Part shown: piece by piece, positions 1 through 47,849 of the stretch | Position numbering within the stretch: position 1 is the first letter of the stretch | How the letters are laid out: the number at the start of each line of letters is the position of its first letter | Program-made: the position numbers and the translations under genes | Assembly (NCBI GenBank): GCA_937866945.1 | Contig: CALMKU010000260.1 | Span: 1-47,849, forward strand | Reading direction: 5' to 3' | Length of the DNA stretch: 47,849 nt | Origin: an uncultured Tolumonas sp. | GTDB taxonomy: Bacteria; Pseudomonadota; Gammaproteobacteria; Enterobacterales; Aeromonadaceae | The notes under the pieces: generated by a model | What the model saw: only the letters and a program-made list of their open reading frames with translations | Databases searched by the model: none | Told to the model about the DNA's origin: nothing

Positions 1-40
1 GTAATAGTTCCAGCAGTTCTTCGATACGGTGACATTGCAT
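1..40 (-). CDS. yihD: YihD-like protein (DUF1040), N-terminal fragment cut by window edge
   Basis: Only the first 13 codons are inside the window. They read MQCHRIEELLELL, which resembles the start of E. coli YihD (MKCKRLNEVIELL as I recall it). A good ribosome binding site (AGGAGA) lies just upstream of the ATG at 40. YihD is a small protein of unknown function. The assignment rests on a short stretch, so it is tentative; the rest of the gene would lie to the left of the window. Confidence 0.5.
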   Translation of the reverse strand, partial: MQCHRIEELLELL

Positions 41-91
41 GGTGTTTCTCCTGATCACAGAAAAATAGTATTCATAAGCTATGTTTATAGC

Positions 92-1123
92 TTACCAACA
101 ACTCACTGTCTGGTATAGCTGCCGGTAGTTGCGGCGCTGACAGTCTAAACCTCGCGACCACCAGGCAAATAGCCCGCGCAAGCCATAATCAAAACGCCCG
201 GCCAGACGACACCATATCACGACACGTTTAACATCGCGGCGGCTGATTTTGACATTATGACCTTGCAGATAATCGTCAGATTGCTGAATTTTTTGCAGAG
301 TCAGCACGGCCATACCCAGCGCCCACAGACAGAACTGCCGAAGCCCCTGCTCTTCGGCCGGTAAGGCCAGCGTATAATCGAGTGCGTCTTGCAGATGCCC
401 ATGTGCAATCGCCACCAGCTCTTTTCTGCAATCAATCAGTCGTGATTTATCTGTCGGAGGCCAGTTACCGTCCTTCTGATTCAGTGTCTGTGGCCACCAG
501 CAGACACCACGCCGGGCGTCGTCCCACACATCTTTAAGGATGTTGGTGAGTTGCAAACCTAAGCCAAAAGAAACAGAAAGTGCACTCAGTTCATCTTTTT
601 TCGACTGCAGCGAAGGGCGATATGCCATGAACAGCTCCGTCAGCAGTTCACCAACCACACCAGCCACTGCATAGCAGTAGTGATCTAACGCTGCTTGATC
701 TTCCAAACCACGCGGAGAGGCAATCTGCTGGTAATGTGTCATTCCCCTGCTCATGATGGTTACACCGCGCAACAGGATCTGTTGAACCTGTACAGGAAAT
801 TGCCGGTAATGGGCAATCACCGAGGGCGTTTGTGCGATCAACTCATGTTCTGCCGGGGATGTTCCATCAGAAAGCAGCGGAGCCAGTTGGTCACGAAATA
901 ACTCCGTGGGTTGCTGGCCAGCAAGCACATCCAGAAATAGCTGGATAAAACGGGTTTTAGCATCACACGGCAGTGAGGGTTCATCTTCAATCGTGTCAGC
1001 GATCCGGCACAACAAATAAGCATTACCCACCCAATCCACTAAGGGCTCTGGTAATTGGGGTATAGTCAGTGCAAAGGTACGGGAAACTTTAGCCAGTAAT
1101 TCGGCTTGTAACGGTTCGGTCAT
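92..1123 (-). CDS. Squalene/phytoene synthase family protein (squalene-synthase type)
   Basis: 343 residues of the all-helical trans-isoprenyl diphosphate synthase fold that joins two prenyl diphosphates head to head. Both aspartate-rich metal-binding motifs are present: D43-T-I-E-D47 and D198-V-W-D-D202 within NILKDVWDD. The N-terminal SRTFALTIPQLP and the central YCYAVAGVVGELLTELF are closer to squalene synthase (FPP to squalene) than to phytoene synthase. The length fits bacterial members, which lack the C-terminal membrane anchor of the eukaryotic enzyme. No hopanoid or carotenoid gene (hpnC/D/E, shc, crtI) is adjacent, so the final product is unknown. The gene is divergent from ubiD and points toward the yihD-like gene. 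No strong ribosome binding site is seen; the start was chosen because the conserved N-terminus follows directly. Family assignment is firm, exact product is not. Confidence 0.85.
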   Translation of the reverse strand: MTEPLQAELLAKVSRTFALTIPQLPEPLVDWVGNAYLLCRIADTIEDEPSLPCDAKTRFIQLFLDVLAGQQPTELFRDQLAPLLSDGTSPAEHELIAQTPSVIAHYRQFPVQVQQILLRGVTIMSRGMTHYQQIASPRGLEDQAALDHYCYAVAGVVGELLTELFMAYRPSLQSKKDELSALSVSFGLGLQLTNILKDVWDDARRGVCWWPQTLNQKDGNWPPTDKSRLIDCRKELVAIAHGHLQDALDYTLALPAEEQGLRQFCLWALGMAVLTLQKIQQSDDYLQGHNVKISRRDVKRVVIWCRLAGRFDYGLRGLFAWWSRGLDCQRRNYRQLYQTVSCW

Positions 1124-1148
1124 CGGATCGATTCTGAAGATTTGCCGG

Positions 1149-1215
1149 CAGTGATGAGTTTATCACTGATTGGTACGCTTCGCAGCAAGCCAAACCGGAG
1201 AACTGTTCGTATAAT
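1149..1215 (+). promoter_or_regulatory. Upstream region of ubiD with a dyad and a TATAAT box
   Basis: A perfect 7-bp inverted repeat (CAGTGAT at 1149-1155, ATCACTG at 1162-1168, spacer 6) is followed by a consensus -10 hexamer TATAAT at 1210-1215, about 30 bases before the ubiD start. No good -35 hexamer sits 17 bases upstream, so the promoter may need an activator or the match may be chance. The dyad resembles a CRP site, but its half-sites are 2 bp too far apart. Confidence 0.3.
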
Positions 1216-1244
1216 CAGTTCAATGTTCTTGACCGGTACCTGCT

Positions 1245-2714
1245 ATGAAATACCGTGACTTACGTGAATTTATTCAATTGCTGGAGCAGCGTGGACAGCT
1301 GAAACGCATCCGGCAGGAGATCGATCCTTATCTGGAAATGACGGAGATTGCAGACCGGACGTTACGGGCTCAGGGCCCTGCTCTGCTGTTTGAAAACCCG
1401 AAAGGTTCCCGCTATCCCGTATTAGCTAATTTGTTCGGTACGCCGGAACGGGTAGCCTGGGGCATGGGACAGAACAATGTCAGCGCGCTGCGCGATGTCG
1501 GCGAATGGATGGCGATGCTGAAAGAGCCGGAACCGCCGAAAGGGCTGCGTGATCTGTTTGAAAAACTGCCGCTATTTAAGCAGATCCTAAACATGCCGGT
1601 TAAGCGACTGAGCAAGGCCCCGTGCCAGGAAATTGTGCTGACCGGTGATGAGGTTGACCTGACCCAGTTACCGATTCAGCATTGCTGGCCGGGCGATGTC
1701 GCTCCCCTGGTGACTTGGGGACTGACCATCACCAAAGGGCCTTATAAAAAACGGCAGAATCTGGGCATCTACCGCCAGCAGCTCCTCGCAAAAAATAAGC
1801 TGATCATGCGCTGGCTCGATCATCGCGGCGGCGCCCTGGATTTCCGTGAATGGCAGGAAGCGCATCCGGGTGAACCATTCCCGGTGGTCGTCGCGCTGGG
1901 AGCCGATCCCGCAACCATTCTGGGTGCCGTGACACCAGTGCCGGATACATTATCGGAATATGCCTTTGCCGGTTTACTGCGCCAAAGCCGTACCGAAGTG
2001 GTCAAAGCCTTGAGCTGTGAGCTGGATGTGCCCGCTAGTGCGGAAATCGTACTGGAAGGCTATCTGGAGCCGGGAGAAATGGCACCGGAAGGGCCTTATG
2101 GCGATCACACCGGTTATTACAACGAAGTGGAAGAGTTTCCAGTCTTTACCATCACCCATATGACGATGCGTAAAGATGCCATCTATCACAGTACTTATAC
2201 CGGACGTCCGCCAGATGAACCCGCGATGCTGGGTGTGGCACTAAACGAAGTGTTTGTACCACTGCTGCGCAAACAATTCCCGGAGATCGTGGATTTTTAT
2301 CTGCCACCAGAAGGTTGTTCATATCGTCTGGCCGTTGTCACGATCAAAAAGCGTTACCCCGGCCATGCGAAGCGGGTCATGATGGGCGTATGGAGTTTCT
2401 TGCGGCAATTCATGTACACCAAGTTCGTCATCGTTTGTGACGATGATGTTAACGCACGTGACTGGAATGACGTAATATGGGCCATTACTACGCGCATGGA
2501 TCCAGCCAGAGATACTACGCTTATAGAAAATACGCCGATTGATTATCTGGACTTTGCCTCACCGGTGGCCGGTTTAGGTTCTAAAATGGGTCTGGATGCC
2601 ACGAACAAATGGCCAGGCGAAACACAGCGTGAATGGGGAACGCCTATTCATATGGACGAAGCGGTGAAACACCGTGTTGATGAACTCTGGGATTCGCTGG
2701 GTATTTTAGATTAG
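1245..2714 (+). CDS. ubiD: 4-hydroxy-3-polyprenylbenzoate decarboxylase UbiD
   Basis: 489 residues, close to the roughly 497 of E. coli UbiD, and collinear throughout. The family-typical start [15 protein letters not shown] is present, and so is the block around residues 286-325 with [18 protein letters not shown] and the YTGRPPDEP segment. UbiD removes the carboxyl group of 4-hydroxy-3-octaprenylbenzoate in ubiquinone synthesis, using prenylated FMN made by UbiX (known for the family; ubiX is not in this window). The neighbouring fre gene, 46 bases downstream on the same strand, encodes a flavin reductase, and the two probably form one transcript. The ATG start gives the full conserved N-terminus. 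Confidence 0.96.
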
Positions 2715-2760
2715 CACCATAACCCAGCCACTCTGAACGAACATTATTACGAGGAATGCT

Positions 2761-3459
2761 ATGGCACGCACTGTCTGTCATCTGGAAACTCTGCATGAGT
2801 GTGCGGAACACATCTGGCATGTTCGCTTGATCCCTGAGCAACAGATTGCTTATAAACCGGGGCAATATCTACAAGTGATCATGGGTGAAAAGGATCATCG
2901 CTCCTTCTCGATCGCCAGTTCGCCCAGCCGCGGCAATGTGCTGGAACTGCAGATCGGCGCCACACCCGGTAATAAATATCCGGGACAGGTGCTGGAAGCA
3001 TTACGCACTGACGGCAAAATCGAAATAGAAATGCCCTTGGGCAATGCCTATCTGCGCGAGCATTGCGAACGTCCGATATTGCTGATTGCCGGCGGCACAG
3101 GTTACAGCTATGCCCGCTCCATTTTGCAATATCTGGTGGATAGCAAAATGCCACGCCGCACCTATTTATACTGGGGTGTGCGCAACGCTGATCAGCTGTA
3201 TGAAGGCGAAGAAGTGTTGAACTGGGCCAGCGAATTTAAAGATCTGACCTTTGTGCCGGTAGTGCAATTCCCGGATGATGACTGGATGGGTCGTTCTGGT
3301 TTAGTGCATGAAGTCGTACTGAGCGATTTCCATTCGTTTGATCAGTTTGATATTTATGTCGCAGGACGTTTTGAAATGGCTGCGGTAGTGCGGGATGCCC
3401 TACGCCATCGCGGTATTAAAGAAGAACATCTGTTCGGTGATGCATTCCATCTGATCTAA
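2761..3459 (+). CDS. fre: NAD(P)H-flavin reductase Fre
   Basis: 232 residues, the usual length of Fre/LuxG-type reductases. The flavin-binding motif RSFSIASSP (residues 47-55) and the nucleotide-binding motif IAGGTGYSYARS (109-120) match the ferredoxin-NADP reductase fold. The enzyme reduces free FMN, FAD or riboflavin with NAD(P)H and releases reduced flavin to other proteins. Its position directly after ubiD suggests it could supply reduced flavin for the prenylated-FMN pathway; that link is my inference. A GAGGA ribosome binding site precedes the ATG. No frameshift or missing motif. Confidence 0.95.
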   Translation: MARTVCHLETLHECAEHIWHVRLIPEQQIAYKPGQYLQVIMGEKDHRSFSIASSPSRGNVLELQIGATPGNKYPGQVLEALRTDGKIEIEMPLGNAYLREHCERPILLIAGGTGYSYARSILQYLVDSKMPRRTYLYWGVRNADQLYEGEEVLNWASEFKDLTFVPVVQFPDDDWMGRSGLVHEVVLSDFHSFDQFDIYVAGRFEMAAVVRDALRHRGIKEEHLFGDAFHLI

Positions 3460-3468
3460 TCGGCGAAT

Positions 3469-3492
3469 GCGGGTTTCAATGCTGAGACCCGC
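3469..3492. terminator. Possible terminator between convergent fre and ubiK
   Basis: A 9-bp stem (GCGGGTTTC, 3469-3477, with GAGACCCGC, 3484-3492, one G-U pair, 6-base loop) lies between the stop codons of two convergent genes. There is no clear T run on either side, so the hairpin may act weakly or in both directions. Confidence 0.4.
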
Positions 3493-3510
3493 TTATCGCA
3501 GAACAATGAC

Positions 3511-3765
3511 TTAATCGCGCTCTGCCAACTGTTTTTCCAGCTGCTGCAGTTTCTCTTCCAACGACTGTAATTTTTCACGCGTGCGCAGCAACACTTTAGT
3601 CTGCACATCAAACTCTTCACGGCTCACCAGATCCAGTTTCATCAACTGCGTCTGCAGCACCTGTTTTACTTTTTTATCTACTTCTTCGCCCACGCTTTTT
3701 AGCCCCGGCGGTAACGCGGCCTGAATAGAGCGCGCCATTTCTTCAATTTTGTTCGGATTGATCAT
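3511..3765 (-). CDS. ubiK: Ubiquinone biosynthesis accessory factor UbiK (YqiC)
   Basis: 84 residues starting [16 protein letters not shown] chose the ATG at 3765 because an AGGAG ribosome binding site precedes it and the start matches YqiC; an in-frame upstream extension to 3846 has no such support and would overlap the recQ end. The C-terminal third ([21 protein letters not shown]) is a predicted coiled coil, as in the family. UbiK binds UbiJ and lipids and assists aerobic ubiquinone synthesis (known). It lies 53 bases after recQ on the same strand and faces ubiD-fre. Confidence 0.9.
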
Positions 3766-3818
3766 GCTGTTCTCCTCTGCATGCGGCGATTCTGCCGCAG
3801 GATGCGTCAACTTGCCAG

Positions 3819-5669
3819 CTACAGATCGGCATGTTCGCGGATACACTCCAAAAATGCTTCACCAAAGCGTTCTAACTTGCGATAACCCACGCCATTGATA
3901 GTTAATAAATCGGCTTCAGTGACTGGTTTAAATTGCGCCAATTCCAGCAAGGTTGCGTCATTAAAGACCACATACGGTGGAATACCCTCTTCTTCCGCCA
4001 GCTGCTTACGCAACTTGCGTAACTCACGGAACAAAGTGGCATCGTCACCCTGCGCCAATTCCAATTCGCGCCGACGGAGTTTTTTCGCCGATAATAATTC
4101 GGTTCTCGGTACCGCCAATTCTAGCGGTTGATCACCCCGTAACACCGGACGCGCCGCTTCGGTCAGCTGTAATACCAGATGGCGAGTGATGTTTTGTACC
4201 AGTAAGCCTTTATGGATCAACTGACGTAATACCGATAGCCAATATTCGTGCGACTGATCTTTGCCAATGCCGTAAGTCGTGAGTTTGTCATGACCCAACT
4301 CGCGGATACGCTGGCTTTGCGCACCGCGTAACACCTCAATCACATGGCCCATGCCATAACGCTGCCCGACCCGATAGACACATGACAGCGCTTTGCGCGC
4401 ATCATCTGTGCCATCATAGGTTTTCGGCGGGTCGAGACAAATATCGCAGTTACCACACGGCTCGGCGTGATATTCCCCGAAGTAATTGAGTAATACCTGA
4501 CGACGACAAGTTTGTGCCTCGGCAAACGCCGACATCAGGTTCAGCTTGAAGATCTCGACCTGTCGTTGCTCGGCATTTTCGTTGTTTTCCAGCAACCCTC
4601 TGACCCGTTCAATATCTGCGGGGTCAAATAACAATAAGGCTTCTGCCGGTAAGCCATCACGACCCGCGCGACCGGTTTCCTGATAATAGGCTTCGATGTT
4701 TTTCGGAATATCGTAATGCACCACAAAGCGTACGTTGGGTTTATCGATCCCCATACCAAATGCCACGGTAGCGACCACAATATCGAGATCATCGCGGATG
4801 AACGCATCTTGCACCGCCGCCCGCTGTTCACTAGGCAAACCGGCGTGATAACAAGCAGCCCGGTAGTTACGTACTTTCAGCAGATCGGCGACCTCTTCAG
4901 TACGTTTACGACTGGTGCAATAGATGATACCGCACTGACCAGCCTGCTTTTGCACATAATGCAGCAGTTGCTCTGAGGGTTTGAATTTTTCCACCAAGGT
5001 GTAACGAATATTCGGGCGATCAAAACTGGCCAAATGCACTAGTGGATCATTTAGCGCCAAGCGATTGAGAATATCCTGCCGGGTAGCATCGTCAGCCGTG
5101 GCAGTCAGTGCCACCAGCGGTATGTGCGGAAACAAATGACGAAGCCGACCCAGCTCGGCATATTCCGGGCGAAAATCATGCCCCCACTGTGAAATACAAT
5201 GCGCTTCGTCAATGGCAATTAATGCCAAGGGCATCTCTTGCAGCCGGGCTAAAAAATCCGGCAGTAAGATCCGTTCTGGCGCCACATACAACAGCTTCAA
5301 ATCGCCACGCCAAAGCTGGCCGTAGACCTCCATCAGTTCGTCACGCGCCAGACCGGAGTGTAATCCGGCAGCGGCCACGCCATTCGCACGCAATGCATCG
5401 ACCTGATCTTTGATCAAGGCAATCAGTGGTGAGACCACAATCGCCAATCCGGGACGTACCAGTGCCGGAATTTGGTAGCACAACGATTTGCCGCCACCGG
5501 TTGGCATGATGGCTAAAACATCTTTGCCAGCCACCAATTGTTCAATAACGGTATCTTGTCCCGGACGGAATGCCTGAAAGCCAAAAACCTCCCGCAGCAC
5601 GTCTAACGGCTGAGGATATGGAAGCGACTGCACTGAGGGCGTGTCCTGCATGGCGGAATTTAAAATCAT
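3819..5669 (-). CDS. recQ: ATP-dependent DNA helicase RecQ
   Basis: 616 residues (E. coli RecQ 609). Domain order: helicase domain 1 with Walker A MPTGGGKS (K61) and Walker B D154-E-A-H157; helicase domain 2 with [10 protein letters not shown]; the RecQ zinc-binding region with the cysteine pattern CRRQVLL...CGNCDIC; a winged-helix region; and a C-terminal HRDC domain ending in the helix-hairpin segment [16 protein letters not shown]. It unwinds DNA 3' to 5' in recombination and fork repair. The start at 5669 is the longest reading; an internal ATG at 5651 is also possible, and neither has a clear ribosome binding site. Probably co-transcribed with ubiK downstream. Confidence 0.97.
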
Positions 5670-5903
5670 GGCTACATTCTAATTAAGTGTGCCGTGCAGT
5701 GATACAGGCAGGAGAAAGTATCGCCGATCTGAATATTCATATAGTTGCATCGCATATATTTTTTTGAACAAAAAACACTCAGTTCTTATACTTATTTGTA
5801 ACTATACGTAACTTTTTTATTTCATATATACTTGACTCGCGTCAAAGTTTCCCCCGCCGTTGATTGCAATTGCGTTCCATACTATGAGCAGGGAGGAGTA
5901 CCT

Positions 5904-6437
5904 ATGGGCCAGACCACACCGATCCGCAGTGATGAACTGCTGCGGCAGCTAGAACACTTGCGGCATACCGCGCAAGATCCAAGCCTGTTGCTTTGGTTGC
6001 AACGGGAGCTGGAAGGCTATGATGCCAGCGATGAACTACCATGGTATCGCATCATGGAGTGTCGCCAACGCGGCCTGTTTATGCAACATGGCACCGCACA
6101 TCAGCAAACCAGCCAAATTAATGAAAAATGTTTGTGTCAGCGCGATATGGAACGTGTGCGTTTTTTACTGATCAGAGGCCCTCTGTCAAGCTATCTCGAC
6201 AGCCATAGCCCGACGCTGGAACGCTGGCCGGATACGTTGTTGCGGGAATACAGTCAGCATTTGATCCCGGAACATGTGTGCTTGTACGCTTGGAAAGAAC
6301 CCATCGCTTCAGTTCGGGAACATCTGTTGCTCGGTATTAGCAGCGTGTTACAGCAATATATTCCATCGATGAGCCGTGAGATGGAAAATCCGAACCGTTC
6401 ATTGCGATCATTACAACACCGTCAATGGTGGGTTTGA
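5904..6437 (+). CDS. AbiTii-domain-like protein, possible phage-defence factor
   Basis: 177 residues from the ATG at 5904, which is preceded by a strong GGGAGGAG site; the longer in-frame reading from 5832 lacks one. Residues 9-50 (helix, then WLQRELEGY at 31-39 and LPWYRIM at 45-51) resemble the AbiTii domain, found alone or at the N-terminus of abortive-infection and other defence proteins. The remaining part is helical and polar, with no recognised catalytic motif and no membrane segment. About 230 bases of AT-rich DNA separate it from divergent recQ, and no second defence gene or toxin partner is next to it. The domain call is from memory of the motif and is moderate; the role is inference. 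Confidence 0.55.
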   Translation: MGQTTPIRSDELLRQLEHLRHTAQDPSLLLWLQRELEGYDASDELPWYRIMECRQRGLFMQHGTAHQQTSQINEKCLCQRDMERVRFLLIRGPLSSYLDSHSPTLERWPDTLLREYSQHLIPEHVCLYAWKEPIASVREHLLLGISSVLQQYIPSMSREMENPNRSLRSLQHRQWWV

Positions 6438-6560
6438 TCCATTATATCTATTGAAAAAATAATAAATTAACCCCCTAACTGCAGTGGCTTATTTCCTGAT
6501 ATACCAGTCAGCTTCATTTGGTATATGCTCAATACCCATCTCTGCTTTCTATTAGTTGCT

Positions 6561-7439
6561 ATGAAATCATCAACCCAAGGTATGTTGTATGCCCTTACTG
6601 CTTTTCTAATCTGGGGTATTGCGCCACTTTATTTCAAACACATTGGTTTTGTTCCCGCCGAAGAGATTGTGACCCATCGTATTATCTGGTCGTGTCTGTT
6701 TCTGATCCTACTGGTTTGGTGGACTAAAACAGGCCGCCAAGTGCTGGATGTCTTTCATCATCCGCGTTATCTGGCGCTACTCATGCTAACAGCGGTGTTG
6801 ATTGCCGGTAATTGGCTGCTGTTTATCTGGGCCATCAATCATGATCATATGCTGGAATCCAGCCTCGGTTATTTCATCAACCCGTTACTGAATATTTTGC
6901 TGGGAATGCTGTTTTTAGGTGAAACCCTGCGCCGCTGGCAATGGCTGGCTGTCGCGCTCGCAGTTTCGGGTGTAATGTTGCAAATAATTACGCTCGGAGT
7001 GTTTCCCTGGATCGCACTCTCATTAGCCAGCAGCTTTGCGGTGTATGGCCTGATCCGAAAGAAAATTGCCGTCGATTCGCTGACCGGATTATTAGTGGAA
7101 ACGGTGATGTTAACACCGCTGGCGGCTTGGTATTTGTTCTTCCATGCAGACACGGCCACCAGCCACCTGAGTCAAAACCCCCTAGCATTGAATCTCTGGT
7201 TACTGGCGGCGGGGATCATCACCACAGTCCCGTTACTCTGCTTCACTGCGGGCGCTAAACGTCTGCGCCTGTCCACCATTGGCTTTTTTCAATATCTTGG
7301 CCCCAGCCTGATGTTTATCTTCGCTATCACCCTCTATCACGAACCGATTGTCTGGCAAAAATGGTTAACCTTCGCTCTCATTTGGTCAGCACTTGGTTTG
7401 TTCAGTTGGGATGCTCTGCGCCATAACCGTCAAAATTAA
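6561..7439 (+). CDS. rarD: EamA-type permease RarD
   Basis: 292 residues from the ATG at 6561 (304 if read from 6525). The shorter start matches E. coli RarD, whose N-terminus runs directly into the FLIWGIAPLYFK first helix. Strongly conserved blocks include GNWLLFIWAINH, MLESSLGYFINPL and LRLSTIGFFQYLGP. Ten hydrophobic segments fit the two EamA repeats. RarD was described as a chloramphenicol-sensitivity protein; its natural substrate is not settled. No clear ribosome binding site is seen for either start. The gene ends before the beta-glucoside operon and is probably transcribed alone. Confidence 0.92.
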   Translation: MKSSTQGMLYALTAFLIWGIAPLYFKHIGFVPAEEIVTHRIIWSCLFLILLVWWTKTGRQVLDVFHHPRYLALLMLTAVLIAGNWLLFIWAINHDHMLESSLGYFINPLLNILLGMLFLGETLRRWQWLAVALAVSGVMLQIITLGVFPWIALSLASSFAVYGLIRKKIAVDSLTGLLVETVMLTPLAAWYLFFHADTATSHLSQNPLALNLWLLAAGIITTVPLLCFTAGAKRLRLSTIGFFQYLGPSLMFIFAITLYHEPIVWQKWLTFALIWSALGLFSWDALRHNRQN

Positions 7440-7497
7440 GATCTGGTCACGATCTTGATCAGGAAATCACCTGATTCTGAGAGGCACATCATAAAAT

Positions 7498-7526
7498 TTA
7501 TAACCGGTTACAGATCTCCATATAGT
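7498..7526 (+). promoter_or_regulatory. Candidate promoter and LacI-family operator of the beta-glucoside PTS operon
   Basis: A perfect 10-bp palindrome TAACCGGTTA (7501-7510) has the central CG typical of LacI/GalR-family operators; I recall an AscG site with the same ACCGGT core. It lies between a -10-like TATAGT (7521-7526) and a weak -35-like TTATAA (7498-7503) spaced by 17 bases, a placement that would let a repressor block transcription. The LacI-family gene at 11467 is the obvious candidate to bind it. Not tested. Confidence 0.5.
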
Positions 7527-7567
7527 TAGCCTGCACACACCCCAAAAGGCCCATGGAGGGTTTAACT

Positions 7568-7873
7568 ATGAAAAAAATATTTCTTTGTTGCGCTGCTGGC
7601 ATGTCAACCAGCATGGTCGTCAACAAAATGAAACAAGCTGCCGCACAAAAAGGGTTAGAAACCGAAATTATTGCCGTCGCGATGGAAGAGTTTGATAACA
7701 CCCTGCCTAAATATGACTGTTGCCTGCTCGGGCCACAGATCAAATACAAATTCGATGAATTCAAGAAAAAAGCTGAAGCCGTCGGGAAACCGATCGCGGT
7801 GATCAACAGCATGGATTACGGCATGATGCGTGGCGATAAAATTCTCGCTGATGCACTGGCCATGATGGCTTAA
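7568..7873 (+). CDS. PTS cellobiose/beta-glucoside-type EIIB component
   Basis: 101 residues of the lactose/cellobiose-family EIIB (ChbB/CelA type). The phosphocysteine loop reads LCCAAGMSTSM; by alignment with ChbB the active cysteine is C8, the second of two adjacent cysteines. The start at 7568 is set by a GGAGGG site; an in-frame ATG at 7553 is too close to it. EIIB takes phosphate from EIIA and passes it to the sugar during EIIC-mediated uptake. First gene of EIIB-EIIC-EIIA-GH1. A close paralogue lies alone at 19160-19465. Confidence 0.92.
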   Translation: MKKIFLCCAAGMSTSMVVNKMKQAAAQKGLETEIIAVAMEEFDNTLPKYDCCLLGPQIKYKFDEFKKKAEAVGKPIAVINSMDYGMMRGDKILADALAMMA

Positions 7874-7941
7874 GAAATAAGACGGCGTAATAAGTTGTAG
7901 TCACTTTCTAACAACAACTCACTGTCTCTGGGAGACATGTT

Positions 7942-9252
7942 ATGTCTAATGCATTTTTTGATTTTATCGAAAACAAAATCAGCCCAATTGCCGCACAGGC
8001 CGGTACACAACGCCATATCATGGCGGTTCGTGATGGTTTTATCGGTGCGATGCCATTCATGATTGTAGGTTCGTTCCTACTCGTGTTTGCTTTCCCACCG
8101 TTCTCACCAGATACCACCTTTTTCCTCGGTCAGTGGTGGAATGCCATGTCCAAGGCCTATTTCAACGACATCATGACGCCGTTCAATATGTCGATGGGGA
8201 TCATGGCCTGTTATATCAGTGCGGGTATTGCCTATAACCTGGCACAAAGCTACAAACTGGACGCCTTCCCTTGTGCCATGCTGTCGCTGATGACCTTTCT
8301 GCTGATTGCTGCACCAATGAAAGATGGTTCATTGCCAGCAAACTTCTTGGGCGGTACCGGTATTTTCACCACCATCATTGTCGGTATTTATGTCACCGAA
8401 CTGATGCGTTTCCTGAAAATACGCAATATCGGTATCAAACTACCAGAACAGGTACCCGAAAAAATCCGTCAGTCGTTCAATCTGCTGATCCCGGCTTTGA
8501 TTGTGATCCTGACTATTTATCCGCTGAATCTGTTCATGCAACACCAGTTTGGCATGATCCTGCCAGATGCCATCATGGCGGTATTCAAGCCATTGATCTC
8601 TGCGGCGGACTCACTGCCTGCGATCCTGTTCGCGGTGTTCCTGTGCCACGTATTATGGTTTGCTGGTATCCATGGCGCGGCGATTGTTGGCGGTATTCTG
8701 GCACCATTCTATCTGGTGAATTTAGGCCTGAACCAGGCAGCACTGGCAGCTGGTCAGCCGTTACCTCACATTTTTGTTGAACCTTTCTGGTCATTTTTCA
8801 TTGTGTTAGGTGGCTCTGGCGCTACGTTGGGTTTAGTTCTGCTTTACATGGGAAGTAAATCAGCTCACCTGCGTTCAATCGGTAAGCTGGGTATCGTGCC
8901 TGCCATGTTTAACATCAACGAACCGGTTATTTTTGGTAGCCCAATCGTGATGAACCCTGTGCTGTTCTTCCCATTCATTGTTGCACCAATGGTCAACGCC
9001 ACCATCGCATGGTTCGCTGTTTCAGGCGACCTGATTGGTAAAGTGATCTCTCTGGTTCCTTGGACCGCACCAGCACCAATCGGCGCAGCATGGGGTGCCG
9101 GCTGGCAGATGGGCAATGGTTTGCTGGTTCTTGCACTGATTGTAATTGACCTGCTGATCTACCTGCCATTCTTCAAAGTGTATGAAAAACAACTGCTGGC
9201 TCAAGAAGCGGAAAACGAAGCAGACATGCATGCTCAGGCTGACGCAGCGTAA
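7942..9252 (+). CDS. PTS lactose/cellobiose-family EIIC permease
   Basis: 436 residues, close to ChbC/CelB length (about 450). Eight to ten hydrophobic segments are visible, and the conserved block FNINEPVIFGSPIVMNP (about 320-336) is typical of lactose/cellobiose EIIC. It forms the membrane channel that imports and releases a phosphorylated beta-linked disaccharide or glucoside. It begins 68 bases after EIIB and ends 31 bases before EIIA. The exact sugar cannot be read from the sequence; the GH1 enzyme points to beta-glucosides such as cellobiose, arbutin or salicin. Confidence 0.93.
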   Translation: MSNAFFDFIENKISPIAAQAGTQRHIMAVRDGFIGAMPFMIVGSFLLVFAFPPFSPDTTFFLGQWWNAMSKAYFNDIMTPFNMSMGIMACYISAGIAYNLAQSYKLDAFPCAMLSLMTFLLIAAPMKDGSLPANFLGGTGIFTTIIVGIYVTELMRFLKIRNIGIKLPEQVPEKIRQSFNLLIPALIVILTIYPLNLFMQHQFGMILPDAIMAVFKPLISAADSLPAILFAVFLCHVLWFAGIHGAAIVGGILAPFYLVNLGLNQAALAAGQPLPHIFVEPFWSFFIVLGGSGATLGLVLLYMGSKSAHLRSIGKLGIVPAMFNINEPVIFGSPIVMNPVLFFPFIVAPMVNATIAWFAVSGDLIGKVISLVPWTAPAPIGAAWGAGWQMGNGLLVLALIVIDLLIYLPFFKVYEKQLLAQEAENEADMHAQADAA

Positions 9253-9283
9253 TTAACAACCAATAAGAATAGGAAATTTGGCA

Positions 9284-9622
9284 ATGAGTGAAGAAGCTGA
9301 ATTCAATCTGGAATCCACCGTCATGGAACTCATCATCAATGCAGGCGAAGCTCGCAGCTTCGCCATGCAGGCCCTGCGAGCTGCCAAACAGCACAACTGG
9401 GCACAAGTTGATGTGTTACTGACACAAGCGTCTCAAGCGTCAAAGCGGGCCCATGATGTACAAACCATGCTGATTGGGCTCGATGAAGGCTGCGGTAAAA
9501 TTCCGGTTAACTTGATCATGGTACACGCGCAAGACCACATCATGACCTCGATGCTAGCGCGGGAAATGATCGAAGAGTTAATTGAACTGCATAAATTATT
9601 AGCCAGCGGAGAAAAGGCATGA
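9284..9622 (+). CDS. PTS lactose/cellobiose-family EIIA component
   Basis: 112 residues from the ATG at 9284, with AGGAAA upstream; an in-frame TTG at 9278 is less likely. The helical EIIA fold of the Lac/Chb family is recognised by the active-site block VHAQDHIMT, with phosphorylated H81 and metal-binding D84 by alignment with ChbA/LacF. It relays phosphate from HPr to EIIB. The stop codon overlaps the start of the glycosidase gene by 4 bases (ATGA), indicating translational coupling. Confidence 0.93.
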   Translation: MSEEAEFNLESTVMELIINAGEARSFAMQALRAAKQHNWAQVDVLLTQASQASKRAHDVQTMLIGLDEGCGKIPVNLIMVHAQDHIMTSMLAREMIEELIELHKLLASGEKA

Positions 9623-11022
9623 GCGTATTTCCAAAAGACTTCCTGTGGGGCGCGGCCACCGCATCCTATCAGGTAGAAGGCGCTCATGATGCCGATGGCA
9701 AAGGTCTGTCGAACTGGGATGTGTATTCGCACTTACCTGGCACCACTTACATGGGCACCAACGGTGACGTCGCCGCTGATCATTACCACCGCTTTAAAGA
9801 AGACGTCGCACTGATGGCCGAACTCGGCATGAAGAGCTATCGCTTCTCAGTATCATGGCCTCGCCTGTTCCCGAAAGGACGCGGTGAAGTGAATGAAGCG
9901 GGGGTGAAATTCTACAGCGACCTGATCGACGAATTATTGAAATACGGCATCGAACCGATGCTGACCATGTATCACTGGGATCTGCCACAAGCGCTGCAAG
10001 ATGAGATCGGTGGTTGGGAATCGCGTGAAATTATTGATGCCTTTGAAGGTTATGCCCGTCTGTTGTATGAACGTTATGGCGACCGCGTGAAACTGTGGGC
10101 GACCTTTAACGAGACCATCGTATTCACTGGCCTTGGTTATCTGACGGGTATGCATCCACCGGGAGTGAAAGATCCGAAACGGGCCATTCAGGCGTGTCAC
10201 CATGTATTTATTGCCCATGCCCGCGCCGTGGAAACCTTCCGTAAAATGGGTGTACAGGGTCAGATTGGTTTTGTAAACGTGTTGCAACCAAACGACCCGA
10301 TCACCAATAGCGCGGAAGATGTCAAAGCCTGTGAATTGGCCGAAGCCTGCTTCACCCACTGGTTCTATGACCCGGTATTAAAAGGTGAATACCCGGCGGA
10401 ATTGCTGGCGATGGCACAAACAGCGTTAGGCGTGCCTGTGTTCGCACCCGGCGATGCCGAACTGCTGAAAAATAACATCTGCGATTTCATCGGTGTGAAC
10501 TACTACAAACGTGAAATGATCGCCGCCAATTATGACGTCGATGGTTTCGAAATGAATACCTCTGGTCAGAAAGGTTCCGGTAAAGAGCTGGGCTGGAAAG
10601 GGTTATTCAAGCTGGTGCGTAACCCGAATGGTCGTTACACCGACTGGGATTGGGAAATTTATCCGGAAGGTTTAACTGATGCTATCATGCGCATCAACAA
10701 GCGCTACGGCAATGTCCCCATTTACATCACTGAAAACGGTCTGGGTGCAAAAGACCCAATCGTGAACGGTGAAGTGCTGGATCAGCCACGTATTGATTAT
10801 TTACGTGAGCACATTCAAGCAACTGGCGAAGCAATCAAGCTAGGTGCCGATGTTCGCGGTTATTATCCGTGGTCGTTCATCGACCTGCTGTCATGGCTTA
10901 ATGGGTATCAGAAACAATATGGTTTTGTTTACATCGATCAGGCGAATGGTCTGGCACGTAAGAAAAAACTCAGTTTCGGTTGGTATCAGGATGTGATCCG
11001 CAGTAACGGTGAAAAACTTTAA
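9619..11022 (+). CDS. GH1 6-phospho-beta-glucosidase
   Basis: 467 residues, a full-length family 1 glycoside hydrolase. The N-terminal FLWGAATASYQVEGA signature, the acid/base glutamate in TFNET (usual form TFNEP) and the nucleophile in ITENG are present. The aglycone/glycone loop reads LLSWLNGYQKQYGF, lacking the Glu-Trp pair of plain beta-glucosidases, and is followed by a lysine-rich KKK...WY segment; this pattern is typical of enzymes acting on 6-phosphosugars. That fits its translational coupling to EIIA. Its role would be to split the imported phosphorylated beta-glucoside in the cytoplasm into glucose 6-phosphate and an aglycone or glucose. Confidence 0.93.
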   Translation: MSVFPKDFLWGAATASYQVEGAHDADGKGLSNWDVYSHLPGTTYMGTNGDVAADHYHRFKEDVALMAELGMKSYRFSVSWPRLFPKGRGEVNEAGVKFYSDLIDELLKYGIEPMLTMYHWDLPQALQDEIGGWESREIIDAFEGYARLLYERYGDRVKLWATFNETIVFTGLGYLTGMHPPGVKDPKRAIQACHHVFIAHARAVETFRKMGVQGQIGFVNVLQPNDPITNSAEDVKACELAEACFTHWFYDPVLKGEYPAELLAMAQTALGVPVFAPGDAELLKNNICDFIGVNYYKREMIAANYDVDGFEMNTSGQKGSGKELGWKGLFKLVRNPNGRYTDWDWEIYPEGLTDAIMRINKRYGNVPIYITENGLGAKDPIVNGEVLDQPRIDYLREHIQATGEAIKLGADVRGYYPWSFIDLLSWLNGYQKQYGFVYIDQANGLARKKKLSFGWYQDVIRSNGEKL

Positions 11023-11030
11023 TCTTCACA

Positions 11031-11061
11031 TCCCCTCGTTACTGAGGGGATTAATTTTTTT
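11031..11061 (+). terminator. Rho-independent terminator after the GH1 gene
   Basis: Perfect 7-bp stem (TCCCCTC, 11031-11037, and GAGGGGA, 11044-11050) with a 6-base loop, followed by a T-rich tract (11055-11061). It would end the PTS-GH1 transcript, partly or fully, before the SemiSWEET gene. Confidence 0.85.
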
Positions 11062-11082
11062 GTTGTCAGGAATGTTGTACTC

Positions 11083-11343
11083 ATGGATGCTTCATCAACT
11101 GAATTGTTGGGTCTGGTTGCAGGTTGTCTTACTACCGGCTCCTTTATTCCACAAGTGATTAAAATATTGAAAACCCGCGATGTTTCCAGTATTTCGCTGG
11201 TGATGTATGTGGCATTCACCGTCGGTGTGCTGTTGTGGTGTATTTATGGTTTTATTAATGGGCAAGCATCTATCGTCGCCGCAAACGGCATTACGCTGGC
11301 ATTAGCATCCATTATTTTGGGAATGAAAATTCGCTATCGTTAA
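11083..11343 (+). CDS. SemiSWEET family sugar transporter
   Basis: 86 residues with three hydrophobic helices (about 7-26, 38-58, 63-82), the size and topology of a bacterial SemiSWEET. The PQ-loop motif SFIPQVIKILKTRD in helix 1 and the SLVMYVAFTVGVLLWCIYG and AANGITLALA segments are diagnostic. SemiSWEETs work as dimers and carry mono- or disaccharides down their gradient (known). The gene sits 60 bases after the GH1 gene, past a terminator, and before the LacI regulator, so it may export or admit the glucose released by the glycosidase; that is inference. Confidence 0.93.
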   Translation: MDASSTELLGLVAGCLTTGSFIPQVIKILKTRDVSSISLVMYVAFTVGVLLWCIYGFINGQASIVAANGITLALASIILGMKIRYR

Positions 11344-11466
11344 CGGCTTGTGTGACGGTGATAGCGACAGATAGTAACATCCCTTGCGATAGCCAGCATC
11401 AACACTGATAATTCGAGGTTTGAGCAGCAACCTGCTCGCCCGATGTAGTTTTAAGGGATGAAACAT

Positions 11467-12474
11467 ATGGCAACAATAACCGATGTATGCCGTTTAGCTG
11501 GGGTATCGAAAGCCACGGTATCGCGAGTGCTGAATAACACCGGACAGGTGAAAGAAAGCACCCGGGCACAAGTCTATAAAGCCATACAAGAATTAAACTA
11601 TCGACCGAATGGTCTGGCGCAAGCGCTGGCAACGCAACGCTCGAATACCATTGGTCTGATCCTGTCTGATTTTAACGGTAACTTCTTCGGCGATTTACTA
11701 AAACAAGCCGCGCAGAGTGTCGAGCTCGCCGGTAAACATCTAATTGTGACCGACGGTCACGATAATCCGGAACGTGAAATTGTGGCGATCAACATGCTGG
11801 TTGATCGTTGCTGTGATGCCATCGTGTTATACAGCCGGTTTATTCCGGAAGATAAGCTGATGGAATTGATTGATGAGTTGCCGATCCCGCTGGTGGTCAT
11901 GAACCGCCAGTTACCAAAGGCACCTGAACGCTGCATCGTCTTCGCTCAGCAAGAGGCCGCCCACGCTGCCGTCACGCATCTGCTGGAGTTAGGTCATCGC
12001 AACATTGCCTGTATCACCGCTCGTATGCAAACACCGACCGCTCAAGCGCGTCTGCAAGGCTATCGGGATGCATTGGCTGATTATGGCATTCCATATAATC
12101 CGAATCTGGTCGCTCATGGGCAGAACCTGATCCCCAGTGGTTATACCGCTTGTCAGGAGTTACTGCGAAGCGGTAATCCGTTCAGCGCGCTGTTCAGCTG
12201 TACCGATAATATGGCGGAAGGGGCCTACCGTGCACTGAGTGAGGCTGGTTTAAAAATTCCGGATGACGTCTCTGTCTTTGGCATTGATAACGAATTGATG
12301 GCTGCGTTTATGACCCCATCGTTATCAACGGTGAATATTCCTGTCGTTGATATGACGAAAGCCGCGATTGAGCAGGTTATCCGACTGGCCAATGGTGAAG
12401 AGGCATATGCTATCCCGCTGTTTCATGGCGAGTTAGTGTTGAGAGAATCCGCCATTCCGTATCATGCTGGCTAA
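11467..12474 (+). CDS. LacI-family transcriptional regulator (AscG-like)
   Basis: 335 residues. The N-terminal helix-turn-helix reads ITDVCRLAGVSKATVSRVLN, followed by the hinge ELNYRPNGLAQALA and a periplasmic-binding-protein-like effector domain with the C-terminal VSVFGIDNELMAAFMTPSLS block. It resembles E. coli AscG, repressor of a beta-glucoside operon. I prefer the ATG at 11467 because an AAGGGA site is well spaced from it; the ATG at 11458 abuts that site. It probably represses the upstream PTS-GH1 genes through TAACCGGTTA at 7501. Effector unknown. Confidence 0.92.
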   Translation: MATITDVCRLAGVSKATVSRVLNNTGQVKESTRAQVYKAIQELNYRPNGLAQALATQRSNTIGLILSDFNGNFFGDLLKQAAQSVELAGKHLIVTDGHDNPEREIVAINMLVDRCCDAIVLYSRFIPEDKLMELIDELPIPLVVMNRQLPKAPERCIVFAQQEAAHAAVTHLLELGHRNIACITARMQTPTAQARLQGYRDALADYGIPYNPNLVAHGQNLIPSGYTACQELLRSGNPFSALFSCTDNMAEGAYRALSEAGLKIPDDVSVFGIDNELMAAFMTPSLSTVNIPVVDMTKAAIEQVIRLANGEEAYAIPLFHGELVLRESAIPYHAG

Positions 12475-12488
12475 GTCAGCAATGAACT

Positions 12489-12510
12489 AAGAGCCTCCGC
12501 AGAGGCTCTT
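12489..12510. terminator. Bidirectional-type terminator between lacI-family gene and cusA
   Basis: Perfect 9-bp stem (AAGAGCCTC, 12489-12497, and GAGGCTCTT, 12502-12510) with a CGCA loop, followed on the + strand by a short pyrimidine tract. It lies between two convergent genes. Confidence 0.65.
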
Positions 12511-12522
12511 TCTGTTGGTGCA

Positions 12523-15500
12523 TTAATGCAGTTTATGTTGCCACTGTTTCACCAACGCATAAATCGCCGGGATCACCAGCAGTGTCAGCACGGTCGATGA
12601 CACCATACCGCCCACCATCGGTGCCGCAATACGGCGCATGACTTCGGAGCCCGTGCCGGTGCCCCACATGATCGGTAATAAACCACACATGATGGTCACG
12701 ACCGTCATCATTTTTGGCCGCACCCGCTCAGCAGCACCCACCACAATGGCCGCATAGAGATCGGTCATACTTGGTATCTCGCCAGTCAACTTCGACTGTT
12801 TTTCTTTCCACGCATGCTCGAGATAAATCAGCATGATGACGCCGGTTTCCGCCGCTACCCCGGCCAGTGCGATAAAACCAACCACCACAGCGACTGACCA
12901 GGCGTAGTTCAGCCACCACATCAGCCAGATCCCACCCACCAGAGCAAACGGCACTGAGAGCAGCACAATCAAACTATCGGTCAAATTGCGGAAATTGAGA
13001 TACAACAACAGAAAGATGATCAGCAAAGTAAACGGCACCACGATGGCCAAGCGAGCCTTCGCGCGTTCCATATATTCAAACTGACCACTCCAGCTTAAGT
13101 GGTAACCCGGTTCCAGTTTGACCTGCTTATCGACTGCCGCTTTGGCATCGGCGACATACGAACCGATATCGCGATCACCCAAGTCGACATACACGTAAGC
13201 AGACAACTCGGCATTTTCAGTGCGGATGCTTGGCGGCCCTTGCTCCAGCAATAAACTCGCCAGCTGACCCAATGGGATCAAGCCGCTAGTGGTCGGCACT
13301 AACACCTCGCTGGCAATCGATTGCGGGGTATCACGCAATTCACGTGGATAACGCAAAATCACACTGTAACGCTCACGCCCTTCCACGGTATTCGTAATGG
13401 TTTCCCCACCCAGTGCCGAAGCAATCACCTGTTGCAGCGTGTTGATACTGACACCATAACGCGCCAGTGCATCACGATCAGGGTTCAGCGTCAGATAATA
13501 ACCACCGGTAATGCGTTCGGCATAGGCACTACGAGTGCCCGGTACCTGCTTCACCGCCTGTTCCACCTGCCGGGCAATGCGTTCAATACCAGCCAGATCG
13601 GGACCAAACACCTTGATGCCAATCGGCGTGCGAATACCGGTCGACAGCATGTCGATACGCGCACGGATCGGCATGGTCCATGAGTTGGCAACCCCCGGCA
13701 TTTTCACCGCTTTATCCATCTCGTCCACCAGCTTTTCAGCGGTCATCCCCGGACGCCATTCTGATTCCGGTTTCAAGTTCACTACGGTCTCGAACATCTC
13801 CAGCGGCGCCGGATCGGTCGCCGTATTCGCCCGCCCCGCTTTACCAAACACTGAAGCTACTTCCGGGAACGATTTAATAATGCGATCTTGCTGCTGCATC
13901 AGCTCCGCTGCTTTGGTCACACTCAGGCCCGGTAATGCGGCAGGCATAAATAGCAGCGTACCTTCGTGCAGCGTCGGCATAAATTCACTGCCGATCTGTT
14001 TGAGCGGAAACCAGGTTACTGCCAGCATGACCAGAGACAACAAAATCGTGGTTTTCTTAAAGCGTAACACAACGGAAATAAAGGGTTTATAACCGGCAAT
14101 CAGCACCCGGTTGATCGGGTTTTTCTGCTCGGCAATGATGTGACCGCGAATAAACAGCAGCATTAACACCGGCACCAGCGTCACCGATAGCAAAGCCGCA
14201 GCAGCCATCGAGAAAGTTTTGGTGAATGCCAGCGGGCTGAACATGCGGCCCTCTTGGGATTCCAACGTAAACACCGGCAGGAAAGAGACCGTAATGATCA
14301 GCAGTGAGAAAAACAGCGCCGGCCCGACCTCTTTACAAGCCTCGTAGATAATATCGCGCCGCGGTGTGCCGGGTGCCGCACGCTCCAGATGTTTATGCGC
14401 GTTTTCCACCATCACGATTGCCGCATCGATCATCGCCCCAATGGCGATGGCGATACCGCCGAGACTCATGATGTTGGAATTTAGCCCCAGCAGATGCATA
14501 CCGATAAACGCGGCTAAAATGCCGACCGGTAACATCAAGATTGCCACCAGCGCACTGCGCACATGCAACAGAAACACGATACAAACCAGCGCCACAATGG
14601 CACTTTCTTCCAGCAAGGTCTTTTTCAGGGTATCAATCGCACGGTAAATCAATTCCGAGCGGTCATACACCGGCACCACTTCCGTGCCTGCGGGCAAACT
14701 GGCTTTCAGACTTTGTAATTTCGTTTTAACCTGTTCAATGACATTCAATGCATTTTCACCACTGCGCGCCACCACGATGCCGGACGCCACTTCCCCTTCA
14801 CCATTCAACTCAGCCAACCCGCGGCGTTCATTCGGTGTCAGTTCGACTTGCGCCAGATCGCCGATCCGTACCGGCGTGCCATTGACCGATTTCACCACCA
14901 ATTGGCGGATATCATCGAGACTGCGCAGATAACCCTTGGCGCGCACCATAAACTCGGTTTCCGCCATCTCAATGACACGGCCACCGACATCCTGATTGTT
15001 GTTGCGCACGACATCCATCACCTCAATCGGCGAGATGTTGTAGGCTTGTAGTTTGCGCGGGTCGAGCACCACCTGATATTGCTTCACAAACCCGCCGACA
15101 CTGGCAACTTCGGCGACGCCAGGAGTAGCGGAGAGCGGATAGCGTAGTGTCCAATCTTGCAATGATCGCAGTGCGGCCAGCGACTGATTTTTGGCCACCA
15201 GCGCATATTGATACACCCAACCGACACCGGTGGCGTCTGGCCCAAGTGTCGGTGTAATGCCGCTCGGTAATTTGCCCGACACACCGTTTAAGTATTCCAG
15301 CACTCGTGAGCGCGCCCAATACAGATCGGTGTGATCGTCAAAAATGACATACACAAAGGAAGAACCAAAAAACGAGTAACCGCGCACCACCTTGGCTTTC
15401 GGCACCGACAGCAAAGCCGAGGTCAGCGGATAGGTGACTTGATCTTCCACCACCTGCGGTGCCTGACCGGGGTAATCGGTGTAAACAATCACCTGCACAT

Positions 15501-15630
15501 CCGACAAGTCAGGAATGGCATCGAGCGGCGTTTTCATGACCGCATAAATACCACCGGCAATGGTCAGCAACGTCAGCAGCAACACCAGAAACAGATTGTG
15601 CAGTGACCAGTGGATAAGTCGTTGTAACAT
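12523..15630 (-). CDS. cusA: Heavy-metal efflux RND pump, CusA-type (copper/silver)
   Basis: 1035 residues (E. coli CusA 1047), collinear from LDAIPDLSDVQVIVYTDYPGQAPQ to the C-terminal membrane bundle. The three methionines that bind Cu(I)/Ag(I) in E. coli CusA (573, 623, 672) are all conserved here as M562 (LLFM), M612 (APLEM) and M661 (RIDM) with a constant offset of 11. The transmembrane relay block GGIAIAIGAMIDAAIVMVEN is intact. The pump is an inner-membrane trimer driven by protons that expels monovalent copper or silver from periplasm and cytoplasm. Its start lies 2 bases after the cusB stop, so the genes are tightly coupled. Confidence 0.95.
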   Translation of the reverse strand: MLQRLIHWSLHNLFLVLLLTLLTIAGGIYAVMKTPLDAIPDLSDVQVIVYTDYPGQAPQVVEDQVTYPLTSALLSVPKAKVVRGYSFFGSSFVYVIFDDHTDLYWARSRVLEYLNGVSGKLPSGITPTLGPDATGVGWVYQYALVAKNQSLAALRSLQDWTLRYPLSATPGVAEVASVGGFVKQYQVVLDPRKLQAYNISPIEVMDVVRNNNQDVGGRVIEMAETEFMVRAKGYLRSLDDIRQLVVKSVNGTPVRIGDLAQVELTPNERRGLAELNGEGEVASGIVVARSGENALNVIEQVKTKLQSLKASLPAGTEVVPVYDRSELIYRAIDTLKKTLLEESAIVALVCIVFLLHVRSALVAILMLPVGILAAFIGMHLLGLNSNIMSLGGIAIAIGAMIDAAIVMVENAHKHLERAAPGTPRRDIIYEACKEVGPALFFSLLIITVSFLPVFTLESQEGRMFSPLAFTKTFSMAAAALLSVTLVPVLMLLFIRGHIIAEQKNPINRVLIAGYKPFISVVLRFKKTTILLSLVMLAVTWFPLKQIGSEFMPTLHEGTLLFMPAALPGLSVTKAAELMQQQDRIIKSFPEVASVFGKAGRANTATDPAPLEMFETVVNLKPESEWRPGMTAEKLVDEMDKAVKMPGVANSWTMPIRARIDMLSTGIRTPIGIKVFGPDLAGIERIARQVEQAVKQVPGTRSAYAERITGGYYLTLNPDRDALARYGVSINTLQQVIASALGGETITNTVEGRERYSVILRYPRELRDTPQSIASEVLVPTTSGLIPLGQLASLLLEQGPPSIRTENAELSAYVYVDLGDRDIGSYVADAKAAVDKQVKLEPGYHLSWSGQFEYMERAKARLAIVVPFTLLIIFLLLYLNFRNLTDSLIVLLSVPFALVGGIWLMWWLNYAWSVAVVVGFIALAGVAAETGVIMLIYLEHAWKEKQSKLTGEIPSMTDLYAAIVVGAAERVRPKMMTVVTIMCGLLPIMWGTGTGSEVMRRIAAPMVGGMVSSTVLTLLVIPAIYALVKQWQHKLH

Positions 15631-15632
15631 GG

Positions 15633-17006
15633 TTACTGCCCTCCCATGCTGGAGAAGGCGGCTTGCAGGTTACTTTCGGAATCGATCAGGAAGTTGGCCT
15701 GTGTCACTACCTTTTCACCCGCCTGCACACCGGAAATTGCAATCTGGCGTTCGCCATTTTGTACTTCCCCGCGTGCCAGCACCTGCACTTTGCGTGGCAC
15801 ATATTTACCGTTGCCTTGATCTATCAACACCACCTGCCGATGACCGCTGTCGATCAATGCCGATTCCGGGATCACCAGTTGCCCTTGTGCACTGATTGGC
15901 ACTTGTAAACGCGCTTCGGCATACATCCCCGGTTTGAGTTTGCCTTGCTGGTTATCCAGCTCAATCCGTACCTGTACGGTGCGTGTTTCCGCATTCATCG
16001 TCGGGTAGATAAATGCCAATTTGCCGGTAAATGTTTCCGCCGGATAGGCATTCACTTTCACCTGCACCGTTTGCCCTACATTTACTACCGCCAGATCTTG
16101 CTCAAAAACTTCAACCAATAACCAAAGCTGCGACAGATCGGCAATCTGGTATAACGCATCCCCGGCATTAAATTTCATGCCTTGGGTGACATTCTTAGTC
16201 ATCACGATACCATTGCTCGGCGCTTGCAGCGACAGGGTACGCTTAACCTCCCCACCCGCAGCTAACCGATTGATCGCGGCGGTAGGAATATCCCAATAAC
16301 GTAACCGAGTTAGTGCCGCACCGCCTAAACCTGCCGGTGACAACTTGTCAGCATCCACATTGGGTTGGGTTTGCCGTGCGATACGATATTCCTGCTGCGC
16401 CACGATCAATTCGGGGCTATAGAGCTCAAACAACGGTTGCCCGGCTTTTACCTGTTGCCCCGTTGCATTGACATAGAGTTTATCGACCCAGCCATCCAGT
16501 TTACTGGTAATGGTATATTGCCGACGCTCATCCACCGCAAACATACCGACCGCTTTGATTTGGCGATCCAGCTGCGCAGTTTTGACAACAACCGACATGA
16601 CCCCCAAATTTTGCCGGCGGGTTGCATCAATGCTGACCGAACCTTGCTCGGCTGGTGCCGCATCGGCATACACCGGAATGTAATCCATACCCATACTGTC
16701 TTTTTTCGGCACGGGGGATTTATCCGGCTGCCCCATCGGGTTGCGGTAATACAGCACTTTGCGCTCTGCGGGCTGTGCTTGCGCTTCGTCGGCATACACC
16801 GGAATGTAATCCATACCCATGCTGTCTTTTTTCGGCACAGGAGATTTGTCCGCCAACCCCATCGGATTGCGATAGTAGAGAATTTTCCGCTCAACCGTTT
16901 TTTGTTCAGCACTAACCGTTGCCGTTTGATGCGCAAACCAGCCATAACTGGCTGCACCACCAGCCACAACACCGACCAACAGCAGTAACACAGAGGATAT
17001 TTTCAT
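15633..17006 (-). CDS. cusB: CusB-type periplasmic adaptor with duplicated metal-binding segment
   Basis: 457 residues from the ATG at 17006, with GGAG 8 bases upstream; a GTG at 17018 in frame is less likely. An N-terminal hydrophobic anchor (residues 4-20) is followed by two copies, 42 residues apart, of the methionine-rich CusB metal-binding segment (YYRNPMG...SPVPKKDSMGMDYIPVYAD at 44-73 and 86-115). Then come the barrel-sandwich hybrid, helical hairpin, beta-barrel and membrane-proximal domains. E. coli CusB has one such segment, as I recall, with three metal-binding methionines; here two sets occur (M49/M63/M65 and M91/M105/M107). The protein links the RND pump to an outer-membrane channel and hands metal to CusA. 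Confidence 0.93.
   Translation of the reverse strand: MKISSVLLLLVGVVAGGAASYGWFAHQTATVSAEQKTVERKILYYRNPMGLADKSPVPKKDSMGMDYIPVYADEAQAQPAERKVLYYRNPMGQPDKSPVPKKDSMGMDYIPVYADAAPAEQGSVSIDATRRQNLGVMSVVVKTAQLDRQIKAVGMFAVDERRQYTITSKLDGWVDKLYVNATGQQVKAGQPLFELYSPELIVAQQEYRIARQTQPNVDADKLSPAGLGGAALTRLRYWDIPTAAINRLAAGGEVKRTLSLQAPSNGIVMTKNVTQGMKFNAGDALYQIADLSQLWLLVEVFEQDLAVVNVGQTVQVKVNAYPAETFTGKLAFIYPTMNAETRTVQVRIELDNQQGKLKPGMYAEARLQVPISAQGQLVIPESALIDSGHRQVVLIDQGNGKYVPRKVQVLARGEVQNGERQIAISGVQAGEKVVTQANFLIDSESNLQAAFSSMGGQ
16641..16892 (-). repeat. In-frame tandem duplication inside cusB (2 x 126 bp)
   Basis: Units 16767-16892 and 16641-16766 each encode 42 residues beginning ERK(I/V)LYYRNPMG. Nucleotide identity is high but not complete across the shared core (for example the ATGTAATCCATACCCAT stretch occurs in both), so the duplication is not freshly made. 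Both copies keep every methionine of the motif. Confidence 0.9.
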
Positions 17007-17084
17007 GCCCGACTCCACACCCGGCTCAACACCGGGCGTTATTCAAACCATCATCAACAGCCATGCGGCAGCCAACCTGTCGTA

Positions 17085-17456
17085 TTACATGGAATGCAGC
17101 GATACGATGGTGGGTGCTTCACCTTCGTTGACAGTGAACATCGCCATGATGGTTTGACCGGGTTGCAACCCTTGCAGCAAATTCGCATCAGCCACCTTGA
17201 ACGGCATGGTCATCGCCGGCCAGTTCAGCTCAGTGACAGCATCGTGTTCCAGTGTCACTTGCTGATTTGCCACATCAACAGATACAACGCGACCATTCAG
17301 CGGATACGTCTGCTGCTGTTGCTGGCTCATCGCCATACCAGACATCTGGCTCATGTCATGGGGTGACATTGCTTCTTCGGCTTGTGAGCCGACAGCAAAC
17401 AACGCAGTCAGTGTAAATAAGGCAATACGGGCAAATTGAGTAGTAGTGGAAGTCAT
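17085..17456 (-). CDS. cusF: CusF-like periplasmic copper/silver-binding protein
   Basis: 123 residues from the ATG at 17456, preceded by CGGAG; the longer reading from 17516 has no support. A signal peptide (about 1-26) is followed by a Met/His-rich tail (MSPHDMSQMSGMAMSQ, 30-45) and the OB-fold CusF domain. The Cu(I)/Ag(I) ligands are present with exact spacing: H71, W79, M82 and M84 (NWPAMTMPF), equal to H36, W44, M47 and M49 of E. coli CusF. It would carry metal in the periplasm and deliver it to CusB. It lies 78 bases upstream of cusB on the same strand. Confidence 0.92.
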   Translation of the reverse strand: MTSTTTQFARIALFTLTALFAVGSQAEEAMSPHDMSQMSGMAMSQQQQQTYPLNGRVVSVDVANQQVTLEHDAVTELNWPAMTMPFKVADANLLQGLQPGQTIMAMFTVNEGEAPTIVSLHSM

Positions 17457-17563
17457 TCTCTTATCTCCGAAAATCAATGCATGACCAGCCCAAAGCTGGA
17501 ATAAAGTCATAAGCAAACGCTGACAGAAACGTCAGTGCACAGAGCCAATCAGCCCTGAAAGAT

Positions 17564-17965
17564 TCAGATGATAAGAGCGAGCGGCGGCGGTGAAAGAACG
17601 CCGGGAATGAAGTCACGATAGAGGGAATCTACCGCGGGAAAATGCAGTTGGGTTTGTGCCGCCAATTCGCGCACAGGCGCAATCGCGGGCGGTACACCGG
17701 TGCACAATGGCAAACAACTGGCACATTGCGAACCATGTTGCTGCATATCATGCGAAGCGTGGGTATCCGACTTAGTGACGACGGGCGAAGCCATCGTCTC
17801 ATGCATGCTGGCATGACAAGATTCCACCATTTGCATCGGCGCTTTAACCGCCAATGTGGTTTGTGGAAATTCGGCACGGGTCATCGATTGCCACGCCGCA
17901 ACCGACTGGAATGGGATCCAGCCTGTTAGCAACAGCATCAATATTAACCCGCAACGTCGCAGCAC
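17564..17965 (-). CDS. Exported His/Cys/Met-rich small protein, probable copper-associated
   Basis: 133 residues, first gene of the copper operon. A signal peptide (about 1-24, ending SVAAW) is followed by a stretch rich in metal-binding residues between about 50 and 88, with several His and Met and a C-ASC-LPLC cluster of cysteines (QCASCLPLCTG), and a proline-rich C-terminus. It resembles the loosely defined CopL/DUF2946-type small proteins found in copper operons, but I do not recognise it with certainty. The cysteine cluster and location suggest metal sensing or sequestration in the periplasm; function unknown. Confidence 0.6.
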   Translation of the reverse strand: MLRRCGLILMLLLTGWIPFQSVAAWQSMTRAEFPQTTLAVKAPMQMVESCHASMHETMASPVVTKSDTHASHDMQQHGSQCASCLPLCTGVPPAIAPVRELAAQTQLHFPAVDSLYRDFIPGVLSPPPLALII

Positions 17966-17997
17966 AGCATTGCCCTGATAAAAACTAAGGTCGTAGC

Positions 17998-18031
17998 CTT
18001 GAGCATAAACTGCCTGTCGGGAATGCTCAAG
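17998..18031 (-). promoter_or_regulatory. Copper-operon promoter embedded in a perfect dyad
   Basis: On the minus strand TTGAGC (18025-18030) and TATGCT (18002-18007) are spaced by exactly 17 bases, a good sigma-70 arrangement, 37 bases before the first gene. Both hexamers lie inside a perfect 9-bp inverted repeat (CTTGAGCAT at 17998-18006, ATGCTCAAG at 18023-18031, spacer 16). A protein binding the dyad would cover both hexamers. The 17-base spacer is shorter than the 19 bases usual for CueR/MerR-activated promoters, so a different regulator is likely. Confidence 0.55.
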
Positions 18032-18061
18032 ACTGACACTATGGGAAGGTTGTATCTATTT

Positions 18062-18901
18062 TTACGCTAATTGCCGCAACCAACGTATCTCATCCGGCCA
18101 GATATCCGGATTCACCGTTTCCAGAATTAACGGAATACGATCAAAACGGGTGTCACGCATGATGAATTCAAATACGGCGGTACCAAGATTGCCTTCTTGC
18201 AGGCTGTGATGGCGATCGACTCGACTACCAAACGTACATTTGGCACCGTTGATATGCATACCTTTCAGATAACGAAACCCAACAATGCGTTCAAATTCGG
18301 CAAATGTGGCAGCACAGGTTTCTGGCGTGCGCATATCGTAACCCGCAGCAAAAGCGTGGCAGGTGTCGTAACAAACGCCAACGCGTGATTTGTCTTCCAC
18401 CTGCGCAATAATCGCGGCCAGATGTTCAAACTGCCAACCCAGGTTGGTGCCCTGCCCGGCGGTATTTTCAATCACCGCGGTAACGCCTTGCGTTTTATCC
18501 AGCGCAATATTGATCGACTCTGCTACTTTACGCAGGCTTTCTTCTTCAGAAATGGCTTTCAAATGACTGCCTGGGTGGAAATTCAGATAACAGAGCCCGA
18601 GCTGTTCACAGCGTTGCATCTCATCAATAAAGGCCAAACGCGACTTTTCTAACGCTTCGGCTTCCGGATGACCAAGATTAATCAGATAAGAATCATGCGG
18701 TAAGATCTGTTCCGGCAGAAAACCGGCTTTTTCACAGGCATGCCGAAATGCATTGATGGTCTTACTGGTGAGATCCGGCGCCTGCCACTGGCGCTGGTTT
18801 TTGGTAAACAGCGCAAACGCATTCGCACCAATCTCTGTGGCACGTTCGACCGCTAATTCGATCCCACCTGCTGCGCTGACGTGCGCACCGATATATTTCA
18901 T
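18062..18901 (-). CDS. nfo: Endonuclease IV (AP endonuclease)
   Basis: 279 residues (E. coli Nfo 285). The start [13 protein letters not shown] and [11 protein letters not shown] are conserved, and the zinc-ligand blocks are present: [50 protein letters not shown] and LILETVNPD. The enzyme cuts the backbone 5' to abasic sites and some oxidised bases in base excision repair, using three zinc ions. It appears to be a single gene, with its stop codon close to the copper-operon promoter. Confidence 0.96.
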
Positions 18902-19159
18902 TGATTATTTCTACCTTGTTTGTTCTGCGCGGCAATACTGGCCATGCCTACCCGCCTGTACGCATGCCGTTGCTATTCGGATCAGTCACTTAGTCGTGTA
19001 TCAGGCCGACTTGCGTAAGTTGCCACAACCTTACATTTCACTTTCGATACCATATCGTATTTTGCGAAACAGTTCACAGACCCTGATTCGACCCCATGCC
19101 AGAGTGTTAACAAGTTATTGCTAATTTCGTTTGAGACCAAAAACAGGAGCCTTCTTTCC

Positions 19160-19465
19160 ATGAAAAAGATTTTTCTCTGCTGCGCTGCCGGCATGTCTAC
19201 CAGCATGGTCGTCAACAAAATGCGTCAGGCCGCCACCCAAAAAGGGATCGAGGTCGAAATCAATGCCGTTGGAATGGAAGAGTTTGATGCCACACTACCA
19301 AACTACGATTGCTGCCTGTTAGGCCCACAAATTCGCTATAAATTTGATGAGTTTAATAAAAAAGCAAGCGCGCTGAATAAACCGCTCGCCATTATTAACA
19401 GCATGGATTACGGCATGATGCGGGGCGATAAAATTTTGGCGGATGCACTGGCTTTAATGAACTAA
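19160..19465 (+). CDS. Stand-alone PTS cellobiose-type EIIB paralogue
   Basis: 101 residues, the same length as and roughly three-quarters identical by eye to the EIIB at 7568-7873, with the same LCCAAGMSTSM phosphocysteine loop (C8). The ATG at 19160 has an AGGAG site. No EIIA, EIIC or hydrolase gene lies next to it: nfo is divergent upstream and a chemoreceptor follows after a terminator. It could substitute for the other EIIB, serve a distant EIIC, or have a signalling role. About 50 bases upstream lies TAACAAGTTA (19108-19117), which shares both half-sites with the operator candidate at 7501. Confidence 0.9.
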   Translation: MKKIFLCCAAGMSTSMVVNKMRQAATQKGIEVEINAVGMEEFDATLPNYDCCLLGPQIRYKFDEFNKKASALNKPLAIINSMDYGMMRGDKILADALALMN

Positions 19466-19503
19466 TCCCCCTGATTTCCTGACTTGATCATTCATCGATA
19501 CCT

Positions 19504-19525
19504 GAGGGCGAAAGCCCTCTTTTTT
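19504..19525 (+). terminator. Rho-independent terminator after the stand-alone EIIB
   Basis: Perfect 6-bp stem GAGGGC/GCCCTC with a GAAA tetraloop (19504-19519) followed by a run of T. It separates the EIIB gene from the chemoreceptor gene. Confidence 0.9.
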
Positions 19526-19538
19526 ATTTCATGACGTT

Positions 19539-19573
19539 TATACCCAAAGTCATTGACGTTACTGCAACGCCAA
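19539..19573. repeat. Partial ERIC-like element
   Basis: Begins TATACCCAAAGT, identical to the terminus of the complete elements at 22516 and 37188, and continues with recognisable but diverged sequence to about CTGCAACGCC. It looks like a decayed or truncated end. Confidence 0.45.
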
Positions 19574-19673
19574 GCCCAGAGGCATGGTCACAAAAATGTC
19601 ATAAATTGATCCGCATAACTGTCACATTAAATTCATATAGTGCCGGCAATTGGTCTGACCTGATGATGTGACT

Positions 19674-21596
19674 ATGAAAATTGCCCTGTTTTCCCGTTTA
19701 TCCTCGTTCCTGCTGTTAATGCTGGCCAGTTTGCTCTGCGGCACTTTGTATTGGCAAGCAAAACAGCAAATTCGCTGGGAACAACAACAAAACGATTATC
19801 AACACATTCAGGATCAAATCAGCATCACCACCCAACGACTGGTCGCTGAATACCTGCGCAGTGGCAATAGCACTCATCTGACGAATGCCGCCCAACAGCT
19901 CAAACAAGTGGAAGCTGCGTTACAACAGTTCGCAACCAAACAGGCAGCCGCCCCGATAAAAGCCATGCAAAGCTTACGGGAAAAGATGCAGGGCGATTAT
20001 TTGTCCGCCGGAAAATTATCCGGTAATACCTCGCAGTTGCTAATGCATGCCGAAGATGAAATGAATGATTCGTTGCGGCAGATCCAAAAACAGGCACTGA
20101 AGAGTACACAAACCGAACACAGCCAATATCTGCAGTTAAGTAGTGAAATGCTGTCCAGCATGCTGAAAATCGCCCAGTTACGTGAACAGTTACTGGCACA
20201 CCCGACTTCTGTATTACAACAAACGCTGCAATTTGAACTGAACTATCTGAATGAACAACTGGGCAAAATTAATGCATTACCTAAACTCAGCGATTTGCAA
20301 ACCAGCGCGGCACAAGATGAATTTAGCCTGACGCCCAGTACAGTAGAATATCCGCTGGATGAACCATTAAGTACACTCAATAGTGTGCTGGTGCGTTACC
20401 CGAAAGAGATCAGCAACACCAACCAGCTGTTACAACAACAGCAGCAGATGAAAACGCAATTGCAAACCGACTTTGCCCAATTGGAACAGCAGATCCATCA
20501 GATCGGCCAGCAATTGAGTGAAGAGCAACAAAAAGGCCGTCAAACAGCTGCGATTACACTCACTGCGCTGGCTGCCATTTTGGTGCTGTACGCCATCGCA
20601 GCCTGGTTATTCCAGCAACGGATGGTCGTGAAACGCCTGCAGCGGTTACAACATGCGTTCCATAAACTGGCATCCAGTGGGCAGATGGAACAGATCCCAG
20701 TCGTGAATGCCAACAGTGAATTGGGCGCTATTGCGCATAGTTTCAATCTGTTACTCACACAGTTGCACGCGGACCAACAACGTAAAGCTGAACAGCTGGC
20801 ACACATCACTGACCAATTACACAGCATGGTAAGCGAAGTCGAGCAGATGGAAAGAAATGCCACTCAGGCGCAATCGACCATCGAACAAGGGCATAACACC
20901 CTGCAACAGCTGCAAGATCTGGCCAATCAGGTTGAGCTGGCTGCATCAACTATTTCAGATCTAGGTGCCGCGAACGATCAGGTTATGCAACAAAGCCAGC
21001 AGGTGGTGGGTGCTTTGCATGCCGCGACCAGTACGACCCGCAGCCAGTCCGATGATTGCCAGCAGGCGCTACATAGCTGGCAAAAAGCGATGGATGATGC
21101 CACCCGGATCGTCGATGCCATCAGTCATATCGCGGAACAGACCAATTTACTGGCCTTGAATGCCGCGATTGAAGCAGCTCGTGCCGGTGAACATGGTCGT
21201 GGTTTTGCGGTGGTCGCCGATGAAGTACGCAATCTTTCCGGCCATACGCAAAAATCGCTGACGCAGATCTTAAGTATCTTCCAGCAATTAAAACAGGCTT
21301 CGAATCAGCTCGGTGACAGCATCAGCGATATCGCGAATGCCACGATCCATCAAAGTGAACAGGTGAATGCGCTGGCAGAGAATGCCCAGCAAGTGCGGAC
21401 AACACTGGAACACAGCGCACAGATGGCCGAACAAGGGAATCAGCATGCACAGGAACAGGTGCAGCAGCTCTCGTCTTTCGGCACGTTAATGGCCGAGATG
21501 CAGCAGCAATCCAGCCATGTCGCAGAATTATCTTTGCAGGTCGCCCAGCGTATTGCCGCACAGGCCAGTTCGATTACGGATACGTTGAAAGCTTAA
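19674..21596 (+). CDS. Methyl-accepting chemotaxis protein
   Basis: 640 residues from the ATG at 19674 (a GTG at 19668 is the alternative). Transmembrane helix 1 is at about 7-25. A helical, glutamine-rich periplasmic region of about 265 residues follows, then a second transmembrane helix (about 292-314), a HAMP domain, and a cytoplasmic signalling domain with the conserved tip [19 protein letters not shown] and [14 protein letters not shown]. It would control CheA through CheW; the ligand is unknown. No C-terminal CheR-docking pentapeptide is seen. The gene lies next to the EIIB gene, but a terminator separates them. Confidence 0.93.
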
Positions 21597-21706
21597 ATCG
21601 TGAGGAATGCAGTTCACACATCGCTCATTACTTAGTTATGGCGACGGATAACAGATAAGTGACCGTCGAGCCTACATGGATGTATTCATGGCGTGTCAAC
21701 GTTCTG

Positions 21707-22468
21707 TTATTCGTTGCTATAAGACTGCACTACATAGACATCAAACCGATTACTTTTGGTTTCTATGCTCATGCTTGGCGGCATATCATTGAGAAAACCA
21801 GCGTAATCCGGCCGCTTCACCACCACTCGTTTGCCAGCGACCGCCAGAGCAGCCGGCAACAGGGCATCGGCGTCGAGATCGGCGCCCACTAAGGATTGAA
21901 ACACCCGCATCTCTTTTTTAACTAATGCCGATTTCTGGCGATGCGGAAACATCGGGTCGAGATAGACCACATCGGGTGTAAAACCCAACTGCTGCAAATT
22001 TTCTAATGCCGAACCGGCACGTAATGACATCCGCTCACGCATCCAGTCGCCAATTTCGCTGTCTTGCTGCGCTCGTTGTAAACCATCCGCCAACAGCGCT
22101 GCGACCACCGGATGACGCTCCAGCATAGTGACCTGACAGCCGAGCGACGCCAATACAAACGCATCGCGACCTAATCCAGCCGTGGCATCCACAATAGTGG
22201 GGTTGGCACCCGATTTCAGCCCAACTGCTTTGGCAATAGATTGTCCACGACCACCACCGAATTTACGCCGATGCGCAACGGCACCTTCGACAAAATCGAC
22301 TAAAACTGGCCCCAGTTTCGGTTCATCCAGTTTACGCAATTCAAGATGCTGCACACCCCAAACCAAAGCAAATGGCGCTTCTGCGTGCTGGTGCTGCAAG
22401 CTGACTGTCAGTTCACTCACCTGTGCCGCACGATTGGGATCTTCGGCTATAACCTGAATGGGGTACAT
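21707..22468 (-). CDS. rsmJ: 16S rRNA (guanine1516-N2)-methyltransferase RsmJ
   Basis: 253 residues from the ATG at 22468, which follows an AGGAG site; the ATG at 22489 is less well placed. S-adenosylmethionine-binding motif I reads [17 protein letters not shown], and the catalytic-loop region [20 protein letters not shown] is typical of RsmJ. It methylates G1516 of 16S rRNA. In E. coli it follows prlC directly; here a GGDEF-EAL gene and an ERIC element lie between the two. Confidence 0.94.
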
Positions 22469-22515
22469 GCCCGCTCCTGTGGCTGTCATTCAACATCAAA
22501 ATTCAGCGCGCATTG

Positions 22516-22643
22516 TATACCCAAAGTAATTGGAGTTGCAGCAAGGCGACAAGTAAGCGAATCCCCATGAGCATAAATAGGCTATGTGATTGGGGTGAGT
22601 GAACGCCGTCAACGACGCTGCAACTTCAGGTACGAAGGGTATA
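22516..22643. repeat. ERIC-like intergenic repeat, copy 1
   Basis: 128 bp bounded by TATACCC and GGGTATA and forming a long imperfect palindrome. Internal stretches GCGAATCCCCATGAGCATA and GTGATTGGGGTGAGTGAACG resemble the conserved ERIC core to which ERIC1R/ERIC2 primers correspond. It lies between the start of rsmJ and the end of the GGDEF-EAL gene. A second copy in the opposite orientation lies at 37188-37315. Confidence 0.8.
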
Positions 22644-22671
22644 TAACAAAAGTTGAAAAGATAACGGAAGG

Positions 22672-24411
22672 TTACACCAAGGATGGCATGACGCGCTGCA
22701 GATAACTGAGTAAATCATCAAACGGCAGCGGTTTACTAAACAGATAGCCCTGAATATAACTGCACTGGCGTTGTTTCAGGTACTCCAACTGATCGTCAGT
22801 TTCAACACCTTCAATGATCAGTGTCATACCTAAATTGTTCACCAGATTAATGATGCCATCGAGTAGCAAACACTCCTGCTTTTCAGCCGGAATACTGCGC
22901 ACGAAGGTACGATCAATCTTCACCACATCGATCGGAAAACTGCGTAAATAACTCAGCGCCGAATAACCGGTACCAAAATCATCGATCGCGATACCGCAAC
23001 CGGCCGCACGCAAAGCATCCATACGTTGCCGATTCGATTCCTGATTACTCATTAGCAACGATTCAGTAATTTCAAAAATGATCGATTTTGGGTCTAATCC
23101 CATATCTGCGATGGTAGTTAACCACTCACGGGCATCGAGATCGATAGTCTGAAATTCCGGTGTCGAGCGGTTCACTGACATTTGGATCTGGGTAAACCCT
23201 TTGCGGTGTAACTTCACCAGATCGGCACAGGCATGCAATAAAATCCACTGCCCCAATCCTTGAATCAAACCACTCTCTTCCGCCAAAGGAATAAATTCTA
23301 CCGGCGAAATGGCACCGCGCTCTGGGTGTTGCCAACGAACCAATGCTTCAAGCTTCACAACGCGATTGGTGTCGATATCCCAGATCGGCTGATACACCAA
23401 AGACAATTGATGGTATTTGATCGCATTCGCCAGATCTTGCTGCAACTTGTTCCGGCTGCGCAAATTGCGGCGTAATTCACTACTATACAGTTTAAGCGGT
23501 AAACGCTGCTTTTTCGCTTCGAATAACGCCTGCTCAGCATTACTCAGCAACACATCTGGCTCTTTAGAATCCATTGGCCACAGTGCGATCCCCATGGCAG
23601 CAGCCATATATAACTGCTGATTTTCCAGCTGAAATGGCCAGTCAAAGCTGCCCATGATCTGTTTGGCAAAAATCTCCGCCTGACGACGGTTAACAATACC
23701 TGGCACCAATAAGGCGAACTCATCACCGCCCGTACGAGCTAACAGATCACTGGAACGAATACGTCCCGACAAACGATGCGCCACGGCACACAGGATGTCA
23801 TCGCCGGTTTGGTGGTCCATGCTGGTGTTGACGGTTTTCATGTCGTTCAGATCCAGCACTAATAGCGCAAAGGGATCTTCATAGGAACACAACCGCGCGA
23901 GGCTTTGGGCAAACAACTGGCGGTTTGGCAGTTCGGTCAGCAGATCATAGTGGGTATGGTTATGCACATGACTTTCGGCTTCTTTTTGGGCACTCAGATC
24001 GCGGAAGATAGCCACATAACCGGTCGTCACGGCAGACACGATCTGTTTGCAGACCGTTAGAAATGCAGGGAATGGTGAGCCATCTTTACGACGATTCCAG
24101 ATCTCGCCTTGCCACAACGTCTGTTGCTCTAAAGTTTGCGCTAAATGGCGATAAAAACGTTTATTCATCAGACCTGAACGCCATAACTCGACATTCTGTC
24201 CGATCACATCGGCACGCGTAAAACCGGTGATGCGCTCAAAGGCCGGATTGACCGTCAATACATGCATGCGGTCATCACAAATCAAAACGGCATCATTGAG
24301 ATATTGCCAGATGATACCTTGATGTTGCTGAAAGTGATTCAATTCCTTGTCTTGGAAAACACGCGCAGGCGTTATACTTGTCTGCAGTTTATGCTGCTGC
24401 TCTGCAGTCAT
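22672..24411 (-). CDS. PAS-GGDEF-EAL cyclic-di-GMP turnover protein
   Basis: 579 residues, no membrane segment. A PAS domain (about 28-140) is followed by a diguanylate cyclase domain with intact G228-G-D-E-F232 and an inhibitory I-site R219-S-S-D222. An EAL phosphodiesterase domain follows, with E355-A-L and the metal/loop motifs IAIDDFGTGYSAL and IEGVETDDQ. Both catalytic sets look complete, so it could make or break cyclic di-GMP; many such proteins act as phosphodiesterases with GTP control through GGDEF. The PAS domain suggests a small-molecule or redox cue. It occupies the position between prlC and rsmJ. Confidence 0.94.
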   Translation of the reverse strand: MTAEQQHKLQTSITPARVFQDKELNHFQQHQGIIWQYLNDAVLICDDRMHVLTVNPAFERITGFTRADVIGQNVELWRSGLMNKRFYRHLAQTLEQQTLWQGEIWNRRKDGSPFPAFLTVCKQIVSAVTTGYVAIFRDLSAQKEAESHVHNHTHYDLLTELPNRQLFAQSLARLCSYEDPFALLVLDLNDMKTVNTSMDHQTGDDILCAVAHRLSGRIRSSDLLARTGGDEFALLVPGIVNRRQAEIFAKQIMGSFDWPFQLENQQLYMAAAMGIALWPMDSKEPDVLLSNAEQALFEAKKQRLPLKLYSSELRRNLRSRNKLQQDLANAIKYHQLSLVYQPIWDIDTNRVVKLEALVRWQHPERGAISPVEFIPLAEESGLIQGLGQWILLHACADLVKLHRKGFTQIQMSVNRSTPEFQTIDLDAREWLTTIADMGLDPKSIIFEITESLLMSNQESNRQRMDALRAAGCGIAIDDFGTGYSALSYLRSFPIDVVKIDRTFVRSIPAEKQECLLLDGIINLVNNLGMTLIIEGVETDDQLEYLKQRQCSYIQGYLFSKPLPFDDLLSYLQRVMPSLV

Positions 24412-24583
24412 TTAACCATCTCCATAACCTTCAGCGCAAAATCCCGCCCACACAAGCATCCATACTAAGGTCATTTATGTTTCAAATGATTTTTGAGGAT
24501 AAACGTAAGTAAAACGAAGCGCAAACGAAAGCCAAGGCATTCTCTGGTTTGATCACAAATTAGTGTCAGGTGTCATGCTTTTG

Positions 24584-24607
24584 AAAAAAAACGGCACCGA
24601 AGTGCCG
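24584..24607 (-). terminator. Rho-independent terminator after prlC
   Basis: On the minus strand a perfect CGGCAC/GTGCCG stem with a TTCG tetraloop (24592-24607) is followed by eight T (24584-24591). It lies 24 bases past the prlC stop and separates prlC from the GGDEF-EAL gene. Confidence 0.93.
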
Positions 24608-24630
24608 TAATTTTAGTCAGGAAAAAGATT

Positions 24631-26670
24631 TTATTGAATCCCGGAATGCCGTAACAGCGCATCAATCCGTGGCTCACGGCCCCGAAATGCCTTGAACAAG
24701 GTCATCGGTTCGTCTGAGCCTCCTTTTTCCAGAATATATTGCAGAAAATCACGGCCGGTTTGTGGGTTAAAAATCCCTTCCTCTTCAAAACGCGAGAACG
24801 CATCAGCTGATAACACTTCTGCCCATTTATAACTGTAATAACCTGCCGCATAACCCCCGCCAAAAATATGCGAGAAGCTATGCTGGAAGCGGTTAAATGC
24901 TGGCGGCACCAGCACTGCGGTTTGGCTACGCACATCATCCAGGATCTGTTGTACCCGGCCACCTTGTTGCGGGTCATATTCGCGGTGCAGACGGAAATCA
25001 AACAGCGCAAATTCCAGCTGCCGCAGCATTTGCATCGCTGATTGGAAATTCTTCGCGGCCAGTAGTTTATCTAATTCGCTTTGCGGCAAGGCTTCCCCTG
25101 TTTCGTAGTGACCCGAAATCACCGCCAGTGCTTCCGGTTCCCAGCACCAGTTTTCCAAAAATTGACTCGGTAATTCCACGGCATCCCACGGCACACCATT
25201 GATACCGGCGACACCGGCGACATCGATCTGCGTCAGCATATGGTGCAAACCATGGCCAAATTCGTGGAATAAGGTCACAACCTCATCATGGGTGAACAGC
25301 GCGGGTTTGCCATCGACCGGACCATTAAAGTTACAGGTCAGATACGCTACCGGATGCTGCAACTGACCATCGCGGCGATAACGACGCCCCATGCAATCAT
25401 CCATCCAGGCGCCCCCACGCTTGTGCGCACGCGCATACAGATCCAGATAGAAGCTGCCGCGTAATTCACCATCAGCATCAATGATGTCGTAGAAACGGAC
25501 ATCCGGATGCCAGGTTTCTACTGCCAGATGTGGTTTGATACGGATACCAAAAATGCGTTTCACCACATCGAACAAACCTTGTACCACTTTCTGTTCCGGA
25601 AAGTATGGGCGCAGCGCTTCATTTGAAATAGCGTAACGGTGCTGCTTTAATTTTTCGCTGTAATAGGCAATATCCCATGCGGCCAGTTCGCTGACGCCGT
25701 GTTCCGCTTGGGCATACGCTTGCAATTCAGCCAGATCAGATTGAGCTTGCGGACGTGAACGCGCCGCCAGATCACCTAAGAATGCCAGCACTTGTTCGGT
25801 CGAGTGAGCCATTTTGGTGGCCAGTGAACGCTCGGCATAGTTAGCAAAACCCAGCAACTGAGCCAGTTCATGGCGCAGCGCCAAAATTTCCTCAATCAGC
25901 GGTGAGTTATCCCATTTGCCGGCATTCGGCCCTTGATCGGAAGCGCGCGTGGTAAAGGCGGTGTACGCCTCTTCGCGTAACGCCCGGCTATCGGCATACA
26001 TCATGACCGGCAGGTAAGAGGGAATATCCAGCGTAAACAACCAGCCTTCCAGCTCACGACTTTGCGCTTGTTGTGTCGCCGCTGCTTTTGCGGAATCCGG
26101 TAAACCAGCCAGTACGGTTTCATCGGTAATGTGTTTTACCCAGCCTTGTGTGGCATCCATCACCTGATTATTAAATTGCGAGGCCAGCTCTGATAAGCGG
26201 CTCACGATCTGGCCATAACGCTGTTGTTGCGCTTCTTCCAGTGCAATACCGGATAAGCGGAAATCACGCAGCGTATTACTCACTTGCTGCTGTTGCGCTT
26301 GGCTTAGACGACGGAATTCATTGCTGTCCGCCAATTGCTGATAGGCCTGATACAAACCAGCATGTTGTCCGACAAAGGTTTGGTATTCCGATAACAATGG
26401 CAGGCAGGCTTCATACGCTGCACGCAATTCATCGTTGTTAACGACCGAATTCATGTGACTTACTGGCGACCAGATCCGACCCAGACGGTCATCAGTTTCT
26501 TCCAGTGGCGCGACTAGGTTGTCCCAAGTAAAACTGTCGGATGAACTTAATACATCCGCAATACGTTGTTTGGCATCCGCTATCGCCTGTTGCACGGCAG
26601 GCTGTACGTGCTCTGGTTTGATCTTGCTGAACGGCGGCAAGCCATCCATGGATAACAGTGGGTTGCTCAT
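24631..26670 (-). CDS. prlC: Oligopeptidase A (M3 metallopeptidase)
   Basis: 679 residues (E. coli PrlC/OpdA 680). The N-terminus MSNPLLSMDGLPPFSKIKPEHV matches the E. coli start, and AGGT lies upstream of the ATG at 26670; a GTG two codons earlier is less likely. The zinc motif H469-E-F-G-H473 lies in HEFGHGLHHML with the third ligand region FLENWCWEP downstream. The enzyme degrades oligopeptides, including signal-peptide fragments, in the cytoplasm. In E. coli prlC is heat-inducible and followed directly by rsmJ. Confidence 0.97.
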   Translation of the reverse strand: MSNPLLSMDGLPPFSKIKPEHVQPAVQQAIADAKQRIADVLSSSDSFTWDNLVAPLEETDDRLGRIWSPVSHMNSVVNNDELRAAYEACLPLLSEYQTFVGQHAGLYQAYQQLADSNEFRRLSQAQQQQVSNTLRDFRLSGIALEEAQQQRYGQIVSRLSELASQFNNQVMDATQGWVKHITDETVLAGLPDSAKAAATQQAQSRELEGWLFTLDIPSYLPVMMYADSRALREEAYTAFTTRASDQGPNAGKWDNSPLIEEILALRHELAQLLGFANYAERSLATKMAHSTEQVLAFLGDLAARSRPQAQSDLAELQAYAQAEHGVSELAAWDIAYYSEKLKQHRYAISNEALRPYFPEQKVVQGLFDVVKRIFGIRIKPHLAVETWHPDVRFYDIIDADGELRGSFYLDLYARAHKRGGAWMDDCMGRRYRRDGQLQHPVAYLTCNFNGPVDGKPALFTHDEVVTLFHEFGHGLHHMLTQIDVAGVAGINGVPWDAVELPSQFLENWCWEPEALAVISGHYETGEALPQSELDKLLAAKNFQSAMQMLRQLEFALFDFRLHREYDPQQGGRVQQILDDVRSQTAVLVPPAFNRFQHSFSHIFGGGYAAGYYSYKWAEVLSADAFSRFEEEGIFNPQTGRDFLQYILEKGGSDEPMTLFKAFRGREPRIDALLRHSGIQ

Positions 26671-26896
26671 CGACACTTACCTCAGAATACGGCGCAAAAA
26701 CGGAATATTGATTCTTATTAACATGCGGGCAGAAAATCAATTTATCAACCCTTGTTATGGTTTAACATGGCTTTACGCACCGGAAGATAATGCCTTGATG
26801 TGGCGGACTTTGTTCTTTCCCCATTCGCATGCTATATCTTGAAGATTAAAAATAGGGATCAGAAGTCCCCGGAATGAACAGTCTGGGCATTCGGTT

Positions 26897-28546
26897 ATGT
26901 GCGCACCGATAACACCAGCAAATGGAATGAGCATGCTGACCTACTGGAAACACCTATTGCAGAGTTTCTCCGCCTCTCATCAATTATCCAGACGATTGCT
27001 GGCCTACATTCTGGCCTGCAGCACTGTGCTCGCCTTGATCTCAACCCTCTTCCAGCTGGGCTGGGATTACAGTCAGGGCATGAATGAAACCAGATCCCGC
27101 CTTAACGAAATTGAATCTGCACATCTGACTGCCATTGCTGCCAGCGTCTGGAATATGGACAACGAGCAATTGAGTCTGCAGCTTAAAGGGTTGCAGCAAA
27201 TGCCGGATATGCTGACAGCCACGGTATATGAACGGATTGATACCCATTTACTAGAACGCATGCAGGTGGGACAAACCTCCGGCTTGCACGTATTAAAGCA
27301 GCGCTTTCCGCTCTCGTATGAAGGCTATGTCGTTGGAGAACTGGAAGTCAGCCTGACTCTGGAGCCCATTTACCAACGTTTATGGCAAAAGAGCTTGGTT
27401 ATTTTGATCTCGCAAACCTTAAAAACCCTACTGGTTTCCTGTTTTATTCTGCTGATTTTTTACCACCAGCTGATCCGCCATCTGCACAAGATCAGCGATT
27501 TTCTGCAACATTTAGATGTCAGCACACCACCACAACCGATCACCTTGGATCGACACGTAGTGGCTTCCGGCGATGAACTGGACGCCATCGTAAACAGCAT
27601 CAATGAGATGCAGCAACGACATGCTGATGATTGGCAGGCGCAACAATCGTTTGCCGATAACCTGCAACAAGAGCATGCGATTAATAAAGAATTGAATGAA
27701 AAACTGGAACAAAAAGTGGTGGCCCGCACCCAGTCGCTGGAAAACAGCCATCACGAACTACAAGCAGCTTACGATGATTTAAAGAATACGCAGAAAGCCT
27801 TGATTGAATCAGAAAAGATGGCCTCACTGGGTGCATTAGTGGCCGGCATGGCACATGAACTGAATACGCCGCTTGGCATCAGCATGACCGCCAGCCGTTT
27901 TCTGAGTTCACGGTTGAAAGATTTTGCCACAGTGCCATTGCCCGAATCAGCAGAGCGTAGCAGCTGGCATGGACAATTAGCCGCAATTCAGGAGTCTACT
28001 GAACTGATGCAGCAACAAACCCGCAAAGCACTGGATTTACTGAATAATTTTCAGCAGATCGCCATCACACACAGCGGCCAGCAGCCCAGCCGCTTTAATG
28101 TGGCCGAAACACTGCATCAAATTATCATCTCGCAGGGTCACCGCCTGAACCAGCAACATTGTCATGTTTCCATTCAATGCGAACCCACACTGGAAGTGCG
28201 AAGTTACCTTTCGGCCTTTACTCGGGTCTGTAATCACCTGATCCAAAACTCGCTGGATCACGGCTTCGAACATTCTAACCGACCTCGCAGTATTACGATT
28301 CAGGTCAGCCATGAACAAGGCCAGGTGCGACTAGATTACCGCGATAATGGACAAGGTATTGACCCTGAGTTATTACCCCATATCTTTGAACCGTTTGTTA
28401 CCAATCGACGGGAACAGGGTTTCTCTGGCCTCGGTGGATACATTATCTATAATCAGGTAGTGCAATTACTCAATGGAAAAATCAAATGCCAGAGTAATTC
28501 TGGAAATGGCGTACACTTTTGCATTGAAATGCCACAATTTATCTAA
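26897..28546 (+). CDS. Orphan membrane sensor histidine kinase
   Basis: 549 residues from the first ATG; in-frame ATGs at 26927 and 26933 are equally plausible starts. Two transmembrane helices (about 33-55 and 170-190) bracket a periplasmic domain of about 110 residues. A HAMP-like linker and a coiled coil follow, then a dimerisation domain with phospho-acceptor H320 in [11 protein letters not shown], and an ATPase domain with N ([10 protein letters not shown]), G1 (DNGQGI), F (FEPF) and G2 (GLGGYIIY) boxes. No response regulator gene is adjacent. The signal is unknown. It is divergent from prlC across 226 bases in which I saw no recognisable site. Confidence 0.92.
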
Positions 28547-28669
28547 TTTTCAGATGAAAATTCTGTTGTTTCTGGCATCATCACCGAGATGAACGATATG
28601 TAAACATACCTCGTTTCATATTGATTTATGATACTCTTACCTCATTTTTAGCTTCCCGCGGATGCTCGC

Positions 28670-30463
28670 ATGTCTACTCAACTCTCAATTGCGGAACGTC
28701 TGGCAACAGTTCGCCATTCAATGCAACACCTTGATGTTCAGGCATTTATCATACCTCACGACGATGAACATCTGGGCGAATATACCGCGCCAGCCGATGA
28801 ACGTCTGGCGTGGCTCACCGGTTTTACCGGCTCAGCCGGTGTCGCGGTAGTCCTGACAGAACAAGCAGCATTATTCGTTGACGGGCGCTACACCGTGCAG
28901 GCGCGTCAGCAGGTATCCGATGAGCATTTCATCCACCTGCATTTAATCCGCGATCCATTTCTGGATTGGTTAGCACAGCAATTACCCGCAGGTAGCCGAG
29001 TTGGTATTGATGCGCGTCTGCACAGCCTGGAATGGTACCGCAAAGCGCAGCAGCAATTGAGTGCGACCAACATCAGCCTGCATCCGTTGGCAGAAAACCC
29101 GATTGATTTACATTGGTCAGATCGCCCAGCAGCCTCTGTCGCACCAGCTCGACTGTTCGCCGAAACAGTAGCGGGCGAAAGTAGCCTGTCGAAACGCCAG
29201 CGCATGGCAGCACAGTTACGTGCACAATCGGCTGATGCCTTGCTGTTAACCCAAAATGAATCAATCAACTGGTTATTGAATATTCGCGGCAGTGATATTC
29301 CCGCCCTGCCAGTGGTCAGTGCGTTTGCCATTTTATACAGCAATGCCACGCTCGATCTGTTTATTGACCCTACTCGGCTAGACAGCCAATTTAGTGCCCA
29401 TGTCGGTAATGATGTGTCCGTCTATCCGGCAGGTAAACTCAGCGATGTATTACAACGACTGGGCGAAGATGCGCTGAAAGTCTGGTTAGACAGCACCAGT
29501 TGTAATGCTGCCTGCGGTTTGCAGTTATTGCAACATGGCGCTCATTTACTGGAACAAACCGACCCTTGCATGCTGGCGAAAGCCTGTAAAAATGACACTG
29601 AGTTAGCCGGCATGCACGAAGCGCATCGTAAAGATGCCATCGCCATGTGCCGTTTTCTGGCTTGGCTGGATAACGCAGTAGCCGACGGGCTGCAAAGTGA
29701 TGAAGCGCAATTGGCTGAAAAACTGGAAAGCTTTCGTTTGCAACAACCCGGTTATCTGGAAGCCAGTTTTGCGACCATCTCCGCGCTCGGTCCGAATGCC
29801 GCCCTGCCGCATTACAACTTCCGCAATGGTACACCACGCGCGTTTGGCCAGGATGCCGTCTATCTGGTTGATTCCGGCGGTCATTATGACGAAGGTACGA
29901 CCGATATCACCCGTACCATTCAGGTTGGTGATGCCAGTGACGATGTGCGGACCTTGTTTACGCTGGTCATGAAAGGCCACATCGCTCTGAGCCGGGCGCA
30001 ATTTCCGAAAGGCACCTGTGGTATGCAGTTGGATGTGCTGGCGCGACTGCCATTATGGCAAGCCGGTTTTAACTATGACCATGGCACCGGTCATGGCGTC
30101 GGTCATGTATTAAGTGTGCATGAAGGCCCACAGCGCATTTCGCCGAAAGGCAGCACGACGCCACTCGAGCCTGGGATGGTGATATCCAACGAGCCCGGTT
30201 ATTACCGTGAAGGGGCCTTTGGCATGCGCTGTGAAAATCTGGTGGCGGTAGAAGCACTGATCTCTGCCAGCGAAATCGAACGTTATGCCTTCCGCAATCT
30301 GACACTGGTACCATTTGATAAACGCTTATTATTAAGCGAATTACTGAATAGTGATGAAAAACAGTGGTGGAATGACTATCACCGTGAGGTTTTCACCGCT
30401 ATTGCACCTTCGTTGCAAGGAAGTGATTTATTGTGGCTGGAACAAGCCACTGCGGCCATTTGA
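28670..30463 (+). CDS. Xaa-Pro aminopeptidase (aminopeptidase P, long form)
   Basis: 597 residues, the three-domain long form like eukaryotic cytosolic aminopeptidase P rather than the 440-residue E. coli PepP. The dinuclear metal ligands are all present: D401 and D412 (VDSGGHYDEGTTDIT), H475 (HGTGHGVGH), E508 (ISNEPGYY) and E522 (GMRCENLV). The 14-residue gap between the two glutamates matches human APP1. It removes an N-terminal residue that precedes proline. The ribosome binding site is poor. It precedes pssA on the same strand. Confidence 0.94.
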   Translation: MSTQLSIAERLATVRHSMQHLDVQAFIIPHDDEHLGEYTAPADERLAWLTGFTGSAGVAVVLTEQAALFVDGRYTVQARQQVSDEHFIHLHLIRDPFLDWLAQQLPAGSRVGIDARLHSLEWYRKAQQQLSATNISLHPLAENPIDLHWSDRPAASVAPARLFAETVAGESSLSKRQRMAAQLRAQSADALLLTQNESINWLLNIRGSDIPALPVVSAFAILYSNATLDLFIDPTRLDSQFSAHVGNDVSVYPAGKLSDVLQRLGEDALKVWLDSTSCNAACGLQLLQHGAHLLEQTDPCMLAKACKNDTELAGMHEAHRKDAIAMCRFLAWLDNAVADGLQSDEAQLAEKLESFRLQQPGYLEASFATISALGPNAALPHYNFRNGTPRAFGQDAVYLVDSGGHYDEGTTDITRTIQVGDASDDVRTLFTLVMKGHIALSRAQFPKGTCGMQLDVLARLPLWQAGFNYDHGTGHGVGHVLSVHEGPQRISPKGSTTPLEPGMVISNEPGYYREGAFGMRCENLVAVEALISASEIERYAFRNLTLVPFDKRLLLSELLNSDEKQWWNDYHREVFTAIAPSLQGSDLLWLEQATAAI

Positions 30464-30588
30464 TTATCAACATCATGGCCTCGTCAAATGTAGTGCTGAC
30501 TGACCAGCAAACTGGCAGTCAGCAGCTACGATTGTTACAATCTGATTTATTTGCTGCGCTATTTAGCAAGCTAGCCACAAGGAACGCC

Positions 30589-31941
30589 ATGCTGTATTCA
30601 GCCTATTTTCGCCGCCAACTGGAAAAATTGCCGCTGCTACCAGTGGACAGTGACGCCATGCAGATCCTGCACCAGGCCAGTCAGTTCAAACAGCGTATTC
30701 TTGAGCTGATTGCTCAGGCCGAACGCCGGATCTATCTGGTTGCGCTCTATCTGCAAGACGATGAGGCCGGTCGTGAAATCATGCAGGCACTGTATGCCGC
30801 CAAACAAGCACGCCCACAGCTGGACATTAAAATCTTTGTTGATTTCCATCGGGCGCAACGCGGCTTGATTGGTAAAGGTGCACAATCTGGTAATCATCTG
30901 ATGTATCAGGAATTTGCCAGCAAATATCCGTCCTGTGATATTCCTTTTTACGGAGTGCCGGTCAAACGCCGCGAATGGTTAGGCGTATTACACCTGAAGG
31001 GATTCCTGTTTGATAACACCCTGCTCTATTCCGGTGCCAGCCTGAATAATGTTTATCTGCATCAACAAGATCGTTATCGTTTCGATCGTTACCACCAAAT
31101 CCAGAATGCCGATCTGGCCGACAGTTTCGCACGGTTGATCTTACGTCATTTTGTCAACGATGTGGCAGTACCACGGTTGGATAAAACCCAGATCCCCGGT
31201 ATCAAACAGATCAAAGCAGAACAACGCCGTTTCCGTCGTCGTTTACAAGCCGGTCGTTATGAGTTTGAAGAGAGTGTCATTGGCCCACGCCAATTTGGAG
31301 TTACCCCGCTGCTGGGTTTAGGCAAGCGCGGTAATCGCCTGAATCATGCCATCCGCGATCTGGTGCGCAGTGCTTCACAGGAAATATTCATCTGCACGCC
31401 ATATTTTAACCCGCCCAGCTCGCTGGCACGCGATATCAGCGGCCTGTTGCAACGCAAAGTGAAAGTAACAATAGTCGTTGGTGATAAGACCGCCAATGAT
31501 TTCTACATTCCACCTTGTGAGCAGTTTAAAACCGTCGGTGGTTTACCTTATCTGTATGAAATTAATCTGCGCCGTTTTGCAAATCGTTATCAAAATTACA
31601 TTGATAACGGACAGCTCAACATCATGCTATGGCAGCATGAGCAGCACTCATATCATCTGAAAGGCATTTTTGTGGATGACCAGCTGAGCCTGATCACCGG
31701 CAGCAATCTGAACCCGCGCGCCTGGGCCCTCGATCTGGAAAATGGCATGTTATTGCGCGACCCGCATCGCCTGTTGTGCGAACGTTTTGCAGCGGAGCGC
31801 GCCAATATTCTGCAACACACCCGTCGCCTGACTCATTTCAGCGAGCTGGAACAGTTACAGGATTATCCGGATGCGGTAAAACGCTTACTCACCCGCATTC
31901 AGCGTTTTAAAGCGCATATCCTGCTGAAACAAATTTTATAA
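30589..31941 (+). CDS. pssA: CDP-diacylglycerol-serine O-phosphatidyltransferase (PssA)
   Basis: 450 residues, equal to E. coli PssA (451), from the ATG at 30589 preceded by AAGGA. A longer open frame to 30433 overlaps the end of the previous gene and lacks similarity. Two phospholipase-D-type HKD motifs are present: HLKGFLFDNTLLYSGASLN and HLKGIFVDDQLSLITGSNLNPRAW; long blocks such as VALYLQDDEAG, VGDKTANDFYIP and LPYLYEINLRRF are nearly identical to E. coli. It makes phosphatidylserine, the precursor of phosphatidylethanolamine, at the membrane surface. Confidence 0.96.
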   Translation: MLYSAYFRRQLEKLPLLPVDSDAMQILHQASQFKQRILELIAQAERRIYLVALYLQDDEAGREIMQALYAAKQARPQLDIKIFVDFHRAQRGLIGKGAQSGNHLMYQEFASKYPSCDIPFYGVPVKRREWLGVLHLKGFLFDNTLLYSGASLNNVYLHQQDRYRFDRYHQIQNADLADSFARLILRHFVNDVAVPRLDKTQIPGIKQIKAEQRRFRRRLQAGRYEFEESVIGPRQFGVTPLLGLGKRGNRLNHAIRDLVRSASQEIFICTPYFNPPSSLARDISGLLQRKVKVTIVVGDKTANDFYIPPCEQFKTVGGLPYLYEINLRRFANRYQNYIDNGQLNIMLWQHEQHSYHLKGIFVDDQLSLITGSNLNPRAWALDLENGMLLRDPHRLLCERFAAERANILQHTRRLTHFSELEQLQDYPDAVKRLLTRIQRFKAHILLKQIL

Positions 31942-32183
31942 GTTTTCTGACGGCGCTCTGTCCAGAGCGCCGCTTCTTCTGCGATTAGCTATACCCTTCT
32001 ATACCCGCCCGAAACATCACCTGTCATTTGTTACAGAGTAAAAATAAGTGAATTCTGTATAAAACCGCTGCAAATTAATATTCAATCCCTACGCTCAATT
32101 CGACTTCATTCGAAACCCAGCATTACTGGCAACCTAAATGACTCATAAATATTAAAAATACCGATAATCAGCGCGGAGTTAAT
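31942..32183. other. Intergenic region between pssA and the unknown acidic protein
   Basis: After the terminator there are two TATACCC words (from about 31989) like the ends of the ERIC elements, possibly a remnant, and then AT-rich DNA. No gene or clear promoter is seen beyond a TATAAA word before the downstream gene. Confidence 0.3.
31951..31972 (+). terminator. Terminator hairpin after pssA
   Basis: Perfect 10-bp inverted repeat CGGCGCTCTG/CAGAGCGCCG just after the stop codon, followed by a pyrimidine tract (CTTCTTCT) rather than a pure T run. Confidence 0.65.
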
Positions 32184-32999
32184 ATGGAAAACAATATTCT
32201 TATACTAGAAGCAGATAACGTTGCCCAACTGGCACAACTGAATCTGCAGATGTATCCACAGATACTGGTGACACTTTCTGCGCCGGATGGTGCGATCCCA
32301 CTCTCCATCACCCGACAATTACTGACCATTCAACGGGAACAGAACCTCCATATTCAATTACTGGTCAATCCGGCACACATGCCTGTTCCGCGGATATTCT
32401 GGGCATGGCTACTTGGTAAATTGACAATAACCGTGCCGGATGCACCGATCACGATCTTAACCAGTAGTCATAAGGAACTACAGCCATTGGTTGCCATTGG
32501 TGCGGAAGAACGTCAATCGGTGCGACTACTGCAGGTCAGTATGGCATCACCGGATAAACCCGAAAAAAAGCAGGATGAATCAGTAACCGTCGCGTCGTTA
32601 CTGGTTGATACAACGGCTGATAGCGCGGGAACAGATGCGGACACTGCGACCAGAAACAGTCATCTGCCCGAAGTAGAACCAGAAGAACAACAGGCACAGA
32701 CAACTACCATGACTCTGACCGACAACACGTTTACCGATCTCCACGCCATTGAACCGGTTGACAAACCGTCTGAAATCGCAGAAATGATCAGACAAAAAGA
32801 AGAGCGCCAACGGAAGAATGAGCTGATGATCAATGCGCTGATGAAGAAAGTGACGACATTACCGTATCAGGTTCTGGAGAGTAAACCGGTGTCCGCCCTG
32901 ATGCAAGAGCAGGAGATTGGCACGGAACAGTACGTTGAGTTGAGTTATTCACGCCCGTTTTACACGCTAAACAAGGTAAAACGGGCTTGTCTGTTTTAA
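32184..32999 (+). CDS. Uncharacterised 271-residue protein with acidic central region
   Basis: Not recognised. GGAG precedes the ATG. Residues 1-110 look folded, with alternating hydrophobic strands and helices (MENNILILEADNVAQLAQ, PQILVTLSAPDGAIP, IHIQLLVNP-like segments). Residues about 115-195 are acidic and rich in Thr, Asp, Glu and Gln, probably disordered. Residues 198-255 form a charged helix (IAEMIRQKEERQRKNELMINALMKK) and a short tail. There is no signal peptide, membrane segment or known catalytic motif. The last 16 codons coincide with a perfect hairpin (see next entry). It is convergent with putP, one base apart. Function unknown. Confidence 0.75.
   Translation: MENNILILEADNVAQLAQLNLQMYPQILVTLSAPDGAIPLSITRQLLTIQREQNLHIQLLVNPAHMPVPRIFWAWLLGKLTITVPDAPITILTSSHKELQPLVAIGAEERQSVRLLQVSMASPDKPEKKQDESVTVASLLVDTTADSAGTDADTATRNSHLPEVEPEEQQAQTTTMTLTDNTFTDLHAIEPVDKPSEIAEMIRQKEERQRKNELMINALMKKVTTLPYQVLESKPVSALMQEQEIGTEQYVELSYSRPFYTLNKVKRACLF
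32953..32986. terminator. Hairpin in the 3' end of the unknown gene, possibly shared with putP
   Basis: Perfect 11-bp inverted repeat GCCCGTTTTAC (32953-32963) and GTAAAACGGGC (32976-32986) with a 12-base loop, followed on the + strand by TTGTCTGTTTTAATTT. It lies inside the coding sequence of the upstream gene and just past the putP stop on the other strand, so it could end both transcripts. Confidence 0.6.
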
Positions 33000-33000
33000 T

Positions 33001-34515
33001 TTAATCGATGACCGGTGCCGTCAGGGATGCCCCCGGATTAACCATCTCTGCTTCCATCTGAGCAAAATCTTGCTGCATGCGCATGGATGGTGCTTTATCC
33101 AGTAAACTGAACAGGATGATCGCGGCACCGGACAATAAGAAACCGGGCACCATTTCATACAAGCCGAACCACGCACCGTTACGCCAAATAATCACAGTCA
33201 ACGCGCCAACCAGCATACCGGCCAGTGCGCCATTACGCGTCATACGCGGCCACAGCAGCGATAAAATTACCACCGGACCAAATGCGGCACCGAAACCGGC
33301 CCACGCATAACCGACCAGACCCAGCACTTTACTCGCTGGATCACGGGCGATCACAATCGCAATCACCGCCACCAGCAGCACCATCAGACGACCCACCCAC
33401 ACCAGCTCTTTTTGTGAAGCATCCGGGCGGAAGAATACTTTGTAAAAGTCTTCGGTCAGCGCTGAGGATGAAACCAACAACTGACAAGACAGCGTGCTCA
33501 TGACCGCAGCCAAAATCGCTGACAGCAGAACACCGGCAATCCACGGGTTAAACAGCACCTGCGACAACGTAATAAAGACGGTTTCATGATTAGCTTGCAC
33601 TGTGGCACCCTGCTGCGGATTCGCAGCAAAATACGCGATACCAAAGTAACCCACGGCCACGGCACCGCCCAGACACAGGATCATCCAGGTCATACCGATC
33701 CGGCGTGCATTAGGCATGGCATCAACCGAGCTGATCGCCATGAACCTAGCTAAAATATGCGGCTGCCCCATATAACCTAAACCCCACGCCATCAGCGAAA
33801 TAATGCCGATCGTGGTGGTACCATGAAACATGTCGCTGTATTTCACATCCAGTGTATTGATCGCCTGCACTGCGTCAGCAAAACCGCCGGCATGCATGAT
33901 CACCATCACTGGCGTGAGTAGCAGGGCAAAAATCATCAATGATGCCTGCACGGTATCTGTCCAGCTGACCGCCAGAAAGCCACCGACAAACACATACAGG
34001 ATCGTCGCTGCAGCACCCGCCCATAACGCCGTGTCGTAACTCAGCCCAAAAGTTTGCTCGAACAAACGCGCGCCGGCCACCATGCCGGAGGCACAGTAAA
34101 TAGTGAAGAAAACCAGAATCACCAAGGCTGCGATCACGCGCAGGATTTTGGTTTTATCTTCAAAACGATGGGTAAAATAATCCGGCAGCGTTAAGGCGTT
34201 GCGGGTAATTTCGGTATACACACGTAAGCGACCCGCCACAAACTGCCAGTTAAACCAAGCGCCGATAATCAAACCAATGGCGATCCAGCTTTCAGAAACG
34301 CCTGACGCATAAACGGCACCCGGCAGGCCCAGCAACAACCAGCCACTCATGTCCGAAGCACCAGCACTCATGGCGGTAACAAAACTACCCAGACTACGGC
34401 CACCGAGAATATAGTCGGACAGATCGCGGGTATAGCGCCATGCGGCAAAGCCAATGCCGATCATCGCCAGAATGTAGATGACGAACGTAATCGTCGTCGG
34501 ATTAGTAAAGTTCAC
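33001..34515 (-). CDS. putP: Sodium/proline symporter PutP
   Basis: 504 residues (E. coli PutP 502), a sodium:solute symporter with about 13 hydrophobic helices. The first helix is followed by GGRSLGSFVTAMSAGASDMSGWLL, containing the conserved serines and aspartate near the sodium site. GWGLGYMGQPH-type (LMAWGLGYMGQPHILARFMA) and the AWAGFGAAFGPV blocks are typical of proline carriers. It imports proline with sodium. No putA gene is next to it in this window. It is divergent from aspA across 284 bases. Confidence 0.94.
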   Translation of the reverse strand: MNFTNPTTITFVIYILAMIGIGFAAWRYTRDLSDYILGGRSLGSFVTAMSAGASDMSGWLLLGLPGAVYASGVSESWIAIGLIIGAWFNWQFVAGRLRVYTEITRNALTLPDYFTHRFEDKTKILRVIAALVILVFFTIYCASGMVAGARLFEQTFGLSYDTALWAGAAATILYVFVGGFLAVSWTDTVQASLMIFALLLTPVMVIMHAGGFADAVQAINTLDVKYSDMFHGTTTIGIISLMAWGLGYMGQPHILARFMAISSVDAMPNARRIGMTWMILCLGGAVAVGYFGIAYFAANPQQGATVQANHETVFITLSQVLFNPWIAGVLLSAILAAVMSTLSCQLLVSSSALTEDFYKVFFRPDASQKELVWVGRLMVLLVAVIAIVIARDPASKVLGLVGYAWAGFGAAFGPVVILSLLWPRMTRNGALAGMLVGALTVIIWRNGAWFGLYEMVPGFLLSGAAIILFSLLDKAPSMRMQQDFAQMEAEMVNPGASLTAPVID

Positions 34516-34664
34516 AGGCTTCCTCTCCTATGGATTAAACAGAATACGGAACGCACAGCAGCCGTATGTTGGAAAAGAGGCGAATAATAACGTATTCCCC
34601 TACCAAGTGCGATGATATCTGCACAATCGCACCATGATCACGACATAAAACCGTTATTTACCCC

Positions 34665-34744
34665 TTTGTTGCAACAAACAAAAACAATCTAGTTATTTGT
34701 TTTACCACTACCAACGTAAACATCCATGCGTACTGATTAATCAG
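34665..34744. promoter_or_regulatory. Two perfect palindromes in the putP-aspA divergent region
   Basis: TTTGTTGCAACAAA (34665-34678, 14 bp) and CTGATTAATCAG (34733-34744, 12 bp) are exact palindromes in the 284-base spacer between divergent putP and aspA. Both have the form of operators for dimeric regulators. Neither matches the CRP or FNR consensus that controls aspA in E. coli. The binding proteins are unknown. Confidence 0.4.
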
Positions 34745-34799
34745 CTAAAATGGCTGTGCCATACTTGGTTTATCAGCCCAAATCAGTGCAGAGATCATC

Positions 34800-36218
34800 A
34801 TGACCAATCAGTTCCGACAAGAAGAAGACCTGCTCGGCGGCATGCAGGTAGATAACCAACATTACTACGGCATCCACACTTTGCGGGCGGTAGATAACTT
34901 CCAAATCAGCCAACAGCGGATCAGCGATGTACCGGTTTTTATTCGTGGTTTACTGCATACCAAAAAAGCCGCCGCATTAGCTAACCGCGCGCTCGGCACA
35001 CTGGATGCAAATAAAGCCGAGATGATCATTAATACCTGTGATCTGATGCTGACCACCGAACGTTGTTTTGATCAGTTCCCGATCGATCTGTTTCAGGGCG
35101 GGGCTGGCACCTCGGTCAATATGAACGCCAATGAAGTGATCGCCAATCTGGCGCTCGAGTTACAAGGTCAGCCAAAAGGCGCTTATGAGATCTTAAATCC
35201 GAACGACGATGTGAATCGCTGCCAGTCGACCAATGATGTGTACCCGACCGCCTTTCGCGTGGCGCTATATGAAAGTACCTTCGGGCTGTTAGAACAGCTG
35301 AAAAAATTGATCAAAGCCTTTGATGATAAAGCTATCAGCTTTAATGATGTGCTGAAGATGGGGCGCACCCAGTTGCAAGATGCGGTGCCGATGACGCTCG
35401 GGCAGGAGTTTCATGCGTTTGCGGTGACATTACGCGAAGAAATAAAAAGCATTGGCCGTTGTCAGGAACTATTGCTGGAAGTGAATTTAGGTGCCACCGC
35501 CATTGGCACCGGCATGAACACGCCGCCGGATTATTCCGCACTGGCGATCCGTTACCTGGCAGAAATCACAGGCCATAGTTATGTGCCAGCCGAAGATCTG
35601 ATCGAAGCAACTTCCGACTGTGGTGCGTATCTGATCCTGCACAGTGCCTATAAACGATTGGCGATGAAACTATCGAAGATCTGCAACGATTTACGTCTGC
35701 TCAGTTCTGGCCCGCGCGCTGGCTTACACGAAATCAACCTGCCACAACGGCAGGCCGGTTCTTCCATCATGCCGGCGAAGGTTAATCCGGTGATCCCGGA
35801 AGTGGTGAATCAGGTTTGTTTCAAGGTGATTGGTAACGATGTCACCGTCACCATGGCCGCCGAGGCCGGTCAGCTACAGCTCAATGTGATGGAACCTGTG
35901 ATTGCCCAGTGTATGTTTGAATCTCTCAGCCTGCTCAGCAATGCCTGTACCTGTCTGCGCGAAAAATGCGTGGAAGGCATTACTGCCAATAAAGAGCGTT
36001 GTGAAGCGTATGTGTTCAGTTCAATTGGTCTGGTTACGTTCCTGACACCGTATATCGGCCACCATGCCTGTGATGAAATTGGTAAGGAGTGTGTCGCGAC
36101 CGGCAAATCGGTCCGCGAAGCGGTCTTGGAACGCGGGCTGCTCAGCGAAGCACAACTGAACGATATTTTCTCGGTTGAAAACCTGAAGAAACCACGTTAT
36201 CCCGGTAAACAACGCTAA
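34800..36218 (+). CDS. aspA: Aspartate ammonia-lyase
   Basis: 472 residues (E. coli AspA 478), a member of the fumarase/aspartase superfamily. The signature loop [12 protein letters not shown] with its catalytic serine is intact, and the substrate-binding blocks [13 protein letters not shown] and [18 protein letters not shown] are clear. It converts aspartate to fumarate and ammonia, feeding anaerobic fumarate respiration or the TCA cycle. A single gene with its own divergent promoter region. Confidence 0.97.
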
Positions 36219-36249
36219 CATTCCACTGCATCACCATGCCTTTAGCAAC

Positions 36250-36271
36250 GAGCCTGTTATCCAACAGGCTC
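36250..36271. terminator. Hairpin between convergent aspA and speE
   Basis: Perfect 9-bp stem GAGCCTGTT/AACAGGCTC with a 4-base loop (36250-36271), reaching into the speE stop codon. Only a weak T-rich tract follows on the + strand. Confidence 0.55.
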
Positions 36272-37152
36272 TATTCCGTTTGTTGCAGTAATTGGCGCAC
36301 AAAGTTAGGTAAGGCCAATGCCGCTTGATGCGTGTCACCATTGTAATAGTTCAGACCGGTGATACCGCGTTGCTGCAAGCGTTGTTCGACAGTGTTGGCA
36401 TCCAGCCGTTTTGGATCTCGCAATTGACTGGCACAGGCCATGCCCCAGAAACCACCGTATAAGGTGATCGGCACCAGCATCGGACGCACCACCCGAAATA
36501 CCGCCTTTAACTCATCAAACAGATCCCGAAAGCGTGTCGCGTGAAACTGTGGTGAACCAATATGCAGTGATAACAAACCGTGCTCACCGATCAAGCGCGC
36601 ACAATCAGCGAAAAATTCACGGGTATACAGGGGTTCGGCGTAACCCTGTGGGTCAGTCAAATCAAGGATGATCAGATCAAATTGTTGCTGTGACTCTGCC
36701 ACGTATTTTAAGCCATCACCGATGACGAGCTGCAAACGTGGATCATGAAAAGCACCCTGATGAACTTTAGCGAAATATTCATCGGCAATCGCCACCACAC
36801 CGGCATCCAACTCACAAACGACGACCTGTTCGATGCTGGGATATTTCAGCAGTTGACGCGCCGAACCACCATCACCACCACCGATAATCAGCGCAGAGCG
36901 TGGATCAGGATGCGTGATAGCCGGAATATGGTTCAGATTTTCATGATAAAACCACTCATCGGCTTCCGAGGTCATCAGGTAACCATCCAGGCGAAATACC
37001 CGGCCAAAAGCCGCCGTTTCCATCACCTCAATGTGTTGATACGGGCTGCTAAAATCATCCAACACCTCACCGGAACGAAAGACAAAACCCACATCCGGCG
37101 TCAGCCATTCGGTAATAAATTGTTCCGTCAGAAGGCTTTTGTTTTTCTTCAT
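36271..37152 (-). CDS. speE: Polyamine aminopropyltransferase (spermidine-synthase family)
   Basis: 293 residues (E. coli SpeE 288). The start of the fold (RLDGYLMTSEADEWFYHENLNH) and the nucleotide-binding IIGGGDGGSARQLLKY with acidic E in VVCELDAGVV fit the family. It departs from E. coli SpeE in some conserved spots: the motif DCTDPIGPGE is DLTDPQGYAE here, and the AQNG loop is LHIGSPQ. The catalytic aspartate of the (D)xTDP motif remains. It transfers an aminopropyl group from decarboxylated SAM to an amine, by family putrescine. No speD gene lies next to it. Substrate specificity is therefore less certain. Confidence 0.85.
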   Translation of the reverse strand: MKKNKSLLTEQFITEWLTPDVGFVFRSGEVLDDFSSPYQHIEVMETAAFGRVFRLDGYLMTSEADEWFYHENLNHIPAITHPDPRSALIIGGGDGGSARQLLKYPSIEQVVVCELDAGVVAIADEYFAKVHQGAFHDPRLQLVIGDGLKYVAESQQQFDLIILDLTDPQGYAEPLYTREFFADCARLIGEHGLLSLHIGSPQFHATRFRDLFDELKAVFRVVRPMLVPITLYGGFWGMACASQLRDPKRLDANTVEQRLQQRGITGLNYYNGDTHQAALALPNFVRQLLQQTE

Positions 37153-37187
37153 GCTCCCTCAATATCCCTGTCTGCCCGACTACATGC

Positions 37188-37315
37188 TATACCCTTCGTA
37201 CTTGAAGTTGCAGCGTCGTTGACGGCGTTCACTCACCCCAATCACATAGTCTATCTATGCTCATGGGGATTCGCTCACTGGTCGCCTTGCTGCAACGCCA
37301 ATTACTTTGGGTATA
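37188..37315. repeat. ERIC-like intergenic repeat, copy 2
   Basis: 128 bp bounded by TATACCC and GGGTATA, the same length as copy 1 (22516-22643) and in the opposite orientation to it; most positions agree. It lies upstream of speE and upstream of the entericidin-type gene. Confidence 0.8.
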
Positions 37316-37403
37316 TGTTAACAATCATCACGTTATAATAGATTCTTTCTCGGCGAAGTCCGTGTGCTGAATTATATTTATCGTATTGCATTAACGAGGA
37401 AAA

Positions 37404-37544
37404 ATGATGAAAACGATCACCGGGCTCTTATTTGCCATGTTCTTCCTGAGCGCTTGCAACACCATTCATGGTATGGGGCAGGATATTCAGCGTGGCGGTG
37501 AAAAAGTCAAAGATGCCGCCACCAGCGTACAGCAAAAACTGTAA
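37404..37544 (+). CDS. Entericidin A/B-family small lipoprotein
   Basis: 46 residues. AGGA precedes two adjacent ATG codons (37404 and 37407). A hydrophobic signal peptide ends in a lipobox L-S-A-C18, followed by NTIHGMGQDIQRGGEKVKDA, which matches the NTARGVGEDIQKAGEKIQDA form of E. coli EcnA/EcnB. Such lipoproteins are linked to a toxin/antidote pair controlling cell lysis in stationary phase (known for E. coli); only one member is present here. It is easily missed because of its size. Confidence 0.88.
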   Translation: MMKTITGLLFAMFFLSACNTIHGMGQDIQRGGEKVKDAATSVQQKL

Positions 37545-37588
37545 TCTGAACGCATGTAGTTGGTTGAAATGAGATTATTGATGCGCGG

Positions 37589-37611
37589 CTGCCCCAGCGT
37601 GGTTGGGGCAG
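37589..37611. terminator. Hairpin between the entericidin-type gene and can
   Basis: Perfect 8-bp stem CTGCCCCA (37589-37596) and TGGGGCAG (37604-37611) with a 7-base loop, between convergent genes. AT-rich sequence follows on both sides but no long T run. Confidence 0.55.
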
Positions 37612-37623
37612 TATCTTTAGAAT

Positions 37624-38286
37624 TTATTTAGGATGATGCAAGGCGGATACTTTTTCGCAGGAAGAGCGATACACGTCCGGGATCTGCTCTAACGCGTTAA
37701 CCGTGATATCCAGGTCACGCAACAAGCCATCTTTGACGTCATAGATCCAGCCATGTACTGCCAGTTCCTGCCCGCGTCGCCATGCATTCTGCACAATCGA
37801 GGTGTAACAAACATTAGCAACCTGCTCGAGCACATTCAGCTCGCACATATAGTCCTGCCGCTCATGTTCGTCCTCAATTTCTTCAATATGATCCCGATAT
37901 TTATAATTGATATCTTTAATGTTGCGTAACCAGTTATCAATCAGACCATATTCTTTATGACCCATCGCGGCAATGACACCACCGCAGTGATAATGACCAC
38001 ACACGATGATGTGTTTCACTTTCAACACTTCTACCGCATATTGGATCACCGACAGACAGTTAAAATCGGTGTGCACCACCAGATTCGCCACGTTACGATG
38101 CACAAAGACATCGCCCGGTAGTAAACCAAGTAATTCGTTTGCGGGCACTCGACTGTCCGAGCAACCGATCCACAAATACTCCGGCGCTTGTTGTGATGCC
38201 AATTTTTCAAAAAACTGGGGATCTTCCGCTTTGATCTGCTCAGCCCATTCGCGATTTTGTTCAAATAATTGCTTCAGCAGTTTCAT
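37624..38286 (-). CDS. can: Beta-carbonic anhydrase
   Basis: 220 residues, the size of E. coli Can. The zinc ligands C42, D44, H98 and C101 and the dyad residue R46 occupy the same positions as in E. coli (CSDSR at 42-46, GHYHCGG at 97-103), an arrangement typical of the type II form in which aspartate can bind zinc. It interconverts CO2 and bicarbonate in the cytoplasm, supplying bicarbonate for carboxylations in air. Confidence 0.96.
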   Translation of the reverse strand: MKLLKQLFEQNREWAEQIKAEDPQFFEKLASQQAPEYLWIGCSDSRVPANELLGLLPGDVFVHRNVANLVVHTDFNCLSVIQYAVEVLKVKHIIVCGHYHCGGVIAAMGHKEYGLIDNWLRNIKDINYKYRDHIEEIEDEHERQDYMCELNVLEQVANVCYTSIVQNAWRRGQELAVHGWIYDVKDGLLRDLDITVNALEQIPDVYRSSCEKVSALHHPK

Positions 38287-38309
38287 GCTTCTTTCTCCTT
38301 TTTACCGCC

Positions 38310-38337
38310 AAAAAAAAGGCCTCGCTAAAGAGACCTT
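38310..38337 (-). terminator. Rho-independent terminator after rpoH
   Basis: On the minus strand an 8-bp stem AAGGTCTC/GAGGCCTT (one G-U pair, 6-base loop, 38316-38337) is followed by a T run (38310-38317). It lies just after the rpoH stop and before can. Confidence 0.88.
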
Positions 38338-38355
38338 TCGTGGTTTAGTTAGGCC

Positions 38356-39210
38356 TTACGCCTCCAGCACATCCTTGAGCTTCTTCAACGCGTTCTTTTC
38401 CAGCTGTCGCACGCGCTCCGCCGAGACGCCGTAACGATCGGCCAACTCTTGCAGTGTCAGCTTGTTATCTTCATCCAACCAACGGGCACGGATGATCTGC
38501 TGGCTACGCTCATCCAGACCTTGCAGGGCATAGCTCAGACGGTGTTCAGCATGGTTGTCCCAGTTACTATTTTCATACACGGCAGCCAGATCAGATGATT
38601 TATCTTCCAGATATTGTGCCGGTGCAAAATTGCTTTCGCAGTCGTCATCGTCGTAACCATCGAAGGAGTGATCCTGACCACTCATCCGCGCTTCCATCTC
38701 GGTCACATCTTCTGGTGACACGCCTAATTCATTGGCGACGGTGCGCACTTCGTCTTGGTTAAACCAGCCGAGGCGTTTTTTGTTTTTGCGCAGGTTGAAG
38801 AACAACTTACGTTGCGCTTTGGTGGTGGCGACTTTGACCATACGCCAGTTACGCAGCACATATTCATGAATTTCGGCTTTGATCCAATGCACCGCAAACG
38901 AGACCAGACGCACACCGACCGTTGGATCAAAGCGTTTTACCGCTTTCATCAAGCCGATGTTACCTTCCTGAACCAGATCAGCCTGCGGCAATCCATAGCC
39001 AGAATAGTTGCGTGCGATGTGCACCACAAAACGCAGATGTGACATAACCAACTGACGGGCAGCTTCCAAATCACCATGGTTTTGTAATTGTTCAGCCAGT
39101 TCCCGTTCTTTTTCAGCCGTCAGCATCGGTATGCTGTTTACCGCCTGAATATAGCCCTCAAGACTACCCTGAGGAACTAGAACTAAATTGCGCTGAAGTG
39201 CAGTACTCAT
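38356..39210 (-). CDS. rpoH: RNA polymerase sigma factor RpoH (sigma-32)
   Basis: 284 residues, the same as E. coli. Region 2 ([34 protein letters not shown]), the RpoH box [10 protein letters not shown] that is specific to sigma-32, and region 4.2 ([27 protein letters not shown]) are all present. It directs heat-shock transcription. In E. coli its level is set by translation and turnover. It follows ftsYEX in the same orientation, as in other gammaproteobacteria, but behind a terminator. Confidence 0.98.
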
Positions 39211-39264
39211 CGAATACCTCTTTTACCTTACGTCGAATGCTTCATTCAAAGGTTGTGTAATAAC

Positions 39265-39312
39265 ATATCCCGCAAGCAATCGGGATATTTAAACTTGTTC
39301 AATATCAAGTTT
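39265..39312 (-). promoter_or_regulatory. Two adjacent dyads upstream of rpoH
   Basis: Two perfect inverted repeats stand side by side 55-102 bases before the rpoH start: ATATCCCG/CGGGATAT (39265-39288, 8-base loop) and AAACTTG/CAAGTTT (39291-39312, 8-base loop). They could be operators or RNA hairpins in a long leader. I could not place a clear sigma-70 promoter relative to them. Confidence 0.4.
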
Positions 39313-39350
39313 TGCACATCTTGTCACGCTTGTTAACAAATTTTAGACAT

Positions 39351-39377
39351 AAAAAAGGGGAGACCTAAAGACTCCCC
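39351..39377 (-). terminator. Rho-independent terminator after the ftsX gene
   Basis: On the minus strand GGGGAG/CTCCCC (39357-39377) with a 9-base loop is followed by six T (39351-39356). It would end the ftsY-ftsE-ftsX transcript before rpoH. Confidence 0.85.
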
Positions 39378-39571
39378 GAAATCTGAGCATGTTTCCGATA
39401 TACCAAGTATCAAAAATACATCATCACCAAGCCAAAGGAGAAAGATAACTTTCCCAACAGAATTAACCCTCAAATAATCAGACAGCGCGTTTGCACAAAA
39501 GTTCACTTTCTCTTCAAAATTTTTCAAATTAATTTTATGAGTACTTATTTGGGGCCCGATGGCTGCAATCT
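39378..39571. other. Non-coding stretch between the terminator and the ftsX stop
   Basis: Part of the 361-base gap between rpoH and ftsX. Besides the terminator and the two dyads listed separately I see AT-rich DNA without a convincing gene. A 64-codon open frame at 39333-39527 (-) runs through the terminator, so I do not count it. Confidence 0.4.
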
Positions 39572-40540
39572 TTATTTTGGTTCAATCTCGCTTAAGTGTT
39601 TATGCACGGAAAACCACGCCGCCCCCATACTGAGCGAAACGCCGAGCAGGATCAGCAAACCGCCATCGGCAGAGCCCAAGCCCACCAGACGGAAACTGCT
39701 GTCATATAATTCGGCCAGGTAAGTTACTGCTTTCTCACTGAGTAACAGCAACACTTCTGACAGCCACCAGGCCACTAAACCACCCACTGCACCATACCAG
39801 AAGCCTAAGTAAAGAAACGGTCGCTGGATAAAGCCATCGGTGGCCCCCACCAGCTTCATGACCTCAATTTCCGCCCGACGGTTAAAGATATACAAACGCA
39901 AGGTGTTAGCAACGGTCAGCAAGAGCCCGATAACCAGGAAACCCGCAAACACATGCACCAACTGACGAGCCAGACCAATGATGCCATTCAACCGGGTCAC
40001 CCACTGAATATCCAGTTTGCCCTGCTGGACGGCACTTTCCTGCCGTAAGCTTTGCAGTAACTGCTCGCTTTGCTGCGGCGTACGGAAGGCTTGCCGTGGT
40101 GTCACTTCCAGCACTGGTGGTAACGGGTTATCCGACAGATAGGCTTGCGCTTCAGAAAAACCGGACAGCGCCTTGAACTCACTCATGCCTTGTTCCGGCG
40201 AAATATAACGTATTGATTCCACCTGACTGTTTTGCCGGATGCGATCTTGCAATGCCTGCAATTCCGCTTCGGTCGTGCCTTTTTGCAGATAGAGAGTAAT
40301 TTGCGTGCCATTTTCCCACTGTGCGGTGACATTTTCGGCGTTTTTCAAAATCACCAGTAAAGCCGCCGGTAAGGCTAAACTAACCCCGATCACACCAATC
40401 GTCATCAACGATGTCAGTGGTGTATGCCAGATCTCGCGCATGGTTTGCCGCAGTTGCTGGATATGGATAAACAGCCACAGCGAAAAACGGCTACCCTGCC
40501 CCGGTGTTGGCTGCACATGTGAAGTCGATTTACGCGCCAT
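39572..40540 (-). CDS. ftsX: Cell division protein FtsX
   Basis: 322 residues. A cytoplasmic N-terminus (1-44) precedes four transmembrane helices (about 46-66, 195-215, 240-262, 292-312). A periplasmic domain between helices 1 and 2 contains the [36 protein letters not shown] block typical of FtsX. With FtsE it forms an ABC-type complex that activates peptidoglycan hydrolases through EnvC at the septum. Its start overlaps ftsE by 11 bases. Confidence 0.95.
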
Positions 40541-41210
40541 GTTGTGCCCCCAAGGTATCTTCCACTAACCGCCCGTGCTGCAGCACCAGTTTACGTTGCC
40601 CGCTTTCGGCAATCAGTGCTTGGTCATGGCTGGCAATCAACACCGCAACACCTTGTGCGTTCAACTCACGGAACAGTTGCATGATGTCATGCGCCAGCGC
40701 GGCATCAAGGTTACCGGTTGGTTCATCGGCCAGCAGTAACGGCGGCATATTAACTATCGCGCGGGCAATACCGACGCGTTGCTGTTCACCACCGGAAAGC
40801 ATCATCGGGACATGCTGAGCTTTGTTATGCAGATGGACTTTATCCAGTGCGGCCATGACGCGTTTTTGAATTTCCAGCGGTGAGGCCCCGGCGATCTGCA
40901 GTGGCAATGCCACGTTGTCGAAGACAGAGCGGTCGAGCAGCAGACGGTGATCCTGAAATATCATGCCAATCTGGCGACGGATAAACGGCACATCCGCTTT
41001 GGTGATCTGTGAGAGATCGCGGCGGTTGAACAGAATACGGCCATCGGAAGGCCGCTCCTGCACGCTGATCAGTTTCAGTAAGGTACTTTTACCGGCACCG
41101 GAGTGACCGGTCAGAAACGCCATTTCACCCGAACGCAGCTGGAAGCTGACCTTTTGCAGTGCCATGTGTCCACCGCTGTACACTTTACTGACATGGTCGA
41201 ACTGGATCAT
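40530..41210 (-). CDS. ftsE: Cell division ATP-binding protein FtsE
   Basis: 226 residues (E. coli 222). Walker [10 protein letters not shown] (about 35-43), Q-loop region MIFQDHRLL, signature [15 protein letters not shown] and Walker [13 protein letters not shown] are complete. It is the ATPase partner of FtsX at the division ring. It begins 3 bases after the ftsY stop and overlaps ftsX, so the three genes form one tight operon. Confidence 0.97.
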
Positions 41211-41213
41211 GGT

Positions 41214-42464
41214 TTAGTGTTGTTCTCCGCCAAACAGCGCTTCGATAAAATCATTGGCTTCGAATGGACGGAGATCTTCAATCGCTTCACCAACACCGAT
41301 ATAACGAATTGGGATACCAAACTGATTGGCAATGGCGAAAATCACGCCGCCTTTGGCGGTGCCATCGAGTTTGGTCAGAGTAATCCCATTGACACCCACC
41401 GCTTCACCGAACAGCTTCGCCTGACTGATCGCATTCTGGCCGGTGCTGGCATCGAGCGTCAGCATTACTTCGTGTGGTGCGCTGTCATCCAGCTTTTTCA
41501 TCACCCGCACGATCTTTTTCAATTCTTCCATCAGGTGGCCTTTGTTCTGTAACCGGCCTGCAGTGTCAGCGATCAGAATATCGATATTGCGCGATTTCGC
41601 CGCCTGAATGGCATCAAAGATCACGGATGCAGAATCAGCACCGGTATGCTGGGCAATGACCGGAATATGGTTGCGTTGACCCCAGACTTGTAACTGCTCA
41701 ACAGCCGCTGCACGGAAGGTATCCCCCGCTGCTAACATTACCGATTTACCTTGTGCCTGGAAGTGTTTGGCTAACTTACCAATAGTCGTAGTTTTACCCA
41801 CGCCGTTAACGCCGATCATCAAAATAACATACGGCGTTTTGCTGCTGTCGATCTGCAACGGTTGGCTGACCGGTTGTAAAATAGCGGCCATTTCCTGCTT
41901 CAACAGATCATACAACGCTTCAGCATCTTTCAACTGATGGAACTTAGCCTGTTTGATCAGGTTTTGCATGATGCGCTGGGTGGTTTCCACGCCCAGATCG
42001 GCGGTCAGTAACTGGGTTTCCAGCTCATCAAATAGATCGTCATCGAGTTTTTTACCGCGAAACAGCGCCATGAAACCGGCACCGATTGATTCACGGGTAC
42101 GCATCAGCCCTTTAACTAAACGGCTGAACAATCCGGCACGTTTTGGGCGCTCTTGCGTCTCTTCGTGAAATTCAGCCACCTCAGCAGAATCCGTTGCAAT
42201 AAAGTCGCTGACCGAGTCATCTACCGGTGTTTCTGGTTCAAAAACAACCTCCGGCTCCGCCGTTTCTGTCATGACGGCTTCGGCTTCCACCACAGCAGGT
42301 TCTGCTTCTGTGACGTGGGGTGTTATTTCAGGTTCGATCGACGACGTAACCACAACCGATTCAGGGGTTGGTTGTTCGGCTACCGGTGTGGTTTTTACGG
42401 TTTCTTCCAGTGCTGCTTTATCTTTCGATCCCCGGCCGAACCAGGAGAAAAGTCCTTTTGCCAT
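41214..42464 (-). CDS. ftsY: Signal recognition particle receptor FtsY
   Basis: 416 residues. An acidic, low-complexity N-terminal A domain (about 1-105, rich in Glu, Val and Thr) is followed by the N domain and GTPase G domain with G1 GVNGVGKTTTIGKL, AAGDTFRAAAVEQL, G3 DTAGRLQNKG and G4 TKLDGTAKGG. The A domain is shorter than in E. coli (whole protein 497). It docks SRP-ribosome complexes at the membrane. First gene of the ftsYEX operon and divergent from rsmD. Confidence 0.97.
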   Translation of the reverse strand: MAKGLFSWFGRGSKDKAALEETVKTTPVAEQPTPESVVVTSSIEPEITPHVTEAEPAVVEAEAVMTETAEPEVVFEPETPVDDSVSDFIATDSAEVAEFHEETQERPKRAGLFSRLVKGLMRTRESIGAGFMALFRGKKLDDDLFDELETQLLTADLGVETTQRIMQNLIKQAKFHQLKDAEALYDLLKQEMAAILQPVSQPLQIDSSKTPYVILMIGVNGVGKTTTIGKLAKHFQAQGKSVMLAAGDTFRAAAVEQLQVWGQRNHIPVIAQHTGADSASVIFDAIQAAKSRNIDILIADTAGRLQNKGHLMEELKKIVRVMKKLDDSAPHEVMLTLDASTGQNAISQAKLFGEAVGVNGITLTKLDGTAKGGVIFAIANQFGIPIRYIGVGEAIEDLRPFEANDFIEALFGGEQH

Positions 42465-42578
42465 TAACGATTACTCACTTGCTGCATTGACTGCTAGAAT
42501 GCCGTCTTCGCTGGCGATGACGGAACATAAACTGGGCGTCATACTACCACCTTTTCCTGCTTTTGATGAAGAAACCCC

Positions 42579-43193
42579 ATGGCGCGTAGCAAAACTTCTT
42601 CTCCTCGTTCCACCCCATCGACTGGCCGTGCCGGTAGCATCCGTCTGATCAGTGGCCAATGGCGTGGACGCAAATTACCGGTGCATGACGTTGAAGGGCT
42701 GCGCCCCACCACCGATCGGGTAAAAGAGACACTATTCAACTGGTTAGCCACCGAAGTGCGCGATAGCCGTTGCTTGGATGTGTTTGCCGGAAGTGGCAGT
42801 TTGGGATTTGAAGCACTCTCCCGCTATGCCAGTTATGTCATGATGATCGAACAAGAGCCGAAAGCCGCCCGGCAGCTGCAGGCTAATTTGCAGACGCTGC
42901 AGTGTACGCAAGCGCAGGTCGTCTGCCGTGATGCCTTGCAGGTGCTGCAGGCCGGATGTAGCGAGCCGTTCGAGCTGGTATTTTTAGATCCACCGTTTCG
43001 TAAAGAGCTGCTGACTGCGGTGATCCCATTACTGGAACAGCAAGGTTGGCTGGCCGATCGGGCGTTGATTTATCTGGAACGGGAAAACGAAGGTACCGCG
43101 CCGCTGATCCCGGCGAACTGGCAATTATTAAAAGACAAACAGGCTGGTCAGGTGTGTTACCAGCTGTATTTGCGGGAGAGTCCAACATCATGA
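42579..43193 (+). CDS. rsmD: 16S rRNA (guanine966-N2)-methyltransferase RsmD
   Basis: 204 residues (E. coli 198). An N-terminal basic tail is followed by IRLISGQWRGRKLPV, the SAM motif LDVFAGSGSLGFEALSRYA and the catalytic loop VFLDPPFRKELL (DPPF type). It methylates G966 of 16S rRNA in the assembled small subunit. It is divergent from ftsY, as in E. coli, and its stop overlaps the start of the next gene (ATGA). Confidence 0.96.
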   Translation: MARSKTSSPRSTPSTGRAGSIRLISGQWRGRKLPVHDVEGLRPTTDRVKETLFNWLATEVRDSRCLDVFAGSGSLGFEALSRYASYVMMIEQEPKAARQLQANLQTLQCTQAQVVCRDALQVLQAGCSEPFELVFLDPPFRKELLTAVIPLLEQQGWLADRALIYLERENEGTAPLIPANWQLLKDKQAGQVCYQLYLRESPTS

Positions 43194-43516
43194 AATGGTT
43201 ATTTTTGTTGTTAGCCAAATTGATCGTTATGGGGTTTTGGCTAGGTAGTGTGTATTTCACCTTTCTTCATCCGCTCGAAGGCAAGATCCACACGCTGATC
43301 CCGGTGTTTGCCGTGTTAGTGCTGACGGTGCATGCCATTCAGGCCGCCATTATGACCCTGGTGGCGAAAGATATGATCAAACTGACCAAGCGTGATTACA
43401 TTGAACTATTGCTGTTTGGTTTCTTCCGCATGATTGAGTTGCGTGGCGCTATTTATGAAGCCGCCCAGAAGAAAAAAGCCGAAATTGAAGCCAAGCGGAA
43501 TCAAAAAGCAACTTAA
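43190..43516 (+). CDS. DUF1145-family membrane protein
   Basis: 108 residues from the ATG at 43190, which overlaps the rsmD stop by 4 bases; the longer open frame from 43046 is a shadow of rsmD. Two hydrophobic helices (about 2-26 and 34-60) are followed by a charged, lysine-rich C-terminal helix. DUF1145 proteins of unknown function (YhhL in E. coli) occur next to rsmD, which supports the call. Predicted inner-membrane protein with a cytoplasmic tail. Confidence 0.85.
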   Translation: MKWLFLLLAKLIVMGFWLGSVYFTFLHPLEGKIHTLIPVFAVLVLTVHAIQAAIMTLVAKDMIKLTKRDYIELLLFGFFRMIELRGAIYEAAQKKKAEIEAKRNQKAT

Positions 43517-43543
43517 CGATTACTACTGGTATTCAAGCCATAG

Positions 43544-43576
43544 AAAAGGCGCAGCTAGTCGACTGCGCCTTTTTTG
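43544..43576. terminator. Strong bidirectional terminator
   Basis: An 11-bp stem AAAAGGCGCAG (43544-43554) and CTGCGCCTTTT (43563-43573), 8-base loop, extended by T on the + strand and A (T on the minus strand) on the other. It ends both the rsmD operon and the convergent siderophore-receptor gene. Confidence 0.9.
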
Positions 43577-43600
43577 TTTACTGGTTTTGTTTACCAGTGA

Positions 43601-45709
43601 TTAATATTTCCAGCTTACATTCAGCATCGCATTACGTGGCGCGCCGTAGTAAGCCTGTGTCCAGTAGAAGCTGTTGTAATACTTTTCATTCGTGACATTA
43701 TATACATTCAGCGTTGCACTGAGGCTTGGTGTGAATTGATAACCCGCCATCAGATTCAGCAGCGCATAGCTGTCTTGCGTCACCTTGTAGCTGTTGACTG
43801 TTGTATAGATATCACTCTGCCAGTTCACGCCGGCACCCATCTTCCATTTCTGTACCCGGTAGGTCGCCATGGTTTTAATTTGGTTGCGAGGGGTGTAAGT
43901 TTTTGCCTCTGACCCATCAGCATTTTCAATGTTCACATGCGTGAACCCACCAGAGACTTCCAGATCATCATAGACACGACCAGCGATATCGAATTCATAA
44001 CCCTCACTCTGCAGGTCGAGACCTTTGTAGTAAGTTTTACCGCCTGAGGAACCGGCTGATTCCGCGACATTGCTTTGTTTGGTTTTAAACAGCGCCAGCG
44101 TGGTATTCAGGCGTTTATCCATAAACTCGCCTTTCACACCCGTTTCATAGGCTTTACCAGTAACCGGAGCCAATACGTTGTCATTGATATCAACCTTAGA
44201 TTGTGGCGTGAAAATATCAGAGTAACTGGCATACAGCGCATAATTTGCAGTTAAGTCATACACCACACCGACATACGGAGTGACATCGCTGTTGCCTTTC
44301 GAATCTTGTGATACCCCGTATGATACACCTTCGGTGGTAAAATTGGTCCAGCGGGCACCGGTAATCAACGACAGATCATCGGTAACACTAAAACGGGAAG
44401 CCAGATAACCGGTGCGCTGATCATGTTTATGCCGACCATCGTTGGTCGATGCATCGAAGGATGGTTTAGCATATTGACCATTCCATGCATTGAAATCGCC
44501 AATCGAAGTACCAATGCCCTGACCGTAGCCCGACCACTGACGGACGTTGGAATGGGAAATGCTGGCTCCGGTCACCAACTGATGCTCACGACCAAACAGC
44601 TGGAAAGGCCCGCTTAGATTGATATCGGCAATATTTTGCTGATTGGCGCCAGTATAAGCACTCGGGTAGGAATACAATCCAAGACCGGTGTTTTTATCTG
44701 GCTCACCGTACACATAAAACAGCTCTGAATCTTGTGAGAAATCAATGTGGGTAAACGACGATTTCAGTTTCCAGTCATTGGCTAACGCGTGGGATAACTC
44801 AATAAAGCCACGTTTCTCTTTGGTATTCCAATACGACCAATCGGTGGCGGTTGATGTCGAAACATCGTAGTTAGTCGGTGAACCATCACTGTAAACCAGC
44901 GGTAATGCGCCCCACAGCGGGCTGTCAGTTTTGTTTTCCTGATATTGCATACCCACCGTGAGCATGGTGTTATCGGTCAGATCGGCTTCCGCGATCCCGT
45001 AAAATACGTTGCGATTAGCGCTGTAACGATCGAGATAGGAATCTTTATCCTGCAACGCGGTCACCACACGACCCCGGAGCTTGCCGTTTTCCGAGATTTT
45101 ACCGGAAACATCACCTTCCACCCGGCGCTGATTCCACGAACCGGCAGCTCCGTTCAGGCTAATTTGTGCCTCTTCGGTCGGGCGCTTACGCACCATGTTG
45201 ACCGTCGCCGACGGATCGCCCGTACCATTGAGTAGGGCATTGGCCCCTTTCGTAATGTCGATATGATCATAGATAATGGTGTCGATATCACCTTGCTGGT
45301 TACCAAACGTCAGCGGCATACCTGAGCCATCTGTCTGGAAATTGGTGATATCAAAACCACGCGAGGTGTAATAGGTGCGGTTGGTTTCAACCTGCTCGAC
45401 GTTCACGCCGGGCGTGCTGGCCATGACATGTTGAATGTCTGACATTGCATAATCTTCCATCTGGGCATGCGTGATGGTCGATACCGTCTGCGGTGTCTGT
45501 TTTGGTGACAGCTTAAATTTGGTGGCCGAATCGGTCGCTGGTGTCGTGTAAGCCTTGCTGCCTTCAGTAACTGTGGTGTCAGCCTGTTCTGTTACGACCA
45601 CGGTACTTAACTCCGTGGTCTCCGGATCGGTTGGTTGCGCGAAAGCAGGATATGCAGCAGAAACTAAGGAAGCCGAGATCAAAAGGGTTATTTTGTTATA
45701 GGGAAACAT
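43601..45709 (-). CDS. TonB-dependent siderophore receptor (FhuE/FpvA-like)
   Basis: 702 residues. A signal peptide (1-24, ending AFA) is followed by the plug domain with SPKQTPQTVSTITHAQMEDY, STPGVNVEQVETNRTYYTSRGF and DHIDITKGANALLNGTGDPSATVNMVRKRP. A 22-stranded barrel follows, ending in the C-terminal aromatic residue of WKY. The plug pattern (SRGFDITNFQ-DG) is closest to hydroxamate-type ferric siderophore receptors such as FhuE. No siderophore synthesis or ABC uptake gene is adjacent, so it probably takes up a siderophore from other microbes. Its promoter carries a Fur box. Confidence 0.93.
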   Translation of the reverse strand: MFPYNKITLLISASLVSAAYPAFAQPTDPETTELSTVVVTEQADTTVTEGSKAYTTPATDSATKFKLSPKQTPQTVSTITHAQMEDYAMSDIQHVMASTPGVNVEQVETNRTYYTSRGFDITNFQTDGSGMPLTFGNQQGDIDTIIYDHIDITKGANALLNGTGDPSATVNMVRKRPTEEAQISLNGAAGSWNQRRVEGDVSGKISENGKLRGRVVTALQDKDSYLDRYSANRNVFYGIAEADLTDNTMLTVGMQYQENKTDSPLWGALPLVYSDGSPTNYDVSTSTATDWSYWNTKEKRGFIELSHALANDWKLKSSFTHIDFSQDSELFYVYGEPDKNTGLGLYSYPSAYTGANQQNIADINLSGPFQLFGREHQLVTGASISHSNVRQWSGYGQGIGTSIGDFNAWNGQYAKPSFDASTNDGRHKHDQRTGYLASRFSVTDDLSLITGARWTNFTTEGVSYGVSQDSKGNSDVTPYVGVVYDLTANYALYASYSDIFTPQSKVDINDNVLAPVTGKAYETGVKGEFMDKRLNTTLALFKTKQSNVAESAGSSGGKTYYKGLDLQSEGYEFDIAGRVYDDLEVSGGFTHVNIENADGSEAKTYTPRNQIKTMATYRVQKWKMGAGVNWQSDIYTTVNSYKVTQDSYALLNLMAGYQFTPSLSATLNVYNVTNEKYYNSFYWTQAYYGAPRNAMLNVSWKY

Positions 45710-45743
45710 TTACATTCCTTTGGTAATAATTTTCATTCGCAGA

Positions 45744-45772
45744 AATCTAAATGATTATGATTCTCATTACAA
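45744..45772 (-). promoter_or_regulatory. Fur-box promoter of the siderophore receptor
   Basis: TTGTAA (45767-45772) and TAGATT (45744-45749) on the minus strand are spaced 17 bases, and the spacer contains TGATTATGATTCTCA (45752-45766), which matches the 7-1-7 Fur consensus TGATAAT-N-ATTATCA at 12 of 14 positions. Iron-loaded Fur bound here would block the promoter, so the receptor should be made when iron is scarce. Confidence 0.85.
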
Positions 45773-45845
45773 TAATGTTTACAAATTTCTCCTTTTGTGG
45801 TTTCCATTGGAAACAAAACGGCGAAGCTATATGGAAAACAACGAT

Positions 45846-45870
45846 AAAAAAAGCGGTCGAATGACCGCTT
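45846..45870 (-). terminator. Rho-independent terminator after yhgN
   Basis: On the minus strand AAGCGGTC/GACCGCTT (45851-45870, 4-base loop) is followed by a T run (45846-45850 plus stem T). It lies just after the yhgN stop. Confidence 0.85.
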
Positions 45871-45888
45871 AGAGACAGGAAAATTCAC

Positions 45889-46476
45889 TCAACGATGCAG
45901 GTATTGCACCACGCCATCGAGTAACATCTGTACGGAGATCATCACCAACAACATCCCCATCAGACGTTCCATCGCCGTCAGCACCCGCTCGCCCAACAGT
46001 TTGTGCACCTGTTCGTAGAACATCAGGATCACGGCTGACGCGCCCCACGCTAACAGTAGTGCCAGCACCCAATCGGTCATCTGCGTCGGATATTGGTGCG
46101 ACAGCAGCACCAGCGCCGCCAGAATGGACGGACCGGCAATCATCGGGATCGCCATCGGCACGATCAACGGCTCTTCGCCTTCCGGTAAACCCGTTACACC
46201 GCCTTCACCAGGGAAAATCATGCGCAAGGCAATCAGGAACAACACGATGCCGCCGGCGATACTGACCGCTTCCTGTTTCAGGTTAAGCAGGTTTAGCAAT
46301 TCCTGACCGGTAAACAGGAAAATCAACATCACGACCAGTGAAATCAATAATTCGCGGATCATCACCTTACGGCGGCGTCCTTCCGGTAACGGTCGTAAAA
46401 TTGAGAGAAAAATCGGCAGATTGCCGACAGGATCCATAATCAGAAATAACATTACTGCCGCAGTAATCACGCTCAT
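45889..46476 (-). CDS. yhgN: MarC-family membrane protein YhgN
   Basis: 195 residues from the ATG at 46476 (MSVITAAVMLFLIMDPVGNLPIF), which matches the start and length of E. coli YhgN (197); an in-frame extension to 46548 lacks support. Six hydrophobic helices are seen, and the GLPEGEEPLIVPMAIPMIAGPS block is diagnostic. MarC-family proteins are inner-membrane proteins of unsettled function, originally named for an antibiotic-resistance locus. Confidence 0.93.
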   Translation of the reverse strand: MSVITAAVMLFLIMDPVGNLPIFLSILRPLPEGRRRKVMIRELLISLVVMLIFLFTGQELLNLLNLKQEAVSIAGGIVLFLIALRMIFPGEGGVTGLPEGEEPLIVPMAIPMIAGPSILAALVLLSHQYPTQMTDWVLALLLAWGASAVILMFYEQVHKLLGERVLTAMERLMGMLLVMISVQMLLDGVVQYLHR

Positions 46477-46662
46477 ATGCTGTAATCCGAAAGAAAGGCA
46501 AAATAAAAAGTCGTAAACAAGCGACCAGTCTAGCAAAACCACGCACAACAGGCGATGTTAGTCGTTCCTCCGGCATTTCTGTGGAAAAAACCTATACTTA
46601 AATCAGTAACATCCGCACGCGGAGCAGCGTGAGAACCATTTCTTGTTCCACAGGAGGCGTCT

Positions 46663-47202
46663 ATGTCGACTGTTTCTGTCCTTCGATCCCGATCTACCGC
46701 TATGCTGGGCGGGCTGGCATTGCTGGTCAGTTCCGCCAGTACGGCAACGGATATCTCGGTAGCACTTGGTCATTCTGCCGATAGCACTATGACTTATCGT
46801 GTCGGGTTGCAATTTCCCTGGCAACAAAGTTGGTTTGACTCCGATATTGGCCGACTCAGCGGCTATTGGACGCTCGGTTATACCTACTGGGAAAGTGATA
46901 ACACAGTGAATACCCACAGTTTGTCCGCATCGCCAGTTCTGACCTATGAGTTTGGCTCAGCCAATGCGGTAGTGCAGCCATTTGTGGAAGCCGGAATTGG
47001 TCTGGCAGCATTTAGTCGCAATAAGCTGGAAGATCGGGACCTGGGTTCCAGTGTCAATTTTGAAGATCGGTTTGGCGTTGGGATCCGCTTTTATCAGCGT
47101 CACACCATCGGTATTCAGGCCTTACATTACTCCAATGCCGGGATCAGCTCCAACAACGCCGGTATCGAATCGTACAACGCGTATTACCGCTTTAATTTCT
47201 GA
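46663..47202 (+). CDS. pagL: PagL-type lipid A 3-O-deacylase
   Basis: 179 residues with a signal peptide (1-28) and an eight-stranded outer-membrane barrel ending in phenylalanine. The C-terminal motif HYSNAGISSNNAGIESYN contains the catalytic His, Ser and Glu of PagL (H126, S128, E140 in Pseudomonas). The enzyme removes the 3-position acyl chain of lipid A and lowers its inflammatory activity. An AGGAGG site precedes the ATG. Single gene ended by a strong terminator. Confidence 0.9.
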   Translation: MSTVSVLRSRSTAMLGGLALLVSSASTATDISVALGHSADSTMTYRVGLQFPWQQSWFDSDIGRLSGYWTLGYTYWESDNTVNTHSLSASPVLTYEFGSANAVVQPFVEAGIGLAAFSRNKLEDRDLGSSVNFEDRFGVGIRFYQRHTIGIQALHYSNAGISSNNAGIESYNAYYRFNF

Positions 47203-47221
47203 ATCTCTAACCCGTGTAAAC

Positions 47222-47253
47222 AAAAATGGTGCACTCATTGAGGCACCATTTTT
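47222..47253. terminator. Bidirectional terminator between pagL and yecH
   Basis: An 11-bp stem AAAAATGGTGC (47222-47232) with GCACCATTTTT (47243-47253), 10-base loop, flanked by an A run and a T run, between convergent genes. Confidence 0.88.
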
Positions 47254-47276
47254 GTGTTGAAACCTGTCTGGGAAAA

Positions 47277-47519
47277 TCAATGCTGACAGATATGCTCTTC
47301 GCGGGTGTTGAAACCATCAGCAGCAGCAACAAATTTGCCTTTTGCTTCCAGAAAATCGATCAACTGCAAAGCGGTCATGTCTTCCGCGCTGCAAGTATGA
47401 AAACGGGTATCCGCACCAAAGCGGGTTTCGATGGCTGATTTCAGACTGTCGCGGGTAAACTGACCACCCAACTCCAGCATCATGTGCATTACATCGTGAC
47501 CGTGTACTGACTGGCTCAT
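47277..47519 (-). CDS. yecH: YecH-family metal-binding protein (DUF2492)
   Basis: 80 residues. SVHGHDVMHMMLELGGQF, RFHTCSAEDMTALQLIDFL and EAKGKFV match E. coli YecH (79 residues) closely. Histidines in the N-terminus, HTC in the middle and a C-terminal ICQH suggest metal binding; the function is not established. GGAG lies upstream of the ATG (AAGGAGTTTGCC), and convergent pagL is ended by a shared terminator. Confidence 0.93.
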   Translation of the reverse strand: MSQSVHGHDVMHMMLELGGQFTRDSLKSAIETRFGADTRFHTCSAEDMTALQLIDFLEAKGKFVAAADGFNTREEHICQH

Positions 47520-47605
47520 GGCAAACTCCTTTTCATTAATGATGCATCATTTAAACATCATTAATGGTGATCAGCGCCGGTACAGATCAATAAAGCAGCA
47601 AAAAA

Positions 47606-47630
47606 TAACCCCGGCTTCCCCCCGGGGTTA
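47606..47630 (-). terminator. Rho-independent terminator, minus strand
   Basis: Perfect 9-bp stem TAACCCCGG (47606-47614) and CCGGGGTTA (47622-47630). On the minus strand it is followed by a T run (47600-47605). It would end a minus-strand transcript from the right, possibly one starting outside the window, just before yecH. Confidence 0.75.
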
Positions 47631-47639
47631 TCAGGGACA

Positions 47640-47777
47640 CACTCCGGTTTACTTCTCATCTATCTGTATATTAGCTAAATGTCGGTTAACTACTGCAACA
47701 CCAATCGCAATTTTAATCTCACGAGTTGCACATCGACGGTTATTTTTTGAAATAGATAGGTAGAAAACCGGAGAGTG
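47640..47777. repeat. Imperfect inverted repeat flanking about 90 bases
   Basis: CACTCCGGTTTACTTCTCAT and following bases (47640-47663) are mirrored, with small gaps, by sequence at 47751-47777 that reads AAACCGGAGAGTG at its end. I see no coding sequence inside. It could be a small mobile-element remnant or a structured RNA. Confidence 0.35.
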
Positions 47778-47800
47778 AATGCTGAAACGCAGAAAAACGA

Positions 47801-47823
47801 AGGGGCGACATCATGTCACCCCT
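47801..47823 (-). terminator. Second minus-strand terminator-like hairpin
   Basis: On the minus strand a 10-bp stem (AGGGGTGACA with TGTCGCCCCT, one G-U pair, 3-base loop) is followed by TCGTTTTT. Any gene it serves lies beyond the right edge. The remaining bases 47824-47849 include a short AGGCA/TGCCT hairpin. Confidence 0.55.
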
Positions 47824-47849
47824 CTACAGGCATCGGTGCCTAAACCGAA

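Follow-up and report, generated by a model that had tools for sequence, protein, structure and literature searches.

A tandem N-terminal Met3 unit in a CusB-type periplasmic adaptor of Tolumonas and its counterparts in other bacteria

The window, i.e., the whole stretch of 47,849 nucleotides that was analysed, comes from a 413-contig draft genome of the genus Tolumonas (G000), whose named relatives are T. osonensis and Tolumonas MAGs. It carries the genes of a CusB-type periplasmic adaptor, a CusA/CzcA-type RND pump and a separate CusF-type metallochaperone on the same strand (Table 1), the mechanical open reading frame of the cusB-type gene beginning at a GTG at 17018. The pump retains Met 562, 612 and 661 within the motifs in which E. 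coli CusA has its three metal-binding methionines. In the cusF product, H71, W79, M82 and M84 are spaced as in the E. coli CusF site, and the domain is preceded by a Met/Gln-rich stretch, MSPHDMSQMSGMAMSQQQQQ, which is possibly a further metal-binding tail. The small CopL/DUF2946-like gene upstream of cusF probably shares its operon. No cusC was found beside cusFBA, the OEP profile having no match across the contig of the window, and none lies within 100 kb of the cusB genes of the congeners G002, G003 and G007; the outer-membrane channel used by the pump is probably an unlinked one. Elsewhere in the window, the open reading frame at 5832-6437 matches the AbiTii (abortive infection) N-terminal domain at 35.3 bits, above the cut-off, and adjoins a recQ-like gene.

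Table 1. Positions in the window of the cus genes and of the tandem units in the adaptor
Feature	Position	Strand	Remarks
cusA-type (CusA/CzcA) RND pump	12523..15630	(-)	TIGR00914 1237 bits, cut-off 701
cusB-type periplasmic adaptor gene (P0001)	15633..17006	(-)	457 aa; ATG at 17006
Unit 2 (proximal, adjoins adaptor core), residues 81-122	16641..16766	(-)	ligand Met 91, 105, 107
Unit 2 core YYRNPMGQPDKSPVPKKDSMGMDYIPVY, residues 86-113	16751..16668	(-)	
Unit 1 (distal, nearer the N-terminus), residues 39-80	16767..16892	(-)	ligand Met 49, 63, 65
Unit 1 core YYRNPMGLADKSPVPKKDSMGMDYIPVY, residues 44-71	16877..16794	(-)	
cusF-type metallochaperone, separate gene	17085..17456	(-)	PF11604 86.9 bits, cut-off 27
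Small CopL/DUF2946-like protein	17564..17965	(-)	sub-threshold: CopL_fam 25.4 bits, cut-off 40; DUF2946

The identification of the adaptor as CusB-type, made in an earlier note on this DNA, is borne out by its match to PF16576 (HlyD_D23; 274 bits, cut-off 30) and by its place between CusF and the CusA/CzcA pump. The adaptor also matches TIGR01730 (128 bits, cut-off 94.9) and E. coli CusB 3ne5 (E 1.4e-50). In a Foldseek search with the adaptor model, 3ne5_C is the best match (TM 0.83 by target), and the top matches of the full model cover the adaptor core only. NF007303, the NCBIfam model for copper/silver CusB of the E. coli type, is the best-scoring subfamily, yet its 237 bits lie under the cut-off of 390 bits, so the protein is better called CusB-type than, strictly, an NF007303 member.

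The earlier note had described two in-frame 42-residue units at 16641-16892, and the two units as delimited in the adaptor cover exactly this span. In the whole window, Tandem Repeats Finder reports a single array, at 16663-16892, with a period of 126 bp (42 codons), a score of 362, 86% matches and no indels. The 28-residue cores of the two units are identical at 26 of 28 positions (the two differing positions being LA/QP), and each contains the P-M...M-G-M-D motif. Beyond the two in cusB, no further copies of the unit were found elsewhere in the source genome. The claim that both units match the metal-binding methionines of E. coli CusB also holds, since Met 49/63/65 and Met 91/105/107 align with M21/M36/M38 of the mature E. 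coli protein, unit 2 being the one that phmmer aligns to it. In E. coli CusB, M21, M36 and M38 are the N-terminal Cu(I)/Ag(I) ligands (PMC6235853), and residues 1-61 are by themselves sufficient for partial resistance, binding metal and exchanging it with CusF (PMC6235853; reviewed in PMC4446572).

Pfam HMBD (PF19335, cut-off 23.6 bits), which scores the E. coli CusB unit at 52.2 bits, matches neither unit of the Tolumonas adaptor. The YYRNPMG...MGMDYIPVY class at 16641-16892 is thus invisible to PF19335 and goes unannotated. Searched against all PDB chains, a profile from which E. coli CusB had been left out retrieves SilB 5a4g (E 0.0065), then E. coli CusB (E 0.41), and nothing else; E. coli CusB aside, the solved domain closest to the units is therefore that of SilB, 5a4g residues 24-60. 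These matches support the assignment of the unit motif to the Met3 metal site of the CusB/SilB N-terminus. In the AF2 prediction (55 sequences), the units form two distinct modules of good confidence with a weaker linker between them, the ten-residue blocks scoring 80-92 over the units (pLDDT 87-92 for the blocks of unit 1) and 64 in the linker.

Both units and all six methionines are present in 10/10 congeners in which the N-terminus lies on the contig. These congeners represent independent assemblies, among them the single-contig genomes G003 and G007. An assembly error, which the earlier note had named as a way in which its claim could fail, is ruled out by this two-unit architecture in ten congeners. 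Although the window comes from a draft of 413 contigs, an artefact of fragmentation is exceedingly improbable, as the unit copies also differ at the DNA level in a species-specific manner (82-94% identity). The duplication is confirmed as real. One Tolumonas MAG (G010) carries two distinct cusB-type genes (L033/L011 and L034), one 94% and the other 60% identical to the adaptor of the window; the distal unit of L034 has NAM in place of NPM.

Selection was estimated as dN/dS by the Nei-Gojobori method (own script) over ten gene copies, L001-L010, the species of the window being among them. Unit 1 has a value of 0.043 and unit 2 one of 0.020, whereas the adaptor core reaches 0.100, the inter-unit linker 0.150 and the stretch of 43 residues at the N-terminus 0.278. 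Among 44 sliding 28-codon windows of the core, none has a pN/pS below that of unit 2 and two fall below that of unit 1. The low dN/dS of the units relative to the core argues that both are functional. The distal unit is slightly freer, its rate of evolution being about double that of the proximal unit. In the earlier note, selection had been read from a duplicate that had drifted and yet kept its methionines. Across species this reading stands, as strong purifying selection on both units; within one protein, however, retention of the methionines is uninformative because 26/28 core positions are identical anyway.

The duplication is not peculiar to the Tolumonas source genome. Segments were counted, as the earlier note had proposed, in 217 non-redundant homologues gathered in searches with the whole protein and with only its core. 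One unit is present in 113 of them, two in 76 and three in 5, and 23 have none of this type; a few of these 23, such as L139, L185, L190 and L200, carry E. coli-like or CPMHP-type segments to which the profile is blind. The literature searched with the terms tried yielded no account of tandem N-MBDs in CusB. A core tree (FastTree) requires at least 25 switches between one and several units, so doubling has recurred and does not go back to one event; a YWVAPMD-type pair (L016) and pairs of the FYRNPMNP type are among the independent cases. The subtype of the distal unit differs from that of the proximal one in several Methylococcales. In L049, L051, L059, L067 and L073, a distal unit of subtype FYRHPMNP precedes a proximal YYRNPMGL unit, and some second units may have been acquired by recombination rather than by tandem duplication.

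Such turnover raises the question of whether unit number matters at all. Slippage or recombination, together with conversion, could generate copy-number noise among adaptors for which one or two units are functionally near-equal, and the number of switches on the core tree is in keeping with this. So is the similarity of units within a gene: DNA identity within a gene exceeds that between unit 1 and unit 2 of different genes in 43/59 comparisons (61 two-unit genes), and the unit pair of a single gene groups together in L010, L013 and L034 (support 92, 99 and 89, respectively). DK, DT or DR marks are moreover common to both units within one species, and this, together with the within-gene clustering, points to partial concerted evolution. 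In the nearest Tolumonas clade (L001-L005), however, units group by position, which indicates an old doubling that has persisted without turnover; every congener with an intact N-terminus has two units, and dN/dS is low in both. What the comparison within the genus shows is thus an old, genus-wide doubling, partly homogenised by recombination, and we consider noise an unlikely explanation, all the more so in view of the near-exclusion described below.

The methionines of the two positions behave differently across the family. The proximal unit has all three in 191/194 proteins, the rest being CPMHP-type alignments or register effects, and in 62-63 two-unit homologues neither unit shows any variation in the three methionines, in the G that separates the last two of them or in the D that comes next. 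Among 86 distal units of multi-unit homologues, 64 have three methionines, 20 have none and only 2 have one or two, one of these intermediates also being CPMHP-type. This all-or-none pattern supports the view that the Met3 site, where present, is selected as one unit. On the tree, the metal-less distal units fall in a region rich in Alphaproteobacteria (Dankookia, Siccirubricoccus, Pseudoroseomonas, Limobrevibacterium and rows L218-L225), and three changes suffice to explain the intact or metal-less state on the core tree. Their framework reads YY.DP.G...YS..PKK...GRD[YF].PV, Arg replacing the third Met (GRD) in 16/20. Their homology to the Met units is clear (hhalign E 6e-17), and their predicted fold is similar (pLDDT about 79-86). 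L062, L071, L079, L080, L054, L055, L056, L068 and L218-L225 have one or two metal-less distal units next to a proximal unit that is always intact.

The ligands are gone and the framework is kept, which shows that a unit can be retained without its Met3 site, so that a second unit can serve a purpose other than metal. It could be proposed on this basis that the main role of the distal unit is structural or lies in docking, serving reach, CusF docking or contacts between adaptors, with metal secondary, and that it is a pure pseudo-domain where metal-less. The twenty distal units that lack ligand methionines on a conserved, homologous and similarly folded framework, most with Arg in the third position, argue for this proposal. 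Against it, the three methionines are kept in Tolumonas and in the 64/86 distal units, and the scarcity of intermediates indicates that the Met3 site is selected where present. A mainly structural role of the distal unit is therefore a rather doubtful reading.

A further observation bears on what the second unit might do. Among 145 adaptors with readable C-termini, a C-terminally fused CusF, as detected with a profile that was seeded from the window protein and may miss distant CusF, is found in 49/83 single-unit and 1/62 multi-unit proteins. Because relatives have both traits in common, Mk simulations were run over the core tree for each trait in turn with the other trait fixed; the observed correlation was reached in 2/3150 and 4/4000 runs, i.e., a tree-aware p of about 0.001, for one FastTree topology and a set of proteins collected through their similarity to the window protein. 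A second sample gave fused CusF in 0/19 multi-unit versus 11/27 single-unit adaptors (p 0.0012). In an independent-pairs test, nearly all informative pairs lie in the expected direction, the 1-3 pairs being too few for significance. In loci of at least 9 kb, CusF is found in the neighbourhood of 18/23 single-unit and 7/36 multi-unit adaptors, as raw counts with too few independent pairs behind them. CusB-CusF fusions as such are already known from 22 organisms (PMC3548706). In three single-unit adaptors (L197, L204 and L227; C-terminal parts L247, L248 and L250), two tandem C-terminal CusF-like domains are present. The near-exclusion of several units and fused CusF is non-random, which counts against copy-number noise, and fits a second cis metal site.

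Altogether, these findings lead to a model that we regard as somewhat probable, in which the second unit would give the adaptor a further Cu(I)/Ag(I) site in cis, in the role that the fused CusF domain has in SilB-type adaptors. By its sequence, the adaptor carries two intact Met3 modules in tandem on a flexible N-terminal arm, each module presumably binding one Cu(I)/Ag(I). The distal module would serve as an additional acceptor in cis, receiving metal that the separate CusF delivers, and might pass it to the proximal module or straight to CusA; alternatively, a loaded distal module might let the adaptor switch the pump on. The second N-terminal module would take the part of the C-terminally fused CusF of SilB-type adaptors, which would explain why the two rarely occur together in one protein. 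The interpretation given in the earlier note is plausible and supported in part, and the gain in metal capacity and the two-step relay from CusF to CusA that it suggested may apply. The E. coli assembly has six CusB molecules per CusA trimer (PMC6235853); with two metals per adaptor, a CusB hexamer in an E. coli-like assembly would offer as many as twelve N-terminal sites. A second cis site is no requirement, since many single-unit adaptors lack a fused CusF, and substitution for CusF itself is not implied, since the window has a separate cusF as well as two units. More broadly, it is tentatively conceivable that CusB-type adaptors tend to two cis metal sites, either two N-terminal Met3 units or one plus a fused CusF, and that in Alphaproteobacteria the extra domain became a metal-free GRD module with a different role.

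As the doubled segment is not unique to the source genome, its interest lies in the wider pattern across bacteria. At issue is how the flexible N-terminus of CusB takes metal from CusF and turns on CusA. Adaptors with 0, 1, 2 or 3 modules, metal-less modules and swaps for fused CusF form a ready natural series that would help to separate metal capture, relay and switching. Because the HMBD model is blind to a large class of these domains, their copy number is invisible in standard annotation.

Compared with known systems, the Tolumonas adaptor resembles E. coli CusB (3ne5/3h94; CusCFBA) in its fold, its pump partners, its N-terminal Met3 site and its separate CusF. The E. coli protein, in contrast, has a single N-terminal unit of the W/F type, ILFWYDPMYPNTRFDKPGKSPFMDMDLVPKY, which matches Pfam HMBD. 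E. coli cusC lies in the same operon as cusB, within the CusCFBA cluster, whereas the Tolumonas operon has no adjoining cusC. In the case of SilB from Cupriavidus metallidurans (5a4g), the Met3 N-terminal domain, whose N-MBD has a rubredoxin-knuckle fold and a trigonal sulfur site, is homologous to each unit, and there are two cis metal sites per adaptor, as would also hold for the Tolumonas adaptor judging by its sequence. The second site of SilB is a C-terminal CusF-like domain instead of a second N-terminal unit; unlike SilB, the Tolumonas adaptor stops at residue 457 after the core, and CusF is a separate gene. The adaptors of Stutzerimonas, Methylotenera, Magnetococcales, Methylococcaceae and others share the two Met3 units before the same core; however, some of them mix subtypes (FYRHPMNP then YYRNPMGL), and many have no detectable CusF nearby. 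Finally, alphaproteobacterial adaptors with metal-less distal units (such as L071, L062, L218 and L222) are alike in their tandem N-terminal units, framework and core, but their distal one or two units lack all three ligand Met and typically read ...GRD[YF].PV.
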